Assembly (NCBI GenBank): GCA_019636535.1
Contig: JAHBXK010000002.1
Coordinates: 124,001 to 188,000 of the forward strand
Reading direction: 5' to 3'
Source of the DNA: Phycisphaeraceae bacterium
GTDB lineage: Bacteria > Planctomycetota > Phycisphaerae > Phycisphaerales > UBA1924
Length of the DNA: 64,000 nt
The position numbers were made by a program, and so were the translations under genes. Numbering within the stretch: the stretch's first letter is position 1; each line of letters starts with the position of its first letter. The notes under the pieces are model-generated. The model did not search any database. It was not told the DNA's origin and saw only the letters and a list, made by a program, of their open reading frames with translations. This document shows, piece after piece, positions 1-64,000 of this stretch.

Positions 1-1466
1 ATGACGTGGACGTAGCGGATCAGGCCCTCGGTGAAGATTCCCTGCACGGGGACGGCGAGGGTGTCTTCGCACCTTCCGAGTTGGATCTCGGCCTCGCAGC
101 GCATGCTGGGTCGGAGGCGCTGGGACTGCTCGTCGCTCGCATCGCGCTGGATCGAAATGCGGACGGAGTACTCGCGCAGGTTGGGGTCCATCCATCGGGA
201 GGTCTGCTCGGCGAGGATGCCGACGCCCTCGACGACGCCTTTGAACCTGCGGTCTCCGACGGCGTCGACTCTGATTGTGGCCGGCAGGCCGGGCTGGATT
301 CGGCTCGCCAGGCTCTCGTGGACGCGGACCGAGGCGATCATCTCGGAGGTGTCGGGGAGGACGATCAGGTTCTGGTTTGGCCAGACCCTGCTGCCGACCT
401 GGAGCGGTCCCTCGTCGCCGCCCCAGCGTGAGTTTTCGAGGCTGGAGGCGTAGACGACCAGACCGTCCTGCGGGGCGAAGATGGTGGCGCTCTCGACCTG
501 TCGCTGGTACTTGGCGACGAGTTGCTCGCGGATCTGGAGTGACTGCTGCTTGTTTCGTCGGTCGGCGTCGCGGCTGGCGGTGCGGCTGTTGTTGAGTCGC
601 TGCGTTCGCTCGAGTTCGGCGCGGGCCTCCTCAACGGCGGAGAGTTTGGTTCGTTCATCCTTGGGGTGCTCGAACTGCCAGTAGACCTGACGGGCGAGCG
701 TGGCCTTGGCGAGGGCGGCCTGAGATTGCTCCCAGGCGAGTTCGTCCTGTTTGAGTTGGTCGGCGCTGTAGTAGCCCTTGGAGAGGAGCTCGCGGCTTTT
801 GGCGACCTTGTCGCGGAGGCGCTGTTCGTCCTTGGTCGTGCGGTCGACCTCGTGTTCGAGGTCCTGACGCTTGCTTTCGACTTCGCCCTGCCGCCACTTG
901 TTGAGGTCGAGTTCGGCGAGTGCGACCTTGAGGGTCGCTGCGCGGAGGGCCGACTCGTTCTCGCTGAGTTGGATCGCGTAGCCCTCTTCGGCTTCGACAA
1001 CGGCTGCGCGGGAGGACTCGAGGCTGAGGAGTTCCTGATCGAGGCGCTGCTGGATGTTCTCGGCGTTGAGTTTCACCAGCAGGTCGCCCTTGCGGACCAT
1101 GGTTCCTTCGGGGACGATCTCGACGATGGTGGTGTCGCCCTCGAGGGGGTTTCGGATGTCGAGTTGGGTGCGGGCGCGGACCTCACCGATCGACGTGGTG
1201 GTGATGTCGAAACTCGTGATCGCGACTTCGAAGACGTCGAGCGGGGCGGGCGAGCGTGCTGAGCGCGAGGCCGAGCGGGAATCGGCGGGTGACGAGGCGG
1301 GCTGGGCGGACGGCGAGGAGCCCCGGCCGGGGACGCCCGTGCCGATCGCCAACCCCGCGGCGACGACGAGCAGCACAATCGCGCTCCCGCCGAGCAAGCG
1401 CCGTCGGCGGGTCGAGCGTGTGCGGGCGTCGGGCTGGGAGGTGTGTGGGCTGGTCGGGGTCGTCAT
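1..1466 (-). CDS. HlyD-family periplasmic adaptor of an efflux pump (partial, runs off left edge)
   Basis: Membrane-fusion (adaptor) protein that would link an inner-membrane ABC or RND transporter to the outer membrane. Reading back from the ATG at 1466 there is a basic N-terminus, one membrane segment at about residues 24-43 and a Ser/Ala/Pro-rich linker. The first biotinyl-lipoyl half lies at about 105-130 (VEIVPEGTMVRKGDLLVKL). A long Gln/Glu/Lys-rich alpha-helical hairpin runs from about 135 to 310, and the second lipoyl half (ATIFAPQDGLVVYASS) is near 328. A beta-barrel-like region follows and is still open at base 1, so at least 488 residues are present and the C-terminus is missing. 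The gene is divergent from mqnB. The transporter partner is not in the window; it may lie to the left. The family call is secure; the substrate cannot be told. Confidence 0.88.
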   Translation of the reverse strand, partial: MTTPTSPHTSQPDARTRSTRRRRLLGGSAIVLLVVAAGLAIGTGVPGRGSSPSAQPASSPADSRSASRSARSPAPLDVFEVAITSFDITTTSIGEVRARTQLDIRNPLEGDTTIVEIVPEGTMVRKGDLLVKLNAENIQQRLDQELLSLESSRAAVVEAEEGYAIQLSENESALRAATLKVALAELDLNKWRQGEVESKRQDLEHEVDRTTKDEQRLRDKVAKSRELLSKGYYSADQLKQDELAWEQSQAALAKATLARQVYWQFEHPKDERTKLSAVEEARAELERTQRLNNSRTASRDADRRNKQQSLQIREQLVAKYQRQVESATIFAPQDGLVVYASSLENSRWGGDEGPLQVGSRVWPNQNLIVLPDTSEMIASVRVHESLASRIQPGLPATIRVDAVGDRRFKGVVEGVGILAEQTSRWMDPNLREYSVRISIQRDASDEQSQRLRPSMRCEAEIQLGRCEDTLAVPVQGIFTEGLIRYVHV

Positions 1467-1632
1467 GCGGTTCCTTGTGGGGCGTGGAGTGGACATACCC
1501 GTACGGGATTTAACCGGTCGATCGGTGAGAGGTTGATACGAATGGCGGAGGAGTGGGGTGAGTATCACCAAACGGTCGCCTTACCATTGTTCGCTCGTGG
1601 GTGTGCGGGAGTTCGATGGGTGCGGCGTACCG

Positions 1633-2406
1633 ATGCAAGAACGAGGCGAATCAGGTCCGGTTTCCGACGTTCGCACGCTGCTCGTGGTGGCCGCGGAGGG
1701 GGAGTATCGGGCGGTGATGGCGGGCTTGGGTCGAGGCGAAGGTGTGGGAGGAGTGCGGGCAAGCGCAGCGTGGCAGGTGGTGAACGCCGGTGGTGGTGTG
1801 GGGGTGTTGATGACCGGGATCGGCAAGGTGAACGCGGCGGGGGCGACGGTGCTCGCGCTGAGCAAGGAGGGCGTGCGACGCGTGATCAACGTGGGGGTGG
1901 CGGGCCTGTTGCCGGGCGGTGGAGGCGGAGGGGACGCAGAGGGGGTGTTGGGTATCGGGAGCGTGGTGGTCGGGTCGAGCAGCGTGTACGCGGATGAGGG
2001 GCTCGTGACACCGACGGGGTTTCAGACCACGGCGGAGATGGGCTTTGCGATGGGGCCGTTTCCCGACCCGGCGGTGCCCGCATCGGATGGGTTGCTGAGG
2101 CTTGTTCGTTCGATGGGCGATGCGGAGGGGGCAATCGCGACGGTCTCGACGTGCTCGGGGACGGACGAACGGGCGGCGGAGGTGCGAGGCAGAACCGGCG
2201 CGATCGCGGAAGGGATGGAGGGCGCTGCGGTGGGGCACGCGGTGGCGCGCTGGAACGCGCTGGATGGCGCTGCGGGCGTGGGCGTGGAGTTCGTTGAGGT
2301 TCGAGTGATTTCGAACACGGCGGGGGATCGGCCAAAGCAGCGGTGGGATCTGCGTGCGGCGTTTGAGCGGTTGAGCACGCTGGTGGGGGAGATCGCGCGG
2401 GTTTGA
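1633..2406 (+). CDS. mqnB: Futalosine hydrolase (nucleoside phosphorylase/hydrolase fold)
   Basis: A 257-residue protein of the purine nucleoside phosphorylase / MTA-SAH nucleosidase superfamily. Visible signatures are the N-terminal strand (RTLLVVAAEGEY), the Gly-rich substrate loop (VINVGVAGLLPG) and the acidic motif GMEGAAVGHAVA near the C-terminus. The last motif reads RVISNTAGDR. An Asn after Ser is typical of futalosine hydrolase, whereas MTA/SAH nucleosidase has SD there, so MqnB is preferred. MqnB releases hypoxanthine from futalosine in the alternative menaquinone pathway in the cytoplasm. The ATG at 1633 is chosen because it sits just before the first core strand; the frame is open further upstream to 1558. 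The gene is divergent from the HlyD gene and 208 bp ahead of pilM. MTA/SAH nucleosidase remains a minor alternative. Confidence 0.75.
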   Translation: MQERGESGPVSDVRTLLVVAAEGEYRAVMAGLGRGEGVGGVRASAAWQVVNAGGGVGVLMTGIGKVNAAGATVLALSKEGVRRVINVGVAGLLPGGGGGGDAEGVLGIGSVVVGSSSVYADEGLVTPTGFQTTAEMGFAMGPFPDPAVPASDGLLRLVRSMGDAEGAIATVSTCSGTDERAAEVRGRTGAIAEGMEGAAVGHAVARWNALDGAAGVGVEFVEVRVISNTAGDRPKQRWDLRAAFERLSTLVGEIARV

Positions 2407-2614
2407 GGGAGCGGATTTTTCGGACGCTCGGGTGCGTGCGGCGGATTGCAGCGCGTGTGTCTGCCGCCTGCGCGGACTGCGCGGGGGGAGCCGTCGGCAC
2501 GGGCGTTCGTCCCTGCCCGGCTTCTCAACCGGGTGGCGGCGGGGGCCGATTCTCCCCAAGACCGGGGTTGTTCTTCGGTACGGAGCCGGCCTGCGCCGGT
2601 GGAGGCGGTCGCTG

Positions 2615-3916
2615 ATGCTGTTCTCACCGTTCGGCAAGGTGAAAGGCGCTGCCATGAGCACGCTGCAGGGGACGATGCTCCCCGTGGCGATCGACTTTGG
2701 CGCGGTATCGCTGAAGGTGCTGCAATTGCAGGCGGGGGATCCGCCGCACCTGGTGGCCGCGGCGGCGCTGAAGACGCCCGAGAACCTGATGAACGACCCG
2801 GGCAAGCGGTTCGCGTTTCAGTTTCAGGCGTTGCCGAAACTGATCAAGGCGGTGGGGTTTAAGTCTCGGCGCGCGGTGGTGTCGCTGCCTGCGGCGCAGT
2901 TGTTCTGCAAGCATCTGCAACTTCCGAAGAGCGAGAGCGTGTCGGTGGCGGAACTGGTGGAGCACGCGGTGCCGACGATGCTGGAGTGTCCAGCGCACGC
3001 GCTGATGTGCCGGCACGTCGTTGTTGAGGGTGCGAGCGCGGCGGGGCAGACGTCGGGAATGGTGGGGGGGATGGCGGGCGCATCGAACTCACCCGCGAAC
3101 GGCGCGAAGCAGGAGGTGATCTGCTTTGCCGCCGCGAGAGATTTCATCGGACGGGTGATGCAGGTCTGCCGCGACTCGAAACTGGAACTGGTCGGTGCGC
3201 ACCCGGAGTTTCTGTGCAGCCTGAAGGCGTTTGAGCATCTGAACCGGCGCGAGTCGGATCGGGAGTCGGGCACGCTGTACCTGGACATCGCGGCGGGTGC
3301 CACGAAGGTGCTGATCGCGCACGGCGCGCAACTGGTGTTTGCCAAGACAATCCAGTTGGGTGGGATCGATCTGGACCGCGCTGTGGCGCACGCGGCCGGG
3401 TGCGATCTTGCCAGGGCGCGGGAGATGCGGTTGTCGAAGGGCGCGATGGCGGACCCGTCCGTGACGCCGGCGAGAGCGGCCGCCGTGGCTTCGAACCGTC
3501 GGCGTGATGCGGCCGGCGACGTGGCGCTCGAAGAAGACCGGCGTGTGAACCGGACGGCGCCGGGATTCTCGGCGGAAGTGGGCGAACTGCCGCAGGAATC
3601 GGCCAGCCCGGCGGATGCGGACCTGAGCGATACGTTGGAAATCCTGACGGACGAGATCGCGATGTGCGTGCGCTACTACGAGTCGATCTTCCCCGGCAAG
3701 CGGTTGGGGCGAGGTGTGTTCTTCGGGGGCGAGTCGCTGGGGCGCGGGTTGTGCCAGCACGTGGCGCGGCGGCTGCGACTGCCAGCCCACGCGGCGGACC
3801 CGATGGCACGCGTGGCGCGAACGGGCGGTGAGCCGGTGAGCGGCGTGGACTTCAAGATCCGTCAGCCCGGTTGGGCGGTTCCGCTGGGGCTGAGCATGAT
3901 GCCGACGGACCTGTGA
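2615..3916 (+). CDS. pilM: Type IV pilus / type II secretion assembly protein PilM (actin-like ATPase)
   Basis: A 433-residue cytoplasmic actin-like protein that in the family binds the N-terminal tail of PilN and couples the cytoplasmic motor to the inner-membrane platform. The ATPase-fold motifs are visible: phosphate-1 strand (VAIDFGAVSLKVLQL, about residue 23), phosphate-2 region (LYLDIAAGATKVLIAHGAQL) and an adenosine-type motif (GVFFGGESLGRG) near the C-terminus. A low-complexity stretch of about 60 residues separates the last two. The ATG at 2615 is chosen because GGAGG lies 9 nt upstream; an in-frame ATG at 2654 (MSTLQGT) is the alternative. It is the first gene of the cluster pilM-pilN-pilO-pilP-like-gspE, all on the same strand with short gaps or overlaps. 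Family assignment is strong; pilus versus secretion use is not resolved. Confidence 0.85.
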   Translation: MLFSPFGKVKGAAMSTLQGTMLPVAIDFGAVSLKVLQLQAGDPPHLVAAAALKTPENLMNDPGKRFAFQFQALPKLIKAVGFKSRRAVVSLPAAQLFCKHLQLPKSESVSVAELVEHAVPTMLECPAHALMCRHVVVEGASAAGQTSGMVGGMAGASNSPANGAKQEVICFAAARDFIGRVMQVCRDSKLELVGAHPEFLCSLKAFEHLNRRESDRESGTLYLDIAAGATKVLIAHGAQLVFAKTIQLGGIDLDRAVAHAAGCDLARAREMRLSKGAMADPSVTPARAAAVASNRRRDAAGDVALEEDRRVNRTAPGFSAEVGELPQESASPADADLSDTLEILTDEIAMCVRYYESIFPGKRLGRGVFFGGESLGRGLCQHVARRLRLPAHAADPMARVARTGGEPVSGVDFKIRQPGWAVPLGLSMMPTDL

Positions 3917-3989
3917 GCGATTGAGGGGGCCGACGCGGTGCGGCTCCGTGTGAGGTAGGAGTGAACGAGGCACGACAAGGACGAACCCG

Positions 3990-4883
3990 ATGAAAGGCTT
4001 CTCATCCCGATCAGATTCGCACGCGGGCTCGTTCCTGCCCGAGGAATACCTGCACCGCAAGGCGGAGATCCGCTCGATCGTGATCAGTTTCGGATTGTTC
4101 TGCGTGGTGATCACGGGGATCGTGGGCGCGTTCTTCGTGACGAACCGTCAGTGGGCGACGGTGAAGACCCGGCAGGAGGAGATCAACCGTGCGTACGCGG
4201 TGGAGACGGCCAAGATCGAGCAGTTGAAGGAGTTGGAGCGTCAGAAATCGGAGATGATCGACAAGGCGGAGGTGACGACGGCGCTGATCGAGAAGGTGCC
4301 GCGGTCGATCATGCTCGCCGAGATCATCAACCGGATGCCGAAGGAACTGACGCTGACGTCGCTGCAACTCAAGTCGACGCGTCTGGATGCCAAGCCCGTG
4401 AAGATCGACCGCAGGCCGACGGCGACGGGTTCGTCGGCGGCGACGAACCGGGCTCGAGCGACGCGTCCGGCGCGGGCGGGCACGCAGCAGCAGGCCGCAG
4501 ACCCGCCGAAGCCCCGCGTGCGGCCGCCGAGTTACGACTTCAAACTCGAGATGATCGGGCTGGCGGCGACGGACGACGAGATCGCGGACTACCAGACGGC
4601 ACTCAAGGCATGCCCGCTGCTGCGGAACGTGGAACTGATCTACACGAGCGCGGTGCGGGTGGACGACGTGCCGATGCGGAAGTTCCGGCTCGAAGCATCG
4701 ATCCGGACGGACATCGACGCGCGGAACATCGAGCCGCTGCAGGTGCCGCGCCTGCCGCCGCGGCCGTCGCTGGCGACGGGTCCGAACGTGATGGACATCA
4801 CGGACTTCGATCCGTCGAGCGTAGATCCGACCGTGCCGAACAGCCCCGTCTTCACCAATGTCGACCCGAGGACGAAGGAGTAA
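3990..4883 (+). CDS. pilN: PilN-like inner-membrane platform protein
   Basis: A 297-residue bitopic protein with the standard PilN/GspL-C layout: a short cytoplasmic N-tail, one membrane helix at about residues 30-50 (SFGLFCVVITGIVGAFFV), a coiled coil at about 55-110 rich in Glu, Gln and Lys, and a periplasmic ferredoxin-like region. That region contains the PilN-like segment MPKELTLTSLQLKS. A Pro/Arg/Ala-rich insert of about 40 residues (around 145-185) interrupts the periplasmic part, and the Pro-rich C-terminal tail is longer than usual. It starts 73 bp after pilM and ends 6 bp before pilO. In the family PilN dimerises with PilO and contacts PilM. The call rests on topology plus gene order, because N-terminal PilN sequence is poorly conserved. 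Confidence 0.8.
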   Translation: MKGFSSRSDSHAGSFLPEEYLHRKAEIRSIVISFGLFCVVITGIVGAFFVTNRQWATVKTRQEEINRAYAVETAKIEQLKELERQKSEMIDKAEVTTALIEKVPRSIMLAEIINRMPKELTLTSLQLKSTRLDAKPVKIDRRPTATGSSAATNRARATRPARAGTQQQAADPPKPRVRPPSYDFKLEMIGLAATDDEIADYQTALKACPLLRNVELIYTSAVRVDDVPMRKFRLEASIRTDIDARNIEPLQVPRLPPRPSLATGPNVMDITDFDPSSVDPTVPNSPVFTNVDPRTKE

Positions 4884-4889
4884 TCCGTC

Positions 4890-5438
4890 ATGCCGAGCGC
4901 CCTGAGACAGGCCGTGTTCTTTGCGCTGCTGATCGCGCTGCCGATCGCGTCGTATTTCTTCGTGTTCAAGCCGCAGAACACGCAGATCGAGAAGGCACGG
5001 AAGGAGATCGAGCACAAGCAGGCGATGCTGGAGAAACTGCAGCAGGCGACAGCGCAGACGCAGGACCTTGCGCGGCAGAACCAGCAGATCAGTCAGGCGA
5101 TCGAGTCGATCGAGGCCCGGCTGCCCGACGGCAAGCAACTCGACGAGGTTCTGCGGCAGGTGTCGAGCCTCACGTCGCGTGCGGGGCTTCGCGTGCCGGC
5201 CTTCAAGCGTTCGGACAAGGTGCTGACGGCGGGCACCGCGATGGAGCAGCCGCTGAACATCGAGATCGCGGGCGATTTCGACGGGTTCTACCAGTTCCTG
5301 CTGGACCTTGAGCAACTGCCGCGCATCACGCGGATACCGGACTTCTCGATCGTGCGTTCGGACAAGGTTGACGGTGAGATGATCACGAAACTGACGCTCT
5401 CGATCTATTACGAGGGCACGGACAAGGACACGAAATGA
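4890..5438 (+). CDS. pilO: PilO-like inner-membrane platform protein
   Basis: A 182-residue bitopic protein: N-terminal membrane helix (FFALLIALPIASYFFVFKP, about residues 8-26), a coiled coil (about 27-80) and a compact periplasmic domain. The domain contains the family-typical segment DFDGFYQFLLDLEQLPRI, as in PilO/GspM proteins. Size and order match PilO. In the family it pairs with PilN in the periplasm to align the cytoplasmic motor with the outer-membrane secretin. The stop codon overlaps the start of the following pilP-like gene by 4 bp (ATGA), a sign of translational coupling. Confidence 0.85.
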   Translation: MPSALRQAVFFALLIALPIASYFFVFKPQNTQIEKARKEIEHKQAMLEKLQQATAQTQDLARQNQQISQAIESIEARLPDGKQLDEVLRQVSSLTSRAGLRVPAFKRSDKVLTAGTAMEQPLNIEIAGDFDGFYQFLLDLEQLPRITRIPDFSIVRSDKVDGEMITKLTLSIYYEGTDKDTK

Positions 5439-6193
5439 CACGCAATTCCTCGGCGAACGACCTGGGTCAGATCGATCTCCGCGACGCCGCGGGCGCTCCG
5501 AACGAGACCGAGAAGGGGCTCGTGGGCGGCACGTTCAGGCTTGACGCGATGTCGCCCGGCTCGGCGGCCGACGCGTCGGAGATGTCGGCCCCGCGGAAGA
5601 CCGGTGCAACGCAGGCCGCGTTCTTCGCGGTGCTGATCGTCGCGGCGGGCGGCGTGGTGTACGGGATGCGGCAGATGGGCATCGGACCGCTCAAGAGTTT
5701 CGGCGCGATCAAGGCGCCGGAGTACGACGTGACCAAGGGCGTCTCGGTGGCCAACTCCGACCATCAGCGTGTGCTCAGGGAGTTGTCGGCGGCGGCGCTG
5801 ACGGCGCAGGTGCCGCCCGAGCAGGTTCAGAAGAACCCGTTCCGGCTCGCCGACGCGCTCGGCCCAGCGCCGGGCGACGACGACGCGAAGCGGAGCGAGG
5901 CGCAGCGTCGCGCGGCCGAGGAGAAGACGCGCAAGGAGGCCGAAGCTCGCAAGCGTCAGATCGAGACGCGGCTGACGCAGTTGAAGATCAACTCGATCAT
6001 GACGGGAGCGCGGCCGATGGCCCGCGTGGGCGACTCGATGGTGCGCGTCGGCGACACGATCGAGGAGTTGTTCAAGGTCAAGGCGATCAACAACCGCTCG
6101 ATCGAGGTTGAGGCCGACGGCGTGACGTATCTGCTGTCGCTCGATGAGGAGCCTTCGCGCAAGGGGGCTCCACGCACGCAGCGCAAGAGGTGA
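5435..6193 (+). CDS. PilP/GspC-like bitopic protein
   Basis: A 252-residue protein in the PilP position of the cluster. It has a cytoplasmic N-tail of about 65 residues, a membrane helix (AAFFAVLIVAAGGVVYGM, about 67-85), a periplasmic linker, a charged Glu/Lys/Arg helix (about 150-180) and a small beta domain at the C-terminus. That domain (ARPMARVGDSMVRVGDTI, then IEVEADGVTYLLSL) resembles the homology-region fold of GspC/PilP, which contacts the secretin. PilP proper is a lipoprotein; this one has a transmembrane anchor like GspC, so the name is by analogy. It overlaps pilO by 4 bp and ends 4 bp before the TTG start of the ATPase gene. Confidence 0.7.
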   Translation: MTRNSSANDLGQIDLRDAAGAPNETEKGLVGGTFRLDAMSPGSAADASEMSAPRKTGATQAAFFAVLIVAAGGVVYGMRQMGIGPLKSFGAIKAPEYDVTKGVSVANSDHQRVLRELSAAALTAQVPPEQVQKNPFRLADALGPAPGDDDAKRSEAQRRAAEEKTRKEAEARKRQIETRLTQLKINSIMTGARPMARVGDSMVRVGDTIEELFKVKAINNRSIEVEADGVTYLLSLDEEPSRKGAPRTQRKR

Positions 6194-6197
6194 TGAC

Positions 6198-8264
6198 TTG
6201 GGCAAGTTCGACATCGACGACATTCTGAACGACCTGGGCGTCTCCCCCGATGCGCCGGCCGAGTCGCGTCGTCGCGCTCCCGGTTCGGGCACGTCCGGGG
6301 CAACCGCCGACACCGTGAGCCCAACGAAACGCCACCGCATCGACGAGGCGAGCGACGCGTTCTCGCCGCTGCCCGCGGTGCCCAGTGGCCAGCGGTCGTT
6401 CGATCGTGAAGTCGTCGTCGAGGACGACCCGGCGGTGCCCGTGAGGCCCGCCGAGACGCCGCAGTCCAACGTGGGGCACGCGCTGGCCGAGGTGTTCAAC
6501 CCGGGTGACGAGGCGGGGGTGCCCGTGCTCTCGGGTCGTGCGCTCGGTGAGTTCCTGCTCAGTGCGGGCGCCGTGACGCCACAGCAGTACACGGCCGCAC
6601 AGCAGGTGCTCCGGGCCTCGCCGGGCAGGCGTCTGACCGAGGTGCTGATCGAGCAGGGGGCGGACGAGATCGCGGTGTACAAGGCGCTCGCGCAGTTTGC
6701 CGACGTTCCGTTCGAGCGGGTCGATCTGGACAAGGGGCTCGACGGCGGGTTCGACGGTGGGGCGATGCAGCGGCTGGGGATCGACTTCTGCAAGCAGCAC
6801 ACCGTGCTGCCGCTGCGGCAGACCGGGCAGGGACGCACCGGCGCACCCAGCCGGCTCGTGGTGGGCGCAACGAACCCGGACGACGTCTTCCTGATCGACG
6901 AGATCCGTCGGCGTGTCGGCGGGACGGCGGTGAAGATCGTCGTCTGCCCGCCGAACGACATCCGGGCCGCGATCGAGATCGTCGGCGTGGGCGAGCAGAA
7001 GGACCTGGACATCTCGGAGATCCTGTCCGACGTGGACGAGGGTGATGTTCAGGTCGAGAAGGCCAAGGAGAACCAGGAGGTCGATCTCGAGGCCCAGGCC
7101 GCCGAGTCGCCCGTCATTCGCTACGTCAACTTCATCATCCAGACGGCGGTGAAAGAGGGGGCCAGCGACATCCACATCGAGCCTGCGGAAAAACGCCTGA
7201 AGGTTCGCTTCCGCATCGACGGCGTGCTGTTCGAGATGATGAACCCGCCGGCGAGCATGAGCAGCGCGATCATCTCGCGTCTGAAGATCATGGCCAACCT
7301 CGACATTTCCGAGCGTCGGCTGCCTCAGGACGGCCGCATCCGCTGCACGGTCGGTGGGCGGAAACTGGACCTGCGGATGTCGACTCTGCCGAACGGGTAC
7401 GGCGAGAAGGTCGTGCTCCGCATCCTCGACACCAAGAGCATCAACGTCGAACTCGGCCAGCTGGGCTTCAGTGAGGACGCGCTGACGCTGTGGACCAAGG
7501 CGATCGACGAACCGCACGGCATCGTTCTGGTCACCGGCCCGACCGGCTCGGGCAAGACCACGACGCTCTACGCTTCCCTGCGAACGCTCGACAAGATCTC
7601 GCTGAACATCTCGACCGTCGAGGACCCCGTCGAGTACCATCTCGATGGGATCACCCAGACGCAGACGCACGAGAAGATCGGCATGTCGTTCGCCAAGGCG
7701 CTCAAGGCGCTCCTGCGTCAGGACCCCGACGTCATCATGCTCGGCGAGATCCGCGACCTTGAGACGGCTCAGACCGCCGTGCAGGCCGCGCTCACCGGCC
7801 ATCTGGTGCTGAGCACGCTGCACACCAACGACGCACCGAGTTCGATCACGCGGCTGGTGAACATCGGCATCGAGCCGTTCTTGGTCGGTGCTGCGGTGCG
7901 GGCGGTGCTCGCGCAGCGGCTGGTTCGCCGGCTGTGCCAGCACTGCAAGTCGAACGAACAACCCTCGCCCGAGTTCGCGGAGTACCTCGCGATGCAGGGC
8001 ATGGACCCCGACGGCGTGTGGATCGCCAAGGGATGCGAGAAGTGCCGCAACACGGGCTACTCCGGACGCGTCGGCATCTACGAGCTGCTGATGGTCGACG
8101 ACCAACTCCGCGACATCGTGGCGAGAAATCCGAACGTGGCGGAGTTCCGCAAACTCTGCATCGAGCGCGGAATGGTGACGCTCCGTGGCGACGGGATGAC
8201 CAAGGTCGCCAAGGGGTTGACGACGGTCGAGGAGATTCTCCGCGTCACCGAGGCCGCGGGCTGA
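6198..8264 (+). CDS. gspE: GspE/PilB-type assembly ATPase
   Basis: A 688-residue secretion or pilus-extension ATPase that powers pilin or pseudopilin polymerisation. Domains: a low-complexity acidic N-terminus; an MshEN-like N-domain at about residues 110-260 (GEFLLSAGAVTPQQY, AQFADVPFERVDL); then the hexameric ATPase core. The core shows Walker A GPTGSGKTTTLY (about 447), the Asp box (STVEDPVEYHLDGITQTQ), Walker B VIMLGEIRD (about 512) and the His box LSTLHTNDAP. The zinc tetracysteine of GspE/PilB is present (CQHC and CEKC, about 580 and 613). No ATG fits; TTG at 6198 gives a normal start (MGKFDIDDILNDLG) 4 bp after the pilP-like gene. Its last 20 bp overlap the 3' end of mutY on the other strand. 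Confidence 0.92.
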   Translation: MGKFDIDDILNDLGVSPDAPAESRRRAPGSGTSGATADTVSPTKRHRIDEASDAFSPLPAVPSGQRSFDREVVVEDDPAVPVRPAETPQSNVGHALAEVFNPGDEAGVPVLSGRALGEFLLSAGAVTPQQYTAAQQVLRASPGRRLTEVLIEQGADEIAVYKALAQFADVPFERVDLDKGLDGGFDGGAMQRLGIDFCKQHTVLPLRQTGQGRTGAPSRLVVGATNPDDVFLIDEIRRRVGGTAVKIVVCPPNDIRAAIEIVGVGEQKDLDISEILSDVDEGDVQVEKAKENQEVDLEAQAAESPVIRYVNFIIQTAVKEGASDIHIEPAEKRLKVRFRIDGVLFEMMNPPASMSSAIISRLKIMANLDISERRLPQDGRIRCTVGGRKLDLRMSTLPNGYGEKVVLRILDTKSINVELGQLGFSEDALTLWTKAIDEPHGIVLVTGPTGSGKTTTLYASLRTLDKISLNISTVEDPVEYHLDGITQTQTHEKIGMSFAKALKALLRQDPDVIMLGEIRDLETAQTAVQAALTGHLVLSTLHTNDAPSSITRLVNIGIEPFLVGAAVRAVLAQRLVRRLCQHCKSNEQPSPEFAEYLAMQGMDPDGVWIAKGCEKCRNTGYSGRVGIYELLMVDDQLRDIVARNPNVAEFRKLCIERGMVTLRGDGMTKVAKGLTTVEEILRVTEAAG

Positions 8265-9462
8265 GCGGCCCGAGTTCGTGGAAGAGCCCGGCATCGCGGA
8301 AGAGGATGCGACGCTGCGCGTTCGAGAGGGCTAGTTCGCTGAGCCGGCGCGGATCGACCCATTCGCCCCTGCGCGGTCGGGGTGACTTTGCACGGCCCGG
8401 AACACCTGTCCACACCTCGAAGTGCACGTCGCGGTGCGTGGTGCGGTGGATGAAGCGCTCATCGGGCGTGTCTGCCGCGATCCGCGTGCCGGTCTCCACG
8501 GAGAGTTCGTGTGCCGTTGCGTGGCGGTCGTGGCGCTCGACGGTGACGGCCTGCCACATGCACGACCACATGCCGCCTCCGGGTCGCTGCTCGACGAGCA
8601 GTGCGCCGTCGCGACGACGGACGAGCAAAGTCGATGCGTAGAGCGCCTTCCGTGCCGAGCGTGACTTGACGGTCGGGATGCGTGCCGTCGTTCCCTGCGC
8701 TCGGGCCACGCACAGGCTCGCGAGGGGGCAGCGTTCGCAGCGTGGCGCTGCCGGCGCGGGCAGGCAGACGGTGGCGCCGAGTTCCATGATCGCCTCGTTC
8801 ACCACGCCGGGGCGCTTCGCGGCACGCACCAGGTTCGTCGATTGCTCCCACAGCCATGCCTGGGCTGCGCGGTCGTCGCTCGCGGCCTTCTTGCCGTGCA
8901 GACGGAGCAGCACACGCGCAACGTTGCCGTCGACGATCGGCTCGTGCTTGTCGAAGGCCAATGACGCGATGGCTCCGGCGGTGTATCGCCCGACACCCGG
9001 GAGCGAGCGAAGAGACTCAACGTCGTTCGGCAGTTCGCCCCCGTGCGAGTCAACCACCATGCGTGCTGCGGCGTGCAGGTTCCTGGCCCTTCGGTAGTAG
9101 CCGAGGCCCGACCACTCCGCGAGCACGTCGTCCTGACTTGCTGCGGCGAGGCGGGAGACTGTTGGGAATCTCGCGAGAAACTTCGGCAGGCGATCGGCGA
9201 TGCGCGAGACCTGCGTCTGCTGCAGCATCGCCTCGGCGACGAGCACGACATACGCGTCGCGCTCGCCGGCGGGCCGATCTCGCCAGGGCAGTGCGCGCGC
9301 GTTGCCGGGCGTGTTGAACCATGCCTGGAGCGCACGCGCCGACTCGACCGCCACCGCGGCTTGCGGATCGACCGGGCGCTGGCGCGCGGAACGCGCGGAG
9401 GTTGTTCGTCGGGGCGACCCGCGGTCGTTTGAACGGGCAATCTTGCCTGACTCTGCGGCCAT
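8245..9462 (-). CDS. mutY: A/G-specific adenine DNA glycosylase MutY
   Basis: A 405-residue base-excision repair enzyme that removes adenine mispaired with 8-oxoguanine. It carries the catalytic Glu in AEAMLQQTQV, the helix-hairpin-helix LPGVGRYTAGAIASLAF, and the catalytic Asp in VDGNVARV. A four-Cys iron-sulfur motif is present with a wider first gap than usual (C-x8-C-x2-C-x5-C instead of C-x6). A C-terminal NUDIX-like 8-oxoG recognition domain begins around ASTLLVRRRDGALLVEQRPG. The ATG at 9462 is chosen because it follows the yidC stop by 29 bp; the longer open frame would run into yidC. The gene lies downstream of yidC on the same strand, and its 3' end overlaps gspE by 20 bp. Confidence 0.93.
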   Translation of the reverse strand: MAAESGKIARSNDRGSPRRTTSARSARQRPVDPQAAVAVESARALQAWFNTPGNARALPWRDRPAGERDAYVVLVAEAMLQQTQVSRIADRLPKFLARFPTVSRLAAASQDDVLAEWSGLGYYRRARNLHAAARMVVDSHGGELPNDVESLRSLPGVGRYTAGAIASLAFDKHEPIVDGNVARVLLRLHGKKAASDDRAAQAWLWEQSTNLVRAAKRPGVVNEAIMELGATVCLPAPAAPRCERCPLASLCVARAQGTTARIPTVKSRSARKALYASTLLVRRRDGALLVEQRPGGGMWSCMWQAVTVERHDRHATAHELSVETGTRIAADTPDERFIHRTTHRDVHFEVWTGVPGRAKSPRPRRGEWVDPRRLSELALSNAQRRILFRDAGLFHELGPLSPRPR

Positions 9463-9491
9463 GATCGCCGGATCCGTCTTGTGCGTGGCGG

Positions 9492-11849
9492 CTACTTCTT
9501 CTTGTACTTCTGCGCCAGGCGTGCCTGCTGCTCGCGCTGCTTCTGGATCTCGATGGCACGCTCCTGCATTCGAGCGAGCCATCCGCTGCGCTTCTTGCCG
9601 GTGGTCGGCTTCTTGGGTTCGAGTTCGCTCTTGTCGACATGGGCGCGGATCCAGCGGCTCTCGAAGATGCCCAGGGCGGAGTTGGTGAGGAAGTAGAGCG
9701 CCAGGCCGCTGGGGGCGTTGTACATGAAGAGCGGGAAGAGCACGACCATCATGACCTTGGCGATTTTCTGCTGCTGTTGTTGCTCGGGCGTCAGGGTGAC
9801 GGTGGTCGGCGGCTGCATGTACTTCTGCTGGATGTAGAACAGCACGCCCATCAACAGCGGGAGGATATTCAGGCTGTCAACGGGGCCGATGAACCCGGAC
9901 AGCAGCGGCAGGGGGATCCCCTTCTGCATGCCGAAGAGGCTGCGGAAGTCCAGGAACTTGTCGGGCTCGGCGAGGTCGGCGAGGAAGAGCCATCCTCCGC
10001 CTGTGAGCGTCTGGATAATGCCGAAGAACGCGGGCTCGTGGCGCAACTCAAACGCGAAGAAGAGCATCGCCGAGAGGGCGATCCAGATCGGCGTTTGCAG
10101 GAACATCGGCAGGCATCCGAGCGCCCCGGCGTAGTTCACGTTCTCTTCGCGCATGAGCCGGGCCATTTCTTCGCGCAGCTTCTTGGGGTCCTTGCCGTAC
10201 TTTTCCTGCAGCGCCCGCTGCTTGGGCGCGATGGCCTGCATCTGCTTGCCGAAGCGGAGCAGGTTCACCTGGCTCCAGCGCGTCACGGGGTGCAGGATGG
10301 TTCGGACACAGACCACCAGCAGCATGATGGCCAGGGCCCAGTCGAAGACGACGTACCGCTGGATGGTCGTGAGGAAGGCCAGGAGCAGGTGTGTGAGCGT
10401 CTGGAACGTGCAGAACGCGCACGGCCCACCGAAGTTGTACACCACGACCTCGCGAAGCCCGACGGCGCTGGAGATGGGCTGAGCGCCGATGACGCTCTTG
10501 GCCATCGGGCCGGCGTAGGCGGCGATCGAGAAGTCGGCGAAGCCGCCGCCCGCAACGCGTTGTGTGGTCGACGTGAACTTCAGTGCTACTTCGCCCGCCG
10601 GGAGGCGCTGGTGTCCGACGACGAAGTTGAAGATGCTCTCGACGAACGAGATCGTGGCCGGGCGGCCGTTGGGCACGACGAACCGCTCGATCGTCTCCAC
10701 CGAGTCGAGCCGCTTGCTTTCTCCGCTCGCGGCGGCGTCGGAGACGGGCGATTGCACGCTGACCGCGAAGTAACGGTTGGTCATCGCGGCCCAGACCAGA
10801 TCGAGCCCTTCCTTCTGGGAGGTGTCGTTCGGCCAGACCTTCTTCGATTCCCAGAAGGGCAGATCTGGTCTGCTCGGGTTGGGCCTGTGCCCCGACAGAA
10901 GGTCGTAGTGCGTGATGAGGAACTCGTCGGACTGTGTGATGCGAGCCGGATCGCGGTTGAGCGGCAGGAGATAGCCGAAGCGCAGCCTGCGACTGTCGCC
11001 GCCGTAGCGGATGACGCCGAGGGGCGGATCGGCCGGGCCGAACTGCTCGAAGCGCACCTCGATCGGCGCGTCGGTCAGGTTGCGAACCCGCTGTCTGACC
11101 ACGAACTCGTACGAGTCCTCGGGCAGTTCGTATCGGCGCGTGACGACGGCGACGGGCGTCGCCGAACCGTTCTCGATCGTGGCCTCGAACTCGCCCGGCG
11201 CAACCTCTCGCCAGAACGTCCTGCTCGTGTCGGCCGTGTTCACGCTCAGGACGACGCGCTGACCGTTGATCGTGACGGCCTCGGCCGCGTAGGGCACGAT
11301 TCCGAGTTCCGGTCTCAGGTACGACCGAGCGAACTGCTGCAGCACTTCGTTTGTGCGACGGTCGGCGTGCTCGAAGTGGTTGGCGAGCGTGAGGCGTTCG
11401 ACGCCTGCACCGATCGCTGAGAACTCCAGGCGCATCGAGTACTTGCCGCCGTCACGAGCGGAGGTGATCGAGCCGATCGGCGTCAGGTCGACGCGGTTGA
11501 TCTCGGTTGCACGAAGGCCGGCGAACAGATCGGTTGTTGGCGAAAGTGGGGGTGCGGCCTCGGCGGGTTGCTCGGCGGCGGGAGTCTGCGCGGTGGTGGG
11601 GGATTGGGCGGGTGGGGGTGCTTCGGTGCCGCGTGGCTCCGCTGTTGGGGCGGCAGTTCCGGACGGCGTGGAGGTGAGCGGAGCCGTTGCGGCTGCCTGT
11701 TCGTCGGATGTGCCGGCACCCGTCGTTTGCCCCGCGCCTTGCCCGGCCTTTCCGCCGAGCACGAACGCCGCGACGATGCTCCCGCCGAGCACGATGAGGA
11801 TCGCCAGCGGCACCACCGCACGCAGCACTTTGTTGGGCTCTTTTCGCAT
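9492..11849 (-). CDS. yidC: YidC/Oxa1-type membrane protein insertase
   Basis: A 785-residue inner-membrane insertase. The first membrane helix follows the start (VLRAVVPLAILIVLGGSIVAAFVLGG). A Thr/Ala/Pro linker and a large periplasmic P1-type beta-sandwich domain follow, to about residue 480. The Oxa1 core has five predicted helices, including the hallmark segment GCLPMFLQTPIWIALSAMLF and the conserved positively charged cytoplasmic hairpin KQRALQEKYGKDPKK. The C-terminal tail is basic, ending in KYKKK, as often seen in insertases that also bind ribosomes. The ATG at 11849 is preferred over an upstream in-frame start at 11882 because it places the first helix normally. It is divergent from nadE (101 bp between starts) and followed by mutY. 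Confidence 0.93.
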   Translation of the reverse strand: MRKEPNKVLRAVVPLAILIVLGGSIVAAFVLGGKAGQGAGQTTGAGTSDEQAAATAPLTSTPSGTAAPTAEPRGTEAPPPAQSPTTAQTPAAEQPAEAAPPLSPTTDLFAGLRATEINRVDLTPIGSITSARDGGKYSMRLEFSAIGAGVERLTLANHFEHADRRTNEVLQQFARSYLRPELGIVPYAAEAVTINGQRVVLSVNTADTSRTFWREVAPGEFEATIENGSATPVAVVTRRYELPEDSYEFVVRQRVRNLTDAPIEVRFEQFGPADPPLGVIRYGGDSRRLRFGYLLPLNRDPARITQSDEFLITHYDLLSGHRPNPSRPDLPFWESKKVWPNDTSQKEGLDLVWAAMTNRYFAVSVQSPVSDAAASGESKRLDSVETIERFVVPNGRPATISFVESIFNFVVGHQRLPAGEVALKFTSTTQRVAGGGFADFSIAAYAGPMAKSVIGAQPISSAVGLREVVVYNFGGPCAFCTFQTLTHLLLAFLTTIQRYVVFDWALAIMLLVVCVRTILHPVTRWSQVNLLRFGKQMQAIAPKQRALQEKYGKDPKKLREEMARLMREENVNYAGALGCLPMFLQTPIWIALSAMLFFAFELRHEPAFFGIIQTLTGGGWLFLADLAEPDKFLDFRSLFGMQKGIPLPLLSGFIGPVDSLNILPLLMGVLFYIQQKYMQPPTTVTLTPEQQQQQKIAKVMMVVLFPLFMYNAPSGLALYFLTNSALGIFESRWIRAHVDKSELEPKKPTTGKKRSGWLARMQERAIEIQKQREQQARLAQKYKKK

Positions 11850-11950
11850 CAGGCCCCGATGGTACGCACAGGCGCTGGTCAACTCCTTGATCCGTCAACG
11901 TCTTCGGTCGTCGGGTTCCGGCGTGGCTATCCGTTCACTACGCTTGCGGC

Positions 11951-13717
11951 GTGAGACTGGCGCTGGTGCAGTTCAATCCGACCGTCGGTGACCTTGCGGG
12001 CAATGCGCAAGCGATCTCGGCGTGGACAGAGAAAGCACGCGAAGTCGGCGCGGATCTGGTCGTGTTTCCTGAACTGGCGCTCTGCGGCTATCCGCCGAAG
12101 GACTTGCTCCATCAGCGCGGGTTCATCAACGCCTGCGCGAGCGCCGCGAAGCAGGTCGGCGAGTCGGCCTCGAAGGGGCTGACGCTGGTGTTCGGGTGTC
12201 CGCTTCCTGCCGAACCTTCAGCGCCGGGCGCTGATCCGATGCAGCCCGACGGCGTGTGCAACTCGCTGCTGGTCTATCGCGACGGCGAGTACTTGGAGTA
12301 CTACGACAAACGGCTGCTTCCTTCGTACGACGTCTTCGACGAGGACCGGCACTTCGTGTCCGGCGATCGGGCGGTCGTCGTTTCCGTGCGGTGCGCTGAC
12401 GGTGGCACCACAGCTGTCGGGCTATCCATCTGCGAGGACCACTGGAAGGGCCGGGACGCTGGATTCGCGGCGCGTTACGCCGATCGTCCGGACCCGGTGG
12501 CCGAACTCGCCGCCGCGGGCGCACGGGTGATCGTCAGCCCCTCGGCCAGTCCGTTCGTGCTCGGCAAGGGCGAGCGGCACCGTCGCATTCTCGCACACCA
12601 TGCGCAAACGCACGGCGTCTTCATCGCCGCGGTCAATCAAGTCGGCGGGAACGACGATCTGGTTTTCGACGGTCACGCGGCGGTCTTCGATCCGTCCGGC
12701 ACGCTCGTCGCCGCGGGGCCGGGGTTCGTCGAGTCGATGACCGTGGTCGACGTGCCCGGTGTTTCCGACTCGGTGCGGGCGGTGACCGATCCTGTGCTGA
12801 CGACCGCGCCCGAAGCGCTGCTGCACCGCGCCCTTGTTCGGGGCGTGCGCGACTATCTTCGCAAGACCGGGTTCACGTCAGCGATCGTCGGTCTCTCGGG
12901 CGGCATCGACTCGGCCGTCACGGCCGTCATCGCGGCCGCAGCGATGGGCCGGACCGCGGTGATGGGCGTGGCGATGCCGTCTCGGTTTTCGTCTGAGGGT
13001 TCGTTGAGTGATGCGCGCGAACTGGCCCGACGTCTGGGCATCGCGTTCGAGGAGATCCCGATCGAGCCGCCCGTGCGGGCTCTCGAGTCTTCGCTCGCGC
13101 CGATCTTCCAGCGACTCGGCAAGTCCGAGCGCGACATCACCGAGGAGAACCTGCAGTCGCGAGTCCGCGGCACGTTGCTGATGGGTCTTTCGAACAAACT
13201 CGGGAGTTTGGTGCTCACCACCGGCAACAAGAGCGAACTGGCCGTGGGGTATTGCACGCTCTACGGCGACATGAACGGCGGGCTGGCCGTGCTCAGCGAC
13301 GTCTCGAAGCAGTGGGTTTATCGCCTGGCACGCTGGATGAACGAACACCCGGACCAGATCGACCTCATGGACGATGGTTTGCCAGTCGCCGCATTGGCGC
13401 TCCGCAAGCCACCGATCCCTGTTGAATCGATCTCCAAGCCGCCTTCGGCCGAACTCCGTCCCGACCAGACCGATCAGGACTCACTGCCACCTTACGACAT
13501 GCTCGACCGCATCATCGAGGGGTACGTCGAGGCCAGGCTCGACTCCGACGAGATCGCCCGTCGAGCCTCGCTCGACCCGCATTTGGTCCGCCGCATCGTC
13601 ACGATGATCGATCGATCCGAGTACAAGCGACGGCAAGCCGCCGTGGGCCTGAAGGTCACCGCGACGGCGTTCGGCGTCGGCCGTCGCTTCCCGATCGCAC
13701 AGCGTTACCGGCCGTGA
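11951..13717 (+). CDS. nadE: Glutamine-dependent NAD+ synthetase
   Basis: A 588-residue two-domain enzyme that makes NAD+ from deamido-NAD+ using ATP and ammonia drawn from glutamine. The N-terminal nitrilase-type glutaminase domain shows the catalytic triad context: Glu in VFPELALCGYPPKDLL, Lys in EYYDKRLLPSYDVFDE and Cys in GLSICEDHWKG. The C-terminal synthetase domain begins near residue 290, with the PP-loop IVGLSGGIDSAVTAVI and the downstream TTGNKSELAVGYCTLYGDMNGG. The start is GTG at 11951 (MRLALVQFNPTVGDL), which fits the usual first strand exactly. Length is normal for the two-domain form. It is divergently transcribed from yidC. Confidence 0.95.
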   Translation: MRLALVQFNPTVGDLAGNAQAISAWTEKAREVGADLVVFPELALCGYPPKDLLHQRGFINACASAAKQVGESASKGLTLVFGCPLPAEPSAPGADPMQPDGVCNSLLVYRDGEYLEYYDKRLLPSYDVFDEDRHFVSGDRAVVVSVRCADGGTTAVGLSICEDHWKGRDAGFAARYADRPDPVAELAAAGARVIVSPSASPFVLGKGERHRRILAHHAQTHGVFIAAVNQVGGNDDLVFDGHAAVFDPSGTLVAAGPGFVESMTVVDVPGVSDSVRAVTDPVLTTAPEALLHRALVRGVRDYLRKTGFTSAIVGLSGGIDSAVTAVIAAAAMGRTAVMGVAMPSRFSSEGSLSDARELARRLGIAFEEIPIEPPVRALESSLAPIFQRLGKSERDITEENLQSRVRGTLLMGLSNKLGSLVLTTGNKSELAVGYCTLYGDMNGGLAVLSDVSKQWVYRLARWMNEHPDQIDLMDDGLPVAALALRKPPIPVESISKPPSAELRPDQTDQDSLPPYDMLDRIIEGYVEARLDSDEIARRASLDPHLVRRIVTMIDRSEYKRRQAAVGLKVTATAFGVGRRFPIAQRYRP

Positions 13718-13903
13718 CGGCTGTTCGGATCGTGCGGACAGCGGCCCCATAACGTGCGTCTGTGGGCAACCTGTCGCAAGTGTGCGATCGACGCGGAATC
13801 GGAAGGTCCGCTAGCGCTTGCATCCCGGTCCGCGTTGTGCAAAATGCAAGCGCAAGCGTGCAAACCTCCGATGGTTGTGTACCATTCGCTGAACGTGCGT
13901 TTC

Positions 13904-14584
13904 ATGCCCCGCCAAACCCCTTCAACATCCCGGCAGCGCAAGCGGACCCACAGCGCAATTGATGCGCAGGGTCGGCGTGTGGTCATCGTCTGGGCCTCGC
14001 TGCTCGGGGCGATGACGGCCGTGGCCGGCGGGCTGCTCATGCTCGATTGGAAGCCCGTTCCTCGCATGGACGGCCTTTCTCTCTCCCCTCTGGCCGCCGC
14101 GACGTCCACCGGCTCGAAGGTCGATCCCGTGCTGCGAACCCGCAGCCCGCTCGACGTTGCCCGCTGGCAGGCCATCGTCGTGCACCACTCCGGCTCGGTT
14201 GTCGGCACCGCCGCGACCATCAGCCGTGAGCACGAAGACCGGGGCATCAAGGGCCTTGGGCATCACTTCGTGATCGGCAACGGGCAGGGAATGGACGACG
14301 GCCAGTTGCACATCGGCTATCGCTGGCTGGACCAGTTGCCCGGCGCCCACGCCGTGGGTCCCAACGGCGACTGGTTCAACCTGCAGTCGGTTTCGATCTG
14401 TCTTGTGGGTGACGGCGACCGCCGGCCGTTTACGCAGGCACAGGTAGCCCGCCTCCGTGAACTGGTGGCCGTGCTCTGCCGGGAGATGGATATCCCCGCC
14501 GACCGCGTGTATCTGCACTCGCAGATTGCCCCTGTCAGCGATCCGGGGCGGCTGTTCCCGCCCGACGCCATCGCTATCCGCTGA
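13904..14584 (+). CDS. Membrane-anchored peptidoglycan-recognition / N-acetylmuramoyl-L-alanine amidase
   Basis: A 226-residue protein with a basic N-terminus, one membrane helix (VVIVWASLLGAMTAVAGGLLML) and an extracytoplasmic PGRP/amidase_2 domain. The domain begins WQAIVVHHSGS and continues through GLGHHFVIGNGQGMDDG and the C-terminal RVYLHSQIAPVSDPGRLFPP. Zinc ligands of the fold are expected at the first His pair and at the later His of YLHSQ, and a Cys replacement is not seen, so catalytic activity is plausible. It would cleave the amide between N-acetylmuramic acid and the stem peptide, or bind peptidoglycan. The ATG at 13904 (MPRQTP) is chosen because the membrane helix then sits about 20 residues in; the frame is open upstream to 13754. 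Confidence 0.8.
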   Translation: MPRQTPSTSRQRKRTHSAIDAQGRRVVIVWASLLGAMTAVAGGLLMLDWKPVPRMDGLSLSPLAAATSTGSKVDPVLRTRSPLDVARWQAIVVHHSGSVVGTAATISREHEDRGIKGLGHHFVIGNGQGMDDGQLHIGYRWLDQLPGAHAVGPNGDWFNLQSVSICLVGDGDRRPFTQAQVARLRELVAVLCREMDIPADRVYLHSQIAPVSDPGRLFPPDAIAIR

Positions 14585-15055
14585 TCGCGGAAGATCGCGC
14601 CCCTCCCACTCGGCGGCCCCCTTCCAAACTCCTTCCATATTGGCCGTGCCCGACGAGCCGGTGCGTTGTCCACCTGCTTCCCGATGGGCCGTCTGAGCCG
14701 TCTGTCCGGTGCGCTCTGGGTCGCTCGTCTGTGGCCCGGTTGGACTTTTGACCCCCCTTGCCGATACTTTGCCCGTCACGAACGTTCTTCGTGGTGATGT
14801 GCTCCGGCTCGATCGGTAGGGCCATAACCTCCCTGTGGCTGTCGTGACCTGGGCGACCCGTGGTGCCCCGGGGCCCGGTCGACGGGGTGAGCTCGGGTGT
14901 CTGGGCCGGGTCGTGGAGGCCGTGGAACGGCGGACGCGGAAGTCGAATCGGGGGGATTGGCCGCGGGGTCGGGGGGAAGGAAGTTCGCGCTCCGGGGAAC
15001 GCCCGGAGGCTGTTGGTCGTATCGGTGTTCCCGATCCTTGTGCGAGGCGAGACGA
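14585..15055 (+). other. Intergenic region before the kinase gene
   Basis: About 470 bp without a convincing gene on either strand. The second half is extremely G-rich on the + strand. A weak promoter-like pair for the downstream kinase is TTGGAC at 14740-14745 and GATACT at 14763-14768, with a 17-nt spacer; both boxes match the sigma-70 consensus only partly. No terminator hairpin with a T-tract is seen after the amidase gene. Confidence 0.35.
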
Positions 15056-15988
15056 TTGCCGCTTGAACCCAAAAAGCCCGGTGAGATCGTCGAGGGGTAC
15101 CGAATCCTCGCCGAAGTCGGGCGCGGGGCCGCCTCGATCATCTACCTCGTCCAAGACCCCAAGACCAAGCAGGTCTGGGCGCTCAAGCACGTCAAAAGAG
15201 AGACGGACAAGGACCAGCGCTTCCTCGACCAGGCCGAGGAGGAGTACAAGATCGGTTCTCGCGTCAAGAGCAACGCGATCCGCAAGATCGAGAAACTCCT
15301 CCGCAAGCGCGAGGGGCTCCTGAGCACCTCGGAACTGTTCCTGATCATGGAGCACATCGACGGCTCCAGCCTCGAGCGAGAGCCGCCGTACACGTTCGAG
15401 GACGCCGTGGGCATCTTTGAGCAGGTCGCCCGAGGACTCGCCGACCTTCACAAGGAGGGCTTTGTCCACGCCGACATGAAGCCCAACAACGTGATCGTCG
15501 ACTCGCGCCAGGGCGCCAAGATCATCGACCTTGGCCAGAGTTGCAAGATCGGGACCATCAAACAGCGGATCCAAGGGACCCCGGACTACATCGCTCCCGA
15601 GCAGGTTCACCGGCGCGCCATTACCCCCAAGACCGACGTATACAACCTCGGCGCCACGATGTATTGGGTGCTCACCCGCAATTTCGTTCCCACCGCGCTC
15701 ACCGGCAAGACCGATTCGCTCGTCCAGGGAATCGACGAGGCGCTCATCCCCAAGCCAAAGCCCGTCCGCGAACTCAACCAGCGCTGTCCGGAACTCCTCG
15801 CCGCGCTGGTCATGGACTGCGTGGTGCCCAACCCCGACGACCGCCCGCAGATGGAGAGCGTCATCGAGCGCCTCAACCTCATCCGCGGCAAACTCGCCGC
15901 CGGGGCCATTCTCCGTCGCTCGGGCCAGTCCTCACGCGAAAACTCCGTCGGCGAGGCCGCGGCCAAGGCCGTTGGGTCCGGGGAGTAA
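15056..15988 (+). CDS. Soluble Ser/Thr protein kinase (non-RD, DLG variant)
   Basis: A 310-residue Hanks-type kinase with no membrane segment and almost no tail beyond the catalytic domain. Subdomains in order: Gly loop VGRGAASIIYLV, ATP-anchoring Lys in WALKHVK, a Glu in the following helix (EEEYKIG), catalytic loop HADMKPNNV, metal-binding IIDLGQS and activation segment GTPDYIAPEQV. Two departures are clear: HAD instead of HRD (a non-RD kinase) and DLG instead of DFG. The catalytic Asp, Asn and metal Asp remain, so activity is likely. The usual bacterial form has a transmembrane helix and sensor domain; both are missing. No in-frame ATG precedes the domain, so TTG at 15056 (MPLEPKKPGE) is proposed; TTG at 15038 is an alternative. 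The phosphatase gene starts 5 bp after the stop. Confidence 0.87.
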   Translation: MPLEPKKPGEIVEGYRILAEVGRGAASIIYLVQDPKTKQVWALKHVKRETDKDQRFLDQAEEEYKIGSRVKSNAIRKIEKLLRKREGLLSTSELFLIMEHIDGSSLEREPPYTFEDAVGIFEQVARGLADLHKEGFVHADMKPNNVIVDSRQGAKIIDLGQSCKIGTIKQRIQGTPDYIAPEQVHRRAITPKTDVYNLGATMYWVLTRNFVPTALTGKTDSLVQGIDEALIPKPKPVRELNQRCPELLAALVMDCVVPNPDDRPQMESVIERLNLIRGKLAAGAILRRSGQSSRENSVGEAAAKAVGSGE

Positions 15989-15993
15989 CCGGC

Positions 15994-16923
15994 TTGCTGC
16001 CGGTCTTCGATGGTCTCGACACGCGTGACGCGGATCAGGTGATCCGAACCCTGATCGAAGGTGCCCGCGCCAACCGCTCCGCCCCCTGCCGCCAGGGCAG
16101 TTGCGATGTCATCGGTCCATTTGACCCTGATGCCGCCGATCGGCCGCGCTTGATCGCCACGGGCGACATCCACGATAACCCGGTCTACCTGGCCCGCGTC
16201 GTCCAGGCCGCGGGTCTAGACGATCCCGCTTCGTCCGGGCCTCGCGCCCATCTCACTCTCCACGAACTCATCCACTCCGACCGCATCGAAGGCGGAGTCG
16301 ATCTCTCCTATCGCGTGCTGGTTCGGGCGGCTGCGCTCAAGGCCGCGCATCCCGGTCACGTCCACACGATCCTGGCGAACCACGAACTTGCGCAGTTGCT
16401 TCGCGCAGAGGTGCTCAAAGACGGTGTGCGCTGCGTGCAGGCCTTCCGCGACGGCCTTGCCTCGGTCTTCTCCGATGCCTGGACCGACGTTGAGGCCGCA
16501 ACGGACGAGTTCGTCCGTTCCATGCCGATCGCCCTGCGGGTGCGAATGCCAGGGTCCGATTCCGACCCTTCGGATCTGCTCTGCGCTCACTCGTTGCCCG
16601 CACCCGAGATGATGGAGAGATTCGATCCGACGCTCCTCGGTCGTGACCTCAACCAAGATGACTTTATCCCGCGTCGAGGTTCCGCCCACATCATGGTCTG
16701 GGGAAGGCACCAGTCGCACGATTTGATCGATTCGCTTGCGGCACGCTGGTCGGTCGGCCTTTTCGTCCTTGGACACGAATTCGCCGAGCACGGCGTCAAA
16801 CTGCTGTCACCTGCCGCCGTGATCCTGAACACCGACCACTCGCGCGGCGGCTTTCTCGATCTCGACCTTTCCACGCCGATCGACGCGCACGCCGCCGTCG
16901 GCGCGTTCCGTCCCATCGCTTGA
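15994..16923 (+). CDS. Metallophosphoesterase, likely protein phosphatase partner of the kinase
   Basis: A 309-residue calcineurin-type metallophosphoesterase. Visible metal motifs are GDIHDN, ILANHE (the usual GNHE with Gly replaced by Ala) and GHEFAEHG near the C-terminus; an additional conserved-looking His lies in LLCAHSLP. This arrangement matches the PPP/ApaH-like superfamily, which dephosphorylates Ser/Thr or nucleotide substrates. A TTG at 15994, 5 bp behind the kinase stop and preceded by GGGGAG 7 nt upstream, is the best start; the frame upstream only overlaps the kinase. Tight coupling to the kinase suggests that the two act on shared targets, but that is inference. Substrate unknown. 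Confidence 0.78.
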   Translation: MLPVFDGLDTRDADQVIRTLIEGARANRSAPCRQGSCDVIGPFDPDAADRPRLIATGDIHDNPVYLARVVQAAGLDDPASSGPRAHLTLHELIHSDRIEGGVDLSYRVLVRAAALKAAHPGHVHTILANHELAQLLRAEVLKDGVRCVQAFRDGLASVFSDAWTDVEAATDEFVRSMPIALRVRMPGSDSDPSDLLCAHSLPAPEMMERFDPTLLGRDLNQDDFIPRRGSAHIMVWGRHQSHDLIDSLAARWSVGLFVLGHEFAEHGVKLLSPAAVILNTDHSRGGFLDLDLSTPIDAHAAVGAFRPIA

Positions 16924-17005
16924 CCAAAGGTCTATCGCGATCTGACAGCGGCGACGTTTCTTCGTCGCGAGTGTCGGGATATCCCGTGCCGTAGATAGCA
17001 CATGT

Positions 17006-17082
17006 GTGAATCGCTTCGAGTGCGATCGTTCACTCCGATTCACCCAAATCAGCCGATTCGGACGATTCGACTTTGCTATAGT
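17006..17082 (+). promoter_or_regulatory. CGATTC repeat cluster and -10-like box ahead of the LuxR-type gene
   Basis: Three direct copies of CGATTC start at 17036, 17054 and 17063, and an inverted copy (GAATCG) lies at 17008-17013, all within 60 bp. A TATAGT box at 17077-17082 could be a -10 element; no good -35 box is seen. GGGAG precedes the ATG at 17123. Repeated half-sites next to a regulator gene fit autoregulation, but binding is not shown by the sequence. Confidence 0.35.
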
Positions 17083-17122
17083 CGTTTGTTCAATCGCAGT
17101 GCGCACCTGCTTGGGAGTTTCG

Positions 17123-17863
17123 ATGGACGCCGGCGATGAGACCAGGCCTGGCAATCACGGTCTGGCACAACTGCTTCGTGAAGCGGTCCGCGCCAGGCGG
17201 GGCGAGTCGGGCGAATGGGCGAGTGCCATTGCCTTGCTCGTCCACAGCGCACTCATCGAGCACGCGGCGGTTGATGCCGACGCTCCCGGTCGAGTGATCG
17301 TCGAGGTGATCGACACGACCACCGGGCGTTGCGTCGAGATCGGCGCCAGCCGACACTCCGACGACTCCCAATCCTCTCCCCGAGACTCAAGCAAGAAGCG
17401 GCGTCACGCGGCCCGCTCTCACACCGATCGAGCACTGGTCGACGCCTTCAGTACCGCGGGGGGGTTGCACCTGCGCGCCATCGCGAGGGGATTTGATTCC
17501 AGCCCTTCGCCCTCCGCTTCGGTCGCCACAACGACACCGCTCTGCCTGTCTCCCACCGCCGACTCGGAACTTCGACTCGCCATGATCGTCGCCGTCGAGA
17601 CGCTCGCCGAGCACATCATTGGCCACGACCGCCGACGGGTTCAGATCCTCGAGCGTCTCACCGACTCGCAGCGTCGCATCATTCCCTATCTCATCGACGA
17701 TCTCTCCGAGCGCGAGATCAGCGAGCGCATCGGCCGCTCGCCGCACACGGTCCACGACCATGTGAAGGGCATCTACACCACGCTCGCCGTCTCATCGCGG
17801 CGTGAGTTGCTCGCCCTCTGGTACGCGGACCAGCAGCCGCGCAGCGCTGATGTTTCCGGCTGA
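17123..17863 (+). CDS. LuxR-type helix-turn-helix transcriptional regulator
   Basis: A 246-residue protein. The C-terminal 60 residues form a GerE/LuxR winged helix: RRIIPYLIDDLSEREISERI followed by GRSPHTVHDHVKGIYTTLAV, where the recognition helix SPHTVHDHVK is clear. The first 170 residues contain neither a response-regulator receiver motif nor an autoinducer-binding signature I can recognise. They are rich in Ser, Arg and Ala, with a possible GAF-like piece (VIVEVIDTTTGRCVEIGAS), so the signal is unknown. The ATG at 17123 is chosen for its GGGAG ribosome site; the frame is open upstream to a GTG at 17006. It stands alone between the phosphatase and glyA. Confidence 0.82.
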   Translation: MDAGDETRPGNHGLAQLLREAVRARRGESGEWASAIALLVHSALIEHAAVDADAPGRVIVEVIDTTTGRCVEIGASRHSDDSQSSPRDSSKKRRHAARSHTDRALVDAFSTAGGLHLRAIARGFDSSPSPSASVATTTPLCLSPTADSELRLAMIVAVETLAEHIIGHDRRRVQILERLTDSQRRIIPYLIDDLSEREISERIGRSPHTVHDHVKGIYTTLAVSSRRELLALWYADQQPRSADVSG

Positions 17864-17970
17864 GACCGTGTCATGGCACCTTCGCCTGGCCCGCATAGCT
17901 CAGATCGTTGCGCGCCAATGCCAGAGCCACTTCGGAGCAGGGTCGTCCCGATCTCGCCCTACCCTTGCCC

Positions 17971-19287
17971 ATGCACGACCCCATCTCGCAGAGCGTCAAC
18001 GACCTCATCCGCCGGCAGGACCCCGAGATCGCCGATCTGATGGCGCACGAGGCCGACAGGCAGCAGTTCACGCTCGAACTCATTGCGAGCGAGAACCACG
18101 TCTCCCCCGCCGTGATGCACGCCATGGGCACGTGCCTGACCAACAAGTACGCCGAGGGATATCCGGGGGCACGTTACTACGGCGGGTGCGAGTTCCATGA
18201 CCGCATCGAGTCGCTGGCCATCGCACGCGCCTGCGATCTGTTCAAATGCCGATTCGCCAACGTGCAGCCGCACTCCGGCGCCCAGGCCAACACCGCCGCC
18301 TTCATGGCCGTCATGAAGCCGGGCGAGACCTTCGCCTCGCTCATCCTCAAGGACGGCGGCCACCTCTCCCACGGCATGAGCCTTAACTTCTCGGGCGTCT
18401 ATCACAAGCCCGTCCACTACCCGCTCCACTACGACCAGAGCCATCCGGAGTTTGAGCAGATCGACTACGACGCGGCCATGGCCGTCTGCACGGAGCACAA
18501 GCCGAAGGTCGTCATGTGCGGCTACTCCGCGTATCCGCGCACGATCGACTTCGCGAGATTCCGCAAGATCGCCGACGCGTGCGGAGCGCTGCTCATTGCC
18601 GACATCGCCCACATCGCCGGGCTTGTCGCCGCCGGCGTCCACCCTTCGCCGTTCCCGCACGCCCACGTCGTCACGACCACCACGCACAAGACGCTCCGCG
18701 GGCCGCGCGGCGGGCTCATTCTCACCAACGAAGAAGACCTCATCAAGAAGATCAACCGCGCGGTCTTCCCGGGCGTTCAGGGCGGCCCGCTCATGCACGT
18801 CATCGCCAGCAAGGCCGTCGCCTTCGGTGAGGCCCTTCGTCCTGAGTTCAAGGACTACGCCCGCCGCGTCGTCGCCAACGCCAGGGCGCTCGCCAAGGGC
18901 CTCATTTCCCGCGGCTACCGGATCACCAGCGGCGGCACCGACAACCACCTCATGCTCGTCGATCTCCGACCCAAGAGCGCCGATCTCACCGGCCACGACG
19001 CGGAGAACTGGCTCGGCAAGGCGGGGATCGTGGTCAACAAGAACGGGATCCCCAACGACCCACGCCCACCGAAACTCACCAGCGGACTGCGTCTGGGCAC
19101 GCCCGCCCTCACCACGCGGGGACTCTCCGAGCGCGACATGGATGCGGTTGCCGGGCTGATCGACGAGGTTCTCGCCGGCGGGGGTGATGAGGCCGTCTGC
19201 GCTTCCGTCCGCGAGCGTGTGCGGCACCTCTGCGAGAAGCACCCGTTGCCGGGCGTTGAGGCCGCCGCACCCGTTGGCAATCTCTGA
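17971..19287 (+). CDS. glyA: Serine hydroxymethyltransferase
   Basis: A 438-residue PLP enzyme interconverting serine and glycine with tetrahydrofolate, the main source of one-carbon units. Family signatures: [52 protein letters not shown] and the PLP-lysine segment [15 protein letters not shown]. The C-terminal [10 protein letters not shown] and [11 protein letters not shown] are also present. Length is normal. The ATG at 17971 ([13 protein letters not shown]) fits the usual N-terminus; the frame is open upstream to 17908. It precedes the small DUF486 gene on the same strand. Confidence 0.97.
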
Positions 19288-19383
19288 CCGGCGCGTCCTC
19301 GGTTTTTCGCCCTTTGCCCCGGAGGGTCCGTCGGTCTTCGATGCCGCGCGCCCCCAATCCCGATCCCCATCTACCCTCGCCGC

Positions 19384-19758
19384 ATGTCAGCGAGAGCGAT
19401 TTATACCGTCCTGCTCCTCATCGGCTCCAACATCTTCATGACGTGGGCCTGGTACGGACACCTGAAGAAGTCCGCGTGGACCATCCCCCTCGCAATCCTC
19501 ATCAGTTGGCTCATCGCCCTCCCCGAGTACATGCTGCAGGTTCCCGCCAACCGCCTCGGGCACTTCGCCCACGGCGGGCCCTTCACAGCCCCGCAGTTGA
19601 AGGTGATTCAAGAGGCCATCACCCTCACCGTTTTCGGTGTCTTTTCCATTCTCATCCTGAAAGAGCGACTCCGCCCCAACGACATCGTCGCGTTTCTGCT
19701 GGTCATGGCCGCCGTCGTCGTGTCGATGCAGGGCCGGGCACCCTCTCCCACGCCCTGA
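19384..19758 (+). CDS. DUF486 small multidrug-transporter-like membrane protein
   Basis: A 124-residue protein with four predicted membrane helices: IYTVLLLIGSNIFMTWAW, TIPLAILISWLIALPEYML, an amphipathic third (ITLTVFGVFSILIL) and DIVAFLLVMAAVVVSM. The core GSNIFMTWAWYGHLK and the segment QVPANRLG are characteristic of DUF486, a family within the drug/metabolite transporter clan whose substrates are unknown. Full length for the family. It is followed by a hairpin terminator shared with the convergent clpP genes. Confidence 0.88.
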   Translation: MSARAIYTVLLLIGSNIFMTWAWYGHLKKSAWTIPLAILISWLIALPEYMLQVPANRLGHFAHGGPFTAPQLKVIQEAITLTVFGVFSILILKERLRPNDIVAFLLVMAAVVVSMQGRAPSPTP

Positions 19759-19781
19759 CTCCCCCAGGAGTTCAACGACAA

Positions 19782-19810
19782 AGCCCGCCGGGGCAAGGTC
19801 CCGGCGGGCT
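19782..19810. terminator. GC-rich hairpin between convergent genes
   Basis: An 11-bp perfect stem (19782-19792 with 19800-19810, AGCCCGCCGGG / CCCGGCGGGCT) around a 7-nt loop. It lies between the ends of the DUF486 gene and the convergent clpP gene. There is no T-tract on either side, so it is a hairpin of terminator position rather than a textbook intrinsic terminator. It probably works in both directions. Confidence 0.6.
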
Positions 19811-19843
19811 CTGAACAAGCAACTGGGTTCCAATCACAGCGGG

Positions 19844-20467
19844 TCAGTCGTCTGTCCGGTCGGTTGTGCGCATTTTCGGCATGCTGGTCAGCACGCGGTC
19901 GACCAGGCCGTACTCGACCATCTCGCGCTCGTCGAGCCACAGGTTGCGGTCGCAATCGCGCGCGATCCGGTCGATCGGCTGTCCTGTTGCCTCCGCGTAG
20001 ATCTGGTACAGGCGGTCGCGGATCCGCAGCATCTCTCGGGCTTCGATCTCCAGGTCGGTGGCCTGTCCCTCGAGAACGCCGCCGATCAGCGGCTGGTGCA
20101 TCAGGTTGCGGGCGTTCGGCAGGCTGAAGCGCTTGCCCTTTGCGCCGCTCGTGGCGATCACCGAGCCCATCGACGCCGCCTGCCCGATGATGTACGTGCA
20201 GACGTCAGGCTGGATGAACTTCATCGTGTCAACGATCCCCAGGCCCGCCGAGACCGAGCCGCCCGGCGAGTTCACGTACAAGTGGATGTCGCCCTTGGCG
20301 TCCTCGTTGGCGAGGAAGAGCAGCTGCGCGACGACCAGATTGGCGATGTCGTCGTCGACCGGGCCGCCGAGGAAAATGATCCGGTCTTTCAGCAGCCGTG
20401 AGTAGATGTCGTACGCGCGCTCGCCCCGGCCGGAACTCTCAACAACGATGGGAACAAGGTGTGACAT
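19844..20467 (-). CDS. clpP: ATP-dependent Clp protease proteolytic subunit (ClpP, downstream copy)
   Basis: A 207-residue self-compartmentalising serine protease subunit. The nucleophile Ser is in GQAASMGS, the His in [10 protein letters not shown] and the Asp in RDCDRNLW, so the triad is complete. The Gly-rich handle region ([18 protein letters not shown]) and hydrophobic-pocket strand ([13 protein letters not shown]) are typical. The segment [17 protein letters not shown] differs from the common RDxFMSAxEAxEYGLID. The ATG at 20467 ([10 protein letters not shown]) is chosen over the upstream GTG at 20542. It lies 93 bp downstream of a second clpP in the same orientation, presumably co-transcribed; the two may form a mixed barrel served by ClpC or ClpX. 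Confidence 0.93.
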
Positions 20468-20560
20468 GGCGTGTGCCTTGATGGGTGTCGTGGGTCGTCT
20501 TTCGATCTGTTTCTGCGGGCTGTTTCGGTGCGATTGGTTCACGCGACGGACGATCGGAGA

Positions 20561-21139
20561 TCACTCCTTAGGCGGCTCCGAGATCACCTCGTCGACAAGT
20601 CCGTACTCCTTCGCCTCCATCGCCGAAAAGTACTTGTCCCGCTCCCCGTCCTTGCGGATCTGTTCCTCGGCCTTGCCCGTGTGCTTCGACAGGATCCGGA
20701 TGAGTTCGTTCTTCGACTTGATGATCTGCTCGGCCTGGATGCGGATGTCCTCGGCCTGACCCATCACCCCGCCGTAGGGCTGGTGGAGCATGACCTTCGC
20801 GTGCGGCAGCACAAAGCGCTTCCCCTTAGACCCCGCCGCCAGCAGCACCGCCGCGCCCGAGTACGCCCTTCCGAGGCAGTACGTCGAGATCGGGCTCGTG
20901 ATGAACCGCATGGTGTCGTAGATCGCGAGCGTGTCGTCCACGGCGCCGCCCGGCGAGTTGATGTAGAAGTGGATGTCCTGACCCCGCTTGAGGTTCTCGA
21001 GGTAGAACATCTGCATCATCAGCCTCGCGGCCGACGCCTGGTTGATCTCGCCCACGAGGAACAGAACCCTGTTCTCCAGCAGCAACTCGTCCAGGGTCAT
21101 CTCTCGCGTGCGCTGATACGTGACGTTCGCGGCGGGCAT
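20561..21139 (-). CDS. clpP: ATP-dependent Clp protease proteolytic subunit (ClpP, upstream divergent copy)
   Basis: A 192-residue ClpP paralogue. His (VMLHQPYGG) and Asp (RKDGERDKYFSA) are present, and the nucleophile Ser sits in an unusual context, GRAYSGAAVLLAAGS, instead of GQAASMGA. The Ser aligns and should be functional, but the oxyanion-side neighbours differ. The N-terminus (MTLDELLLENRVLFLVGEI) resembles the divergent ClpP of multi-ClpP bacteria. AAGGAG lies 8 nt before the ATG at 21139. First gene of the two-clpP unit, divergent from the phosphoesterase gene across a 531-bp gap. Two unlike ClpP subunits suggest a hetero-tetradecamer, by analogy with other bacteria with two ClpPs. 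Confidence 0.92.
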   Translation of the reverse strand: MPAANVTYQRTREMTLDELLLENRVLFLVGEINQASAARLMMQMFYLENLKRGQDIHFYINSPGGAVDDTLAIYDTMRFITSPISTYCLGRAYSGAAVLLAAGSKGKRFVLPHAKVMLHQPYGGVMGQAEDIRIQAEQIIKSKNELIRILSKHTGKAEEQIRKDGERDKYFSAMEAKEYGLVDEVISEPPKE

Positions 21140-21670
21140 GCAATCACTCCTTGCTCTCCGTCGGGGCGATCTTCGCCCTCTGCGGAGCGTGACTCCGGAC
21201 TTCCCCCGCCGCCCGCTCGGAATCCCCCGAAGGCCGTGCGCCGACAGCGCCCGGCTCCTTACTGGTGCATCCTAGCGACCGTCTATCGGCAAAGGCCGGG
21301 CCTCGATGGTGCCGAACTTCCGATCGGTTGTGCGGTTCTCGCACACTTTCGCAGCCGCCATGCTCAGCGCTCCCGCCCCGCGCCATGTCAGAACGGCAGA
21401 CCGACCGCCCGCGCTGCTGGTCGACACGTCCGCGCCGTCTGTACCATCCTCACCCCCGTTCCGGCGATCCGTCCGACTCGCCCGCCAGCGCGGAGCCGCC
21501 GCGATCGATCGGGCAGTCAAGGTAAGATGACCCACCTAACGGGGAGTCGAGGGGGAGGGAGGGGGAAGAATGCGGGGAGGGGGAGTCCGGAGAGGGGAAT
21601 GGGGGCCGTGCTTGTGGGCCGTTGAACGGTTTCTCGGCACGCGCGCACGACGATCGAGGCGCCAACACGC
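21140..21670. other. Divergent intergenic region with a G-rich tract
   Basis: 531 bp between the divergent clpP and phosphoesterase genes, with no gene that I can support. The part next to the phosphoesterase (about 21541-21606) is a purine tract with many runs of four to six G on the + strand. It could fold as a G-quadruplex in DNA or in the 5' leader RNA. Promoters for both genes must lie here, but I cannot assign boxes. I searched by eye for a CIRCE element (TTAGCACTC/GAGTGCTAA) and did not see one. Confidence 0.4.
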
Positions 21671-22456
21671 ATGACCACCACCGGCAAGACCACGGCCATC
21701 ATCAGCGACGTGCACGGCAACGCGCCGGCCTTGAAGGCTGTCATCGCCGACATCAAGAACCGTGCCATCGACCGCATGGTCTGCCTGGGCGACATCATCG
21801 GCTATGGCCCGGACCCCTTGGAGTGCGTCGACCTGGTCCGCAGGCACGCCGAGTGGTCGCTCATGGGCAACCACGACTTCGCCGTGCTCTACGAGCCCAC
21901 GAACTTCAACCCCGGCGCCGAGACCGCAGCGTACTGGACTCGTGCCCAATTCGACGCCGAGGCCGACGAGGCCAAACGCCGCGAGCGCTACGAGTTTCTC
22001 GGTCGTCTCCCCGTTCGTGTCGTTGAGAAGACCGCCGAAGGACTCCCCGTCCTCGCCGTCCACGGCTCACCTCGCCGGCCCATCAACGAGTACATCTTCA
22101 AGGAAGACGTCGTCAACGCCCCCGACAAGGTCACCACGATTCTCGACCGCGTCCAGCGGCTCTGCGTCGTCGGGCACACCCACGTCCCCGGCGTGTTCAC
22201 CGACGAGCCCGACTTCTACCCGCCCAACGAACTGACCGAGAACACCTACCGCTTCATCGACGAGAAGGCGATCGTGAACGTGGGCAGCGTTGGCCAGCCG
22301 CGAGACGGCGACCCTCGCGCCTGCTACGCGATCCTGCACCCCGATCGCATCGAGTTTGTCCGCGTTCCCTACGACATCGACGCCATCGCCAACAAAATCA
22401 AGGCGATCCCCGAACTCTCGGATTACTTGGGTGATCGCCTGTACGAAGGCAAGTGA
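21671..22456 (+). CDS. YfcE/PrpE-like metallophosphoesterase
   Basis: A 261-residue metallophosphoesterase with all family motifs: IISDVHGN, CLGDIIGYGPDP, LMGNHDFAVL, LAVHGSPRRP and VVGHTHVPG. It matches the bacterial phosphodiesterase group near YfcE, usually soluble and acting on small phosphodiesters or nucleotides; the exact substrate cannot be told. Complete, with ATG at 21671. It is followed 25 bp later by a secreted unknown protein on the same strand. Its motifs are canonical, unlike the kinase-linked phosphoesterase at 15994. Confidence 0.9.
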   Translation: MTTTGKTTAIISDVHGNAPALKAVIADIKNRAIDRMVCLGDIIGYGPDPLECVDLVRRHAEWSLMGNHDFAVLYEPTNFNPGAETAAYWTRAQFDAEADEAKRRERYEFLGRLPVRVVEKTAEGLPVLAVHGSPRRPINEYIFKEDVVNAPDKVTTILDRVQRLCVVGHTHVPGVFTDEPDFYPPNELTENTYRFIDEKAIVNVGSVGQPRDGDPRACYAILHPDRIEFVRVPYDIDAIANKIKAIPELSDYLGDRLYEGK

Positions 22457-22481
22457 CCCGCCCGCGCCCATACCGTTGACC

Positions 22482-23489
22482 ATGCGAACCCTCTCGTACG
22501 CAACCGCGATCCTCCTGATCGCGGCCGTGACGCTCCTGTCGCTCCAGACCCGTTCGGTCGCGACTGTTCCGCAAGCCGCGCAGGAAGCGGTGCTCCTCCG
22601 TCCTGCTTGGCAGGCCGGCGACCGCACGCACTGGCAACTCGAAGCGACGCAGACCATGACGGCGATCACGGAGGGCGGTGAGGCGGGTGCCCCGCACCGC
22701 GATGCGCAGACGCTCCACATGCGTGTCACCGTTCTCGCCGTCGCCGCCGACGGCGCGGCGACCCTTGGCGTTGCGTTCGAGCGAGTCGTACTTAGTTCCG
22801 CCGATCAGTCCGCCGAAGCCGACGGCAACCTCACGCCCGAGCCCGCCGACGAGCCCGAGCGGGCTGAACCCGGCTCTCTCCTCGCAGACCTCGCCCGCGT
22901 CTTCGCCCGCTGCGCGCTCCGGGTCGAGATCGCTCCCGACGGACAGGTCCACTCGCTCACCGGGCTCGAACGCGTCCGGGAGTTCATGGCCGATCACCCC
23001 GACCTCGCTACCACCCTTGGCCCCATCGGCCCGGGGCACATGGCCCGCACGCTCGAATCACTCTGGTGCTTCGACCCCGACCAGCCCGGCGACAAATCCG
23101 CCAGCCAGCCAATCACCCCCGCGCCTCGCAGGCCGGGCGACCGCTGGTCCGTGTCCGAGCCCATCAGCCTCAGTTTCATCGGTCAGGCAACCCGCGTCAC
23201 AGACTGGACGCTCACCCAAATCACGGACGCACTCGCTCGCCTTGAGGCCACGCGTCGGATCGCTCTCAAACCACGAGATTCGGAACCTTCAGCCCTCACG
23301 CCGGCCGTCAATCTGGCCGAGCAGCGCCATGCCGTCTCGGCCGACTACGACACGACACACCGAACCGCCCGCCGATTGGAGCAGACGGCGACCATCGTCG
23401 TCGCCACACGTCTCGGGCAGGGCGTGCAGTCACGCTCCGCACGCACGCGACTGGAGACCATCCTGTCCGTTCAACGCCGCGCGGACTGA
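22482..23489 (+). CDS. Secreted or periplasmic protein of unknown function
   Basis: A 335-residue protein not recognised as a characterised family. It starts with a signal-peptide-like segment (MRTLSYATAILLIAAVTLLS). The rest looks like a beta-rich domain: WQAGDRTHWQLEATQTMT, then MRVTVLAVAADGAATLGVAF, with later strands of similar alternating character. The layout is reminiscent of DUF6263-like secreted proteins, but I cannot confirm this. The ATG at 22482 is placed by the signal peptide; the open frame upstream overlaps the phosphoesterase. The gene ends 9 bp before the convergent acyltransferase gene. Confidence 0.7.
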   Translation: MRTLSYATAILLIAAVTLLSLQTRSVATVPQAAQEAVLLRPAWQAGDRTHWQLEATQTMTAITEGGEAGAPHRDAQTLHMRVTVLAVAADGAATLGVAFERVVLSSADQSAEADGNLTPEPADEPERAEPGSLLADLARVFARCALRVEIAPDGQVHSLTGLERVREFMADHPDLATTLGPIGPGHMARTLESLWCFDPDQPGDKSASQPITPAPRRPGDRWSVSEPISLSFIGQATRVTDWTLTQITDALARLEATRRIALKPRDSEPSALTPAVNLAEQRHAVSADYDTTHRTARRLEQTATIVVATRLGQGVQSRSARTRLETILSVQRRAD

Positions 23490-23498
23490 CCTTGACAG

Positions 23499-24650
23499 TC
23501 AGACGATTCGCTCCCCCGCTGCGACCGACCGCTTGTCGCGTTCGCTCCAGTCCTCGATCCGCGCCAGTTCGTCGTCCGTCATCCACGGCAGCGCCCGCAG
23601 TTTTTCTCGCAACTCCGCCGGGAACGGCCGGTTCAGCCGCTCGTGGCGCGGCCGGCTCTTCCAATACCGATGCAGCCACAGGTTCTGCTCCGGCGCTGCA
23701 CGCACCATTTCCTCCAGCGCGCGCCGATACCTCGCTGAGACGTAAAACAACTCGTCCGGTTGCTGCTTCCATTCCTCCGGTTGGATGATGTCCATCACGT
23801 CGATGCGGTACCGAAACGGCTCGCCTGTCCAGTCAGCAAACCCGATCGTGTGCGAAGTCTCCACTTCGTCCCATCCCGCGCCATCGCCGCGTGCATCCCG
23901 CGGCATCACCAGCCGCCTCGCTTGCCCGCAGATGATCGGCACATCGTGCTGGATCGCCATGAACCCGATCGACTTGTACGTGCTCGCGAGGCGCCCGAAG
24001 AACGGCACGAACAGCCCGCGATCGCCCGCGTTCTGGTCGGCGATCACCCCGACCTTCGCACCCGTGTGCATCAACTCCGGCATCATCCGCGCTGCGCCAA
24101 ACTTGTCCACGAGCATCAGCCCGCGGCGCTGACGCGTGAACCGCACCCACCGATCCAAGGGCTTGAGATCGAGCGGCCGGTACAGCGCGTGCATCGGAAA
24201 GCCCAGAAGCGCCAGCGTCGAGCCGAGCAATTCCCAGTTCCCGCAATGTCCCGTGATCATCACGCACGGCCGGCCGCTCAGCAGCACCTTCAGTGCGTCA
24301 CTCAGGTTGCCCAGCCGCACGTGTGCCGACCACGAGTCCGGCGTCAACAGCCTCGGCGCGTACGCCGTCTCGACCGCCAGCGTGAACAGGTGCTCATAAG
24401 CCTGCACCGCGTGCGACCGTAACTCCTCCTCACCCATTTCCGGAAAGGCTACCCGCAGCGTCCGAACCGTTCGCTCAAACCGCTTCCGCTCGAACTTCGC
24501 GTACAGGCGTCCCAGGGCCCGCGCCCGCGCAACGTTCGCTTCCAGTTCGCCGATCGCCAGCATGGCGATCGCCGCGCGAATCGCCGCGTACACCGGCAGC
24601 CCCAGCACCGGCTTTGCCCAACCCGGGATTCGGTCCTTCAACTTCGCCAC
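23499..24650 (-). CDS. LpxL/HtrB-like lysophospholipid (lipid A) acyltransferase
   Basis: A 383-residue inner-membrane-associated acyltransferase. The hallmark HX4E motif is GHCGNWELLG, with further block residues ALYRPLDLKPLDRWV, the block around GVIADQNAGDRGLFVPFFG and LWLHRYWKSRPRHE near the C-terminus. All are in the order seen in lipid A late acyltransferases. An N-terminal hydrophobic stretch (LGLPVYAAIRAAIAMLAIG) provides membrane association. This would add a secondary acyl chain to lipid A or a related lipid, consistent with an LPS-bearing planctomycete envelope. It stands alone; the convergent neighbour ends 9 bp away. Confidence 0.85.
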   Translation of the reverse strand: MAKLKDRIPGWAKPVLGLPVYAAIRAAIAMLAIGELEANVARARALGRLYAKFERKRFERTVRTLRVAFPEMGEEELRSHAVQAYEHLFTLAVETAYAPRLLTPDSWSAHVRLGNLSDALKVLLSGRPCVMITGHCGNWELLGSTLALLGFPMHALYRPLDLKPLDRWVRFTRQRRGLMLVDKFGAARMMPELMHTGAKVGVIADQNAGDRGLFVPFFGRLASTYKSIGFMAIQHDVPIICGQARRLVMPRDARGDGAGWDEVETSHTIGFADWTGEPFRYRIDVMDIIQPEEWKQQPDELFYVSARYRRALEEMVRAAPEQNLWLHRYWKSRPRHERLNRPFPAELREKLRALPWMTDDELARIEDWSERDKRSVAAGERIV

Positions 24651-24706
24651 GGGCAGTCAGCATAAGCCGCCGCCGCGATCCACGCCGTCGTGGAACCCGC
24701 GGCCGT

Positions 24707-26047
24707 CTACCTCGCCGCCCGCTTCAACTCCTCCGCCCCGCGAACCACCCGATACCCCGTCCCGTCGCGCGGTCCGTGCCGCTCCGCGATCGCCTGCAGA
24801 AGCCCCGTCGGGTCGTCCTCCAGGAACGCGATCGCCTGGATCTGCACGGCACGCCCGTCGGCTCCCACCAGCGGGTTCAGCCGTTCCAGCCGGGCCATCG
24901 TGGCCGTGAAACCCTCACCCCAAACGCCGCCTGCCGATCGCTCCACGCTGCGTGACAGCAGAAACACCACGTCCGGATCGAATCCGAGCGCCATCTCCAA
25001 TCCGACCAGCGGGTTGCTTCGCCCCTCCGCACGCGTCCCGCTCAGCCACCGGGCCAGAGCCCGCTTGTTCGCATCCGTCGCCGATACCAACTCGCCCGCG
25101 AAAGGCTCCGATCGATCCCCGCCGCCGCTCCGATCCTCTCGAAACAGCACCACGTTGAACGACTGCGATTCGTCCAGACGCCACACGCTCCGGAGCAGTT
25201 CCTCCAACACAAAGCGCATGCTCGTCACCATCGGCCCCGAGGCGTCCACCACGTAGACCACGCTCGTTGCCGACTCTGTCGACGCACCGGCAAATTCGAC
25301 CGTCCCGCCCGCGCCATCCTGGGTGATCCGCCCGGTCCGTGTGCTTGCCGTCTCGCGCGCGGCCGAATCGCTGACCTCGGATCCATCGCGTGCGGCAAAC
25401 GACCCCCACTCCGCGCTGTCCTCGTGCGGCCCGGCAATCCACCCCGTCAGCGACGGCCCCGCGATGACGCGAACACTCCGCGTCCGCTCCGGCGCAGCAA
25501 CCACCTCGGCCTGAACGACCACATCCGTTCGTGCCTCCGTTTGGGTGCGCTCCTCGGGAGGATCAAGCCGCCGATCGGTCTTCTGATCTGGCTCCGACAC
25601 CGCTTGCACGACCGCGGCTTGCTCAGCGCGCGGGTCGGGCTCTTCCGCCGCGCTGGCGATGAACATCGTCCCGACCGCATCCAGTTCGATTGTCAGCACC
25701 GCGTCGCGCCGATCGACCGCTGAGGGTCGGTTCAGCACGATCGTTGCCGCGCCAACACCGATCAGGGCATGGGCCACCGCCGAGACCGCTGCCGCTCGCC
25801 ACAGCGCGGAGCGCACCCGTCCGCCCTCAACGTGACTTCCTGACCACTTTCCGCCCCTCCGCTCTCGCACATCCACCGCGCGAGCCACCCGAACCGCGAC
25901 GCCCCGCGCATCCACCGCGCCCGCTCCCTCCGAGATCGGCACCACCACCTCCCCGGCGACTTCGCGCAGCGCAAGCTCCATCGGGTCAGCATCCGTGCAA
26001 AGCCCGCCCTTCGCCCCCTCAGCGATGTCAGAGTTCGTCGTGGTCAT
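24707..26047 (-). CDS. Membrane-anchored VWA-domain protein with degenerate MIDAS
   Basis: A 446-residue protein: a hydrophilic N-terminus, one membrane segment (AAAVSAVAHALIGVGAATIVL, about residues 83-103), a long Glu/Thr/Arg linker, then a von Willebrand factor A domain at about 265-440. The MIDAS strand reads SVVYVVDASGPMVTS, that is D-A-S-G-P where D-x-S-x-S is usual, so the third metal ligand is replaced by Pro. The rest of the fold is visible: SFNVVLFREDRSG, LEMALGFDPDVVFLLSRS and QIQAIAFLEDDPTG. Function unknown; the domain normally mediates protein-protein contacts. The ATG at 26047 (MTTTNSDIAE) overlaps the end of the upstream DoxX-like gene by 20 bp, implying one operon. Confidence 0.78.
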   Translation of the reverse strand: MTTTNSDIAEGAKGGLCTDADPMELALREVAGEVVVPISEGAGAVDARGVAVRVARAVDVRERRGGKWSGSHVEGGRVRSALWRAAAVSAVAHALIGVGAATIVLNRPSAVDRRDAVLTIELDAVGTMFIASAAEEPDPRAEQAAVVQAVSEPDQKTDRRLDPPEERTQTEARTDVVVQAEVVAAPERTRSVRVIAGPSLTGWIAGPHEDSAEWGSFAARDGSEVSDSAARETASTRTGRITQDGAGGTVEFAGASTESATSVVYVVDASGPMVTSMRFVLEELLRSVWRLDESQSFNVVLFREDRSGGGDRSEPFAGELVSATDANKRALARWLSGTRAEGRSNPLVGLEMALGFDPDVVFLLSRSVERSAGGVWGEGFTATMARLERLNPLVGADGRAVQIQAIAFLEDDPTGLLQAIAERHGPRDGTGYRVVRGAEELKRAAR

Positions 26048-26816
26048 CGCCCGCCTTTGACCCAAACAGCCATCGTTCCAACGCCAACCGACCGCTCCCG
26101 AGCAGCACCAGCGCCAGCGACGACGCCAGCAGCGAGACCTGCCACAGCAGCGGCATCCAGCCCCGTACATCAAACATGTCGTGTGTCGGCAGGAAACCCA
26201 GCCGAGCGCCACCCATTTGCACCGCAGGGCCGATCTGGTCCAGCCACAAAGCCCCCAGCATCACGCCCGCGAGCCCCACGCCCCCCAGGCGAGTCAGCAG
26301 TCCCACCAGCACCATCCCCCCGAACGCCACTTCCGCAAACCCGACCGACCACCCCCAGAACGCTGACCACCGCGCTGAGCCGATAAACCGAGGCCACAGC
26401 GCCATCGGGCTGCCTTGCGCTCCTTCAACCTTTCCGACAGCCTGGGGATTCGCCGATGTGTACACCCGAAGCCCGAGCGCCCAGACACGCCGAACGCGCA
26501 CCGGGCCGGACTCGGCATCCTCGCCCGATCCCACAGCCCCCGCGATCGTCTTCGCTTCGTCCTCATCCTCTTTCGGTCCGTCGTCCTTCTGGCCAGTCTT
26601 GGCGTGATCGCCCTCCGTCGTTCTGGGCTGTTCAGCCTTCCCCGCCGACGTCCGAATCGCGCCCATCTCCCGCAGCACCGGCCGTGTCGAACTCGGCAAC
26701 TCGGCACTCGCGAGGAACTTCCCCAAGCCCGCCCAGACGAACGTCACGCCCACCGCCAGCCTCAGCAGAAGCGGCGCCCACGCCGCGCATCCTTGCATTC
26801 CCTTGCCAGCGCTCAT
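26028..26816 (-). CDS. DoxX-like integral membrane protein
   Basis: A 262-residue protein with the DoxX-type first helix (LLLRLAVGVTFVWAGLGKFL), a long soluble insert rich in Asp, Glu and Lys (about residues 45-110), and three further helices (VGFAEVAFGGMVLVGLLTRL, GVGLAGVMLGALWL, LWQVSLLASSLALVLLG). DoxX family members are four-helix proteins linked to redox or thiosulfate metabolism; here no partner shows that. The ATG at 26816 is fixed by a near-perfect AAGGAGG 5 nt upstream. It is first in a two-gene unit with the VWA gene and divergent from tRNA-Leu. Confidence 0.72.
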   Translation of the reverse strand: MSAGKGMQGCAAWAPLLLRLAVGVTFVWAGLGKFLASAELPSSTRPVLREMGAIRTSAGKAEQPRTTEGDHAKTGQKDDGPKEDEDEAKTIAGAVGSGEDAESGPVRVRRVWALGLRVYTSANPQAVGKVEGAQGSPMALWPRFIGSARWSAFWGWSVGFAEVAFGGMVLVGLLTRLGGVGLAGVMLGALWLDQIGPAVQMGGARLGFLPTHDMFDVRGWMPLLWQVSLLASSLALVLLGSGRLALERWLFGSKAGDDHDEL

Positions 26817-26937
26817 GCCACCTCCTTGCAGCCCAGTTCGGGTGGGGTTGGCGGGCTGCGCGTGCCGATCCATCGACACCCGTTCCCGACCATGTTATCG
26901 ACTGCGACAGGTCATCTACCATCACCCAAACCCCGCC

Positions 26938-27021
26938 GCGGGCGTGGCGGAACTGGCAGACGCGCGGGATTTAGGTTCCCGTGGCCGAAAGGCCTTGCAG
27001 GTTCGATTCCTGTCGCCCGCA
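26938..27021 (+). tRNA. tRNA-Leu(UAG)
   Basis: An 84-nt cloverleaf. The acceptor stem is GCGGGCG (26938-26944) with CGCCCGC (27014-27020), and the discriminator is A. The anticodon arm CGGGA/TCCCG encloses the loop TTTAGGT, giving anticodon TAG (reads CUA). A long variable arm (GGCCGAAAGGCC core) and the T-arm GGTTCGATTCC mark it as a class II leucine tRNA. CCA is not encoded. Confidence 0.96.
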
Positions 27022-27058
27022 TTGTTCGCTGGACTATCTCGCACCCTTCAAACAAGCG

Positions 27059-27090
27059 AAGCCGCCCGGCGCCGATCCGCCGGGCGGCTT
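27059..27090. terminator. 13-bp hairpin after tRNA-Leu
   Basis: A perfect 13-bp stem (27059-27071 with 27078-27090, beginning AAGCCGCCCGG) and a 6-nt loop, 37 bp after the tRNA and before the 3' end of the giant gene on the other strand. There is no T-tract, so it is probably a bidirectional stop or processing hairpin rather than a classical intrinsic terminator. Confidence 0.6.
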
Positions 27091-27177
27091 GAGTCCCGTC
27101 AAGCACTCCGCTTGCCTTGATGCAGGGGTCGCTTCGGAGCGTCCAGCCCCGGACCCGTCATTCACCTCGTCAGTCGA

Positions 27178-30100
27178 TCAGGGACACCCGGGCAGCCAGT
27201 TCTCAAGGAAGTCCAACAGGTCGCGCAGATCCCACACGCCGTCGTTGTTGTAGTCACCCGCGCACTCGCCGCCGGGAGCGCTCGTTCCGTTCGGATTGCC
27301 GATCGACATCAGCGGCTGCTCAACCCGCGCACCGATCCGGAACGCATAGTCCTTGCCTTTGCTGTACCAGTCGCCGACCACCGGATGCACGTCGATCGTC
27401 TTGCCCGGCGAGATCTTGATCTGGCACGGCCGCTTGCAGTCGTACGAGTACGCGAAGAAACTACGTTCCACGAACGAGCCCGTCGGCCTCGCGCCGGACG
27501 ATATCCAGTAGTTCGTCCCCTTCAGCAGCGTCCAGTCCAGATCGCAGAAGATCAGTTTGTACAACTTGTACTGCCGACCCTCGATCCAAGCCGTCTGATA
27601 CAGATCGATCACCTTCGATGCTGAGGCCGTCAGCCCCGGCACGATGCTCATCCCCGGCACAAGGCAATCGTCCGGGTAGATCTCGACGAAGCCGTTCACA
27701 GGCGAGCAATCCGTCCAAATATACGTTTCGATGTAGCAGACGTCCACATCCTCGCACGTCTTGATCACGAAGTTATCAAGAGTCCTCGACTTCACGGCGC
27801 CGTTCGCGCCGGAGGGCGCTCCGTTCGCCCAGTTCTGGATCAGCCCGGTCGTGGTGTCCATGAACGTTCCGACCAGAGCGGGGCCGCCGTTGTCCCACAC
27901 GAGCGGGCAACTCTCGCCCGTCAGTTTGAAAGCGAGGTCGGTGCACCCGATGCAGCACTCGCTGATCGACTCCCACTTGCCGAATACGAACTCGCTCCAG
28001 CCGAGACCGTGCGTCTGGCCCTGAACCTTGCAAGGAACGTTCGCAAGCGTCCGTCCGTTCTCAACGCTCGCCCAGTAGCTCTTGTCCGTGCCCTGGCCGT
28101 CCGTCAGCCCGACGAGCGAGAGCCAGTACGTCCCGCCCTTGAGCCACAACTTCTTGTCGCACAGATCGAACGAGAACGTCACGAGGCGGTACCCGTTCCC
28201 GACCGGCAGCGTCTCCACCACCGTCGAGTTCAGGAACGTGTGCAGCAGGTCGCCGGGCTTGCCGTTGCAGTCGTCGTAGATCTCCAACTTCGCCTTCAGG
28301 AGTATCGAGTCCGTGATCATCTGCCCCGAGAAGCCCGAGATCCGGTGGACCTGCTTATCGCACAGGTAGATGTCGTCGGCAGCCTTGGCGCCCAGGGGCA
28401 CGCCGCCGCCCAGGTGCGACAGTTGGCCGTTGATCACGTCCGCGGCCGCGGCCGCTGCGCCGTTGTCCCAGAAGCACTGGCACTCGTCCGGGATCCCGTC
28501 GTTGTTGCAATCGGCCATCGTCCCGCTGAAGATCTCGCAGGCGTCCGGGATCCCGTTGTTGTTGCAGTCGTTCGCGAGCACCGTCACGTTCGCCTGGCAC
28601 GAGTCGCTCGCGCCGTGCGGGTCGGTCACCGTCAGCGTCACGCGCGTCACGCCCACCGGGAACGGCCCCGTGAAACTCAAGGAGAGCGTCAGGCTGTCCG
28701 TCGGGTCGTCCTTGTCGCTCGACCCGTTGTCCACCTGCTGCGGGGTCACGAAGAGCGATGGACACGATGTTCGTGCGTCGATCACCACGTCGCGGCAGCG
28801 CGCCACGGGCGGATCGTTCACCGACAACACGTTGATCGTCACCGTCGCCGCGGTCGCCGAAGTCAGCGTCCCGTTCGAAGCGCGGTAAGTGAACGTGTCC
28901 TGCCCGAAGAAGTTCTCGTTGGGCGTGTACGTGAAAGCGCCGTTCGGGTTCAGCACGAGCAATCCGTGGCTCGTGGTCGTCGCCATGACGACCGTCAACG
29001 GCAGATTCCCGGGGCTGATGTCGTTCGACAGGATCCCCAGCGCCTGGCTCACAACAAGTTGCGTGTCTTCGTTCGTCGTGTACGTGTCGTTCACCGCGAT
29101 CGGCGGCTGGTCGTTCGGGTTCACCGTGATCCGAACCGTCGCCACGTTCGACAGCAAGCCCGACGGGTCTCGCGCTTGATACGTGAACGTGGCCTGGCCC
29201 GTGAAGTTCGTCGGCGGCGTGTAGATGAACCCGCCGTTGCTCATCGCCGTCACCCCGCCCACGCTTGCAGCGCTGAAGTTCACGGCCGTCAATGAGTCGC
29301 CGTCCGGATCGCTGTCGTTCGCCAGCACGCCCGGTGCCGGCACCGTCAGCGTCGTGTTCGCCAGCATCGTGTAGGCGTCATCGACGGCCACCGGCGGGTC
29401 GTTGACCGGTGTCACCGTGATCCGCACCGTCGCGATGTTCGACAACGCGCCAGAGGCGTCTCTCGCCTGGTACGTGAACGTGTCCAGGCCGTTGAAGTTC
29501 AGGTTCGGCGTGTACGTGAATGAGCCGTTCGGGTTCAGTGTCAGCGAGCCGCTGCCCGTCGTGGTCACCAGCACGGCCGTCAGCGGATCACCATCCGGGT
29601 CGCTGTCGTTTGCCAGTACACCGTTCACCGCCAACACGTTCAGCGTCGTGTCTTCGGGCGTGGTGTACGCGTCGTCCACCGCCACCGGCGGGTCGTTCAC
29701 GGGCGTCACCGTGATCCGCACCGTCGCGATGTTCGAGTTCTGGTTGTCCGTGTTCCGAGCCCGATACGTGAACGTGTCCAGGCCGTTGAAGTTCAGGTTC
29801 GGCGTGTACGAGAACGAGCCGTTCGCGTTCAGTGACAGCGAACCGTTGCTCGTCGTCGTCTCCAGCACCGCCGTCAGCGGGCCAGCGATCGAGTTCACGT
29901 CGTTCGCCAGCACGCCCATCGCCGGGTTCACCGTCAACGTCGTGTCCTCCGCCGTCGTGTACATGTCGTCCACGGCCACCGGGGGCTGGTTCGGCAGCAG
30001 AACAGCGGCCGAGAACTCGCTCGTTCCCGCCGGCGGGGTCGAGCCGCCGGTCCCGAACAGCGGGCCGGACAACTGAACCTCCGTCGCCGTTGACGTGATC

Positions 30101-31995
30101 CAAGGCCGACCGGCCTCCGGCGTGAAAGAGAAGTTGATGTCCGCGTTGCCCGAGCCGTTGGTCATCACCACCACCGAGCCCAGGAACTTGTCACCCTCGC
30201 CAAAGCCCGATGCGTCCGGAGTCGGGCTCGCGAAGAACTCCACCACGTACCGCATGTTCGCCCGGCTGTTCAGCGTCGCCGTCACCTGCCCGTTCGCCGT
30301 CAGCGACGTGATGACCGGGTAGTTCTGAAGGTCGTTCGGGCCCGTGTCCAGGTCCAGTTGGTCGTTCGGCGTCACCCCGTCGTTGTTCAGGTCGATCCCC
30401 AGCATCCCGTTCACGTCGATCGAGTTCTGCAGGATCATCACACCGCGCGCGGCCGTGCCGATCACGTCGACGCCGTTGTTCGCGTTCGAGCGGATCGTGT
30501 TCCGAGACACCATGATCCGCGTCGCGTTGTTCGCGCGCACGCCCGCATTGCCAGACGAGAAGATCAGGTTGCCCTCCTCGTCGTCGCGCAGGTTGTCCAT
30601 GTTCGACCCGATCGTCACCTGGTTGCAGTTGTTCGTCAGAACGCCGTGTCGGCCGTTGGGCCGCTGCGTCAGCCGATCCGCCGCCAGGCCGATCACGTTC
30701 CCCGCGATCGTGTGCTGCTCCGTTCCCGTCCCCGCGATCGTCACGCCGTCTTCCCCGTTCGAGGCGATCACGTTCGCTTCGAGCAGGTCCGCAACGCCGT
30801 TCGCGTTCGTTCCGATACGCGACTGGAGCGCACCCGATTGCACGATCACCCCTGACCTCGCGTTCCCTCGCGCCGTCATCCCGTCGGCCGCCAGTCCGAT
30901 GTAGTTGCCCGCCACCACGCATCCCACAGAGCCCGCCCCGAGGATGTTGATCCCCATCCCCCCGTTGCTGGAGATCACGTTCCGTTCCAGCACGTCGAAC
31001 GCGTTCCCCGACCCGTCCGTGCCGATCAGCACGCTGGGCGTGTCAAGGCAGTACACGCCGGCGCTCCCGTTCGGCACCGCTGTCATGCCGTCGATCCCCA
31101 GACCGATCAGGTTGCCGCTGATCCGGTTCCCGGGACCCGACTTGACCAGTGAAATGCCGTGCTGACTGTTCCCCGAAATGACATTCCGCTCCGCGGCGTC
31201 ATTCGTCGAGTTACCGTCCGTGCCGATCCGGTTGTTCGCCGCGTCCAGTGAGAGTGAGACGCCGTTCGCGGCGTTCGGAATTGCCGTCAGTCCGTCCGCC
31301 GCGACGCCGATCAGGTTGCCCGCGATCACGATGTCATTGCCGCCGACAAAGATGCCGCTGAGCCGCTGCGCACCCGAGATCACGTTACGCTCGAGGTTGT
31401 CGCGAACGCCGTCGCCGTTCGTGCCGATTCGGTGACCGTTCGAGCCCGCGTCGATCTGGATCCCGTAGTTCCGGTTCCCCTTGTTCGTCAGCCCATCGGC
31501 CCCCACGCCGAAGTAGCAACCGATGATGATCGCGCGCTGCGCGCTCGCCCTTAGCCGGAGCCCCGCCGCGTTGTTCGGCGTCGTTACCGACGTGCCGAAG
31601 TTGACGATCGCCACGCCGCGGATCACGCAGTCGTTGCCGCTGATGTCAAGCCCGTTTGCATCCCCCGCCAAACTGCCGTCGATCTCGATGAGCGGATTGC
31701 CGAAGTACCCGGCTCCGCCCTGGCTCCATCCGTCCAGCGTCAACCGCTGCGTGATCGCCGGCAGCGGCGTCGTCAGTTGAATCACGTGCGGGCCCGCACT
31801 CGGAATCGCGAACTCGATCGTGTCCAGCCCGGGGTTATTCTCCGAGTCGATCACCGCCTGAAGCAGCGATCCCGGACCCGACGCGTTCGTGTTGGTCACC
31901 GTGAACGTCGCGGCCAAAGCCGTCTGCGCAGCCATCAACAGGGGGAGTAGACACCCCATGATGCGCGCAACCGCTGGAACAAAACGCACTCGCAT
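27178..31995 (-). CDS. Giant secreted repeat protein: beta-helix, cadherin-like repeats, HYR and dockerin-like end
   Basis: A 1605-residue exported protein. The signal peptide spans residues 1-28 and ends TALA before ATF. Residues about 60-560 form a right-handed beta-helix of roughly 70-residue blocks built on NVISGN..GI, NxIGxxADGMT and IGTNG. About 665-1062 hold four Ig/cadherin-like repeats of about 98 residues, each opening PPVAVDD.YTT and holding VLANDSDPDGD. About 1063-1140 resemble an HYR domain, followed by two calcium-loop motifs (DCNNNGIPD, DCNNDGIPD). Two Cys-rich, related modules follow, each beginning with WDNG. The protein ends in a dockerin-like EF-hand loop (GDYNNDGVWDLRDLLDFL). 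This suggests a calcium-dependent surface adhesin or matrix protein. ATG 31995 is chosen for the signal peptide. Confidence 0.88.
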   Translation of the reverse strand: MRVRFVPAVARIMGCLLPLLMAAQTALAATFTVTNTNASGPGSLLQAVIDSENNPGLDTIEFAIPSAGPHVIQLTTPLPAITQRLTLDGWSQGGAGYFGNPLIEIDGSLAGDANGLDISGNDCVIRGVAIVNFGTSVTTPNNAAGLRLRASAQRAIIIGCYFGVGADGLTNKGNRNYGIQIDAGSNGHRIGTNGDGVRDNLERNVISGAQRLSGIFVGGNDIVIAGNLIGVAADGLTAIPNAANGVSLSLDAANNRIGTDGNSTNDAAERNVISGNSQHGISLVKSGPGNRISGNLIGLGIDGMTAVPNGSAGVYCLDTPSVLIGTDGSGNAFDVLERNVISSNGGMGINILGAGSVGCVVAGNYIGLAADGMTARGNARSGVIVQSGALQSRIGTNANGVADLLEANVIASNGEDGVTIAGTGTEQHTIAGNVIGLAADRLTQRPNGRHGVLTNNCNQVTIGSNMDNLRDDEEGNLIFSSGNAGVRANNATRIMVSRNTIRSNANNGVDVIGTAARGVMILQNSIDVNGMLGIDLNNDGVTPNDQLDLDTGPNDLQNYPVITSLTANGQVTATLNSRANMRYVVEFFASPTPDASGFGEGDKFLGSVVVMTNGSGNADINFSFTPEAGRPWITSTATEVQLSGPLFGTGGSTPPAGTSEFSAAVLLPNQPPVAVDDMYTTAEDTTLTVNPAMGVLANDVNSIAGPLTAVLETTTSNGSLSLNANGSFSYTPNLNFNGLDTFTYRARNTDNQNSNIATVRITVTPVNDPPVAVDDAYTTPEDTTLNVLAVNGVLANDSDPDGDPLTAVLVTTTGSGSLTLNPNGSFTYTPNLNFNGLDTFTYQARDASGALSNIATVRITVTPVNDPPVAVDDAYTMLANTTLTVPAPGVLANDSDPDGDSLTAVNFSAASVGGVTAMSNGGFIYTPPTNFTGQATFTYQARDPSGLLSNVATVRITVNPNDQPPIAVNDTYTTNEDTQLVVSQALGILSNDISPGNLPLTVVMATTTSHGLLVLNPNGAFTYTPNENFFGQDTFTYRASNGTLTSATAATVTINVLSVNDPPVARCRDVVIDARTSCPSLFVTPQQVDNGSSDKDDPTDSLTLSLSFTGPFPVGVTRVTLTVTDPHGASDSCQANVTVLANDCNNNGIPDACEIFSGTMADCNNDGIPDECQCFWDNGAAAAAADVINGQLSHLGGGVPLGAKAADDIYLCDKQVHRISGFSGQMITDSILLKAKLEIYDDCNGKPGDLLHTFLNSTVVETLPVGNGYRLVTFSFDLCDKKLWLKGGTYWLSLVGLTDGQGTDKSYWASVENGRTLANVPCKVQGQTHGLGWSEFVFGKWESISECCIGCTDLAFKLTGESCPLVWDNGGPALVGTFMDTTTGLIQNWANGAPSGANGAVKSRTLDNFVIKTCEDVDVCYIETYIWTDCSPVNGFVEIYPDDCLVPGMSIVPGLTASASKVIDLYQTAWIEGRQYKLYKLIFCDLDWTLLKGTNYWISSGARPTGSFVERSFFAYSYDCKRPCQIKISPGKTIDVHPVVGDWYSKGKDYAFRIGARVEQPLMSIGNPNGTSAPGGECAGDYNNDGVWDLRDLLDFLENWLPGCP
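28805..29995 (-). repeat. Four tandem ~295-bp coding repeats (cadherin-like modules)
   Basis: Boundaries recur at about 29980, 29690, 29390, 29100 and 28805, each marked by a GGCGGxTCGTT-type sequence encoding xNDPPVAVDD. The modules at about 29400-29985 are the most alike at DNA level, sharing for example the block encoding YTPNLNFNGLDTFTY. Near-identical neighbouring units indicate recent duplication or gene conversion and make copy number prone to change. Confidence 0.85.
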
Positions 31996-32414
31996 TGTCG
32001 TGGCTCCGGCACAAACCCCACCCACCCTCGCGACAGGAAAAACACACCGTCACGGCCCGGGAGCCCGAGAAAGCCGCCAAGGCGCGGTGCGCACGCGCCT
32101 GGGAACTGGTCTCGAACTGTCCGAACGTGAAGCCAGCCTGAGTAAACCACACCCTGATCGTGGGGTCAAGATCTTTCCGCGCGATAAAGCCAGTATTCGC
32201 GGCAACTTACGATATCGGAACCAGCCAGCCGTCCGAGAACACGCCCGGCCGACCCGCGCGATCAGGCGAAGCTTGGCCAACCTCGCGTGCGGTTTGAGCC
32301 ACAGAGAGTGTGAGGGGGGGTGATGCCACACCCCCAGCGCCGCCGCGAAAGCGAGAAGCGGACGGCGTGAGCAGCGGGGGAGGGCGTCCGGGGGAGCAGG
32401 GGCGAGCCGGACGG
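31996..32414. other. Upstream region of the giant secreted-protein gene
   Basis: About 420 bp separating the giant gene from the FmdB-like gene, both on the minus strand. I see no gene here. It contains the promoter candidate listed separately at 32141-32169 and a long leader of about 140 nt before the ATG at 31995. Confidence 0.5.
32141..32169 (-). promoter_or_regulatory. Sigma-70-like promoter for the giant secreted-protein gene
   Basis: On the minus strand, TTGACC (32169-32164, five of six consensus bases) and TTTACT (32146-32141, four of six) are separated by exactly 17 nt. Transcription would start near 32134, giving a leader of about 139 nt. This is a match by eye in GC-rich DNA where such boxes are rare. 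Confidence 0.45.
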
Positions 32415-32717
32415 TCAGTCCTCGGCCGAGATCGAGCGCGGCCCCGCCTTCCCGGCGGTGCGCTCCATGTACCCCTTCCCCTTGCGCTCGTACTTCGTGA
32501 AACCCAGCCGCTCCAGGTTCTTGTTCGAGAGGGCGCTCTTGGTCTTCAACGGCGACATGCTGCCCGCAATCGCGGGTGCGACGATCGCCCGGCGGCACGG
32601 TTTGCCCGTCTCGGGGTGCTTCGTGAGCGGGGCATCTTTCATGGGCTGAACGACCTCGAAGGTCTCGCCGGTGGGCTCGCCCTTCTTGTCCAGAACCTCG
32701 TAGACATAGGTTGGCAT
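32415..32717 (-). CDS. FmdB-like small protein with a degenerate zinc ribbon
   Basis: A 100-residue protein whose opening MPTYVYEVLDKKG matches the FmdB/zinc-ribbon family start (MPTYEY.C..CG). The first CxxC is absent, replaced by DKKGEPTGE, and only one Cys remains (HPETGKPCRRAI). The second half is basic and includes NKNLERLGFTKYERKGKGYMER. FmdB proteins are small putative regulators; without its cysteines this version may not bind zinc. The ATG at 32717 is set by the family N-terminus. It is followed by an unrelated small gene upstream at 32737 in the same orientation. Confidence 0.78.
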   Translation of the reverse strand: MPTYVYEVLDKKGEPTGETFEVVQPMKDAPLTKHPETGKPCRRAIVAPAIAGSMSPLKTKSALSNKNLERLGFTKYERKGKGYMERTAGKAGPRSISAED

Positions 32718-32736
32718 GGCGCAGGATCCTCCGAGA

Positions 32737-33162
32737 TCAGGCGTCGAGCGGCTCGGATTCGATGCTGGCCCTCTCGCCCGCGAGTTTCTTCTCAACGTAC
32801 TTCTTCACCCACGTCTCGAACGACTTGCCCGCGGCGGGGTCGCGGTCGCTGAAAGCGATTTGCGAGATCTGGTCATAGGGGACGCTCCGGCGGGGCGAGC
32901 CGTCGGCGGGCAAGATACGGACGGACGAACCGGCCAGCCCGCAGCCTTTGGTTCGGTCGAAGACGTAGCCGGCGAGCGTCTCACCGCCGCGAAGGGTGAG
33001 CGTGACGTCGCCGCGAAAGTCAAACGCCTTCTCCAAAGCCTCGAAGGTCGCGGCGGGGTCGGCGGCGAGCGTGTCGACCTTCCAGCCCGCCGGGCTTGCG
33101 GGTGCGATCGCGGCGGCGGAAGCAGTCGAGGCGGGTCCGTGGGCCTTGGTTTCCTGGGGCAT
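32737..33162 (-). CDS. Conserved-looking small protein of unknown function
   Basis: A 141-residue protein, not recognised. The N-terminal 25 residues are Ala/Pro/Ser-rich. The rest has regular strand and helix character: FEALEKAFDFRGDVTLTLRG, ETLAGYVFDR and SVPYDQISQIAFSDRDPAAG, then a basic helix SFETWVKKYVEKKLAGE. The block from RGDVTLTLRGGETLAGYVFDR to IAFSDRD looks like an Sm-like or small beta-barrel domain, which is only an impression. It lies 20 bp upstream of the FmdB-like gene on the same strand, so the two may be co-transcribed. Confidence 0.6.
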   Translation of the reverse strand: MPQETKAHGPASTASAAAIAPASPAGWKVDTLAADPAATFEALEKAFDFRGDVTLTLRGGETLAGYVFDRTKGCGLAGSSVRILPADGSPRRSVPYDQISQIAFSDRDPAAGKSFETWVKKYVEKKLAGERASIESEPLDA

Positions 33163-33296
33163 GGTGGTGGAGTTTAGAGGGGGCGGTGGAGGTTGGAGGG
33201 AACAGGCGCACGCGGGACGCGCGTAGGACGAATGGTCAGTTTGCAGGCCGTCGTTTTCGACCTATGCCACCCAGCGGGATGGCGGTGAAGCTTGCC

Positions 33297-33797
33297 TCAC
33301 CCAAATGTCCGGCCCGAGTCCGGGTCCATCAGTTTCCAGTTCCCGGCCTTGCAGGCTCGGCTGAGCACCGGCCACGCGAACTCGTCGTCGGTGACCGAGA
33401 CCATGGCTTGGCTGAGTTCGTTGTCGGGCTCCCCGTTGTAGGGGAGTTCAACGACGCAGCCGGGTCCATAGAGCGTCGCCATGCCGTAGGTCTCGCCCCA
33501 GCCGTGCGGGCCGGAGCCGTCGGGGGCGATGTTGAAGGGGGCGAAGGTCCGGACGATCTCGCGGGCGGATCCGATCGGGATCATTGCCGGGGCGGTGGCC
33601 GACCCGGCCGAAGCGCCAGACCCCACGGCGGTCCCGCCGACGCCGATGAACCCGGTCTTGCGTTCGCTTTTGGGTTTGTCCGCGTCGGAGGCGTCAAAGC
33701 CCGCAGCAGTATCGTCCGCATCCGACTCATCGGCGGAGTCGCTTGGCGCGGGCGGTTGCGCATATCGGACGAGGATGAGCATGCGGCGCTTGGCCAT
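33297..33797 (-). CDS. Hypothetical protein with an acidic/Ala-rich insert
   Basis: A 166-residue protein, not recognised. It begins with a strand (MAKRRMLILVRYAQ), followed by an Asp/Ser/Ala-rich low-complexity segment of about 70 residues. A folded part follows with IGSAREIVRTFAPFNIAPDG, YGPGCVVELPYNGEPDNE and DDEFAWPVLSRACKAGNW. The low-complexity segment may be an expanded linker. Complete, with ATG at 33797 close to and divergent from manA. Confidence 0.6.
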   Translation of the reverse strand: MAKRRMLILVRYAQPPAPSDSADESDADDTAAGFDASDADKPKSERKTGFIGVGGTAVGSGASAGSATAPAMIPIGSAREIVRTFAPFNIAPDGSGPHGWGETYGMATLYGPGCVVELPYNGEPDNELSQAMVSVTDDEFAWPVLSRACKAGNWKLMDPDSGRTFG

Positions 33798-33895
33798 CGC
33801 ATGGGGAGGATATGCGTCGGGCGGAGAGGGACTCGCGAACGGTCAGGGCCGGGGCTTCCACATGGTCAGCGCGAGCGGGCGGCGTAGGGTTGGCC

Positions 33896-35038
33896 ATGAC
33901 GACCAAGAGCGCGAGCGAAACGCGGCCGTACCCGCTGATCTTTCGGCCGGTGGTGCTTGAGAAGGTGTGGGGGGGCAGGAGGCTCGCCCGGCTCGGCAAA
34001 GCGCTGCCCGAAGAGGCGAAGAAGTACGGAGAGAGTTGGGAAGTGGCGGACATGGCCTCAACGTCCGCGTCGGGTGCGGGCGGTGGCGCGGTGCGGACGG
34101 TGATCGCCAACGGCGCGCTGGCGGGCAAGACGCTGTGCGATGCGGCTGACTTGTGGGGGGACGACCTGTACTCGGCCACACGGGGCGGAGCGGGGGGGGC
34201 GGGGGGGGCGGGGTTCCCGCTGCTGATCAAGTACCTGGACGCGAGCGAGAACCTGTCGGTGCAGGTGCACCCGTCGCGGGCGTATCTGCGCGAGCATCCA
34301 GAGTTGGGGCATCATCTCAAGACCGAGTCGTGGTACATCGTCGACGCAGAGCCGGGCGCGAAGTTGTACATCGGTGTCAAGGAGGGGGTGACGAGCGCGG
34401 AGTTTGAGCGGCGGGTGCGAGAGGGGACAGTGGAGGAGGTGCTCATCACCGTGCAGGCGGTGGCAGGGGAGTGTCACACGCTGCCAAGCGGCACCATGCA
34501 CGCACTCGGTGCGGGCGTGGTGGTGGCCGAGGTTCAAACGGCGAGCGACACGACGTTCCGCGTGTACGACTGGGGCAGGCAGGGGCGCGAGTTGCACGTG
34601 GCGGAGTCGCTGGCGTGCGCGACGTTCGCCGACACGCCCGTCGAAAGGCGGACGCCCGCGCCGCCCCCGGCGGGGAAGTTGGAAGCGGGAGCCCTGTGCG
34701 GCAGGCTGGCGACGACGGAGTTCTACACGATCGATGAGGCCAGGCCGAAGAAGGGGGATGAGCTGACGATCGGGTACAAGTGCGGGAAGCAAGGGGGGCT
34801 GCAGGCCGTCAGCGATGGACGCGAAGTCGGCGGCGGGCGCGAGGGAGTGGGGGGGGGAGGGAGGTGCTTCATTTTGATGGTGCTGGCGGGTGAGGGTGAG
34901 GTGCGCTCGGCGGATGGGGCATTCGAGCCGGTGCGAGTGGGGCGCGGGACGACGGTGATGATCCCGGCAGGAGTGTCGGAGAGTGCGATCCTGCTGGCCG
35001 GGGAGGGCTTGCGGGTCTTGCGAGTAGGCGTCGCGTGA
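33896..35038 (+). CDS. manA: Mannose-6-phosphate isomerase, class I
   Basis: A 380-residue cupin-type isomerase interconverting mannose-6-phosphate and fructose-6-phosphate, feeding GDP-mannose synthesis. Family motifs: FRPVVLEKVWGGRRL, the zinc ligands in NLSVQVHPSRAY (Gln, His), the Glu in KTESWYIVDA and the distal His in CHTLPSGTMHALGAG. Two Gly/Ala insertions encoded by long G runs (34183-34215 and about 34835-34866) sit in loops. The ATG at 33896 is chosen because the fold begins at PYPLIFRP; the frame is open upstream to 33812. Its stop overlaps the GTG start of the following (interrupted) gene as GTGA. Confidence 0.92.
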   Translation: MTTKSASETRPYPLIFRPVVLEKVWGGRRLARLGKALPEEAKKYGESWEVADMASTSASGAGGGAVRTVIANGALAGKTLCDAADLWGDDLYSATRGGAGGAGGAGFPLLIKYLDASENLSVQVHPSRAYLREHPELGHHLKTESWYIVDAEPGAKLYIGVKEGVTSAEFERRVREGTVEEVLITVQAVAGECHTLPSGTMHALGAGVVVAEVQTASDTTFRVYDWGRQGRELHVAESLACATFADTPVERRTPAPPPAGKLEAGALCGRLATTEFYTIDEARPKKGDELTIGYKCGKQGGLQAVSDGREVGGGREGVGGGGRCFILMVLAGEGEVRSADGAFEPVRVGRGTTVMIPAGVSESAILLAGEGLRVLRVGVA

Positions 35039-35856
35039 GCGGAGAGAGCCCTGTCAGTGAAGTGATGGGCGAGCGCACGCCGTGGAAGCGCTGCGTGGTG
35101 GTCGTTGCTTTGGGAGTGATGACGAACTTCGCGGTGTCGGTGTACTGCTCGTTTCGTGGGCGAATGTGGATGTCGTACGCGGGGTCGGTGGATCGGCGCG
35201 CGACGTGGTGGTTCACAGCGGATGAGGCTGGTGGGGCGTGGTCGGGGAGCGGGGTGGATGACGTCGCGGTGACGCGGAACGCGATCACGGGGATGGTGAC
35301 GGTGTCAACCGCTTACGCGAGGGCGTATACGGCGGGGCCGGTGCGTTGGGGGATGCGCTCGCCGGGAGCAGCGGTGGGGGATGTGTCGCGCGACCGGATC
35401 GCGTATGTGTGCGAACCGTGGGCGGTTGATCTGATCGCCCCGGAGCACGCGGAGCGCGGGCCGGTGTCGGAAGTTCGGCCAGCGCCGGGGGCGGCGTTGA
35501 TCGTGCGGCATCGCATGGCGGCGGGGTGGCCGATGCTCGCCTTCGAGTTGGAATCCGAAGCGAAGAACGGGCCGATCTCGCCGAACGGGCTGCCGAGCGT
35601 TCAATTCGTCCGGCGTGGCGGCGTGCTCATCTCTGCGGGTCAGGTGCCGTTCTGGAACGCGCGACCTTGGGAGTACTGGGAGATTCCGCTGCGCCCGCGT
35701 TGGGGCGGGCTCGTGGTAAACTCGTCGCTGGCCGGTGCGGGATGGTGGGCGGTGCTGCTTGTGCCGGGCGTAGTGCGGCGGTGGCGCCGACAACGCGCTG
35801 GGCGGTGCGTGGCGTGCGGGTACTCGCTCGCGGGGCTGGGGGCTGGAGGGGGTGGG

Positions 35857-35861
35857 GATGG
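35857..35861 (+). repeat. 5-bp target-site duplication, left copy
   Basis: GATGG immediately left of the element; the same five bases follow its right end at 37194-37198. Confidence 0.85.
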
Positions 35862-35910
35862 TGTTGCGCCCGGGGACATGGTTGACGGGTGTTCGGGGAC
35901 ATCGTTTACA
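35862..35910 (+). repeat. Left terminal inverted repeat of the IS481-type element
   Basis: 49 bp. Aligned by hand with the reverse complement of 37145-37193, 36 of 49 positions agree, including a 10-bp identical block GTTCGGGGACAT core. Each end contains two copies of a GACAT-S-GTT-K-AC motif, likely transposase binding sites. Confidence 0.88.
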
Positions 35911-37075
35911 GGTGGGTGGTGGATTTCCCGTCGTCGTCCGGAGCGAGCGCAGCGAGCTGAGGACGACGACGGGCCGCGCGGCGGGTGCCGTCTCGTTGGT
36001 CGAGTGTCCCGACCTCGTGCGGGCCCAGACACACGTTCAGCACCCCGTCGACGTTCGTGGCTCGCAACGCCACACGCTGGCCGACGAGCGCCTCGCTGAT
36101 GTACCAGCGGCGTGCCGCGAACACGAGCATCCCGTCGCGGTGCACCCTGCGCACGATGTCCCCCGGCCCGTACTCGAACTCGGGCAGCCGCTCCGGATAG
36201 GCACGCTCACTGGGCTCGTAGCACGTCGCCGGGACACGCATCCCGATCGCCTCGTGCGGACGTTTCATGTTGTACACCCCTCGCCATGCATCGAACTCCT
36301 CCTGCGCTTCGCTCAGGTCCCGAAGCTCCGTGCGGCCCAGCAGTTCGGCCTTGAGCGTTCGGTGGAACCGCTCGGCCTTCCCCTGCGTCTGCGGATGGCA
36401 CGGCCGTCCGTGGATCACACGCACGCCCAGCCGCAGTAGCCACACCGTCAGACGTGTGTGCCCCAGTTCCCCGAGGGGCGTCCCCCACGGCGGGCCGTTG
36501 TCGGCCAGCAGCGTCTCCGGAAGGCCGAAGCGGCGGAACACGTCGATCAGATGCTCACGCACCGTCGGCTCCCGCTCGTTGTCGCACGCCCGCAACGCCA
36601 CCGCGTACCGCGAGTAATCGTCCAGGATCGTCAACGGATGGCAGCGGCGACCACCCCGATGCAGCGGAACGTGCCCCTTGAAGTCCATCTGCCAGAGCGC
36701 GTTCGGTCGTTCTCGCACGAATCGTTGACACGGCCGGTGCTTCTCCCCCTGCGCCGGGTCGATCTTCCCGTGCCGCACAAGGATCGCGTGCACCGTGCTC
36801 GCGGCCGGGACTCCCGCCGACCGGCCGCTGGCCTCAAGCACCGCCCGGATCTTCCTGGCACCCCACGCCGGGTGTTGATCACGCACCTTCAGCACCGCCG
36901 CTTCGATCGCCGCGTCGCTCCTCGACGGGCTCGCATGCGGGCGGCGTGAGACGTTGTGCAACGCCGGCTCACCCCCGGCCCCGTGCCGCTCGATCCACTT
37001 GTACCCCGTCGGTGCGCTGATCCCGAACCGCCGGCACAACTCCCGGATGTTCCGCGCCCGGCGACCGCCAGACAA
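35906..37075 (-). CDS. IS481-family transposase (DDE, integrase-core)
   Basis: A 389-residue DDE transposase. N-terminal helix-turn-helix: IRELCRRFGISAPTGYKWIE. Integrase core (rve) with the three acidic residues in context: Asp in LWQMDFKGH, Asp in TLLADNGPPW and Glu in QGKAERFHRTLKAE; HPQTQG precedes the Glu as usual. C-terminal segment GPGDIVRRVHRDGMLVFAARRWY is typical of IS481. The only in-frame start is TTG 37075, and the protein then lacks about 10-20 residues normally before the first helix. A segment reading EPREQICLAVAG in another frame just upstream could be that N-terminus, displaced by a frameshift. Confidence 0.9.
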   Translation of the reverse strand: MSGGRRARNIRELCRRFGISAPTGYKWIERHGAGGEPALHNVSRRPHASPSRSDAAIEAAVLKVRDQHPAWGARKIRAVLEASGRSAGVPAASTVHAILVRHGKIDPAQGEKHRPCQRFVRERPNALWQMDFKGHVPLHRGGRRCHPLTILDDYSRYAVALRACDNEREPTVREHLIDVFRRFGLPETLLADNGPPWGTPLGELGHTRLTVWLLRLGVRVIHGRPCHPQTQGKAERFHRTLKAELLGRTELRDLSEAQEEFDAWRGVYNMKRPHEAIGMRVPATCYEPSERAYPERLPEFEYGPGDIVRRVHRDGMLVFAARRWYISEALVGQRVALRATNVDGVLNVCLGPHEVGTLDQRDGTRRAARRRPQLAALAPDDDGKSTTHL

Positions 37076-37144
37076 ATCTGCTCCCGCGGCTCGATCGACT
37101 CCTCGCCGCCATCGAAGACTTTTGTTGGCTCGCCGTTGCTAATG

Positions 37145-37193
37145 TGTCAACCATGTCCCCGAACGGGTGTAAACGATGTCTCCGGTCTATACA
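37145..37193 (-). repeat. Right terminal inverted repeat of the IS481-type element
   Basis: 49 bp, inverted relative to 35862-35910; it ends in ACA on the + strand next to the right GATGG copy. Both repeats hold two versions of the same 12-13 bp motif, in swapped order between the ends. Confidence 0.88.
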
Positions 37194-37198
37194 GATGG
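37194..37198 (+). repeat. 5-bp target-site duplication, right copy
   Basis: GATGG, matching 35857-35861. After it the host gene's reading frame resumes. Confidence 0.85.
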
Positions 37199-37320
37199 GG
37201 GCGTGGTGTGTCCGGAGTGCGGGGGTGGGAGTGCTTCAGGTTGAGGCGGGACGGGTGCGGGTAAGTTGTGGCCGTGCTGAATCGCGAGCATCGATGTTCA
37301 TCAGCCCTCTGAATGACAGC

Positions 37321-38058
37321 ATGGTGAGACGTTCCCGGACACGTCGGTTCTTGCGGTGGGCGGCGGTGTGGTGGCCGATCGGGGCGGTCGTGTCGTTCGC
37401 GGTGGCGTTGGCGGCGACGCGGGCCGTGCAATGGAGCCCGGCGGCGCGAGCGATTCTGGATACCCCGAAGGAGTACGTCCAGCCGGAGACGCGCGGCGAC
37501 TTGGAAGGCAGAATGTTCATTTGCCGCTCACGGGTTGCCACGGAGCGGTATTGGGAAGGCAGCCATCCGTCGTCCGATACGATGCGAGGCCAGACGATCA
37601 AACAGATGCGCAGTGCCCGCTATGACCGGAGTTTGCAGACAACGTGCGGCCCGCCCTTTTACCGCGGTCTCCAGTCAACGGAACTGGGCGTGATCGAATG
37701 TGGGTGGCCATTGCGAAGTGCGTGGGGATGGTGGGAAGTGCCTTTATACCAGACCCATGTCGGGCCGCCTTCTGGCGGAATTCATTGGTTCCAACGCTCT
37801 TGGAGTGGGTTTCACTTGGACTACCCGATCCCTTGGTACCCGCTTTGGTCCGGACTCATTGTTAACGCCATCGTCTGGGGCTCAGCGATCGGCGTAGTAC
37901 CTGTCTGTATCCGGTTGGTTCGACGGCGGCTACGAGATCGTCGAGGCTGTTGTATCAAGTGCGGATACTCGCTTGCGGGGCTGAAGAGTGACGCGTGCCC
38001 GGAGTGCGGCACGGAGCGCGCGTACGGTGAAATCGCACAACGCTCGACCGCCGTCTGA
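37321..38058 (+). CDS. Zinc-ribbon membrane protein, intact paralogue of the interrupted gene
   Basis: A 245-residue protein with the same layout as the interrupted neighbour: basic N-tail, first membrane helix (VWWPIGAVVSFAVALAA), an extracytoplasmic domain of about 150 residues rich in Trp and Tyr, second helix (LWSGLIVNAIVWGSAIGVVP), a basic stretch RLVRRRLRDRR and a C-terminal ribbon CIKCGYSLAGLKSDACPECG. The short WEVPLYQ segment matches WEIPLRP in the paralogue. The zinc ribbon would face the cytoplasm. Function unknown. ATG 37321 is preferred; ATG 37294 would add nine residues. It lies directly behind the remnant of the interrupted gene, so the pair probably arose by tandem duplication. 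Confidence 0.78.
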   Translation: MVRRSRTRRFLRWAAVWWPIGAVVSFAVALAATRAVQWSPAARAILDTPKEYVQPETRGDLEGRMFICRSRVATERYWEGSHPSSDTMRGQTIKQMRSARYDRSLQTTCGPPFYRGLQSTELGVIECGWPLRSAWGWWEVPLYQTHVGPPSGGIHWFQRSWSGFHLDYPIPWYPLWSGLIVNAIVWGSAIGVVPVCIRLVRRRLRDRRGCCIKCGYSLAGLKSDACPECGTERAYGEIAQRSTAV

Positions 38059-38095
38059 GCGAGCGGTCGCGCACGGCGGCACTGCATCTTGGAGA

Positions 38096-39634
38096 TCAAA
38101 GCAACTTCGCCGCCAGGCTCGCCAGTTCCGAGCGCTCGCTCTTGGCGAGCGTGACGTGCCCGACCAGCCCCAGGCCCTTCATCTTCTCGATGATGTAAGA
38201 CAGGCCGTTGGAGGATTGATCAAGGTAGGGGTTGTCGATCTGCTGGATGTCACCCGTGAGCACGACCTTGGTCCCCTCTCCAACGCGGGAGACGATGGTC
38301 TTGATCTCGTGCGGCGTCAGGTTCTGCGCCTCGTCGACGATCATGAACTGGTGGGGAATGCTGCGGCCGCGGATGTAGGTGAGCGGTTCGAGGACGAGTT
38401 GTCCGTCGGCCATAAGTTTGCGGATCCGCTGCTCGGTCGAGTGGCTCTCGGCGGTCTGCATCGGGCTCGAGCGCGTGGACATGAGGTAGGTCAGGTTGTC
38501 GAAGATCGGCTGCATCCAGGCTTCGAGTTTCTCGTCCTTGTCGCCGGGCAGGTAGCCGATGTCGCGCCCCAGGGGCATGATGGGGCGCGCGACCAGAAGT
38601 TTCTCGTAGCGCTCCTCGTTGAAGACCTTGGTCATGCCCGCGGCGACGGCCAGCAGCGTCTTGCCCGTGCCCGCGCTGCCCAGCAGGGTGACCAGGCGGA
38701 TCTCGTCGTCGAGCAGCAGATCCAGGGCCATGGTCTGCTGCACGTTGCGGGCCATGATCCCAAAGACAGGCTTTCTCGGACCGTTGATGGGGATGAGGTG
38801 GTCGGTGTCGGCGAGCCGTCGCGCCAACCCTGTGTGCGTCTCGTCCTGAGCATCCTTCATCAGGACGAACTGGTTCGAGACGACGTCGCGCCGGTAGGCG
38901 ATCCCCTCGGGGCTGGTGGTGTTGAGGGCATCGCCGAGTCGCTCAACGGCGAGCATGCGCTCGGCGTAGAGCTCGTCGATGAGTTCGCCGGGAACAACGG
39001 CGGTGAGAAAGCCGTTGTAGAGACGGTCGGCGTCGACCTTCTGGTTCTCGAAGTCTTCGGTCCGAATGCCGAGCGCATCCGACTTGATCCGCGCGTTCAG
39101 GTCCTTGGAAACAAAGACGGCGGGCTTGCCCTGCTGGTGCAGGCTCCAGGCGACCGCGATGATGCGGTTGTCGGGCGAGTCTTCCTTCAGGACGCTCGGA
39201 CGCGTGTGCTCGGCGACGTCGATGCGGACGGTGCCGGTTTTGCCCGCGGAACGAGACGCGGTGCTGGCGGCCTGCCCGACGGTGGGGCTTGCCTCGCCCC
39301 AGGTGACACCGTCGATCAGCCGTCCTCGGGCGCGCAGACGGTCGAGGTGTCGGATGCACTCGCGGGCGTTGCGGCCGATGTCGTCGTTGTTTCGCTTGAG
39401 TTTGTCGAGTTCCTCGATGACGGCGAACGGAATGACGACGTCGTGCTCTTGGAAGACGAACAGCGCGTTGGGGTTGTGCAGCAGGACGTTGGTGTCGAGA
39501 ACGAATCGCTTGATCACTCCGGGCTGGTCGGCCCGGCGCGTGGCATCGTCCTCCGAAGTGGTCGGGTCGCCTAGTCCGTCACCGTTCCGATCGTGCCCCA
39601 ACGCTCGGGGCGTCTTGCGTGCGATCGTGGACAT
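38096..39634 (-). CDS. PIN-PhoH family protein (PhoH2-type RNase/helicase)
   Basis: A 512-residue two-domain protein. The N-terminal PIN nuclease domain has acidic sites in FVLDTNVLLHNP and IPFAVIEELDKLK, and SPDNRIIAVAW later. A linker of about 100 residues follows. The C-terminal PhoH ATPase domain has Walker A LGSAGTGKTLLAV and Walker B FMIVDEAQNLTPHE, plus VVLTGDIQQIDNP. PhoH2 proteins are ATP-dependent RNA helicase/RNases in characterised bacteria. The ATG at 39634 has AAGGAG about 15 nt upstream; the frame is open further. Convergent with the zinc-ribbon gene. Confidence 0.9.
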   Translation of the reverse strand: MSTIARKTPRALGHDRNGDGLGDPTTSEDDATRRADQPGVIKRFVLDTNVLLHNPNALFVFQEHDVVIPFAVIEELDKLKRNNDDIGRNARECIRHLDRLRARGRLIDGVTWGEASPTVGQAASTASRSAGKTGTVRIDVAEHTRPSVLKEDSPDNRIIAVAWSLHQQGKPAVFVSKDLNARIKSDALGIRTEDFENQKVDADRLYNGFLTAVVPGELIDELYAERMLAVERLGDALNTTSPEGIAYRRDVVSNQFVLMKDAQDETHTGLARRLADTDHLIPINGPRKPVFGIMARNVQQTMALDLLLDDEIRLVTLLGSAGTGKTLLAVAAGMTKVFNEERYEKLLVARPIMPLGRDIGYLPGDKDEKLEAWMQPIFDNLTYLMSTRSSPMQTAESHSTEQRIRKLMADGQLVLEPLTYIRGRSIPHQFMIVDEAQNLTPHEIKTIVSRVGEGTKVVLTGDIQQIDNPYLDQSSNGLSYIIEKMKGLGLVGHVTLAKSERSELASLAAKLL

Positions 39635-39879
39635 CGTGTCTGACGCACTCCTTGCGGCCTGGGGCGGTTGGCCCTCTTGGCGCTTGCGTGGTGTTGGTCG
39701 ATGCCCTCCGCTCATCCTCACGGGACCACATCGACCAGATGTTGTTCAGGATACACGATCGGCACGTTCGATCAGCGGACCCGAATGCAAACATCCGATA
39801 AAGCCGACTCGCACGCCGCTGGCTGTCGGAAAGGCACGCGGGCGGGGAAACATGCGAACTTGATGCGAACGAACGGGGA

Positions 39880-40479
39880 TCAAACGAACGCGTCGACGAT
39901 CAGGATCCCGGCGGCAATCAGCGCAAGGGCGGTCTTGATCAGGATCGAGACAAGCCGCCCGACGGCTGCACCCGAGCCGACCTTGCCGGCCTGCTTCCAA
40001 GTCATGCGGCCCGCATGACGCTCCGCGATCAGCGCCCCCAGGCCCGCGCCGATGGCTGCGCCGAGGATCGTGCCCAAGACGGGGATGGGAATGAGCGGCG
40101 TGCCGGCGATGGCGCCGACAATCGCGCCGATGATCGAGCCGACCGCGCCCCGGCGAGTACCCCCGGCCTTCGCCGCGCCAACGGCAGAGGAAGCAAAGTC
40201 GGTGATCTCACCGATGACGGCGATAATCGCCACCGCGCCGAGCGACCACCAACTGAACATCTGGGCATCGACCACCGGCGGTGAGAACAACTGCTCGGCG
40301 AGTGTCGCATCGGTCGCCGAAACTGGTGCGATTTGGCCGCGGGTCATCGACCACCACTGCGCCAGGCCCGCGCACAGGAGCATGAACCAGATGCCCGGCA
40401 GCGTCGCGGCGGTGAGCAACACGCCAACCAGCGCAGCGATGACGACCGAACCGCCGATGGTGATGTTGAGCCAGTCCAT
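39880..40479 (-). CDS. DUF456 integral membrane protein
   Basis: A 199-residue protein with four to five membrane helices. The first region reads VVIAALVGVLLTAATLPGIWFMLL. The Gly-rich repeats GAVGSIIGAIVGAIAG and LGTILGAAIGAGLGALIAE are typical glycine-zipper segments of DUF456, whose role is unknown. A longer first loop (about residues 45-75) is the only variation. Complete, alone between phoH and another membrane protein of the same strand, 41 bp downstream of the latter. Confidence 0.85.
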   Translation of the reverse strand: MDWLNITIGGSVVIAALVGVLLTAATLPGIWFMLLCAGLAQWWSMTRGQIAPVSATDATLAEQLFSPPVVDAQMFSWWSLGAVAIIAVIGEITDFASSAVGAAKAGGTRRGAVGSIIGAIVGAIAGTPLIPIPVLGTILGAAIGAGLGALIAERHAGRMTWKQAGKVGSGAAVGRLVSILIKTALALIAAGILIVDAFV

Positions 40480-40520
40480 GATGTACCCAGACGGTGGTTG
40501 GGCGATGAGCGCGCGGGCTT

Positions 40521-41579
40521 TCAGTCGCTCCCGCCGCCCCCGCTCCCCCCGTCGCTGCTGTTCCCGCCCCCGCCGTCACCCCCGCTCCCTCCACCACCGT
40601 CAGCATCGTCGCGCACCTCATTGACAGCGCTTCCATCCGAGCCAGCCTGCTTGGCGGCCGCGGCCTCCTCGGCCTCAGCGCGGGCGCGGTCGGGGAACGC
40701 CGTCCGCTCCATCTCCAGCACCCACGCTTCCAGCGGATCGAACTTGTAGAGGTCCAGTTCGATGTTCGAGCCGTCATTGAGATTCAAGGTCACGTAGAAC
40801 TTGTGCCACTTACGCTTGTCCAGATCCTTGAGATCGGCCGGAACAATGGCCCTGCCGCCCGGCAGTTCGAGACGCTTGGCGGCGGAGTCCCAGCGGAACT
40901 TGGTCGATGCGGCGCGAAGCAGCACGATGGCCAGATAAAGTCCGCCGCCGATGCCCACGACGACGAAGATCCACTGCACGGCCATGTCGTAACTGCTCAG
41001 CGGCTTGCTCTTGGCCTGCGTGTTCCACTTGCGAGTCAGTTCGTCCAGCAGGCCTCCGAGTTCAACCGTGACGCGCGTGTCGTCGGCTCGGCCCGCCGTT
41101 GCGTACCCCTCACCACGGACAGGGTCGAAGAACAACTGACGCGGCTTGTCCGGAGGCGCCGAACCCGCCGCCGGGCCCGCCGGGGCGCTGGGTGCATACG
41201 CCCCGAGCGGCTGCGGATCGACGCTGAGTTTCCAGACCGCCGCGAGCGAATCGAGCCAGTCGAGGCGGGCCAATTCCATCGCGGCCTGACGCGACGCCAG
41301 GTTGTCGCCGACCGCGGCCGAAGCGATCTGGTTGCGGCGTCCTCGAAGTTCCGTGCGTGCGGCGACGGGGTCCTCGACTCGCACGCTGCCGGGCGAGAGC
41401 CGCCCGGCGCTCCGTGCGGCTTCGAGGTACACGCGGAGTTTGTACGAGGCGTCGTTGAGCCCCCGGTTCTTGTAGAAAACGGTGGCGTCGAGGAATCCCC
41501 AGACCCCGAAGCCGAAGAGCACGACCATGAAGATGAACTTGGTCGTGAGCCAGCGGCGTCCGAGTCGTGTGGTGTGCAT
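40521..41579 (-). CDS. Membrane protein of unknown function with Gly/Ser-rich tail
   Basis: A 352-residue protein, not recognised. One helix near the N-terminus (FIFMVVLFGFGVWGFLDATVF), a periplasmic domain of about 170 residues, a second helix (WIFVVVGIGGGLYLAIVLL) and a cytoplasmic domain. The cytoplasmic domain is PH-like in appearance (TKFRWDSAAKRLELPGGR, then KFYVTLNLNDGSNIELDLYK). The C-terminus is an acidic Glu/Ala helix followed by a Gly/Ser/Asp low-complexity tail of about 35 residues. The ATG at 41579 is chosen for GAGGG nine nt upstream; 41618 is the alternative. Likely co-transcribed with DUF456. Confidence 0.68.
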   Translation of the reverse strand: MHTTRLGRRWLTTKFIFMVVLFGFGVWGFLDATVFYKNRGLNDASYKLRVYLEAARSAGRLSPGSVRVEDPVAARTELRGRRNQIASAAVGDNLASRQAAMELARLDWLDSLAAVWKLSVDPQPLGAYAPSAPAGPAAGSAPPDKPRQLFFDPVRGEGYATAGRADDTRVTVELGGLLDELTRKWNTQAKSKPLSSYDMAVQWIFVVVGIGGGLYLAIVLLRAASTKFRWDSAAKRLELPGGRAIVPADLKDLDKRKWHKFYVTLNLNDGSNIELDLYKFDPLEAWVLEMERTAFPDRARAEAEEAAAAKQAGSDGSAVNEVRDDADGGGGSGGDGGGGNSSDGGSGGGGSD

Positions 41580-41707
41580 CGCGGTGAGCCCTCGCGGAGA
41601 ATCGTCGCGGCCGGACATCGGCCGCGTCGGCTGAACGGGCAGAGTTTACCGCGTGCGTCGCGGGTTCGTGATCGACGGAATTGGGAGGTTTGGTCGACCC
41701 GCGCGCA

Positions 41708-41950
41708 TCAGGCATCGCGCTCGGCCGGCGAGAGCGCCCGATCCCACCACTCCGCGGCCCAGGCTCGTCCCTCTGCCGTCCTCATCACCGGGTCGAAGCC
41801 GCCCTCATCGACTCGGCGGGTGGGGATGCGCGGCGCAACAAACCCGACGCGCATCGCGCGGGTCAGCCAACGCGAGTGCAACCGGCGCATGAACTCGGCC
41901 CGTACCGACAGGTCGTCCGAGCCGAACAGCCTTTCGAGCCTCTCCCACAT
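41708..41950 (-). CDS. Small hypothetical protein
   Basis: An 80-residue protein, not recognised: MWERLERLFGSDDLSVRAEF, then a basic Arg/Trp-rich helix (RLHSRWLTRAMRVGF) and an acidic end. No membrane segment or signal. It lies between the membrane-protein gene and tRNA-Arg on the opposite strand to the latter. Support is only coding character and a sensible start; it could be longer (frame open to 42007). Confidence 0.5.
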   Translation of the reverse strand: MWERLERLFGSDDLSVRAEFMRRLHSRWLTRAMRVGFVAPRIPTRRVDEGGFDPVMRTAEGRAWAAEWWDRALSPAERDA

Positions 41951-42043
41951 CCCTTGAGCGTACCGCGCGAACCCACGCCCGGCACACAATCGCGAACTAC
42001 CATCCAACGTGGCCGGACGAACTCAGACCCGGCCGCGACCGCT

Positions 42044-42117
42044 GCGCCCGTAGCTCAATTGGATAGAGCGCCAGTCTTCGGAACTGGATGTTGGGGGTTC
42101 GAGCCCCTCCGGGCGTG
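42044..42117 (+). tRNA. tRNA-Arg(UCG)
   Basis: A 74-nt cloverleaf. The acceptor is GCGCCCG (42044-42050) with CGGGCGT (42110-42116, one G-U pair), and the discriminator is G. D-arm AGCTCAATTGGATAGAGC. Anticodon stem CCAGT/ACTGG around CTTCGGA gives anticodon TCG (reads CGA). T-arm GGGGGTTCGAGCCCCTC. CCA is not encoded. Confidence 0.96.
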
Positions 42118-42239
42118 TTTCCATCAGGTTCGCGGTCGCGAACCGGTGAAGGACTGGAGAGGTGAGGGTTTAGGTTGGAGGGTGTGGAATGGGGGCATCG
42201 ACGGCGGTGTGGAGGGGGCCGCACAAGACGGAGTGAGCC

Positions 42240-43583
42240 ATGTCCGCAACGCACGCAGGGGCCGGAACAGCCAAGGTCGTTCATCCGCCGGCAGGGAACG
42301 GAGCGGCGGGGGCGGTGGGGGGGGCTGGCGCTTCGCACGTCGCGGCGGATCGGACGGTTGCGCACCCCTTCGACCGACGCTCGCTGGCTGTGCTGACCGA
42401 CCTGGAGGCGAGCGGCCAGCTCAAGCACCTGCGGACGATCGAAGGGCCGATGGACGCCGTGGTGCGTGTTCGCGGGTACGGCGAGTGCCTGTGCTTCTGC
42501 TCGAACAACTATCTCGGCCTGGCCAACCACCCGGAGGTCGTTGAAGCGGGCCGCAAGGCGCTGCACGACTTCGGCGCGGGCACCGCGAGCGTGCGGTTCA
42601 TCTGCGGCACGTTCGGTCCCCACGAGGTGCTCGAGTCGACCATCGCCGATTTCTTCGGGTTCGAGTCGGCGTACACGTTCGTCTCGGCCTGGACGGCGAA
42701 CGAGGCGGTCTTCCCGACTCTTTGCGAACCCGGCGACGTCATCATTTCCGACGAACTCAACCACGCGTGCATCATCGATTCGATCCGGCTGGCATCCGTC
42801 ATCAAGCGCGGCGTGCACAAGGCGGTGTACAAACACAACCTGCTCGAAGGGCCGGGCGGTCTGCGCGAACGGCTCGAAGAGGCCAGACGGACCATCGAGC
42901 ACGAGTCACCCGCCGCGGCCGGTCGCGAGGCGCAGATCTGGGTCGTGACCGACGGCGTGTTCAGCATGGAGGGCGACATCGCCGACCTCGAAACTATGCG
43001 GCGCATGTGCGACGATTTCAACGCCATGCTCGTCGTCGACGATTCGCACGGGCACGGCGTGATGGGGCGAACCGGACGCGGAACGCACGAGCACTTCCAC
43101 CTCGTCGGGCACGTCGACATCCTCACCGGCACGCTCGGCAAGGCGCTGGGCGGTGCGGCGGGCGGGTTCGTGGCCGGCTCGCGCCGAGCGGTGGAGATGC
43201 TAATCCAACGCGGACGGCCCACGCTCTTCTCGAACGCGCTGCCCGTGACGGTCGCGTGCAGCGCGAACGCCGCGATCCGCGTGCTCGATCGCGAGCCGGC
43301 GCTCGTGCAGCGACTGCGTGAGAACGGCGTCTACGCCCGCCGGAAGATCCGCGAGGCCGGGTTCGAGGTGATCGAGTCGCCGACCGCGATCTGCCCGATC
43401 ATCGTCCATGACACCGCCAAGGCCATCGCGATGAGCAAGCGCCTGCTGGAGTTGGGCGTCTTCGTGATCGGCTTCGGGTACCCGGTTGTGCCCGAGGGCC
43501 ACGCCCGGCTGCGGGTGCAGATCTCGGCTGCGCACACCCACGAGCACATCGACGGACTCGTCGACGCGCTCAAGAAACTGTGA
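42240..43583 (+). CDS. kbl: Glycine C-acetyltransferase-like alpha-oxoamine synthase (2-amino-3-ketobutyrate CoA ligase)
   Basis: A 447-residue PLP enzyme. Family motifs: CSNNYLGLANHPEV, GTASVRFICGTFGPHEVLE, the Asp/His residues of VVDDSHGHGVMG and the PLP-lysine motif ILTGTLGKALGGAAGG. The FICGTF and LTGTLGKALGGA contexts fit Kbl better than the other alpha-oxoamine synthases (BioF, HemA, SPT). The reaction would cleave 2-amino-3-ketobutyrate with CoA to glycine and acetyl-CoA, or the reverse. No tdh (threonine dehydrogenase) gene is adjacent. About 45 residues of Gly/Ala-rich N-terminal extension precede the domain. GGAGTGA sits just before ATG 42240. Confidence 0.85.
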   Translation: MSATHAGAGTAKVVHPPAGNGAAGAVGGAGASHVAADRTVAHPFDRRSLAVLTDLEASGQLKHLRTIEGPMDAVVRVRGYGECLCFCSNNYLGLANHPEVVEAGRKALHDFGAGTASVRFICGTFGPHEVLESTIADFFGFESAYTFVSAWTANEAVFPTLCEPGDVIISDELNHACIIDSIRLASVIKRGVHKAVYKHNLLEGPGGLRERLEEARRTIEHESPAAAGREAQIWVVTDGVFSMEGDIADLETMRRMCDDFNAMLVVDDSHGHGVMGRTGRGTHEHFHLVGHVDILTGTLGKALGGAAGGFVAGSRRAVEMLIQRGRPTLFSNALPVTVACSANAAIRVLDREPALVQRLRENGVYARRKIREAGFEVIESPTAICPIIVHDTAKAIAMSKRLLELGVFVIGFGYPVVPEGHARLRVQISAAHTHEHIDGLVDALKKL

Positions 43584-43617
43584 TCCCGGCTCATCCGTCC
43601 GAGGTTCCACGCCCTGC

Positions 43618-44238
43618 ATGCAGCATGACGCCGACGACAACTCGCTTGCACGGAGTTGGTTGGCCGCGCTCGGCACGACGAACGTGCGGGCGGAACTGGA
43701 GGGGGTCTACGCGCGAATCAGCCAGGCGGTGGAGTCGCGCCGCCCGGTCTGCGAGACATCCGGACGGTGCTGCAAGTTCGAACAGTGGGGGCACCGTCTC
43801 TACGTGACGGGCCTCGAAGCAGCCTACACGGTGGCGCTGCTGGGCGAAGTCGATCAGCCGATCCACACTCCCACCGCGAACGCGAGCCCGTCGACTCGGA
43901 CCGTTTCGCTGATGCAGGCCGGTTCAGCGAGTCATCACGGCAGGGCGAAACTCGACGCATCCGGTCTGGCCCGAGCGCTCGCCGAGGGCGGCTGCCCCTT
44001 TCAAGTCGGCAAGTTGTGCGGAGTCCACCCGATCCGTCCGCTCGGTTGCCGCGTCTACTACTGCGACCCGACCGCGCAGGAGTGGCAGCAGGATCTCAGC
44101 GAGGTCATGCTCGCCGACGTGCGCTCGATCCACGAGCGTCACGATGTGCCTTATCGCTACGGCGAGTGGCGAGCCATGCTCAGGAAGTTCCTCGACGAGC
44201 GCGGTCGGACCATGCCGACCGCGACCGGCGTCAGTTGA
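43618..44238 (+). CDS. YkgJ-type putative zinc/iron-chelating protein
   Basis: A 206-residue protein with the Cys-rich signature of the YkgJ/UPF0153 family: CETSGRCCKFEQWG, then after an insert of about 60 residues CPFQVGKLCGVHPIRPLGC followed by RVYYCDP. The cysteines are thought to bind metal, and some members are linked to flagellar or lipid A modification; function here is unknown. The ATG at 43618 gives a compact N-terminus; the frame is open upstream into kbl. It is 34 bp behind kbl on the same strand and its 3' end overlaps the convergent CpcT-like gene by 8 bp. Confidence 0.82.
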   Translation: MQHDADDNSLARSWLAALGTTNVRAELEGVYARISQAVESRRPVCETSGRCCKFEQWGHRLYVTGLEAAYTVALLGEVDQPIHTPTANASPSTRTVSLMQAGSASHHGRAKLDASGLARALAEGGCPFQVGKLCGVHPIRPLGCRVYYCDPTAQEWQQDLSEVMLADVRSIHERHDVPYRYGEWRAMLRKFLDERGRTMPTATGVS

Positions 44239-44944
44239 CGATCGTGCCAGCACGCAGGTCCATGCGAACATCCGGCGAGACCTTCTTGAAGCGGTACCCG
44301 CCCTTGGTCGAGCCCCAGACCTGCTCCCCGCCCTCGTTGTAGCCGCGGTCCCACGAGATCATCAGATCCTCCCAGATCGTCACCTCGCTCGTGGCGTACG
44401 CCGCGCCGCGAAGCGACGAGCCGCACGCGGTGCCGCGCGTCCCGCCGTCGAACATGCTCGAGCAGTAGTGATAAGTGAGCGCCACACCGCAGCCGTCCTT
44501 GAGCGAGAGCCGAGCCGGGCTGAGCGATGCGAGCGGCCGATCGTCGGCCCACGCGCCCGCCCATTGCGCTTCGGGCTCTGGAAGCGTGTACACCTCGCTG
44601 ACGAAGGTGTTTGCCCCCGTCTTGATCAGGCGATAAACACGTTGGCGGTAGGGTCGATCCAGAGTCGACGCCGCGGCCTGTTCGACGTACAGCCAAGGCC
44701 CGTCCGCCCGCTCCGGCCAGACCTGCACGACCTTCAGTCGAATGTCGGCAAAGTCCGGGTCGGCCTCCGCTTGTTCGGCGGAGGCGAATGAGCCGCTGAG
44801 GTAGTCACGCAGTTGAGTGACTTCGATCGAGCGCATGCCGCCATTCGAAGCGCACCCGCCGAGCCCCGTGGCAAAGAGAGCGAACACGGCGAGAAGGGGG
44901 GCGACAACAGCGTGGCGCGTTTCAGCCAGAGTCGGATTCATCAT
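44231..44944 (-). CDS. CpcT/CpeT-like lipoprotein
   Basis: A 237-residue lipoprotein: signal peptide with lipobox (LFATGLGGC, Cys at about residue 31), then a CpcT/CpeT domain. The most telling blocks are WLYVEQAAAS and PYRQRVYRLIK, the core of the chromophore-lyase family, and later GCGVALTYHY and the pair GTACGSSLRGAAYATSEV. In cyanobacteria this fold attaches bilins to phycobiliproteins; here there is no other phycobilisome gene, and an envelope lipid anchor argues for another ligand. Start at the first of two adjacent ATGs (44944 or 44941). Overlaps the ykgJ-like gene end by 8 bp. Confidence 0.82.
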   Translation of the reverse strand: MMNPTLAETRHAVVAPLLAVFALFATGLGGCASNGGMRSIEVTQLRDYLSGSFASAEQAEADPDFADIRLKVVQVWPERADGPWLYVEQAAASTLDRPYRQRVYRLIKTGANTFVSEVYTLPEPEAQWAGAWADDRPLASLSPARLSLKDGCGVALTYHYCSSMFDGGTRGTACGSSLRGAAYATSEVTIWEDLMISWDRGYNEGGEQVWGSTKGGYRFKKVSPDVRMDLRAGTIVN

Positions 44945-45495
44945 GCCGCATCATTCGCACGGGTGTGCAAGCGTGCAGTCACCCGCACGCTCGGCCACGC
45001 AACTCCACCATCGCATCTGCCAATCTGTCACCTGTCGCTTTCACGTGACAGTGCGCGGCATGCGGAATCCCCGGTCTAGGGGGATGCGTTGCAGGCTCAA
45101 GGGCATGCTGTGAGTCAGAAAGAGCGTTTGGTTCGCGTTCAGGTCTCAACGGCACCAGTATTCAACTTGTGAAATCCCTTGTTCGCTCCATCAAGCACTT
45201 GTGTCAACCGGCACGCCGTGTGCTCCCTCGCTTTCGTGTGACTTCGCAGCGCTGGCCGAAACCCAAGCCGGCCGATCGATCGGTCGAGGGCATCCGGCAC
45301 AGACGCCACGCGAACCGCATGTTGGAGTGCCATCGGTATCAGGGATCAGGCGCTGACAGCCGATGCATTCCGGTCCGAACCGCACGAGGCGATCGGATCC
45401 GTTCGCACACTCCCGAACTAACCCCTACTTTGGGGCGTAGCGAGGGGCAGAGCGGGACAGGGCAAAGACGCCCGCCCCCGCCGAAAGAGGTGACC
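44945..45495 (+). other. Upstream region of clpC
   Basis: About 550 bp between the divergent CpcT-like lipoprotein and clpC. Nothing longer than short open frames. A hairpin with a 6-bp stem (45067-45072 with 45080-45085, ATCCCC/GGGGAT) and a 7-nt loop may be an operator or weak terminator. I saw no CIRCE or CtsR-type heptamer repeat, the usual clpC operators. Promoters for both genes must lie here. The strong ribosome site AAAGAGGTGA precedes the clpC ATG. Confidence 0.4.
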
Positions 45496-48096
45496 ATGTT
45501 CGAGCGATTCACAGACCGCGCCCGCAAAGTCATGGCCCTGGCAAACCAGGAAGCCCAGCGGTTCAACCACGAGTACATCGGGACCGAGCACATTCTGCTC
45601 GGTCTCGTGAAGGAAGGCTCGGGCGTTGGGGCCAACGTGCTCAAGCGCCTCGACGTCGATCTCCGCAAGGTCCGACTCGAAGTCGAGAAACTCGTCAAGA
45701 GCGGCCCCGACATGGTGACCATGGGCAAGTTGCCCCAGACGCCGCGCGCCAAGAAGGTCATCGAGTACGCGATCGAAGAGGCCCGAAACCTCAATCACAA
45801 TTACGTTGGCACCGAGCACTTGCTGCTCGGCCTGCTGCGCGAGCACGACGGTGTGGCCGCGCAGGTGCTGATGAACCTGAACCTGAAGTTGGACGAGGTG
45901 CGCGAGGAGGTGCTGAACCTGCTCGGCGCCGACACGGCCGAGAGCGACGAGTCCGGCGGCGGTGGTGGCAGCGCGGCCGAGACCGCGGGCGGCCCCTCGG
46001 CCGGTCCCGGCGGCGGTCCCTCGGGCGAAGGGCGCCGCGGCAAGAGCCGCACGCCCGCCCTCGACAGTTTCGGCCGCGACCTGACCGAACTGGCGAAGGA
46101 GAATCAGTTGGACCCGGTCATCGGCCGGGCGATCGAGATCGAGCGCCTGGTGCAGGTGCTCTGCCGCCGAACAAAGAACAACCCGGTCCTCCTGGGCGAG
46201 GCGGGCGTGGGCAAGACCGCGATCGTCGAGGGCCTCGCGCAGCGGATCATCAGCGGCGAGGTGCCGGACATCCTGCACGACCGCCGACTCGTCGTGCTCG
46301 ACTTGGCGATGATGGTCGCCGGCACCAAGTACCGCGGCCAGTTCGAGGAGCGGATCAAGGCCGTGATGAACGAGGTCCGCAAGGCGGGCAACGTGATCCT
46401 GTTCATCGACGAACTGCACACGCTCGTGGGCGCGGGCGGCGCGGAAGGCGCCATCGACGCGTCCAACGTCCTCAAGCCGGCCCTCGCCCGCGGCGAGATC
46501 CAGTGCATCGGCGCCACGACGTTCGACGAGTACCGCAAGTACATCGAGAAGGACGCGGCGCTTGCGCGCCGGTTCCAGTCGATCCCGGTCGATCCGCCGA
46601 GTGAGGAGCAGACCGTCGCCATTCTCAAGGGTCTGCGCGACAAGTACGAGCAGCACCACCGCGTCCAGATCACCGACGACGCGATCAAGTCGGCGGTGGA
46701 GCTGTCGGGCAGGTACATCTCCGGACGCGTGCAGCCCGACAAGTCGATCGACGTGATCGACGAGGCGGGCGCTCGCGTGCGGATCAAGAGCATGACCAAG
46801 CCGCCGAACTTGGCGGACTTGGAGGCGGAGATCGAGCGACTCACCGTCCAGAAGGACGAGGCCGTAAAGGCCGCGGACTACGAGAAGGCGGCGGAGCTGC
46901 GCGATCAGGCCGAGCAGAAGCGGCGTGAAAAGGAGACGATCCAGCGGTCGTGGCGAGACAAGGCCAAGGAAGTCTCCGGCACGGTCGACGAGGAAGTCAT
47001 CGCCGAGGTCGTGAGCAAGATGACCGGCGTCCCGCTCAAGCGTCTGGACAAGGACGAGGCGGCCCGACTCATGGAACTCGAGAAGGAACTCCACAAGAAG
47101 GTCATTTCGCAGGACGACGCGATCAAGGCGATCAGCAAGTCCATCCGTCGCGCCCGCGCGGGGTTGAAGGACCCCAAGCGGCCGATGGGCTCCTTCATCT
47201 TCGTGGGTCCATCGGGCGTCGGCAAGACGCTCGTCGCCAAGACGCTCGCCGAGTTCATGTTCGGTGACGAGGACGCCCTCGTCGTGCTCGACATGTCCGA
47301 GTACATGGAGAAGCACAACGTCAGCCGACTCGTCGGCGCGCCCCCCGGCTACGTCGGGTACGAAGAGGGCGGCCAATTGACCGAGCGCGTCCGGCGCCGT
47401 CCCTACAGCGTGATCCTGCTCGACGAGGTCGAGAAGGCGCACCCCGACGTCTTCAACATGCTCCTGCAGATCATGGAGGAAGGCCGCCTGACCGACTCGT
47501 TCGGCCGTCACGTCGACTTCCGCAACACCATCATGATCATGACCAGCAACATCGGCGCTGATCTGATCAAGGGTGGCGGCGGCTTCGGCTTCGCCAAGCG
47601 GACCGACCAGTCGAACTTCGACAGCATCAAGTCGATCCTGATGAAGGAGATCGAACGGTTCTTCCGCCCCGAGTTCATCAACCGACTCGACGACGTCATC
47701 GTCTTCCGCCCGCTCACTAAGGACGACCTGAACACGATCGTCGATCTGGAGGTCGGCAAGGTGATCTCACGCCTCATGCAGCAGGGCATCCACCTCGAAC
47801 TCGACGCCAAGGCCAAGGACTACCTCATCGACAAGGGCTTCAACCCCGACTACGGCGCCCGCCCGCTCCGCAGGGCCGTCGGTCAGTACGTTGAGGACCC
47901 GCTCAGCGAAATGCTCCTGCAGGGCGACATCAAGCGGCCTTGCCTCATCAAGGTCACACGCCGCGACGGCCCGGATTTCCCCGGCCCCGACGGCAAGGGC
48001 GAGGACCACCTCTACTTCACCCCCGAGTCGATCCCCGAGGAGAAGACGCCCAAGAGCACCGCCGAGGGCGACAAGCCCGTCGGCGCGGGCGCCTGA
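45496..48096 (+). CDS. clpC: ATP-dependent Clp protease ATPase subunit ClpC
   Basis: An 866-residue AAA+ unfoldase that feeds substrates to ClpP. Domains: two Clp-N repeats (residues 1-145, opening [20 protein letters not shown]), a Gly/Ser-rich linker at about 150-185, the first AAA+ module (Walker [10 protein letters not shown] near 235, Walker [14 protein letters not shown]), a UVR-type helical region (about 445-480, [18 protein letters not shown]), which marks ClpC rather than ClpA/ClpB, and the second AAA+ module ([20 protein letters not shown] near 570). It is closed by the D2-small domain. Start ATG 45496 with a strong ribosome site. The partner clpP pair lies 24 kb away. A hairpin terminator follows. 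Confidence 0.96.
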
Positions 48097-48145
48097 GCCC
48101 ACGCCCTTCACGGACACCATCCGCGTCGATGCACTACCCTCCCAA

Positions 48146-48169
48146 GGCCCGGAGAAATCCGGGCCCTTT
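48146..48169 (+). terminator. Rho-independent terminator of clpC
   Basis: A 7-bp GC stem (48146-48152 with 48159-48165, GGCCCGG/CCGGGCC), a 6-nt loop and CTTTC after it, 50 bp past the clpC stop. The T-tract is short but the position fits. Confidence 0.7.
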
Positions 48170-48246
48170 CATTTGACCGATGTGCAGCATGCGGACGCTG
48201 CGCCAACGATCCCCGCGGGCGGTGCGGGCTTTGGAGACACTCCGCC

Positions 48247-48630
48247 ATGCTCGACGCGTTGAAGGCCGCCGGCGCGATCGCCGGTCTGATGAAGAACAAG
48301 GACGCGATGAAGGCCGCAACCGAGCGGATCAAGATCGCGATGAAGCAGTTACGGTGCGAGGGCGCTGCCGGCGGCGGCGCTGCCCGCGTCGTGGTCTCGG
48401 GCGACCTCGAAGTGCTGAGCGTGGCGCTGGCCCCAGCGCTCGCCCTCTCGCTCACCAACCCCGCCGGCGTCGAGCAGGCCGAACGCCTCATCGTTGAGGC
48501 CGCGAACAAGGCGATCCATCAGGCCAAGGAGGAGTCTCGCAAGATCCTGACGCGCGAGGCCGAAGCGATGGGCCTCGGTGATCTCGTGTCGGGCTCGGGC
48601 GGTCCGTTCGCGAGCCTAATGGGCTCCTGA
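48247..48630 (+). CDS. ybaB: YbaB/EbfC family nucleoid-associated protein
   Basis: A 127-residue small DNA-binding protein. The N-terminal helix (MLDALKAAGAIAGLMKNK) is followed by the strand pair GGGAARVVVSGDLEVLSVAL and the C-terminal helix (AANKAIHQAKEESRKILTREAEAMG). This matches YbaB proteins, which dimerise and bind DNA. In many bacteria the gene sits between dnaX and recR; neither is here. It ends 20 bp before the convergent four-CxxC protein. Confidence 0.85.
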   Translation: MLDALKAAGAIAGLMKNKDAMKAATERIKIAMKQLRCEGAAGGGAARVVVSGDLEVLSVALAPALALSLTNPAGVEQAERLIVEAANKAIHQAKEESRKILTREAEAMGLGDLVSGSGGPFASLMGS

Positions 48631-48650
48631 CCTCGCAGGCGATCGCCCAT

Positions 48651-48992
48651 TCAAACCGGCCGCTTCCAAGCCACGTCCGGGTCCTTCTCAATCGCCGTCG
48701 CGCCCTGCTTGATGCAGCGAAGGCAGACGCGGACCTCCCGGTCCAGCGGGCTCGCCCACTGCGGCTGCTTGCGGTCTTCAAGGCACATCGTGCACTTTGA
48801 GCCCGAATGCTCGTGCCCGCCCTGAAGCCCGACCACCTCGGCGTACGCGACGCTCAGGCACTTCAGGCAGATCAGCGCGCCCTGATGTCCCTCGATCATC
48901 GGCGGCTGCTCCGGGTCGTTCTGGTCAAACACCGTGCGGCAATAGTCGCAGAGCGATTCGATCACGGTGCCGTCGGGGCGTGTGCGGTGCAT
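48651..48992 (-). CDS. Small four-CxxC zinc-binding protein
   Basis: A 113-residue protein with four CxxC motifs: CDYC, CLKC, CTMC and CLRC, enough for two zinc sites. Motif spacing and the run GALICLKCLSVAYAEVV resemble the ClpX/C4-type zinc finger and its relatives, but no ATPase follows, so it is not ClpX. Function unknown; the compact double-knuckle layout suggests protein or nucleic-acid binding. ATG 48992 (MHRTRPDGT). The upstream ABC-transporter gene on the same strand ends 16 bp away. Confidence 0.7.
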   Translation of the reverse strand: MHRTRPDGTVIESLCDYCRTVFDQNDPEQPPMIEGHQGALICLKCLSVAYAEVVGLQGGHEHSGSKCTMCLEDRKQPQWASPLDREVRVCLRCIKQGATAIEKDPDVAWKRPV

Positions 48993-49008
48993 GGTTCGCC
49001 TCGGTAGT

Positions 49009-50982
49009 TCAGTCCGCAGCGCCGGGCGCATCGCCCGTCAGTTGCTCGCGTGCGAGTGTTTGATACAACACGCATCGCTTGAGCAGTTCAGCGTGCTTCC
49101 CCTGATCGACGATGCGACCCTGATCCATCACGACGATGCGGTCGGCCGCCAGCACGGTCGAGAGTCGATGGGCGACGATCAGGCAGGTGCGACCGGCCGG
49201 CGCGGTGTCCTGCCTTGGGGCATTGTCGGTCGTACGCACGTGCGATTCGGCCACGAACTCCGCGATCGCCTCGGCAATCCGCGCTTCGCTCTCCGCGTCG
49301 ATCATGCTCGTGGCCTCGTCGAGGATCAGGATCGCCGGGTCCCGCAGAATCGCCCGCGCGATCGCCAGCCGCTGCCGTTGCCCGCCCGAGAGCCCCGTGC
49401 CCCCCTCGCCCAGCGCATGGTCAAACCCGCCCGGCTTGGCCAGGATGAAGTCCTCGGCCCGAGCACGGCGCGCCGCATCGCGGATGACCCGATCCGCCGC
49501 GGCCGAGTCATCCGGCAGCGAAGCGCCGTACGCGATGTTGTCGCGGATCGTCCCCGTGAACAGCACCGTCTCCTGCGTCACCACGGCGATCTGCGACCGC
49601 AATGACCGCACGTTCACCGTCCGAACGTCCTTCCCGTCGATCAGCACGCGCCCGGACGAGCACTCCAGCAACCGCGGAATCAGCGAAAGCAGCGTCGTCT
49701 TCCCCGAGCCGTTCGGGCCCACGAACGCCACCGTCTCGCCGAAGCGAACCGTGAGCGAAACCCCGTCCACCGCCGGCTTGGCGGAACCTGTGTACGCCGC
49801 ACAGGCGTTGTCAAACTCGACGGTGCGACCGTGCCGCGCCATCGCCGCCAGCCCCGGCTCGCGCCCGTGCTCAACCTCGAAAGCCATCAGTTCGCTCAGC
49901 CGTCCCGCCGCGGCGTCGGCTTGGCTCATGTCGTTCGCCAGCCCGGACAGCGGCTTGAGCGAAGCCCCCGCCACGCCCAGCGAGCCCAGCACGATGAAGA
50001 ACGTCGTCGCGTTCAGGTCGCCCGAGATGATCGCCTTCACCGCCACCAGCGAGAGCGCCCCGAGCACGATCAGCGTCACGGTCTCAACCAGCGGCGACGA
50101 GAGCGCGCGGGCCGTCCGCACCTTGAACTCCTGCTCAACCACGCGCCGGCTCACGCCGTCGAACCGCGCCGATTCGCGATCCTCGGCGGTGTGGACCTTC
50201 ACCACCCGCAGGCCCGACAGCACCTCGTTGGCCGTGTGATACAGCGACGCCTGCCCCTCGAGCGCCGAGCGCGACGCACGGTTGATCCGCTTCCCCAGTT
50301 TCCGGATGATCGTGTACACCACGGGCCCGGCCAGCAGCGCCCCCGCGGCGATCCGCCAGTCATACCAGAACGCCACCAGCACCGCCACCAGCCCCTTGCT
50401 CGCCTGCGCCAGCGCCCGCGACACCAGCGCGTTCAGGCCCACGCTCAGCGCAGCGCTGTCGTACACGATCCGCGAGATCAGGTCACTCGGCCCCACGCGA
50501 AGCACCGTCCCCAGCGGCAGGTGGATCACCCGATCGAACGCCGCGGATCGGATGTTCGCGATCGTCCGCGCGATCACCGTCAGCGACAGATACGCGTGCA
50601 GAAAGTTGAAGGTTGCGCCGACCACCGTCAGCACGCCCAGGCCGATCAGGATCCACACCACCGCCGTGAAAGGCCCCTCCGGCAGACGCTCGATCCACGT
50701 CCGCGGAATCTGCCCGAGGAACGGCGCATTCCGCGAGATCGCCGCGTTCAGGTCCGACGCCAGTTCCGGCAGGCCCCTGCGGTCATTGGGGTCGCCCAGC
50801 GCCTGGTCGAGGATCGGCTTGATGCCCAGGATCCCCGCCCCCAGACCCCCCGCCGAAACAAACGCGCACCCCATCGCCGTCGCCAGCGTCAGGCGGTAGC
50901 GGAGCATCAATCGGGCGTAGGTCCAGAAGTGTTTCAACGGGTTTGACCGGCCAAGCCGTCCAGCGTCGACGGTCTGTCCCAA
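49009..50982 (-). CDS. MsbA-like ABC exporter (fused permease and ATPase)
   Basis: A 657-residue half-transporter with an N-terminal six-helix membrane domain (for example VVWILIGLGVLTVVGATFNFLHAYLSL) and a C-terminal nucleotide-binding domain. The latter has Walker A VGPNGSGKTTLLSL, Q-loop VTQETVLFTGTIRDN, signature GLSGGQRQRLAIARA, Walker B AILILDEATS and H-loop IVAHRLST. Family: lipid or drug exporters acting as homodimers; MsbA flips lipid A-core, and an envelope lipid is the likely cargo next to the glycosyltransferases. An insertion of about 20 residues between Walker B and H-loop (SHVRTTDNAPRQD) is unusual. Start TTG 50982 with GAGGCGG upstream. Confidence 0.9.
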   Translation of the reverse strand: MGQTVDAGRLGRSNPLKHFWTYARLMLRYRLTLATAMGCAFVSAGGLGAGILGIKPILDQALGDPNDRRGLPELASDLNAAISRNAPFLGQIPRTWIERLPEGPFTAVVWILIGLGVLTVVGATFNFLHAYLSLTVIARTIANIRSAAFDRVIHLPLGTVLRVGPSDLISRIVYDSAALSVGLNALVSRALAQASKGLVAVLVAFWYDWRIAAGALLAGPVVYTIIRKLGKRINRASRSALEGQASLYHTANEVLSGLRVVKVHTAEDRESARFDGVSRRVVEQEFKVRTARALSSPLVETVTLIVLGALSLVAVKAIISGDLNATTFFIVLGSLGVAGASLKPLSGLANDMSQADAAAGRLSELMAFEVEHGREPGLAAMARHGRTVEFDNACAAYTGSAKPAVDGVSLTVRFGETVAFVGPNGSGKTTLLSLIPRLLECSSGRVLIDGKDVRTVNVRSLRSQIAVVTQETVLFTGTIRDNIAYGASLPDDSAAADRVIRDAARRARAEDFILAKPGGFDHALGEGGTGLSGGQRQRLAIARAILRDPAILILDEATSMIDAESEARIAEAIAEFVAESHVRTTDNAPRQDTAPAGRTCLIVAHRLSTVLAADRIVVMDQGRIVDQGKHAELLKRCVLYQTLAREQLTGDAPGAAD

Positions 50983-51088
50983 GCGACCGCCTCAGCGCGA
51001 GAGTCCCGCCGACGAGCGCCGGGCAGTCACTTTAGGGCACTCTGGCCGATCGAACCCGCCGCCGCGGATAGCATCGACTCCCACGCGC

Positions 51089-52399
51089 ATGTCAACCACG
51101 CCCGATCAGCCCGCAAACCCACCCGACGGCCCAGCCCTTCCGCTGGCCGAGGTCGGCTCGGGCGACCAGCCGGCCCAGTCGCCGGGCGAGCGAGGCCGCA
51201 GGATCGTGCGGGTCTTCGGCGCGGCCCGGCGCTCCGGCGAGCAGGCATCGGGCGGCCAGGCTCGTCCCGATCGCAAGGGCGAAGAGCAGGTCCAGGCCCC
51301 AACCGCCGCCTCTTCCGCCAAGCCCCCCGCCAAGGCCGCCGACCCAGTCGTCTCGTTCATCATCCCTTGCTACAACCACGGCCGCTTCGTGCGTGAGGCG
51401 GTCGAGTCCTGCCTGAAACAAGCCGGTTGCGAGCCGCGCGTGGTGGTCGTCAACGATGGCTCCGACGACGGGAACTCCAAGCAGGCCTGCGACGCCTGCC
51501 GGGGCTTGCCCGGCTGGGTCGAAGTCATCCACCAGCCCAACCGCGGCCTGCCCGCAGCGCGAAACGCCGGCGCAGAGCGCGCTGCGCAGCACGCGGGCGA
51601 TTACCTGGTCTTTCTCGACGCCGACGACACCATCGAGCACACATTCGCCCGGCGACTTTCGGCCGAGATCGCCCGTGCCGGCGCCGACGCGGCTTCGGGA
51701 GTCGGCCCGGGCGTCGTGTCGCACGCCTACTGCCAGGAGCGACTGACCGACAAGGCCTTCGGCATCTGGACCGTGCCCGCGTGGGACCCGACGCTCCTGC
51801 TCATCACCAACCTGCACCCCGTCACGGCGCTCATCCGGCGCGAGTGCTTCGAGGCGGTGGGGGGGTTCGATGAAACCATGCGCCGCGGCTACGAAGACTG
51901 GGACCTGTGGCTGCGATTCGCCGCGCGGTCATGGCGAGGCCTGCGCGTCCGCGAACCCCTCTTCAACTGGCGCCGACACAGCGACACCACGATGGTCATG
52001 GAGGCCGTGACGCGACACGAAGAGCTCTTCAGGTCGCTGGTCGCAAAGCACGCCGATCTCTACTCCCCCAAACTCGCCGAACTCGTGATCCGCTCGAACG
52101 TGCTGCTGCGCAAGGCCGACGCCAACTGGCTCGACGAGAATCTCGACGCCATCTACGTCCGAGACCTGCGTGCACGCAACATCGAACTCGTCGGTGAGGC
52201 CGAGTCGGCCCGAAAGCACGCCGAGGAACTCCGCGAGGACTACGAACGCAAGATCGCCCGCCTTGCCGCCGAGTACGAGCAGAAGCCCGCCCTCCGCTGG
52301 AGCCGCAGACTGCACGAGACGATCGATCGCCTGCCGGGCCCGCTCGCGGCGCCCTTCCGCGGCCTCTTGCGCCTGCTCCGCGGCCGCGCCGAGCCGTGA
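51089..52399 (+). CDS. Family 2 glycosyltransferase
   Basis: A 436-residue GT2 enzyme. The first 85 residues are low complexity (Pro, Ala, Gln). The catalytic domain opens VSFIIPCYNHGRFVREAV and shows VVVNDGSDDG, QPNRGLPAARNAGAE, the DXD-type YLVFLDADDTIE, GGFDETMRRGYEDWDLWLR and NWRRHSDTT. A coiled-coil C-terminus (about 355-400) with Arg-rich end follows. It would add a sugar to an extracellular polysaccharide or surface protein. It is divergent from the ABC exporter (107 bp) and convergent with the cyclophilin gene (1-bp gap). Confidence 0.9.
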   Translation: MSTTPDQPANPPDGPALPLAEVGSGDQPAQSPGERGRRIVRVFGAARRSGEQASGGQARPDRKGEEQVQAPTAASSAKPPAKAADPVVSFIIPCYNHGRFVREAVESCLKQAGCEPRVVVVNDGSDDGNSKQACDACRGLPGWVEVIHQPNRGLPAARNAGAERAAQHAGDYLVFLDADDTIEHTFARRLSAEIARAGADAASGVGPGVVSHAYCQERLTDKAFGIWTVPAWDPTLLLITNLHPVTALIRRECFEAVGGFDETMRRGYEDWDLWLRFAARSWRGLRVREPLFNWRRHSDTTMVMEAVTRHEELFRSLVAKHADLYSPKLAELVIRSNVLLRKADANWLDENLDAIYVRDLRARNIELVGEAESARKHAEELREDYERKIARLAAEYEQKPALRWSRRLHETIDRLPGPLAAPFRGLLRLLRGRAEP

Positions 52400-52400
52400 A

Positions 52401-54554
52401 TCAGACGAACGACGACAGGTTGTCCAACGCGAACACGCTCCGCTGCACGCCCGCCACCGTGAACCCGCCCGGCGCCTGACGGTTGTTCGACAACAGGTCG
52501 AAGTGCCGCATGCTCGCCACGACAGGGATCGTCGAAACGACCTCGATCGAGAAGAACCGCCGACCCATGTCCGACTGCTGAAGGATCGGCTCGAACGTGT
52601 GCAGGTCCAGGTCCAGCCGCCCGCCGCCCGCGATCGTCCGCATCTCCGTCACAACCGTCCCATCGTTGTAGATGAACCGGAACGTCACGTCGGCCGATGC
52701 CGCCGTGACGCCGAAGAACATCTCGAACGGGTTGTACACGCTGATCGTCTCAAACAGATTGTTGCCCGCACGCGCACGGACCATGAACCCCTCGGCAAAG
52801 CCCGTGCGGATCGCCGCGTTGTACGCGAACGTCGTGCCCAGGTCGTCGTCGAACGCGTTGTGCCGCGTCGACGCGTACACCGCGTTCGAGCCCGACGAGT
52901 ACTTCACCGTGAACCGCTTGCCGTCAAGCCCAGTCACGTTGTTCAGGTTGAAGACCGCCTTGCGCCCCGGCTGGATGAACAACTGCGCCGGCGTGATCGT
53001 GATCGGCGTCGAGCCGTCCTCGAACGTGAAGATCAGCGTCACAATCGAGACCGCCGTCCCGGGATTCAGGAAGACCAGTTCCTCGGTCGACGGGTTCGAC
53101 ATCGAACTCGACCGGCTCCCCAGCGCCAGCGCCCCCCGAGTCTTCGCATCGCCCGGAATCGCCAGCGATTGGAACGCCAGCAGCGGCGCGTTGATGAAAT
53201 AGTGCGTCATCGACGCCACGATCGGCTGGTCCGCCGTGATCTTGATGCTGAACTCGCCCTCGGGGATCGTCCCGAACGTGTGCACGTTGAAACCGCCCCG
53301 GCGCAGGCCGTCCGTCGTCGTGTTGAACGTCGTCTGCCCCGTGCTGAAGTAGAACGTGATCTCGATGTTGACCGGCGCCTCGTGCGTGTTCTGCCACAGC
53401 ACGAAGTCGCGGTTCGCTCCGCCCTTGCGAAGGTCGGGAATCGTCCATTCCGTCGCCGTGATCGTCGTGAACGATTCGCCCGTCGCCGAGCCGTTGTCGT
53501 AGTGCGACAGGTTCGCCGACAGCGGGCCCGTCGCCCAGATCTCGTACGCGAACGGCGTGTTGCGATCCACCAGCCACACACCCGCCACGCCGCGAGAGAC
53601 CGTCAGCCCCGATCGATGGTTCGGCTGAACCGACCCCGTCGCGATCACTCGGTCGCGGAACCAGAAGTCCCCCGTCGGCGGCTGGTCCGCCTCGCGCTCT
53701 GCCCGCACGATGATCTGATAGTGAACCTCCGTCCCCGTCGCGTTCTGCAGCGGAATGAACTCGTTGATCCGGTTCGACGCAAACCCTTCTGGGAAGTAGT
53801 ACCGGAACGTGTAGAACCCCGCCACGTTCGCCGGCTTGATGACCTCGGCGTCGTAGATCATCACCAGGTCGCTCGCCTGCACGCCGTTGGTCAGGTCCGC
53901 GCCCGGCCGCAGCGGCACCTCGCCGAACGGATCCGAGAAATCCCCCGGATCGATGTCCTCCGCCTCCAGCATGTCGATCGCCTGCAGCACCGCCCACGAC
54001 GAGTCGTTCAGCACGCGCCCGAACACCGTGAACCCCTGGTCCACGCTGTCAAGGAACGTGTTGTTCGCCATGTTGAAGAAGAACTGGCTCGTCGCCGAGT
54101 TCACCTGCCCGCCCACGCGCGCCATCGCGATCGTCCGCTGAAGATTCGACTGGTTGAACTCGTTCTGGATCGGCGGGTCCACCGGGATCGTCCGGAACGG
54201 CAGCGGATCCAGCGGATCCGGGTCCTTCTTCAATCTGAACCCGCCGCCCTGGATCACGAAAGGCTGGTTGCCGCTCTGCTTGGCCAGCCGGTGAAAGAAC
54301 GACTGGTCATACCGTCCCTCGCGCACATACGTCAAAAAGTTCGCCACCGTGATCGGTGCTTGCGAGTCGAACAACTCGAAGTCGATCGTCCCGAGGCTCG
54401 TCTCGAACCGGACAACCGTGTTCGACGGGTTGTTCATCTCCGAAACCATCGGCAGCGGCGTGCTCGACAGCAGCATCCGGCTCTCGAGGTTCTCGAACCG
54501 AAACCCATCCGCCCCACGCCGAGAGTTCTTCCGATCGACATTCCGTGTCCGCAT
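52401..54554 (-). CDS. Exported cyclophilin-type peptidyl-prolyl isomerase with LEPR-XLL-like motif
   Basis: A 717-residue surface protein. The N-terminus carries FENLESRMLLSS (residues 20-31), a variant of the LEPR-XLL motif of planctomycetes, in place of a classical signal peptide. About 45-215 is a cyclophilin domain: GTIDFELFDSQAPITVANFL, SFFHRL, FVIQGGGF, SQFFFNMANNTFLD and FTVFGRVL. The remaining 500 residues are beta-rich and unknown, with three or four similar sandwich-like segments that share the motif VxVASMxHxD (for example PVVASMRHFD). ATG 54554 has CTGGAG 10 nt upstream; the frame continues upstream. It faces the GT2 gene tail to tail and is divergent from the double glycosyltransferase. 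Confidence 0.85.
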   Translation of the reverse strand: MRTRNVDRKNSRRGADGFRFENLESRMLLSSTPLPMVSEMNNPSNTVVRFETSLGTIDFELFDSQAPITVANFLTYVREGRYDQSFFHRLAKQSGNQPFVIQGGGFRLKKDPDPLDPLPFRTIPVDPPIQNEFNQSNLQRTIAMARVGGQVNSATSQFFFNMANNTFLDSVDQGFTVFGRVLNDSSWAVLQAIDMLEAEDIDPGDFSDPFGEVPLRPGADLTNGVQASDLVMIYDAEVIKPANVAGFYTFRYYFPEGFASNRINEFIPLQNATGTEVHYQIIVRAEREADQPPTGDFWFRDRVIATGSVQPNHRSGLTVSRGVAGVWLVDRNTPFAYEIWATGPLSANLSHYDNGSATGESFTTITATEWTIPDLRKGGANRDFVLWQNTHEAPVNIEITFYFSTGQTTFNTTTDGLRRGGFNVHTFGTIPEGEFSIKITADQPIVASMTHYFINAPLLAFQSLAIPGDAKTRGALALGSRSSSMSNPSTEELVFLNPGTAVSIVTLIFTFEDGSTPITITPAQLFIQPGRKAVFNLNNVTGLDGKRFTVKYSSGSNAVYASTRHNAFDDDLGTTFAYNAAIRTGFAEGFMVRARAGNNLFETISVYNPFEMFFGVTAASADVTFRFIYNDGTVVTEMRTIAGGGRLDLDLHTFEPILQQSDMGRRFFSIEVVSTIPVVASMRHFDLLSNNRQAPGGFTVAGVQRSVFALDNLSSFV

Positions 54555-54839
54555 CAGCGCATCTCCAGTCAGTCCTAGATTCGTGTGCCCGATCATCGGC
54601 CGAATGAGCCCGTGATCCGGACCGAATCTGTGGTGGGGATCGGCCGTCGCCCGCCCGTCGACGCCATCGCTCGGTTCCCCCGTTTCCGGCCCCCCGTCGC
54701 GGTCCGGCGCAGCGCGCCGGCACACCCATCCCACGAGTGTACCGACAGCCCGGCCCCCGTCAAATCACCGTACGGATCGACGGCCCGAGGGGTTGCACAC
54801 GCGTTCATTGCGCCCCCGCCCGGCGTACAGTCCTGCCGC

Positions 54840-57512
54840 GTGCCTTCCCCCGCCTCTCACGAAAGCGTCAGCGCGGCCTTCGAACGCGCGGGCTCCGATG
54901 CCCTCGCCTCCGCCGTCGGCACTCTGCGCACAACTCGCAGGCCCGTCGAGGTTCCCGTCGGCCCCGCCGCCCGAGCCCGCGAAGCGGCTGCTCGCCCGTC
55001 TCCATCCGATTCGCCCGCGCCGTCCCCGCCCCGTCCCCTGCGAATCGCTGCCGTCGTCCCCTGTTTCAACCGCCGGCCCGACGCCGAAGCCCTCTTGGGC
55101 GATCTCCTCCGGATCGACCAAACCGGAATCGACCTGCGCGTCATCCTCGTCGACAACGCCTCCGACGTACCCCTCAGCACCCTCAAGATCACAGACGCCG
55201 ACGGTTCCCCCACCGAACCGTGGTTCCGACTCGAGCACCTCCGACTCAGCCAGAACACCGGCGGCAGCGGCGGATACAACGCCGGCATGCGCCGGGCGCT
55301 CGAGTACGCCGCCGACCCCGACGCCGGCCCGTGGGACCCCGACTACATCTGGATGGTCGATTCCGATGCCCGCGTTGCGCCCGACACGCTCGCCCGCCTC
55401 CTGCAAGTCACCGAGGCCGACCCCTCCATCGCCGCGGCGGGCAGCGCCATCGCCGACCCGCTCAGCGGCCAGGTCTTCGAACTCGGCGGCCACATCAACC
55501 GTCGCAACGGCAACTACGAGCCCTACGTCATGGGCCTCGTCGGCGTGCGAGGACTCGTCGAGGCCGACTACGTTGCGGCTTGCTGCGCGCTCGTCCGCGC
55601 AAGCGCTGTGCGCATGACCGGCGTCATGCCCGACCGCTTCCTCAACGGCGACGATGTCGAGTGGTTCGTCCGAATCGGTCAGGTCACGGGCGGTCGCATC
55701 GTCGGCGTCCCCGACAGCATCGCCATGCACCCGCGCTTCGACCGTTTCCCCACCTGGACCCGCTACTACACCACGCGCAACGCCTTCGGCCCCATCGCCT
55801 GCGTCAACCGCGGCTTCAAGACGCGCCGTATCAAGGCCAGGCGCGAAGCCGTCCGCGCGGTCCAGCAGTGCTTCATGGGACGTGAAGACCTCAGCGCCCT
55901 CCACGTCCGTGCGCTCGCCGACGCGGGCTCCGGAATCGTCGACGGCAAGGCCGAGCCGGGCGTCATCAACGTCCTGCCCATGCAGCCCTTCTCTCGACTC
56001 GCCCCGGCGATCGAAGAAGCGCTCATCGCCCAGAGCCTCGCCGCACCAACCCTCCGCCCGCGTCTGCGCGTCCGCATCATGCCGCACCTGCTGCTGACCG
56101 ATGCCGAAGAGCGCGCGGTGCTCGACCAACTCGCCGCCGCGGGCCTGCGCAAGTGGACCCGCGTCCGTGCTTACAACCGCAACCTCTACCTCCAGTTGTT
56201 CGGCGTCCTGCTTCGCGGAATCGGCCTCGCCCCACGCCCGCACGTCGCCGTCGTTCCCGCACGCGGCCAGGCCTTCAACTGGTTCTCCGCGCCCATCCAG
56301 GTGCAGGTCACCACCGGCGGGTTCGTCATCCGACGCCCCGCCCGCCTCGCCACCGTCCTTCGCGCGGCCGCCTGGTGGGTCCGATCGCGCTGGCACATGT
56401 ATCGCGCAGCGCTCAAAACGCCGCCCCCGCCGCGCATGTTCCCGGCCGAGATGGTCCGTCCGTCGCCCGTTGCACGTGCAAGCGATTCCGCGACGGGCGC
56501 AGGCAAGCCCGAAACGGCCGTCTCGCTCTGCGCGGTCGTGCTCAGCCACAGCCGTCCCGACGCGCTCGCACGCACCGTCGCGGCCCTCGCGCAGCATCCC
56601 CTGTTCACGCGTTCAACCAACGGCGCTCCCGCCCCCGGCCGAATCCTCATCGCCCACAACGCCTCCGACTCCCCCGCGCCCAGCCTCACCGATCTCCGCG
56701 AGCGCCACCCCGCCGCGCGCATCGATCTCGCCGACATGGGCGCAAACCTCGGCGTCGAAGCCTTCAACCGCGCAGCCGCCGAAGCGTTCAGCGATGCGCC
56801 CCCATCGCCCACCAACCTCCTGCTCATCCTCGACGACGACGCCGTCGTAGAGCCCGCCGCGTTGATCGACGCCGTGCGACTGCTCGAGCGCCGGCCCGAT
56901 CTCGCCGCCGTCACCTTCCATCCGCGCCACCCCGTCACCGCCGCGAGCGAGTGGCCCTTCTTCGAGTCCGTCTGTCGCAACCACGCCGGCCGTCGCGTCG
57001 CGGTCGATCTCTGGCCCGTGATGGGCTGCGCCAACCTCGTCCGCGCCGACGTCTGGCAGCGACTCGGCGGGTACGAGTCCACCTTCTTCCTCTATCGCAA
57101 CGACACCGACCTCGCCCTCCGAATCCTCGACGCAACTCAGGGTCCTTCCAAGGTCCACTTCGATCCGAATTGGATCGTCTGGCACGACACCCCGGCCGTT
57201 CCAGGCTCTCCCAAGAGCGAGCGCTGGCACCGTCTCGCCACGCGAAACTGGATCTGGACCTGCCGTCGAAACGCCCGCGGCCGACTCGCTCTTCAGTCCG
57301 CGCTCGCCGGTTACCTCTGGGCCCACCGCCTCGCCGGCCGAAGCCTCTCCCGCCACCTCGCCACCCTCCGCGGCGGCCTCGACGGTCTGCGATCCACCCC
57401 CACGATGCCGCAGGGCACAACACGTTCCGGCAAGGGCCTCAAACGCCTCTTGAAAGCCCAGATCCAGTTCCGTCGACAGCGTGCCGCCGCTCGCCGCTCC
57501 GTCCGGGCCTGA
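54840..57512 (+). CDS. Fused double glycosyltransferase
   Basis: An 890-residue protein with two separate GT-A domains. The first (about 67-345) resembles galactofuranosyl-type GTs: AAVVPCFNRRPDAEALL, VILVDNASDVPL, SQNTGGSGGYNAGMRRAL, WMVDSDARVAPD and NGDDVEWFVRIG. The second (about 563-810) repeats the layout: CAVVLSHSRPDALARTV, ILIAHNASDSP, LGVEAFNRAAAEAF, LLILDDDAVVEPA, RNDTDLALRILDA. Between them lies a domain of about 200 residues. A probable role is transfer of two sugars to a surface polymer or protein. The ATG is unclear; GTG 54840 fits best because sequence before it is low complexity. The next gene on the same strand is a LEPR surface protein 154 bp away. Confidence 0.85.
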   Translation: MPSPASHESVSAAFERAGSDALASAVGTLRTTRRPVEVPVGPAARAREAAARPSPSDSPAPSPPRPLRIAAVVPCFNRRPDAEALLGDLLRIDQTGIDLRVILVDNASDVPLSTLKITDADGSPTEPWFRLEHLRLSQNTGGSGGYNAGMRRALEYAADPDAGPWDPDYIWMVDSDARVAPDTLARLLQVTEADPSIAAAGSAIADPLSGQVFELGGHINRRNGNYEPYVMGLVGVRGLVEADYVAACCALVRASAVRMTGVMPDRFLNGDDVEWFVRIGQVTGGRIVGVPDSIAMHPRFDRFPTWTRYYTTRNAFGPIACVNRGFKTRRIKARREAVRAVQQCFMGREDLSALHVRALADAGSGIVDGKAEPGVINVLPMQPFSRLAPAIEEALIAQSLAAPTLRPRLRVRIMPHLLLTDAEERAVLDQLAAAGLRKWTRVRAYNRNLYLQLFGVLLRGIGLAPRPHVAVVPARGQAFNWFSAPIQVQVTTGGFVIRRPARLATVLRAAAWWVRSRWHMYRAALKTPPPPRMFPAEMVRPSPVARASDSATGAGKPETAVSLCAVVLSHSRPDALARTVAALAQHPLFTRSTNGAPAPGRILIAHNASDSPAPSLTDLRERHPAARIDLADMGANLGVEAFNRAAAEAFSDAPPSPTNLLLILDDDAVVEPAALIDAVRLLERRPDLAAVTFHPRHPVTAASEWPFFESVCRNHAGRRVAVDLWPVMGCANLVRADVWQRLGGYESTFFLYRNDTDLALRILDATQGPSKVHFDPNWIVWHDTPAVPGSPKSERWHRLATRNWIWTCRRNARGRLALQSALAGYLWAHRLAGRSLSRHLATLRGGLDGLRSTPTMPQGTTRSGKGLKRLLKAQIQFRRQRAAARRSVRA

Positions 57513-57665
57513 ATCTCATTCCACCGCGTCCGATCATCCCCCCGGTCCCCCTGCAGCCGCCGCACGAGCCGCAGGAACCCACCGACCCCCATCCTTCCAC
57601 GCACATCGCCCCATCCGGGGGGTTACCCACTTATCCCGGCTGAAAATGACCCCGATCTTGGGTTC

Positions 57666-60089
57666 GTGTTCGACCGCTCCCGCCATCGCGGCATTCTCGG
57701 ACGTGCCTCCCGGCCCGACACCCGCCGTCGCGCTCCCCGGCACGACCTCCCCTGCTTCGATGCGCTCGAGCCGCGCACCCTCCTCTCCTTCTCCTGGACC
57801 GCTCAGGAGGTCTACCTCGCCGAACTGGTCAACCGCGCCCGCGCCAACCCCCTCGCCGAGGGCACGCGCCTGGGCATCAATCTCGCCGCCGGCCTCACCT
57901 CCGCAGAGCAGGCGCGCCTCGTCCCCCAGCAGCCCCTCGCGCTCAACCAGTACCTCACCATCGCCGCACGCGCCCACGGCCTCGACATGGCCGCGCGAAA
58001 CTTCTTCGACCACATCAACCCCAGCGGCCTCAACCCCACCCAGCGCGCACAGGCCGCGGGTTACGTCGGCAGCGCGGGCGAGAACATCGCCGCCGGCTAC
58101 GCCTCCATCGACGCCGCCCACAAAGCCTGGCTCGAGTCCGTCGGCCACCGCAAGAACGTCCTGAGCCTCTGGTCCAACTTCGACAACTCGTTCCATTACG
58201 ACGAGTTCGGTCCCGGCATCGGCATGGGAATCGGCGGCGCATACAACAACTACTACGTCCAGAAGTTCGGCGTCCGCGCCGGCAACACCGCCTTCATCCT
58301 CGGCGTCGTTTACGACGACACCAGCGGCGACAACTTCTACACCATCGGCGAGGGTCGGGCGGGCGTCCGAATCGACGTCGCCTCCGCCGCGAGCCCCAAC
58401 GTCACCATCGCCACCTACACCACCACCGCCGCCGGCAACTACCAGTTCGATCTTCCGCAGGGCTCCTACACCCTCCGTTTCACCGAAGAGTCAACCGGCC
58501 GCATCCTCACCCGCACCGTCAACCTCGGCGCGTGGAACACCAAGATCGACGGGCTCCTCGCGCAGTTCACCACGCCCGTCATCGCCGACGACCACGCCGA
58601 CGCGGGCGACTGGACCGACGCCACGCTTATCCCCGTCTCACCCACCGTCGGCGACGGCGCGGCCGGCGGCGCCATCAACTTCGCGGGCGACACCGATCTC
58701 TTCCGCTTCGTCGCCGCGGGCGCCGGCCAGACCACCATCCTCCTCGGCGGCGGCGCGGGCTGGACTCGAACCCTCCGCGTCTATGACTCCGCCGGCATCC
58801 TCCTCGGCACCGCCTCCGAATCCTCTCCCGGCCAGTACGCCCAGGTCACCTTCACAGCCACACAGGGCGCCGCATACTTCCTCCTCGTCTCCGCCGAAGG
58901 CGCAGGCGCCGGCGCCTACGCGCTGGTCGTCGACGGCCAGTCCCCCCAATCCCAGCATCCCGGCCCCGGCGTCATCGACGACACCCACCGCCCCGCCGAC
59001 GCCGTCAAGGCCAACATCGGCCTCGGCGCCGACGGCCGAGTCGTCATGACCTACCTCAACGCCTTCGGCAAGCCCACGTTCGCCGCGCAGAACTCCGACG
59101 GCTCCTGGTCCATCACCGACCTCTCCACCGTCTTCAACGCCGCCAGTTTCACGGGTGAGGTCGTCCACTACACCGACGTCAACACCGGCGACCAGATGGC
59201 CGCCGTCCGCGCAAACCTCGGCATCGTTCTCTACCGCCTCGTCAACGGCTCCCACTGGATCGGCATGAACGTCGTCAAGCGAACCGCCGGCTCCACCAAC
59301 ATCGGCACCGAACTCTCCCTCGTCTTCGACAAGAACGGCCTGGTCACCATCACCGGCCTCACCAAGCAGGGCAAGGTCGTCCTCTGGCAGCAGTTGAAGA
59401 ACAACCTCCCCAACGGCAACCCGCGCTTCTACTTCCGAAATGTCAGCGACCGCGACCTCGCCCCACTCGGCCTCGCCGCCCGCTTCGAGTCCGGCCTCAC
59501 CACCTGGACCACCCCCCGCGGCACCATGAACATGGCCGCCGTCGATCCTCAAGGCCGCATCCGAATGTTCTGGCGCGTCAACAACACCGAGTGGACCGGC
59601 ATCATCCTCTCCGACTTCGTCAACATGCCCGCCGCCATCACCGGCGACATCACCGCCTTCCAGACCCCCGGCCGCGGCATCACCATCATCGGCAACGACG
59701 CCTCGGGCGGCACCCACACCATCCGCTGGCGCGCCAACAGCGGATGGATCTACCGAGGCATCACCGACGTCGGTGGAAACACCCTCCTCCAGGCCGGCGG
59801 CCTCTCCTCCTTCATCATGCCCGGCGCGCCCGCCTACGTCGCGGGCATCGACCTCGACGGCAACCTCACCCTCTACCGCTACCGCTACGGCAACGACACC
59901 TGGAACCGCGCAAGCGTCAACATCCCCGACGCCCCGGTCCTCTCCGCCTACGCCTCAACCTACTTCGACGAGTCCACGGGACAGACCTATATCGTCTCCC
60001 GATCCATCGGCGGCGAGTTCCAACTCCTCGCCATCGACCAGTTCGGCTCGTGGAGCACCCACAACCTCTCCGCACTCCTCGCGGCGTAA
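57666..60089 (+). CDS. LEPR-XLL surface protein with CAP/SCP domain
   Basis: An 807-residue exported protein. Near the N-terminus is the canonical FDALEPRTLLS motif (about residues 32-42). A CAP/SCP domain (about 45-195) has YLAELVNRARANPLAE, His in NFFDHINPSG, Glu in SAGENIAAGYAS, and SVGHRKNVLS. An SdrD-like B repeat (about 200-285; VVYDDTSGDNFYTIGEGRAG) follows. A pre-peptidase C-terminal (PPC) domain is at about 315-420 (DTDLFRFVAAGAG). The rest (440-807) is beta-rich, with repeated units such as LGADGRVVMTYLN and SGWIYRGITDVGGN, of unknown type. GTG start at 57666. The motif suggests cell-surface localisation; the CAP domain suggests binding or hydrolysis. Confidence 0.85.
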   Translation: MFDRSRHRGILGRASRPDTRRRAPRHDLPCFDALEPRTLLSFSWTAQEVYLAELVNRARANPLAEGTRLGINLAAGLTSAEQARLVPQQPLALNQYLTIAARAHGLDMAARNFFDHINPSGLNPTQRAQAAGYVGSAGENIAAGYASIDAAHKAWLESVGHRKNVLSLWSNFDNSFHYDEFGPGIGMGIGGAYNNYYVQKFGVRAGNTAFILGVVYDDTSGDNFYTIGEGRAGVRIDVASAASPNVTIATYTTTAAGNYQFDLPQGSYTLRFTEESTGRILTRTVNLGAWNTKIDGLLAQFTTPVIADDHADAGDWTDATLIPVSPTVGDGAAGGAINFAGDTDLFRFVAAGAGQTTILLGGGAGWTRTLRVYDSAGILLGTASESSPGQYAQVTFTATQGAAYFLLVSAEGAGAGAYALVVDGQSPQSQHPGPGVIDDTHRPADAVKANIGLGADGRVVMTYLNAFGKPTFAAQNSDGSWSITDLSTVFNAASFTGEVVHYTDVNTGDQMAAVRANLGIVLYRLVNGSHWIGMNVVKRTAGSTNIGTELSLVFDKNGLVTITGLTKQGKVVLWQQLKNNLPNGNPRFYFRNVSDRDLAPLGLAARFESGLTTWTTPRGTMNMAAVDPQGRIRMFWRVNNTEWTGIILSDFVNMPAAITGDITAFQTPGRGITIIGNDASGGTHTIRWRANSGWIYRGITDVGGNTLLQAGGLSSFIMPGAPAYVAGIDLDGNLTLYRYRYGNDTWNRASVNIPDAPVLSAYASTYFDESTGQTYIVSRSIGGEFQLLAIDQFGSWSTHNLSALLAA

Positions 60090-60108
60090 GGCGCAGCCTG
60101 CTCCCGCC

Positions 60109-60882
60109 TCACGGCCCCATCGCCGACGCCGGCTCCGCCTCCCATCCGTCAAACTCGCCCCCGTGCCGTTCGGCCAGTTGCAGCACCGCCATCGTCACCG
60201 CGTGAACGCTGTCGAAGTCGATCGCCGTCGTCAGCGTGGCCAGCACGCCGATCCGATCGACCTCCTCCCCATCCTCGTCCTCCACCACCCCCGGCTCGGT
60301 CTCGAAGCCGGCCCCGCGTGCGTCATCCGCAAACGCGTCCGCCGACGCCTGATCGCCGAACGTCGAGAAAAACCGCACAGGCCGCTCCACGCTCAGATCA
60401 TCCCCCATGTCCTCGAAAGCGCTCACCAACTGCTGATCCAGCATCCACTGCATCTGCGCTGAGTCCGGCAGCAGCGTCTCCTGAAACACCGTCCAGTCCG
60501 GGTCTTCTCCCGCCCCAACCTCGTGCTCCCGCTTGCCCATCGACTCGCCGATGATCTCCGCCGCGGCCTGCGCCACCCCGTCGGGCACATAGAACCACAC
60601 GTCCAGATGCCCCTCGATCCTCACGCGACCGGCGCACACCCCGCCCAACTCCGCCCTGATCCGCTCCGACGCCGCGTCCTCCTCCGCGCAGATCGCCTCG
60701 TACTCGTCGTCGCTGCCGATCCCGAACTCCCCCAGATCCTGAAACGGCACCCGCAGACACACCGCCACCGGCAGGTCCCCGTGCGGGGCCTCCTCCGCCA
60801 GCGCCATGTTCGTCATCACCACCGACGGCTCGTCCTCGTCCATGGGAAAGACCGCCCATTGATCGTGCTCTGGCAGCGGCAT
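60109..60882 (-). CDS. DUF695-RraB fusion protein
   Basis: A 257-residue soluble protein of two halves. The N-terminal part (about 1-140) resembles DUF695: DQWAVFPMDEDEPSVVMTNM, VAVCLRVPFQDLGE and GHLDVWFYVPDGV. The C-terminal part (about 165-245) matches the RraB-like ferredoxin fold: VRFFSTFGDQASADAFADDA followed by GAGFETEPG and VLATLTTAIDFDSVHAVTMA. RraB binds RNase E in enterobacteria; whether that applies here is unknown. ATG 60882 chosen; the frame upstream is open to 60984. It ends 20 bp after the CAP gene, convergent with it. Confidence 0.78.
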   Translation of the reverse strand: MPLPEHDQWAVFPMDEDEPSVVMTNMALAEEAPHGDLPVAVCLRVPFQDLGEFGIGSDDEYEAICAEEDAASERIRAELGGVCAGRVRIEGHLDVWFYVPDGVAQAAAEIIGESMGKREHEVGAGEDPDWTVFQETLLPDSAQMQWMLDQQLVSAFEDMGDDLSVERPVRFFSTFGDQASADAFADDARGAGFETEPGVVEDEDGEEVDRIGVLATLTTAIDFDSVHAVTMAVLQLAERHGGEFDGWEAEPASAMGP

Positions 60883-61016
60883 CGTCAGCCTCCGGTTGTG
60901 GTTGAAGTTCCGTCTTCTCGCGGACGCGCTGACAGTGTACTCGACCCCGCCCGTCGCGATCTCACCCGCCTCGGCACAATCCACCGCCCACCCGCCGGAT
61001 CACGCCCGCGCACGAC

Positions 61017-62111
61017 TCAATACGAAATCCGCCTCTCCGCAAAGTCCAGTTTCATCGAACGCTTGCTCATCGCCAGCGTCTCCTCCGCCACCACGTTCGC
61101 CCGCTTGATCCCCGACCGGATGATCTCCAGCACCCGCGCTTCGCCCTCCGCCGTCTCCAGCGCTTCGCGCCGAGCACGCATCGGCTCCAGCAGCGCGTTG
61201 ATCGCCTCACCAAGTTCCGCCTTGATGTGCCCGTGCATCACGTTCTTCCCCTCGGCATAGTCCGCGCGGATCGCCTCCGCCCGTTCCCTGCTCAAGAACG
61301 CATCGCAATACTGCAACAGCACGTGGCTCTGCGCCACCAGCCCCGTCGATTCCTCCGCCACCACCGTGATCTTGTTGATCTTCTTCTGCACGTCCTTCGC
61401 GCTGTCGTACAGGAAGATCGCGTTCCCAAGGCTCTTCGACATCTTGTTCACGCCGTCCAGCCCCGCCAGCCGCGCCACCCGCCCGATCTTCGCCTTGGGA
61501 ATCGGGAACACGCCCCCCGCCGCGACGTGCCCCTCCTGCGGCACGCGGTTCCCAACCCCGCAGTACATCTGGTTGAACTTCATCGCCACGTCCCGGCACA
61601 TCTCGATGTGCGCTTCCTGATCTTCTCCCACCGGCACCAACTCCGGCCGGAACACCAGAATGTCCGCGCACTGCCCCACCGCGTACATCGGAAACCCGAA
61701 CGAGTACGTGTCCCCAAGCCCCTTCGAGTCGATCTCCGTCTTCAGCGTCGGGTTCCGCATCACCTTGTTGAAGGGCAGCAGCATCGCGAACAGAAACGTC
61801 AACTCCGCGATCGCCGGGACCTCGCTCTGCAGCACGAACGTCGACCGTTCCGGGTCCATCCCCACGGCGATCCAGTCCTTGACGATGCCCAGCGTGTTGG
61901 CCCGGATCTGCTCGGGCTTGTCGGCCAGCGTCGTGAACGCGTGAACGTTCGCGATCAGGAAGTAGCAGTCGAACTCGTCCTGGAGCCGAACGCGGTTCTC
62001 CAGCGAGCCGACCCAGTGGCCCAGGTGCAGGCCCGTGTGCGTCGGCGTGTCGCCCGTCAGAATCCGCGGCTTGATGGCGTGGCGGTCGTGCTGAGGAGGT
62101 GAGGCGTGCAT
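61017..62111 (-). CDS. trpS: Tryptophanyl-tRNA synthetase
   Basis: A 364-residue class Ib synthetase that charges tRNA-Trp. HIGH-type motif GLHLGH (about 26-31) with the preceding ILTGDTPTHT, and KMSKS motif NKMSKSLGN (about 222). The tryptophan-binding segment YSFGFPMYAVGQCADILVF is typical of TrpRS. Length is normal, with a longer N-terminal tail. ATG 62111 (MHASPPQHDR) places the HIGH motif as usual. It lies downstream of the HEAT-repeat zinc-ribbon gene on the same strand, 70 bp away. Confidence 0.96.
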   Translation of the reverse strand: MHASPPQHDRHAIKPRILTGDTPTHTGLHLGHWVGSLENRVRLQDEFDCYFLIANVHAFTTLADKPEQIRANTLGIVKDWIAVGMDPERSTFVLQSEVPAIAELTFLFAMLLPFNKVMRNPTLKTEIDSKGLGDTYSFGFPMYAVGQCADILVFRPELVPVGEDQEAHIEMCRDVAMKFNQMYCGVGNRVPQEGHVAAGGVFPIPKAKIGRVARLAGLDGVNKMSKSLGNAIFLYDSAKDVQKKINKITVVAEESTGLVAQSHVLLQYCDAFLSRERAEAIRADYAEGKNVMHGHIKAELGEAINALLEPMRARREALETAEGEARVLEIIRSGIKRANVVAEETLAMSKRSMKLDFAERRISY

Positions 62112-62181
62112 GGGGAGCAAGCGTAGGAGAAACCTCCACGCAACGTGCATCCGCCGCGAGGGCATCGTTTCCGCCCGCGCA

Positions 62182-63606
62182 TCACTGCCCCGCCTGCTCG
62201 GTGCCGAACTCGACCGCGAGCCGGATCTGTCTCGCTGATTTCATCGCCGAGGTCGCCATCCGCACGTTCGCGTCGACCGAGGCCCGCTCCAGCGCCCAGA
62301 GCGCGCACGCAGCATCGGCCCCGAACTCCCCCAGTTGCCACGCCGCCAGCGCCCGCACGTCGATCGAATCATCCTCCAGCGCCCGCCCGAGCGCCCGCGC
62401 TGCCCGCTTCCGATGCACCGTTGTGCGCACCAGCCCCATCACCGCATCCCTCCGAACTTGCGCCTCCTCATCGCGCAGCAAAATCTCCGAGAGTGTTCCC
62501 ACAACCCGCTCGTCATCACTAAATCGCTTGCTCACGACAAACACCGCCCACCCGCGCCGCTCCGCGCTCACCGAGTTCCGTGCACACGCCAGCAGCGGCC
62601 CAACCGCCTCATCTGTCAGGTCATCCGTTCCGGCCAAAGTCCGCAGCACGTCCACTCCCACCTTCGGATGGTCGATCAAGCCCACCGCCCGTGCGGCCCC
62701 CTCCGCCCTGAGCGCAAACAACGCCTGCCACCCTTCCCCGTGCCGATCCACCGCCCGGGCCACCTCATCGGCGTACGGCACGAACACAGCCGGCCGCTGC
62801 CTGATCATCACAAACGTTGGGCCCACCGTCCCAACGGGCCATCGTCCCATCGCCTCGATCACGCGCTGGGCGTCCGAGTTGCTCGGGCCATTCCCGCGCA
62901 TCAACTCCCACACCACCAGCGACCGCGTCGTCTCGTCCGGGTTCTCAAGCCCCCTGCACAACCTCCGTGGCGTCACCGCCCAGTGATCGTCCAGCCACCC
63001 CGCCAGGTGCATCGCGTTCAGCAGCGGCGCGGGGCCTTCTCGCGAAATCCAAGTCGCTCGACCGGCCGCCGGTCTGCGGTAATACGCCGACGAGTCAAAC
63101 CGCCGCAACATCCGATCCACCCGTACCCCCACCACCCGCCTCGTCACCGGGTCCAGACTTTCCGGGTCCGCCCGCTTCACGCGCCCGCCGATCTCCCCCA
63201 GCAGGTCCGCCTCCTCCGTGTCATACACCACCGCCGCCGCCGCGATCACCACCCCCGGCAGGCTTCCCAGCACACCCCGCTCCACCACCCGCGGCGTCAT
63301 CGCAACCCCGAACGCCAGCGCCAGCGTCAGCACACCCAGCGCTGCGACGCCACGATACCGCCTCCTCCTCTGCAACTGCCGCTCTTCGCCGTGCGTCCGC
63401 CCGCACTCCGGGCACGTCAGCCCCGGCACACCGGTCATGTCGTACCAACACTTGCGGCAGCGGCGCTTACCCCTGGGCCGGTCGCGCAACAGGCCGCGAT
63501 AGAGCAGCAGCAGCCCGAGCACGGCAAAGAGCGCGGCGAGGGCCCAGAACGCCCAGGTCACCGACAAGATCCAGTCGGAGGCGGTCTGTTGGCAGAGAGT
63601 CAACAT
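62182..63606 (-). CDS. Membrane HEAT-repeat protein with zinc ribbon
   Basis: A 474-residue protein. A membrane helix (WAFWALAALFAVLGLLLLYRG) is followed directly by a cytoplasmic zinc ribbon CRKCWYDMTGVPGLTCPECG, a relative of the CGYSLAGL ribbons at 35.8 and 38 kb. A second helix (AALGVLTLALAFGVAM) leads to a mostly helical extracytoplasmic or soluble part. The last 150 residues form HEAT-like repeats, for example LLRDEEAQVRRDAVMGLV and ALEDDSIDVRALAAWQLGEF. Function unknown; the ribbon may be a docking element. ATG 63606 is preferred over an overlapping in-frame TTG at 63630. Likely in an operon with the upstream HEAT gene and trpS. Confidence 0.75.
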   Translation of the reverse strand: MLTLCQQTASDWILSVTWAFWALAALFAVLGLLLLYRGLLRDRPRGKRRCRKCWYDMTGVPGLTCPECGRTHGEERQLQRRRRYRGVAALGVLTLALAFGVAMTPRVVERGVLGSLPGVVIAAAAVVYDTEEADLLGEIGGRVKRADPESLDPVTRRVVGVRVDRMLRRFDSSAYYRRPAAGRATWISREGPAPLLNAMHLAGWLDDHWAVTPRRLCRGLENPDETTRSLVVWELMRGNGPSNSDAQRVIEAMGRWPVGTVGPTFVMIRQRPAVFVPYADEVARAVDRHGEGWQALFALRAEGAARAVGLIDHPKVGVDVLRTLAGTDDLTDEAVGPLLACARNSVSAERRGWAVFVVSKRFSDDERVVGTLSEILLRDEEAQVRRDAVMGLVRTTVHRKRAARALGRALEDDSIDVRALAAWQLGEFGADAACALWALERASVDANVRMATSAMKSARQIRLAVEFGTEQAGQ

Positions 63607-63622
63607 GATGGGCGTGCAATGC

Positions 63623-64000
63623 TCATTCAAGGTCGATGTCCTGCGATCCTCCCTCCCTCTCCTGTGCTGGCTTCAATTCGCGCAACGCGTCGATCCGGGC
63701 CAGAACAGTCTTGGCGGAGTATCGAACCTGATCGTCCTCGTCGTTGATGAGGGTCTTCAACGCATCAATCGCATCAGCATCCGATGAAAACCGCTTGCCG
63801 ATGAGTTCTACAGCCAGCCATCGCACCCGTCCGTAGTCGTCCACCAACGCGAACCTCACTTCACGCAGCAGCACGGACGGATCGACGCCCACCCGGCCGA
63901 GGCACCACAAGGCGGTGAATCGGGCTTCTCCGTCCGTGTCGTGCCGGCACAGGCGCGGAAGCAGATCGTGAACCACCTTTGAAGAGGAGAACAACTTCCC
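63623..64000 (-). CDS. HEAT-repeat protein (partial, runs off right edge)
   Basis: At least 125 residues of a HEAT-like helical-repeat protein; the N-terminus lies outside the window. Repeats: DGEARFTALWCLGRVGVDPS, DDYGRVRWLAVELIGKRF and NDEDDQVRYSAKTVLARID. Its stop lies 17 bp before the ATG of the next HEAT-repeat gene, and both share similar repeats, so it may be a duplicated half of one protein or its functional partner. Confidence 0.75.
   Translation of the reverse strand, partial: GKLFSSSKVVHDLLPRLCRHDTDGEARFTALWCLGRVGVDPSVLLREVRFALVDDYGRVRWLAVELIGKRFSSDADAIDALKTLINDEDDQVRYSAKTVLARIDALRELKPAQEREGGSQDIDLE

Follow-up and report, generated by a model that had tools for sequence, protein, structure and literature searches.

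A gene for a zinc-ribbon membrane protein in a planctomycete genome breaks off between the two Cys pairs of its ribbon, and the locus raises the question of what interrupts it, where exactly the intruding DNA begins and ends, and how typical such an insertion is for elements of its kind. The window analysed here is a stretch of 64,000 nucleotides, positions 124001-188000 of contig C12 in a 3.56-Mb draft genome of 71 contigs. It is almost certain that an IS481-family element of the type represented by ISRm20 and by an element of Pseudomonas fluorescens SBW25 inserted once in this gene. The event is an ordinary gene disruption, and the element itself adds one more, new member to an IS481 subgroup already known; for the genome, it is a case of mobile DNA knocking out a gene.

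The insertion sequence occupies 35862-37193 (1,332 bp, with its transposase on the minus strand), an extent defined by its terminal inverted repeats, target duplication, transposase and the ends of its relatives. The termini read TGT...ACA, and the 49-bp inverted repeats on the left (35862-35910, plus strand) and right (37145-37193, minus strand) each contain two motifs 23 nt apart, of the GGGGACAT type on the left and the GGRGACAT type on the right. The two ends are identical at 36/49 positions in an ungapped alignment. When all 49-mer pairings with starts at 35700-35950 and ends at 37100-37350 were scanned, 35862/37193 was the single top-scoring pair in the neighbourhood (binomial P ~3e-12), compared with a 99.9th percentile of 24-25. 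Copies of GATGG flank the element at 35857-35861 and 37194-37198. Members of the IS481 family carry terminal inverted repeats and generate target duplications of 2-15 bp (PMC10045372), and both are found here, as the 36/49 repeats and the 5-bp duplication. An earlier note on this DNA had proposed the same imperfect ends, flanking pentamers and boundaries; the repeat identity was recomputed to the same value as the best pairing nearby, GATGG was located on both sides, and the ends of >40 relatives gave the boundaries independent support. The observation that 35862-37193 is one cleanly delimited insertion sequence is confirmed. A search of 35700-37400 for sigma-70-type promoters and for terminator patterns came up empty.

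There is also strong evidence from the interrupted gene that the boundary is exact, because joining the flanks returns the lost half of the ribbon at the spacing of the protein family. The 5' part of the gene (35035-35861, plus strand) extends through the first CxxC, and the 3' part (37199-37244, plus strand) encodes ...VVCPECGGGSASG and the stop; at present, the host frame runs from 35035 into the element and stops at 36099. As the earlier note had claimed, removal of 35862-37193 together with one GATGG restores an uninterrupted 290-codon reading frame that starts at GTG 35035, stops at TGA 37242-37244 and ends in ...GRCVACGYSLAGLGAGGGGDGGVVCPECGGGSASG. The restored C terminus, CVACGYSLAGL...CPECGGGSASG, aligns with those of paralogues, in which CxxCGYxLxGL...CPECG is invariant (six tails aligned), and in the joined protein this tail lies behind a hydrophobic segment, as is characteristic of the family. 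The order W.GL..N, then RR..R..R.G, then C..CGY.L.GL...CPECG is common to an intact neighbouring paralogue with a CIKCGYSLAGLKSDACPECG tail (37297-38058, plus strand, start codon approximate) and to four further genes in the genome. It could be argued that the two halves never formed one gene and that the restored CPEC frame arose by chance, and no orthologue was found that proves the joined state. However, an open frame, an exact duplication and CPECG at the family spacing after CxxCGYSLAGL all coincide, which leaves chance a barely credible explanation. The earlier note's reading of the split gene as that of a zinc-ribbon membrane protein is supported. The genome holds a fast-evolving, partly tandem family of ~48 such genes with a CxxCGY...CPECG zinc-ribbon end (counted at E < 1e-3; about 1% of total genome length), with examples at C1:30604-31567, C39:116-3669 and 35035-38058 of the window; no Pfam model scored above its cut-off for the two proteins of the family that were scanned.

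The transposase frame (35906-37075, minus strand) encodes 389 aa from a TTG start. The assignment to the IS481 family, also made in the earlier note, is borne out by the NCBIfam IS481 model NF033577, which scores the protein at 257 bits (cut-off 224), and by the D131-D192-E235 triad; the IS3, IS21 and ISNCY models all scored under their cut-offs for the same protein. The catalytic triad had been described as intact, and it is indeed invariant among 28 aligned members. The transposase as a whole would not merit that word, being intact only from the helix-turn-helix on. Pfam recognises a helix-turn-helix and an rve domain; its leucine-zipper model for IS481 aligns only from position 28. Proteins of the relatives begin with MPW.E.S.M..R.EFV.LA..EGA, followed by the helix-turn-helix, and a profile of this N-terminal region does not begin to align to the window until its position 24, in the frame of the transposase; for its first 23 positions there is no match in any of the three frames. 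A single ORF with a complete N-terminal region is expected of the family; here the core is complete and the N-terminal arm is absent, which weakens the claim of activity and leaves the claim of IS481 descent untouched. Because the conserved arm is missing in all three frames, the transposase of this copy may be defective and the copy itself possibly inactive. A shortened protein could nevertheless be produced, since GGGAG lies immediately upstream of TTG 37075. The apparent loss could instead reflect misassembly or a faulty consensus of an element present in several copies, whose real transposase is complete; the genome is a draft of 71 contigs, and only 51 bp of a second copy precede the edge of its contig. 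Yet 23 unmatched profile positions in three frames need more than a single-base error, and the GGGAG ahead of TTG 37075 permits the shorter start, so that such an error is conceivable but unlikely.

The landing place is the loop, rich in Gly codons, that separates the two Cys pairs of the C-terminal zinc ribbon; the insertion site is a run of GGN glycine codons. How the element was inserted there can be pictured by analogy with IS3/IS481 elements. At each end the transposase would have bound both motifs, and it would have joined the ends to a target cut with a 5-bp stagger, so that a GATGG was left on each side. Going by the observed frame, the product, if any is made, would retain the membrane part and the first CxxC and would lose CPEC.

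Care must be taken with the age of the insertion. The host gene had been described as intact until recently, and of this claim the interruption of a gene was upheld and the timing was not: an orthologous empty site was found in none of the 60 related genomes searched. The copy is also not pristine, because its outer ends mismatch at 13/49 positions and the N-terminal arm of its transposase is absent. The best partial match to the host protein in those 60 genomes was 40% over 127 aa, and the sole same-genus genome (77% complete) gave no match; judged from these matches, this protein is one that diverges fast. With no orthologous empty site for comparison, the only arguments for a recent date are that the duplication is exact and that both halves are unbroken, observations compatible with a young insertion. 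The earlier interpretation is partly supported, with its main points right, its recent date undemonstrated and the element less pristine than it implied.

A survey of relatives places the element in its subgroup. Its end architecture, TGT and then a pair of (C)GGRGACATnG... motifs set 23 nt apart, recurs in >40 relatives from Proteobacteria and Planctomycetota, most of them 45-54% identical; their lengths are about 1.26-1.46 kb and their duplications mostly 5 bp. The window element, with its 49-bp compound ends, motifs 23 nt apart and total length within 1.26-1.46 kb, has the features of this ISRm20/SBW25-like subgroup, whose nearest named elements are ISRm20 and the SBW25 IS481 element with 49-bp repeats. 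ISRm20 (IS481 family, Sinorhizobium meliloti) likewise has TGT...ACA termini, two-motif 49-bp ends (37/49) and a 5-bp duplication (CTCGT in the copy examined, which is 1,265 bp), and its transposase is 52% identical to that of the window; it differs in sequence and in a longer N terminus, its annotated CDS beginning 24 codons ahead of the matched region. The SBW25 element is 1,279 bp long with 49-bp inverted repeats, and its transposition has been observed in the laboratory (PMC11708052). Its length of about 1.3 kb and its repeats are like those of the window element (PMC11708052), and it appears to belong to the same subgroup, judged by description and not by sequence. Unlike the window copy, which sits in a gene at a non-palindromic site, it sits in REP sequences and has moved in the laboratory. 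Within the host's own order, the planctomycete PNC21 (G051) has IS481 copies with the same end architecture and transposases 51-52% identical, whereas these are 1,449-1,450 bp long and have the full N-terminal arm. The subgroup is patchy in that order: a transposase match at E < 1e-40 was found in 10/400 genomes, its own counted, and the double-motif end in 7/301. Viral contigs yielded one relative, 31% identical.

The sites occupied by these relatives suggest that the whole IS481 subgroup, beyond the SBW25 element, favours REP-like palindromes, a more useful by-product than the gene disruption. REP palindromes are known targets of several IS families, IS481 not being among them (PMC1525189), and REP targeting is known for the SBW25 IS481 element (PMC11708052). 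Across 41 distinct sites, of which the window's is one, the left flank is usually C-rich (CCCTCCCC) and the right flank G-rich (GGGGAGGG); the flanks of relatives are those of loci L011-L064 and L251-L256. Such a C-arm/G-arm pair, a criterion picked after seeing those 41 sites, occurs at 29/41; for positions drawn at random from these sites' loci the figure is 0.24%. A sequence-blind measure, a complementary stem of at least 7 across the insertion, gives 23/41 against 3.3% of control positions, a count slightly inflated since some script-picked ends are uncertain (at L050 and L054, for example, the flank resembles IS-end sequence), and one drawn from sites that are not fully independent, several coming from one genome. 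In a small held-out plasmid set, the C/G pattern was found at 0/6 sites, and 2/6 lay in other palindromes. The preference is not strict, and the window copy is an untypical insertion for the subgroup because its stem, at 3, is the shortest among the 41 sites. It is about an even call that members of this subgroup, in several phyla, home in on the centres of GC-rich, REP-like palindromes (CCCTCCCC...GGGGAGGG among others), the window copy being a rare off-target event in a G-rich coding tract. In another genome (G253, loci L231-L240), CCCCGCnnnn stands ahead of every one of the ten IS ends found, a pattern that suggests repeated use of a single target, which may be a palindrome.

Further traces of the element are present in the draft genome. 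The last 51 bases of contig C15 (C15:59953-60003) match the element's right end without a difference, as expected where a repeat breaks an assembly. This second copy abuts a CRGCGYPLEERMAVCPECG tail, its flank (59833-60003, L008) encoding TTFYVLLLVYRRMTRPHKSGCRGCGYPLEERMAVCPECG, and it too appears, from that reading frame, to interrupt a zinc-ribbon membrane-protein gene. Both copies seen in the genome would then sit in such genes, which could speak for a preference of the element for them; with the family at ~1% of the genome, the coincidence is ~1 in 90. However, these are two events only, noticed post hoc and not predicted, and no such gene is interrupted by the subgroup IS ends retrieved from other planctomycete genomes; the ribbon matches near those ends are one gene ~1.7 kb away and one inside a longer intact ORF. 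A preference of this kind is very improbable, and tropism for zinc-ribbon genes was rejected as unproven, a single post hoc coincidence. Two unpaired ends, at C34:9528-9576 (L009; 47/49 to the left end) and C35:17855-17906 (L010), are relics. The C34 relic adjoins a GGGGGGCC...GGCCCCCC hairpin, an identical copy of which lies 600 bp off.
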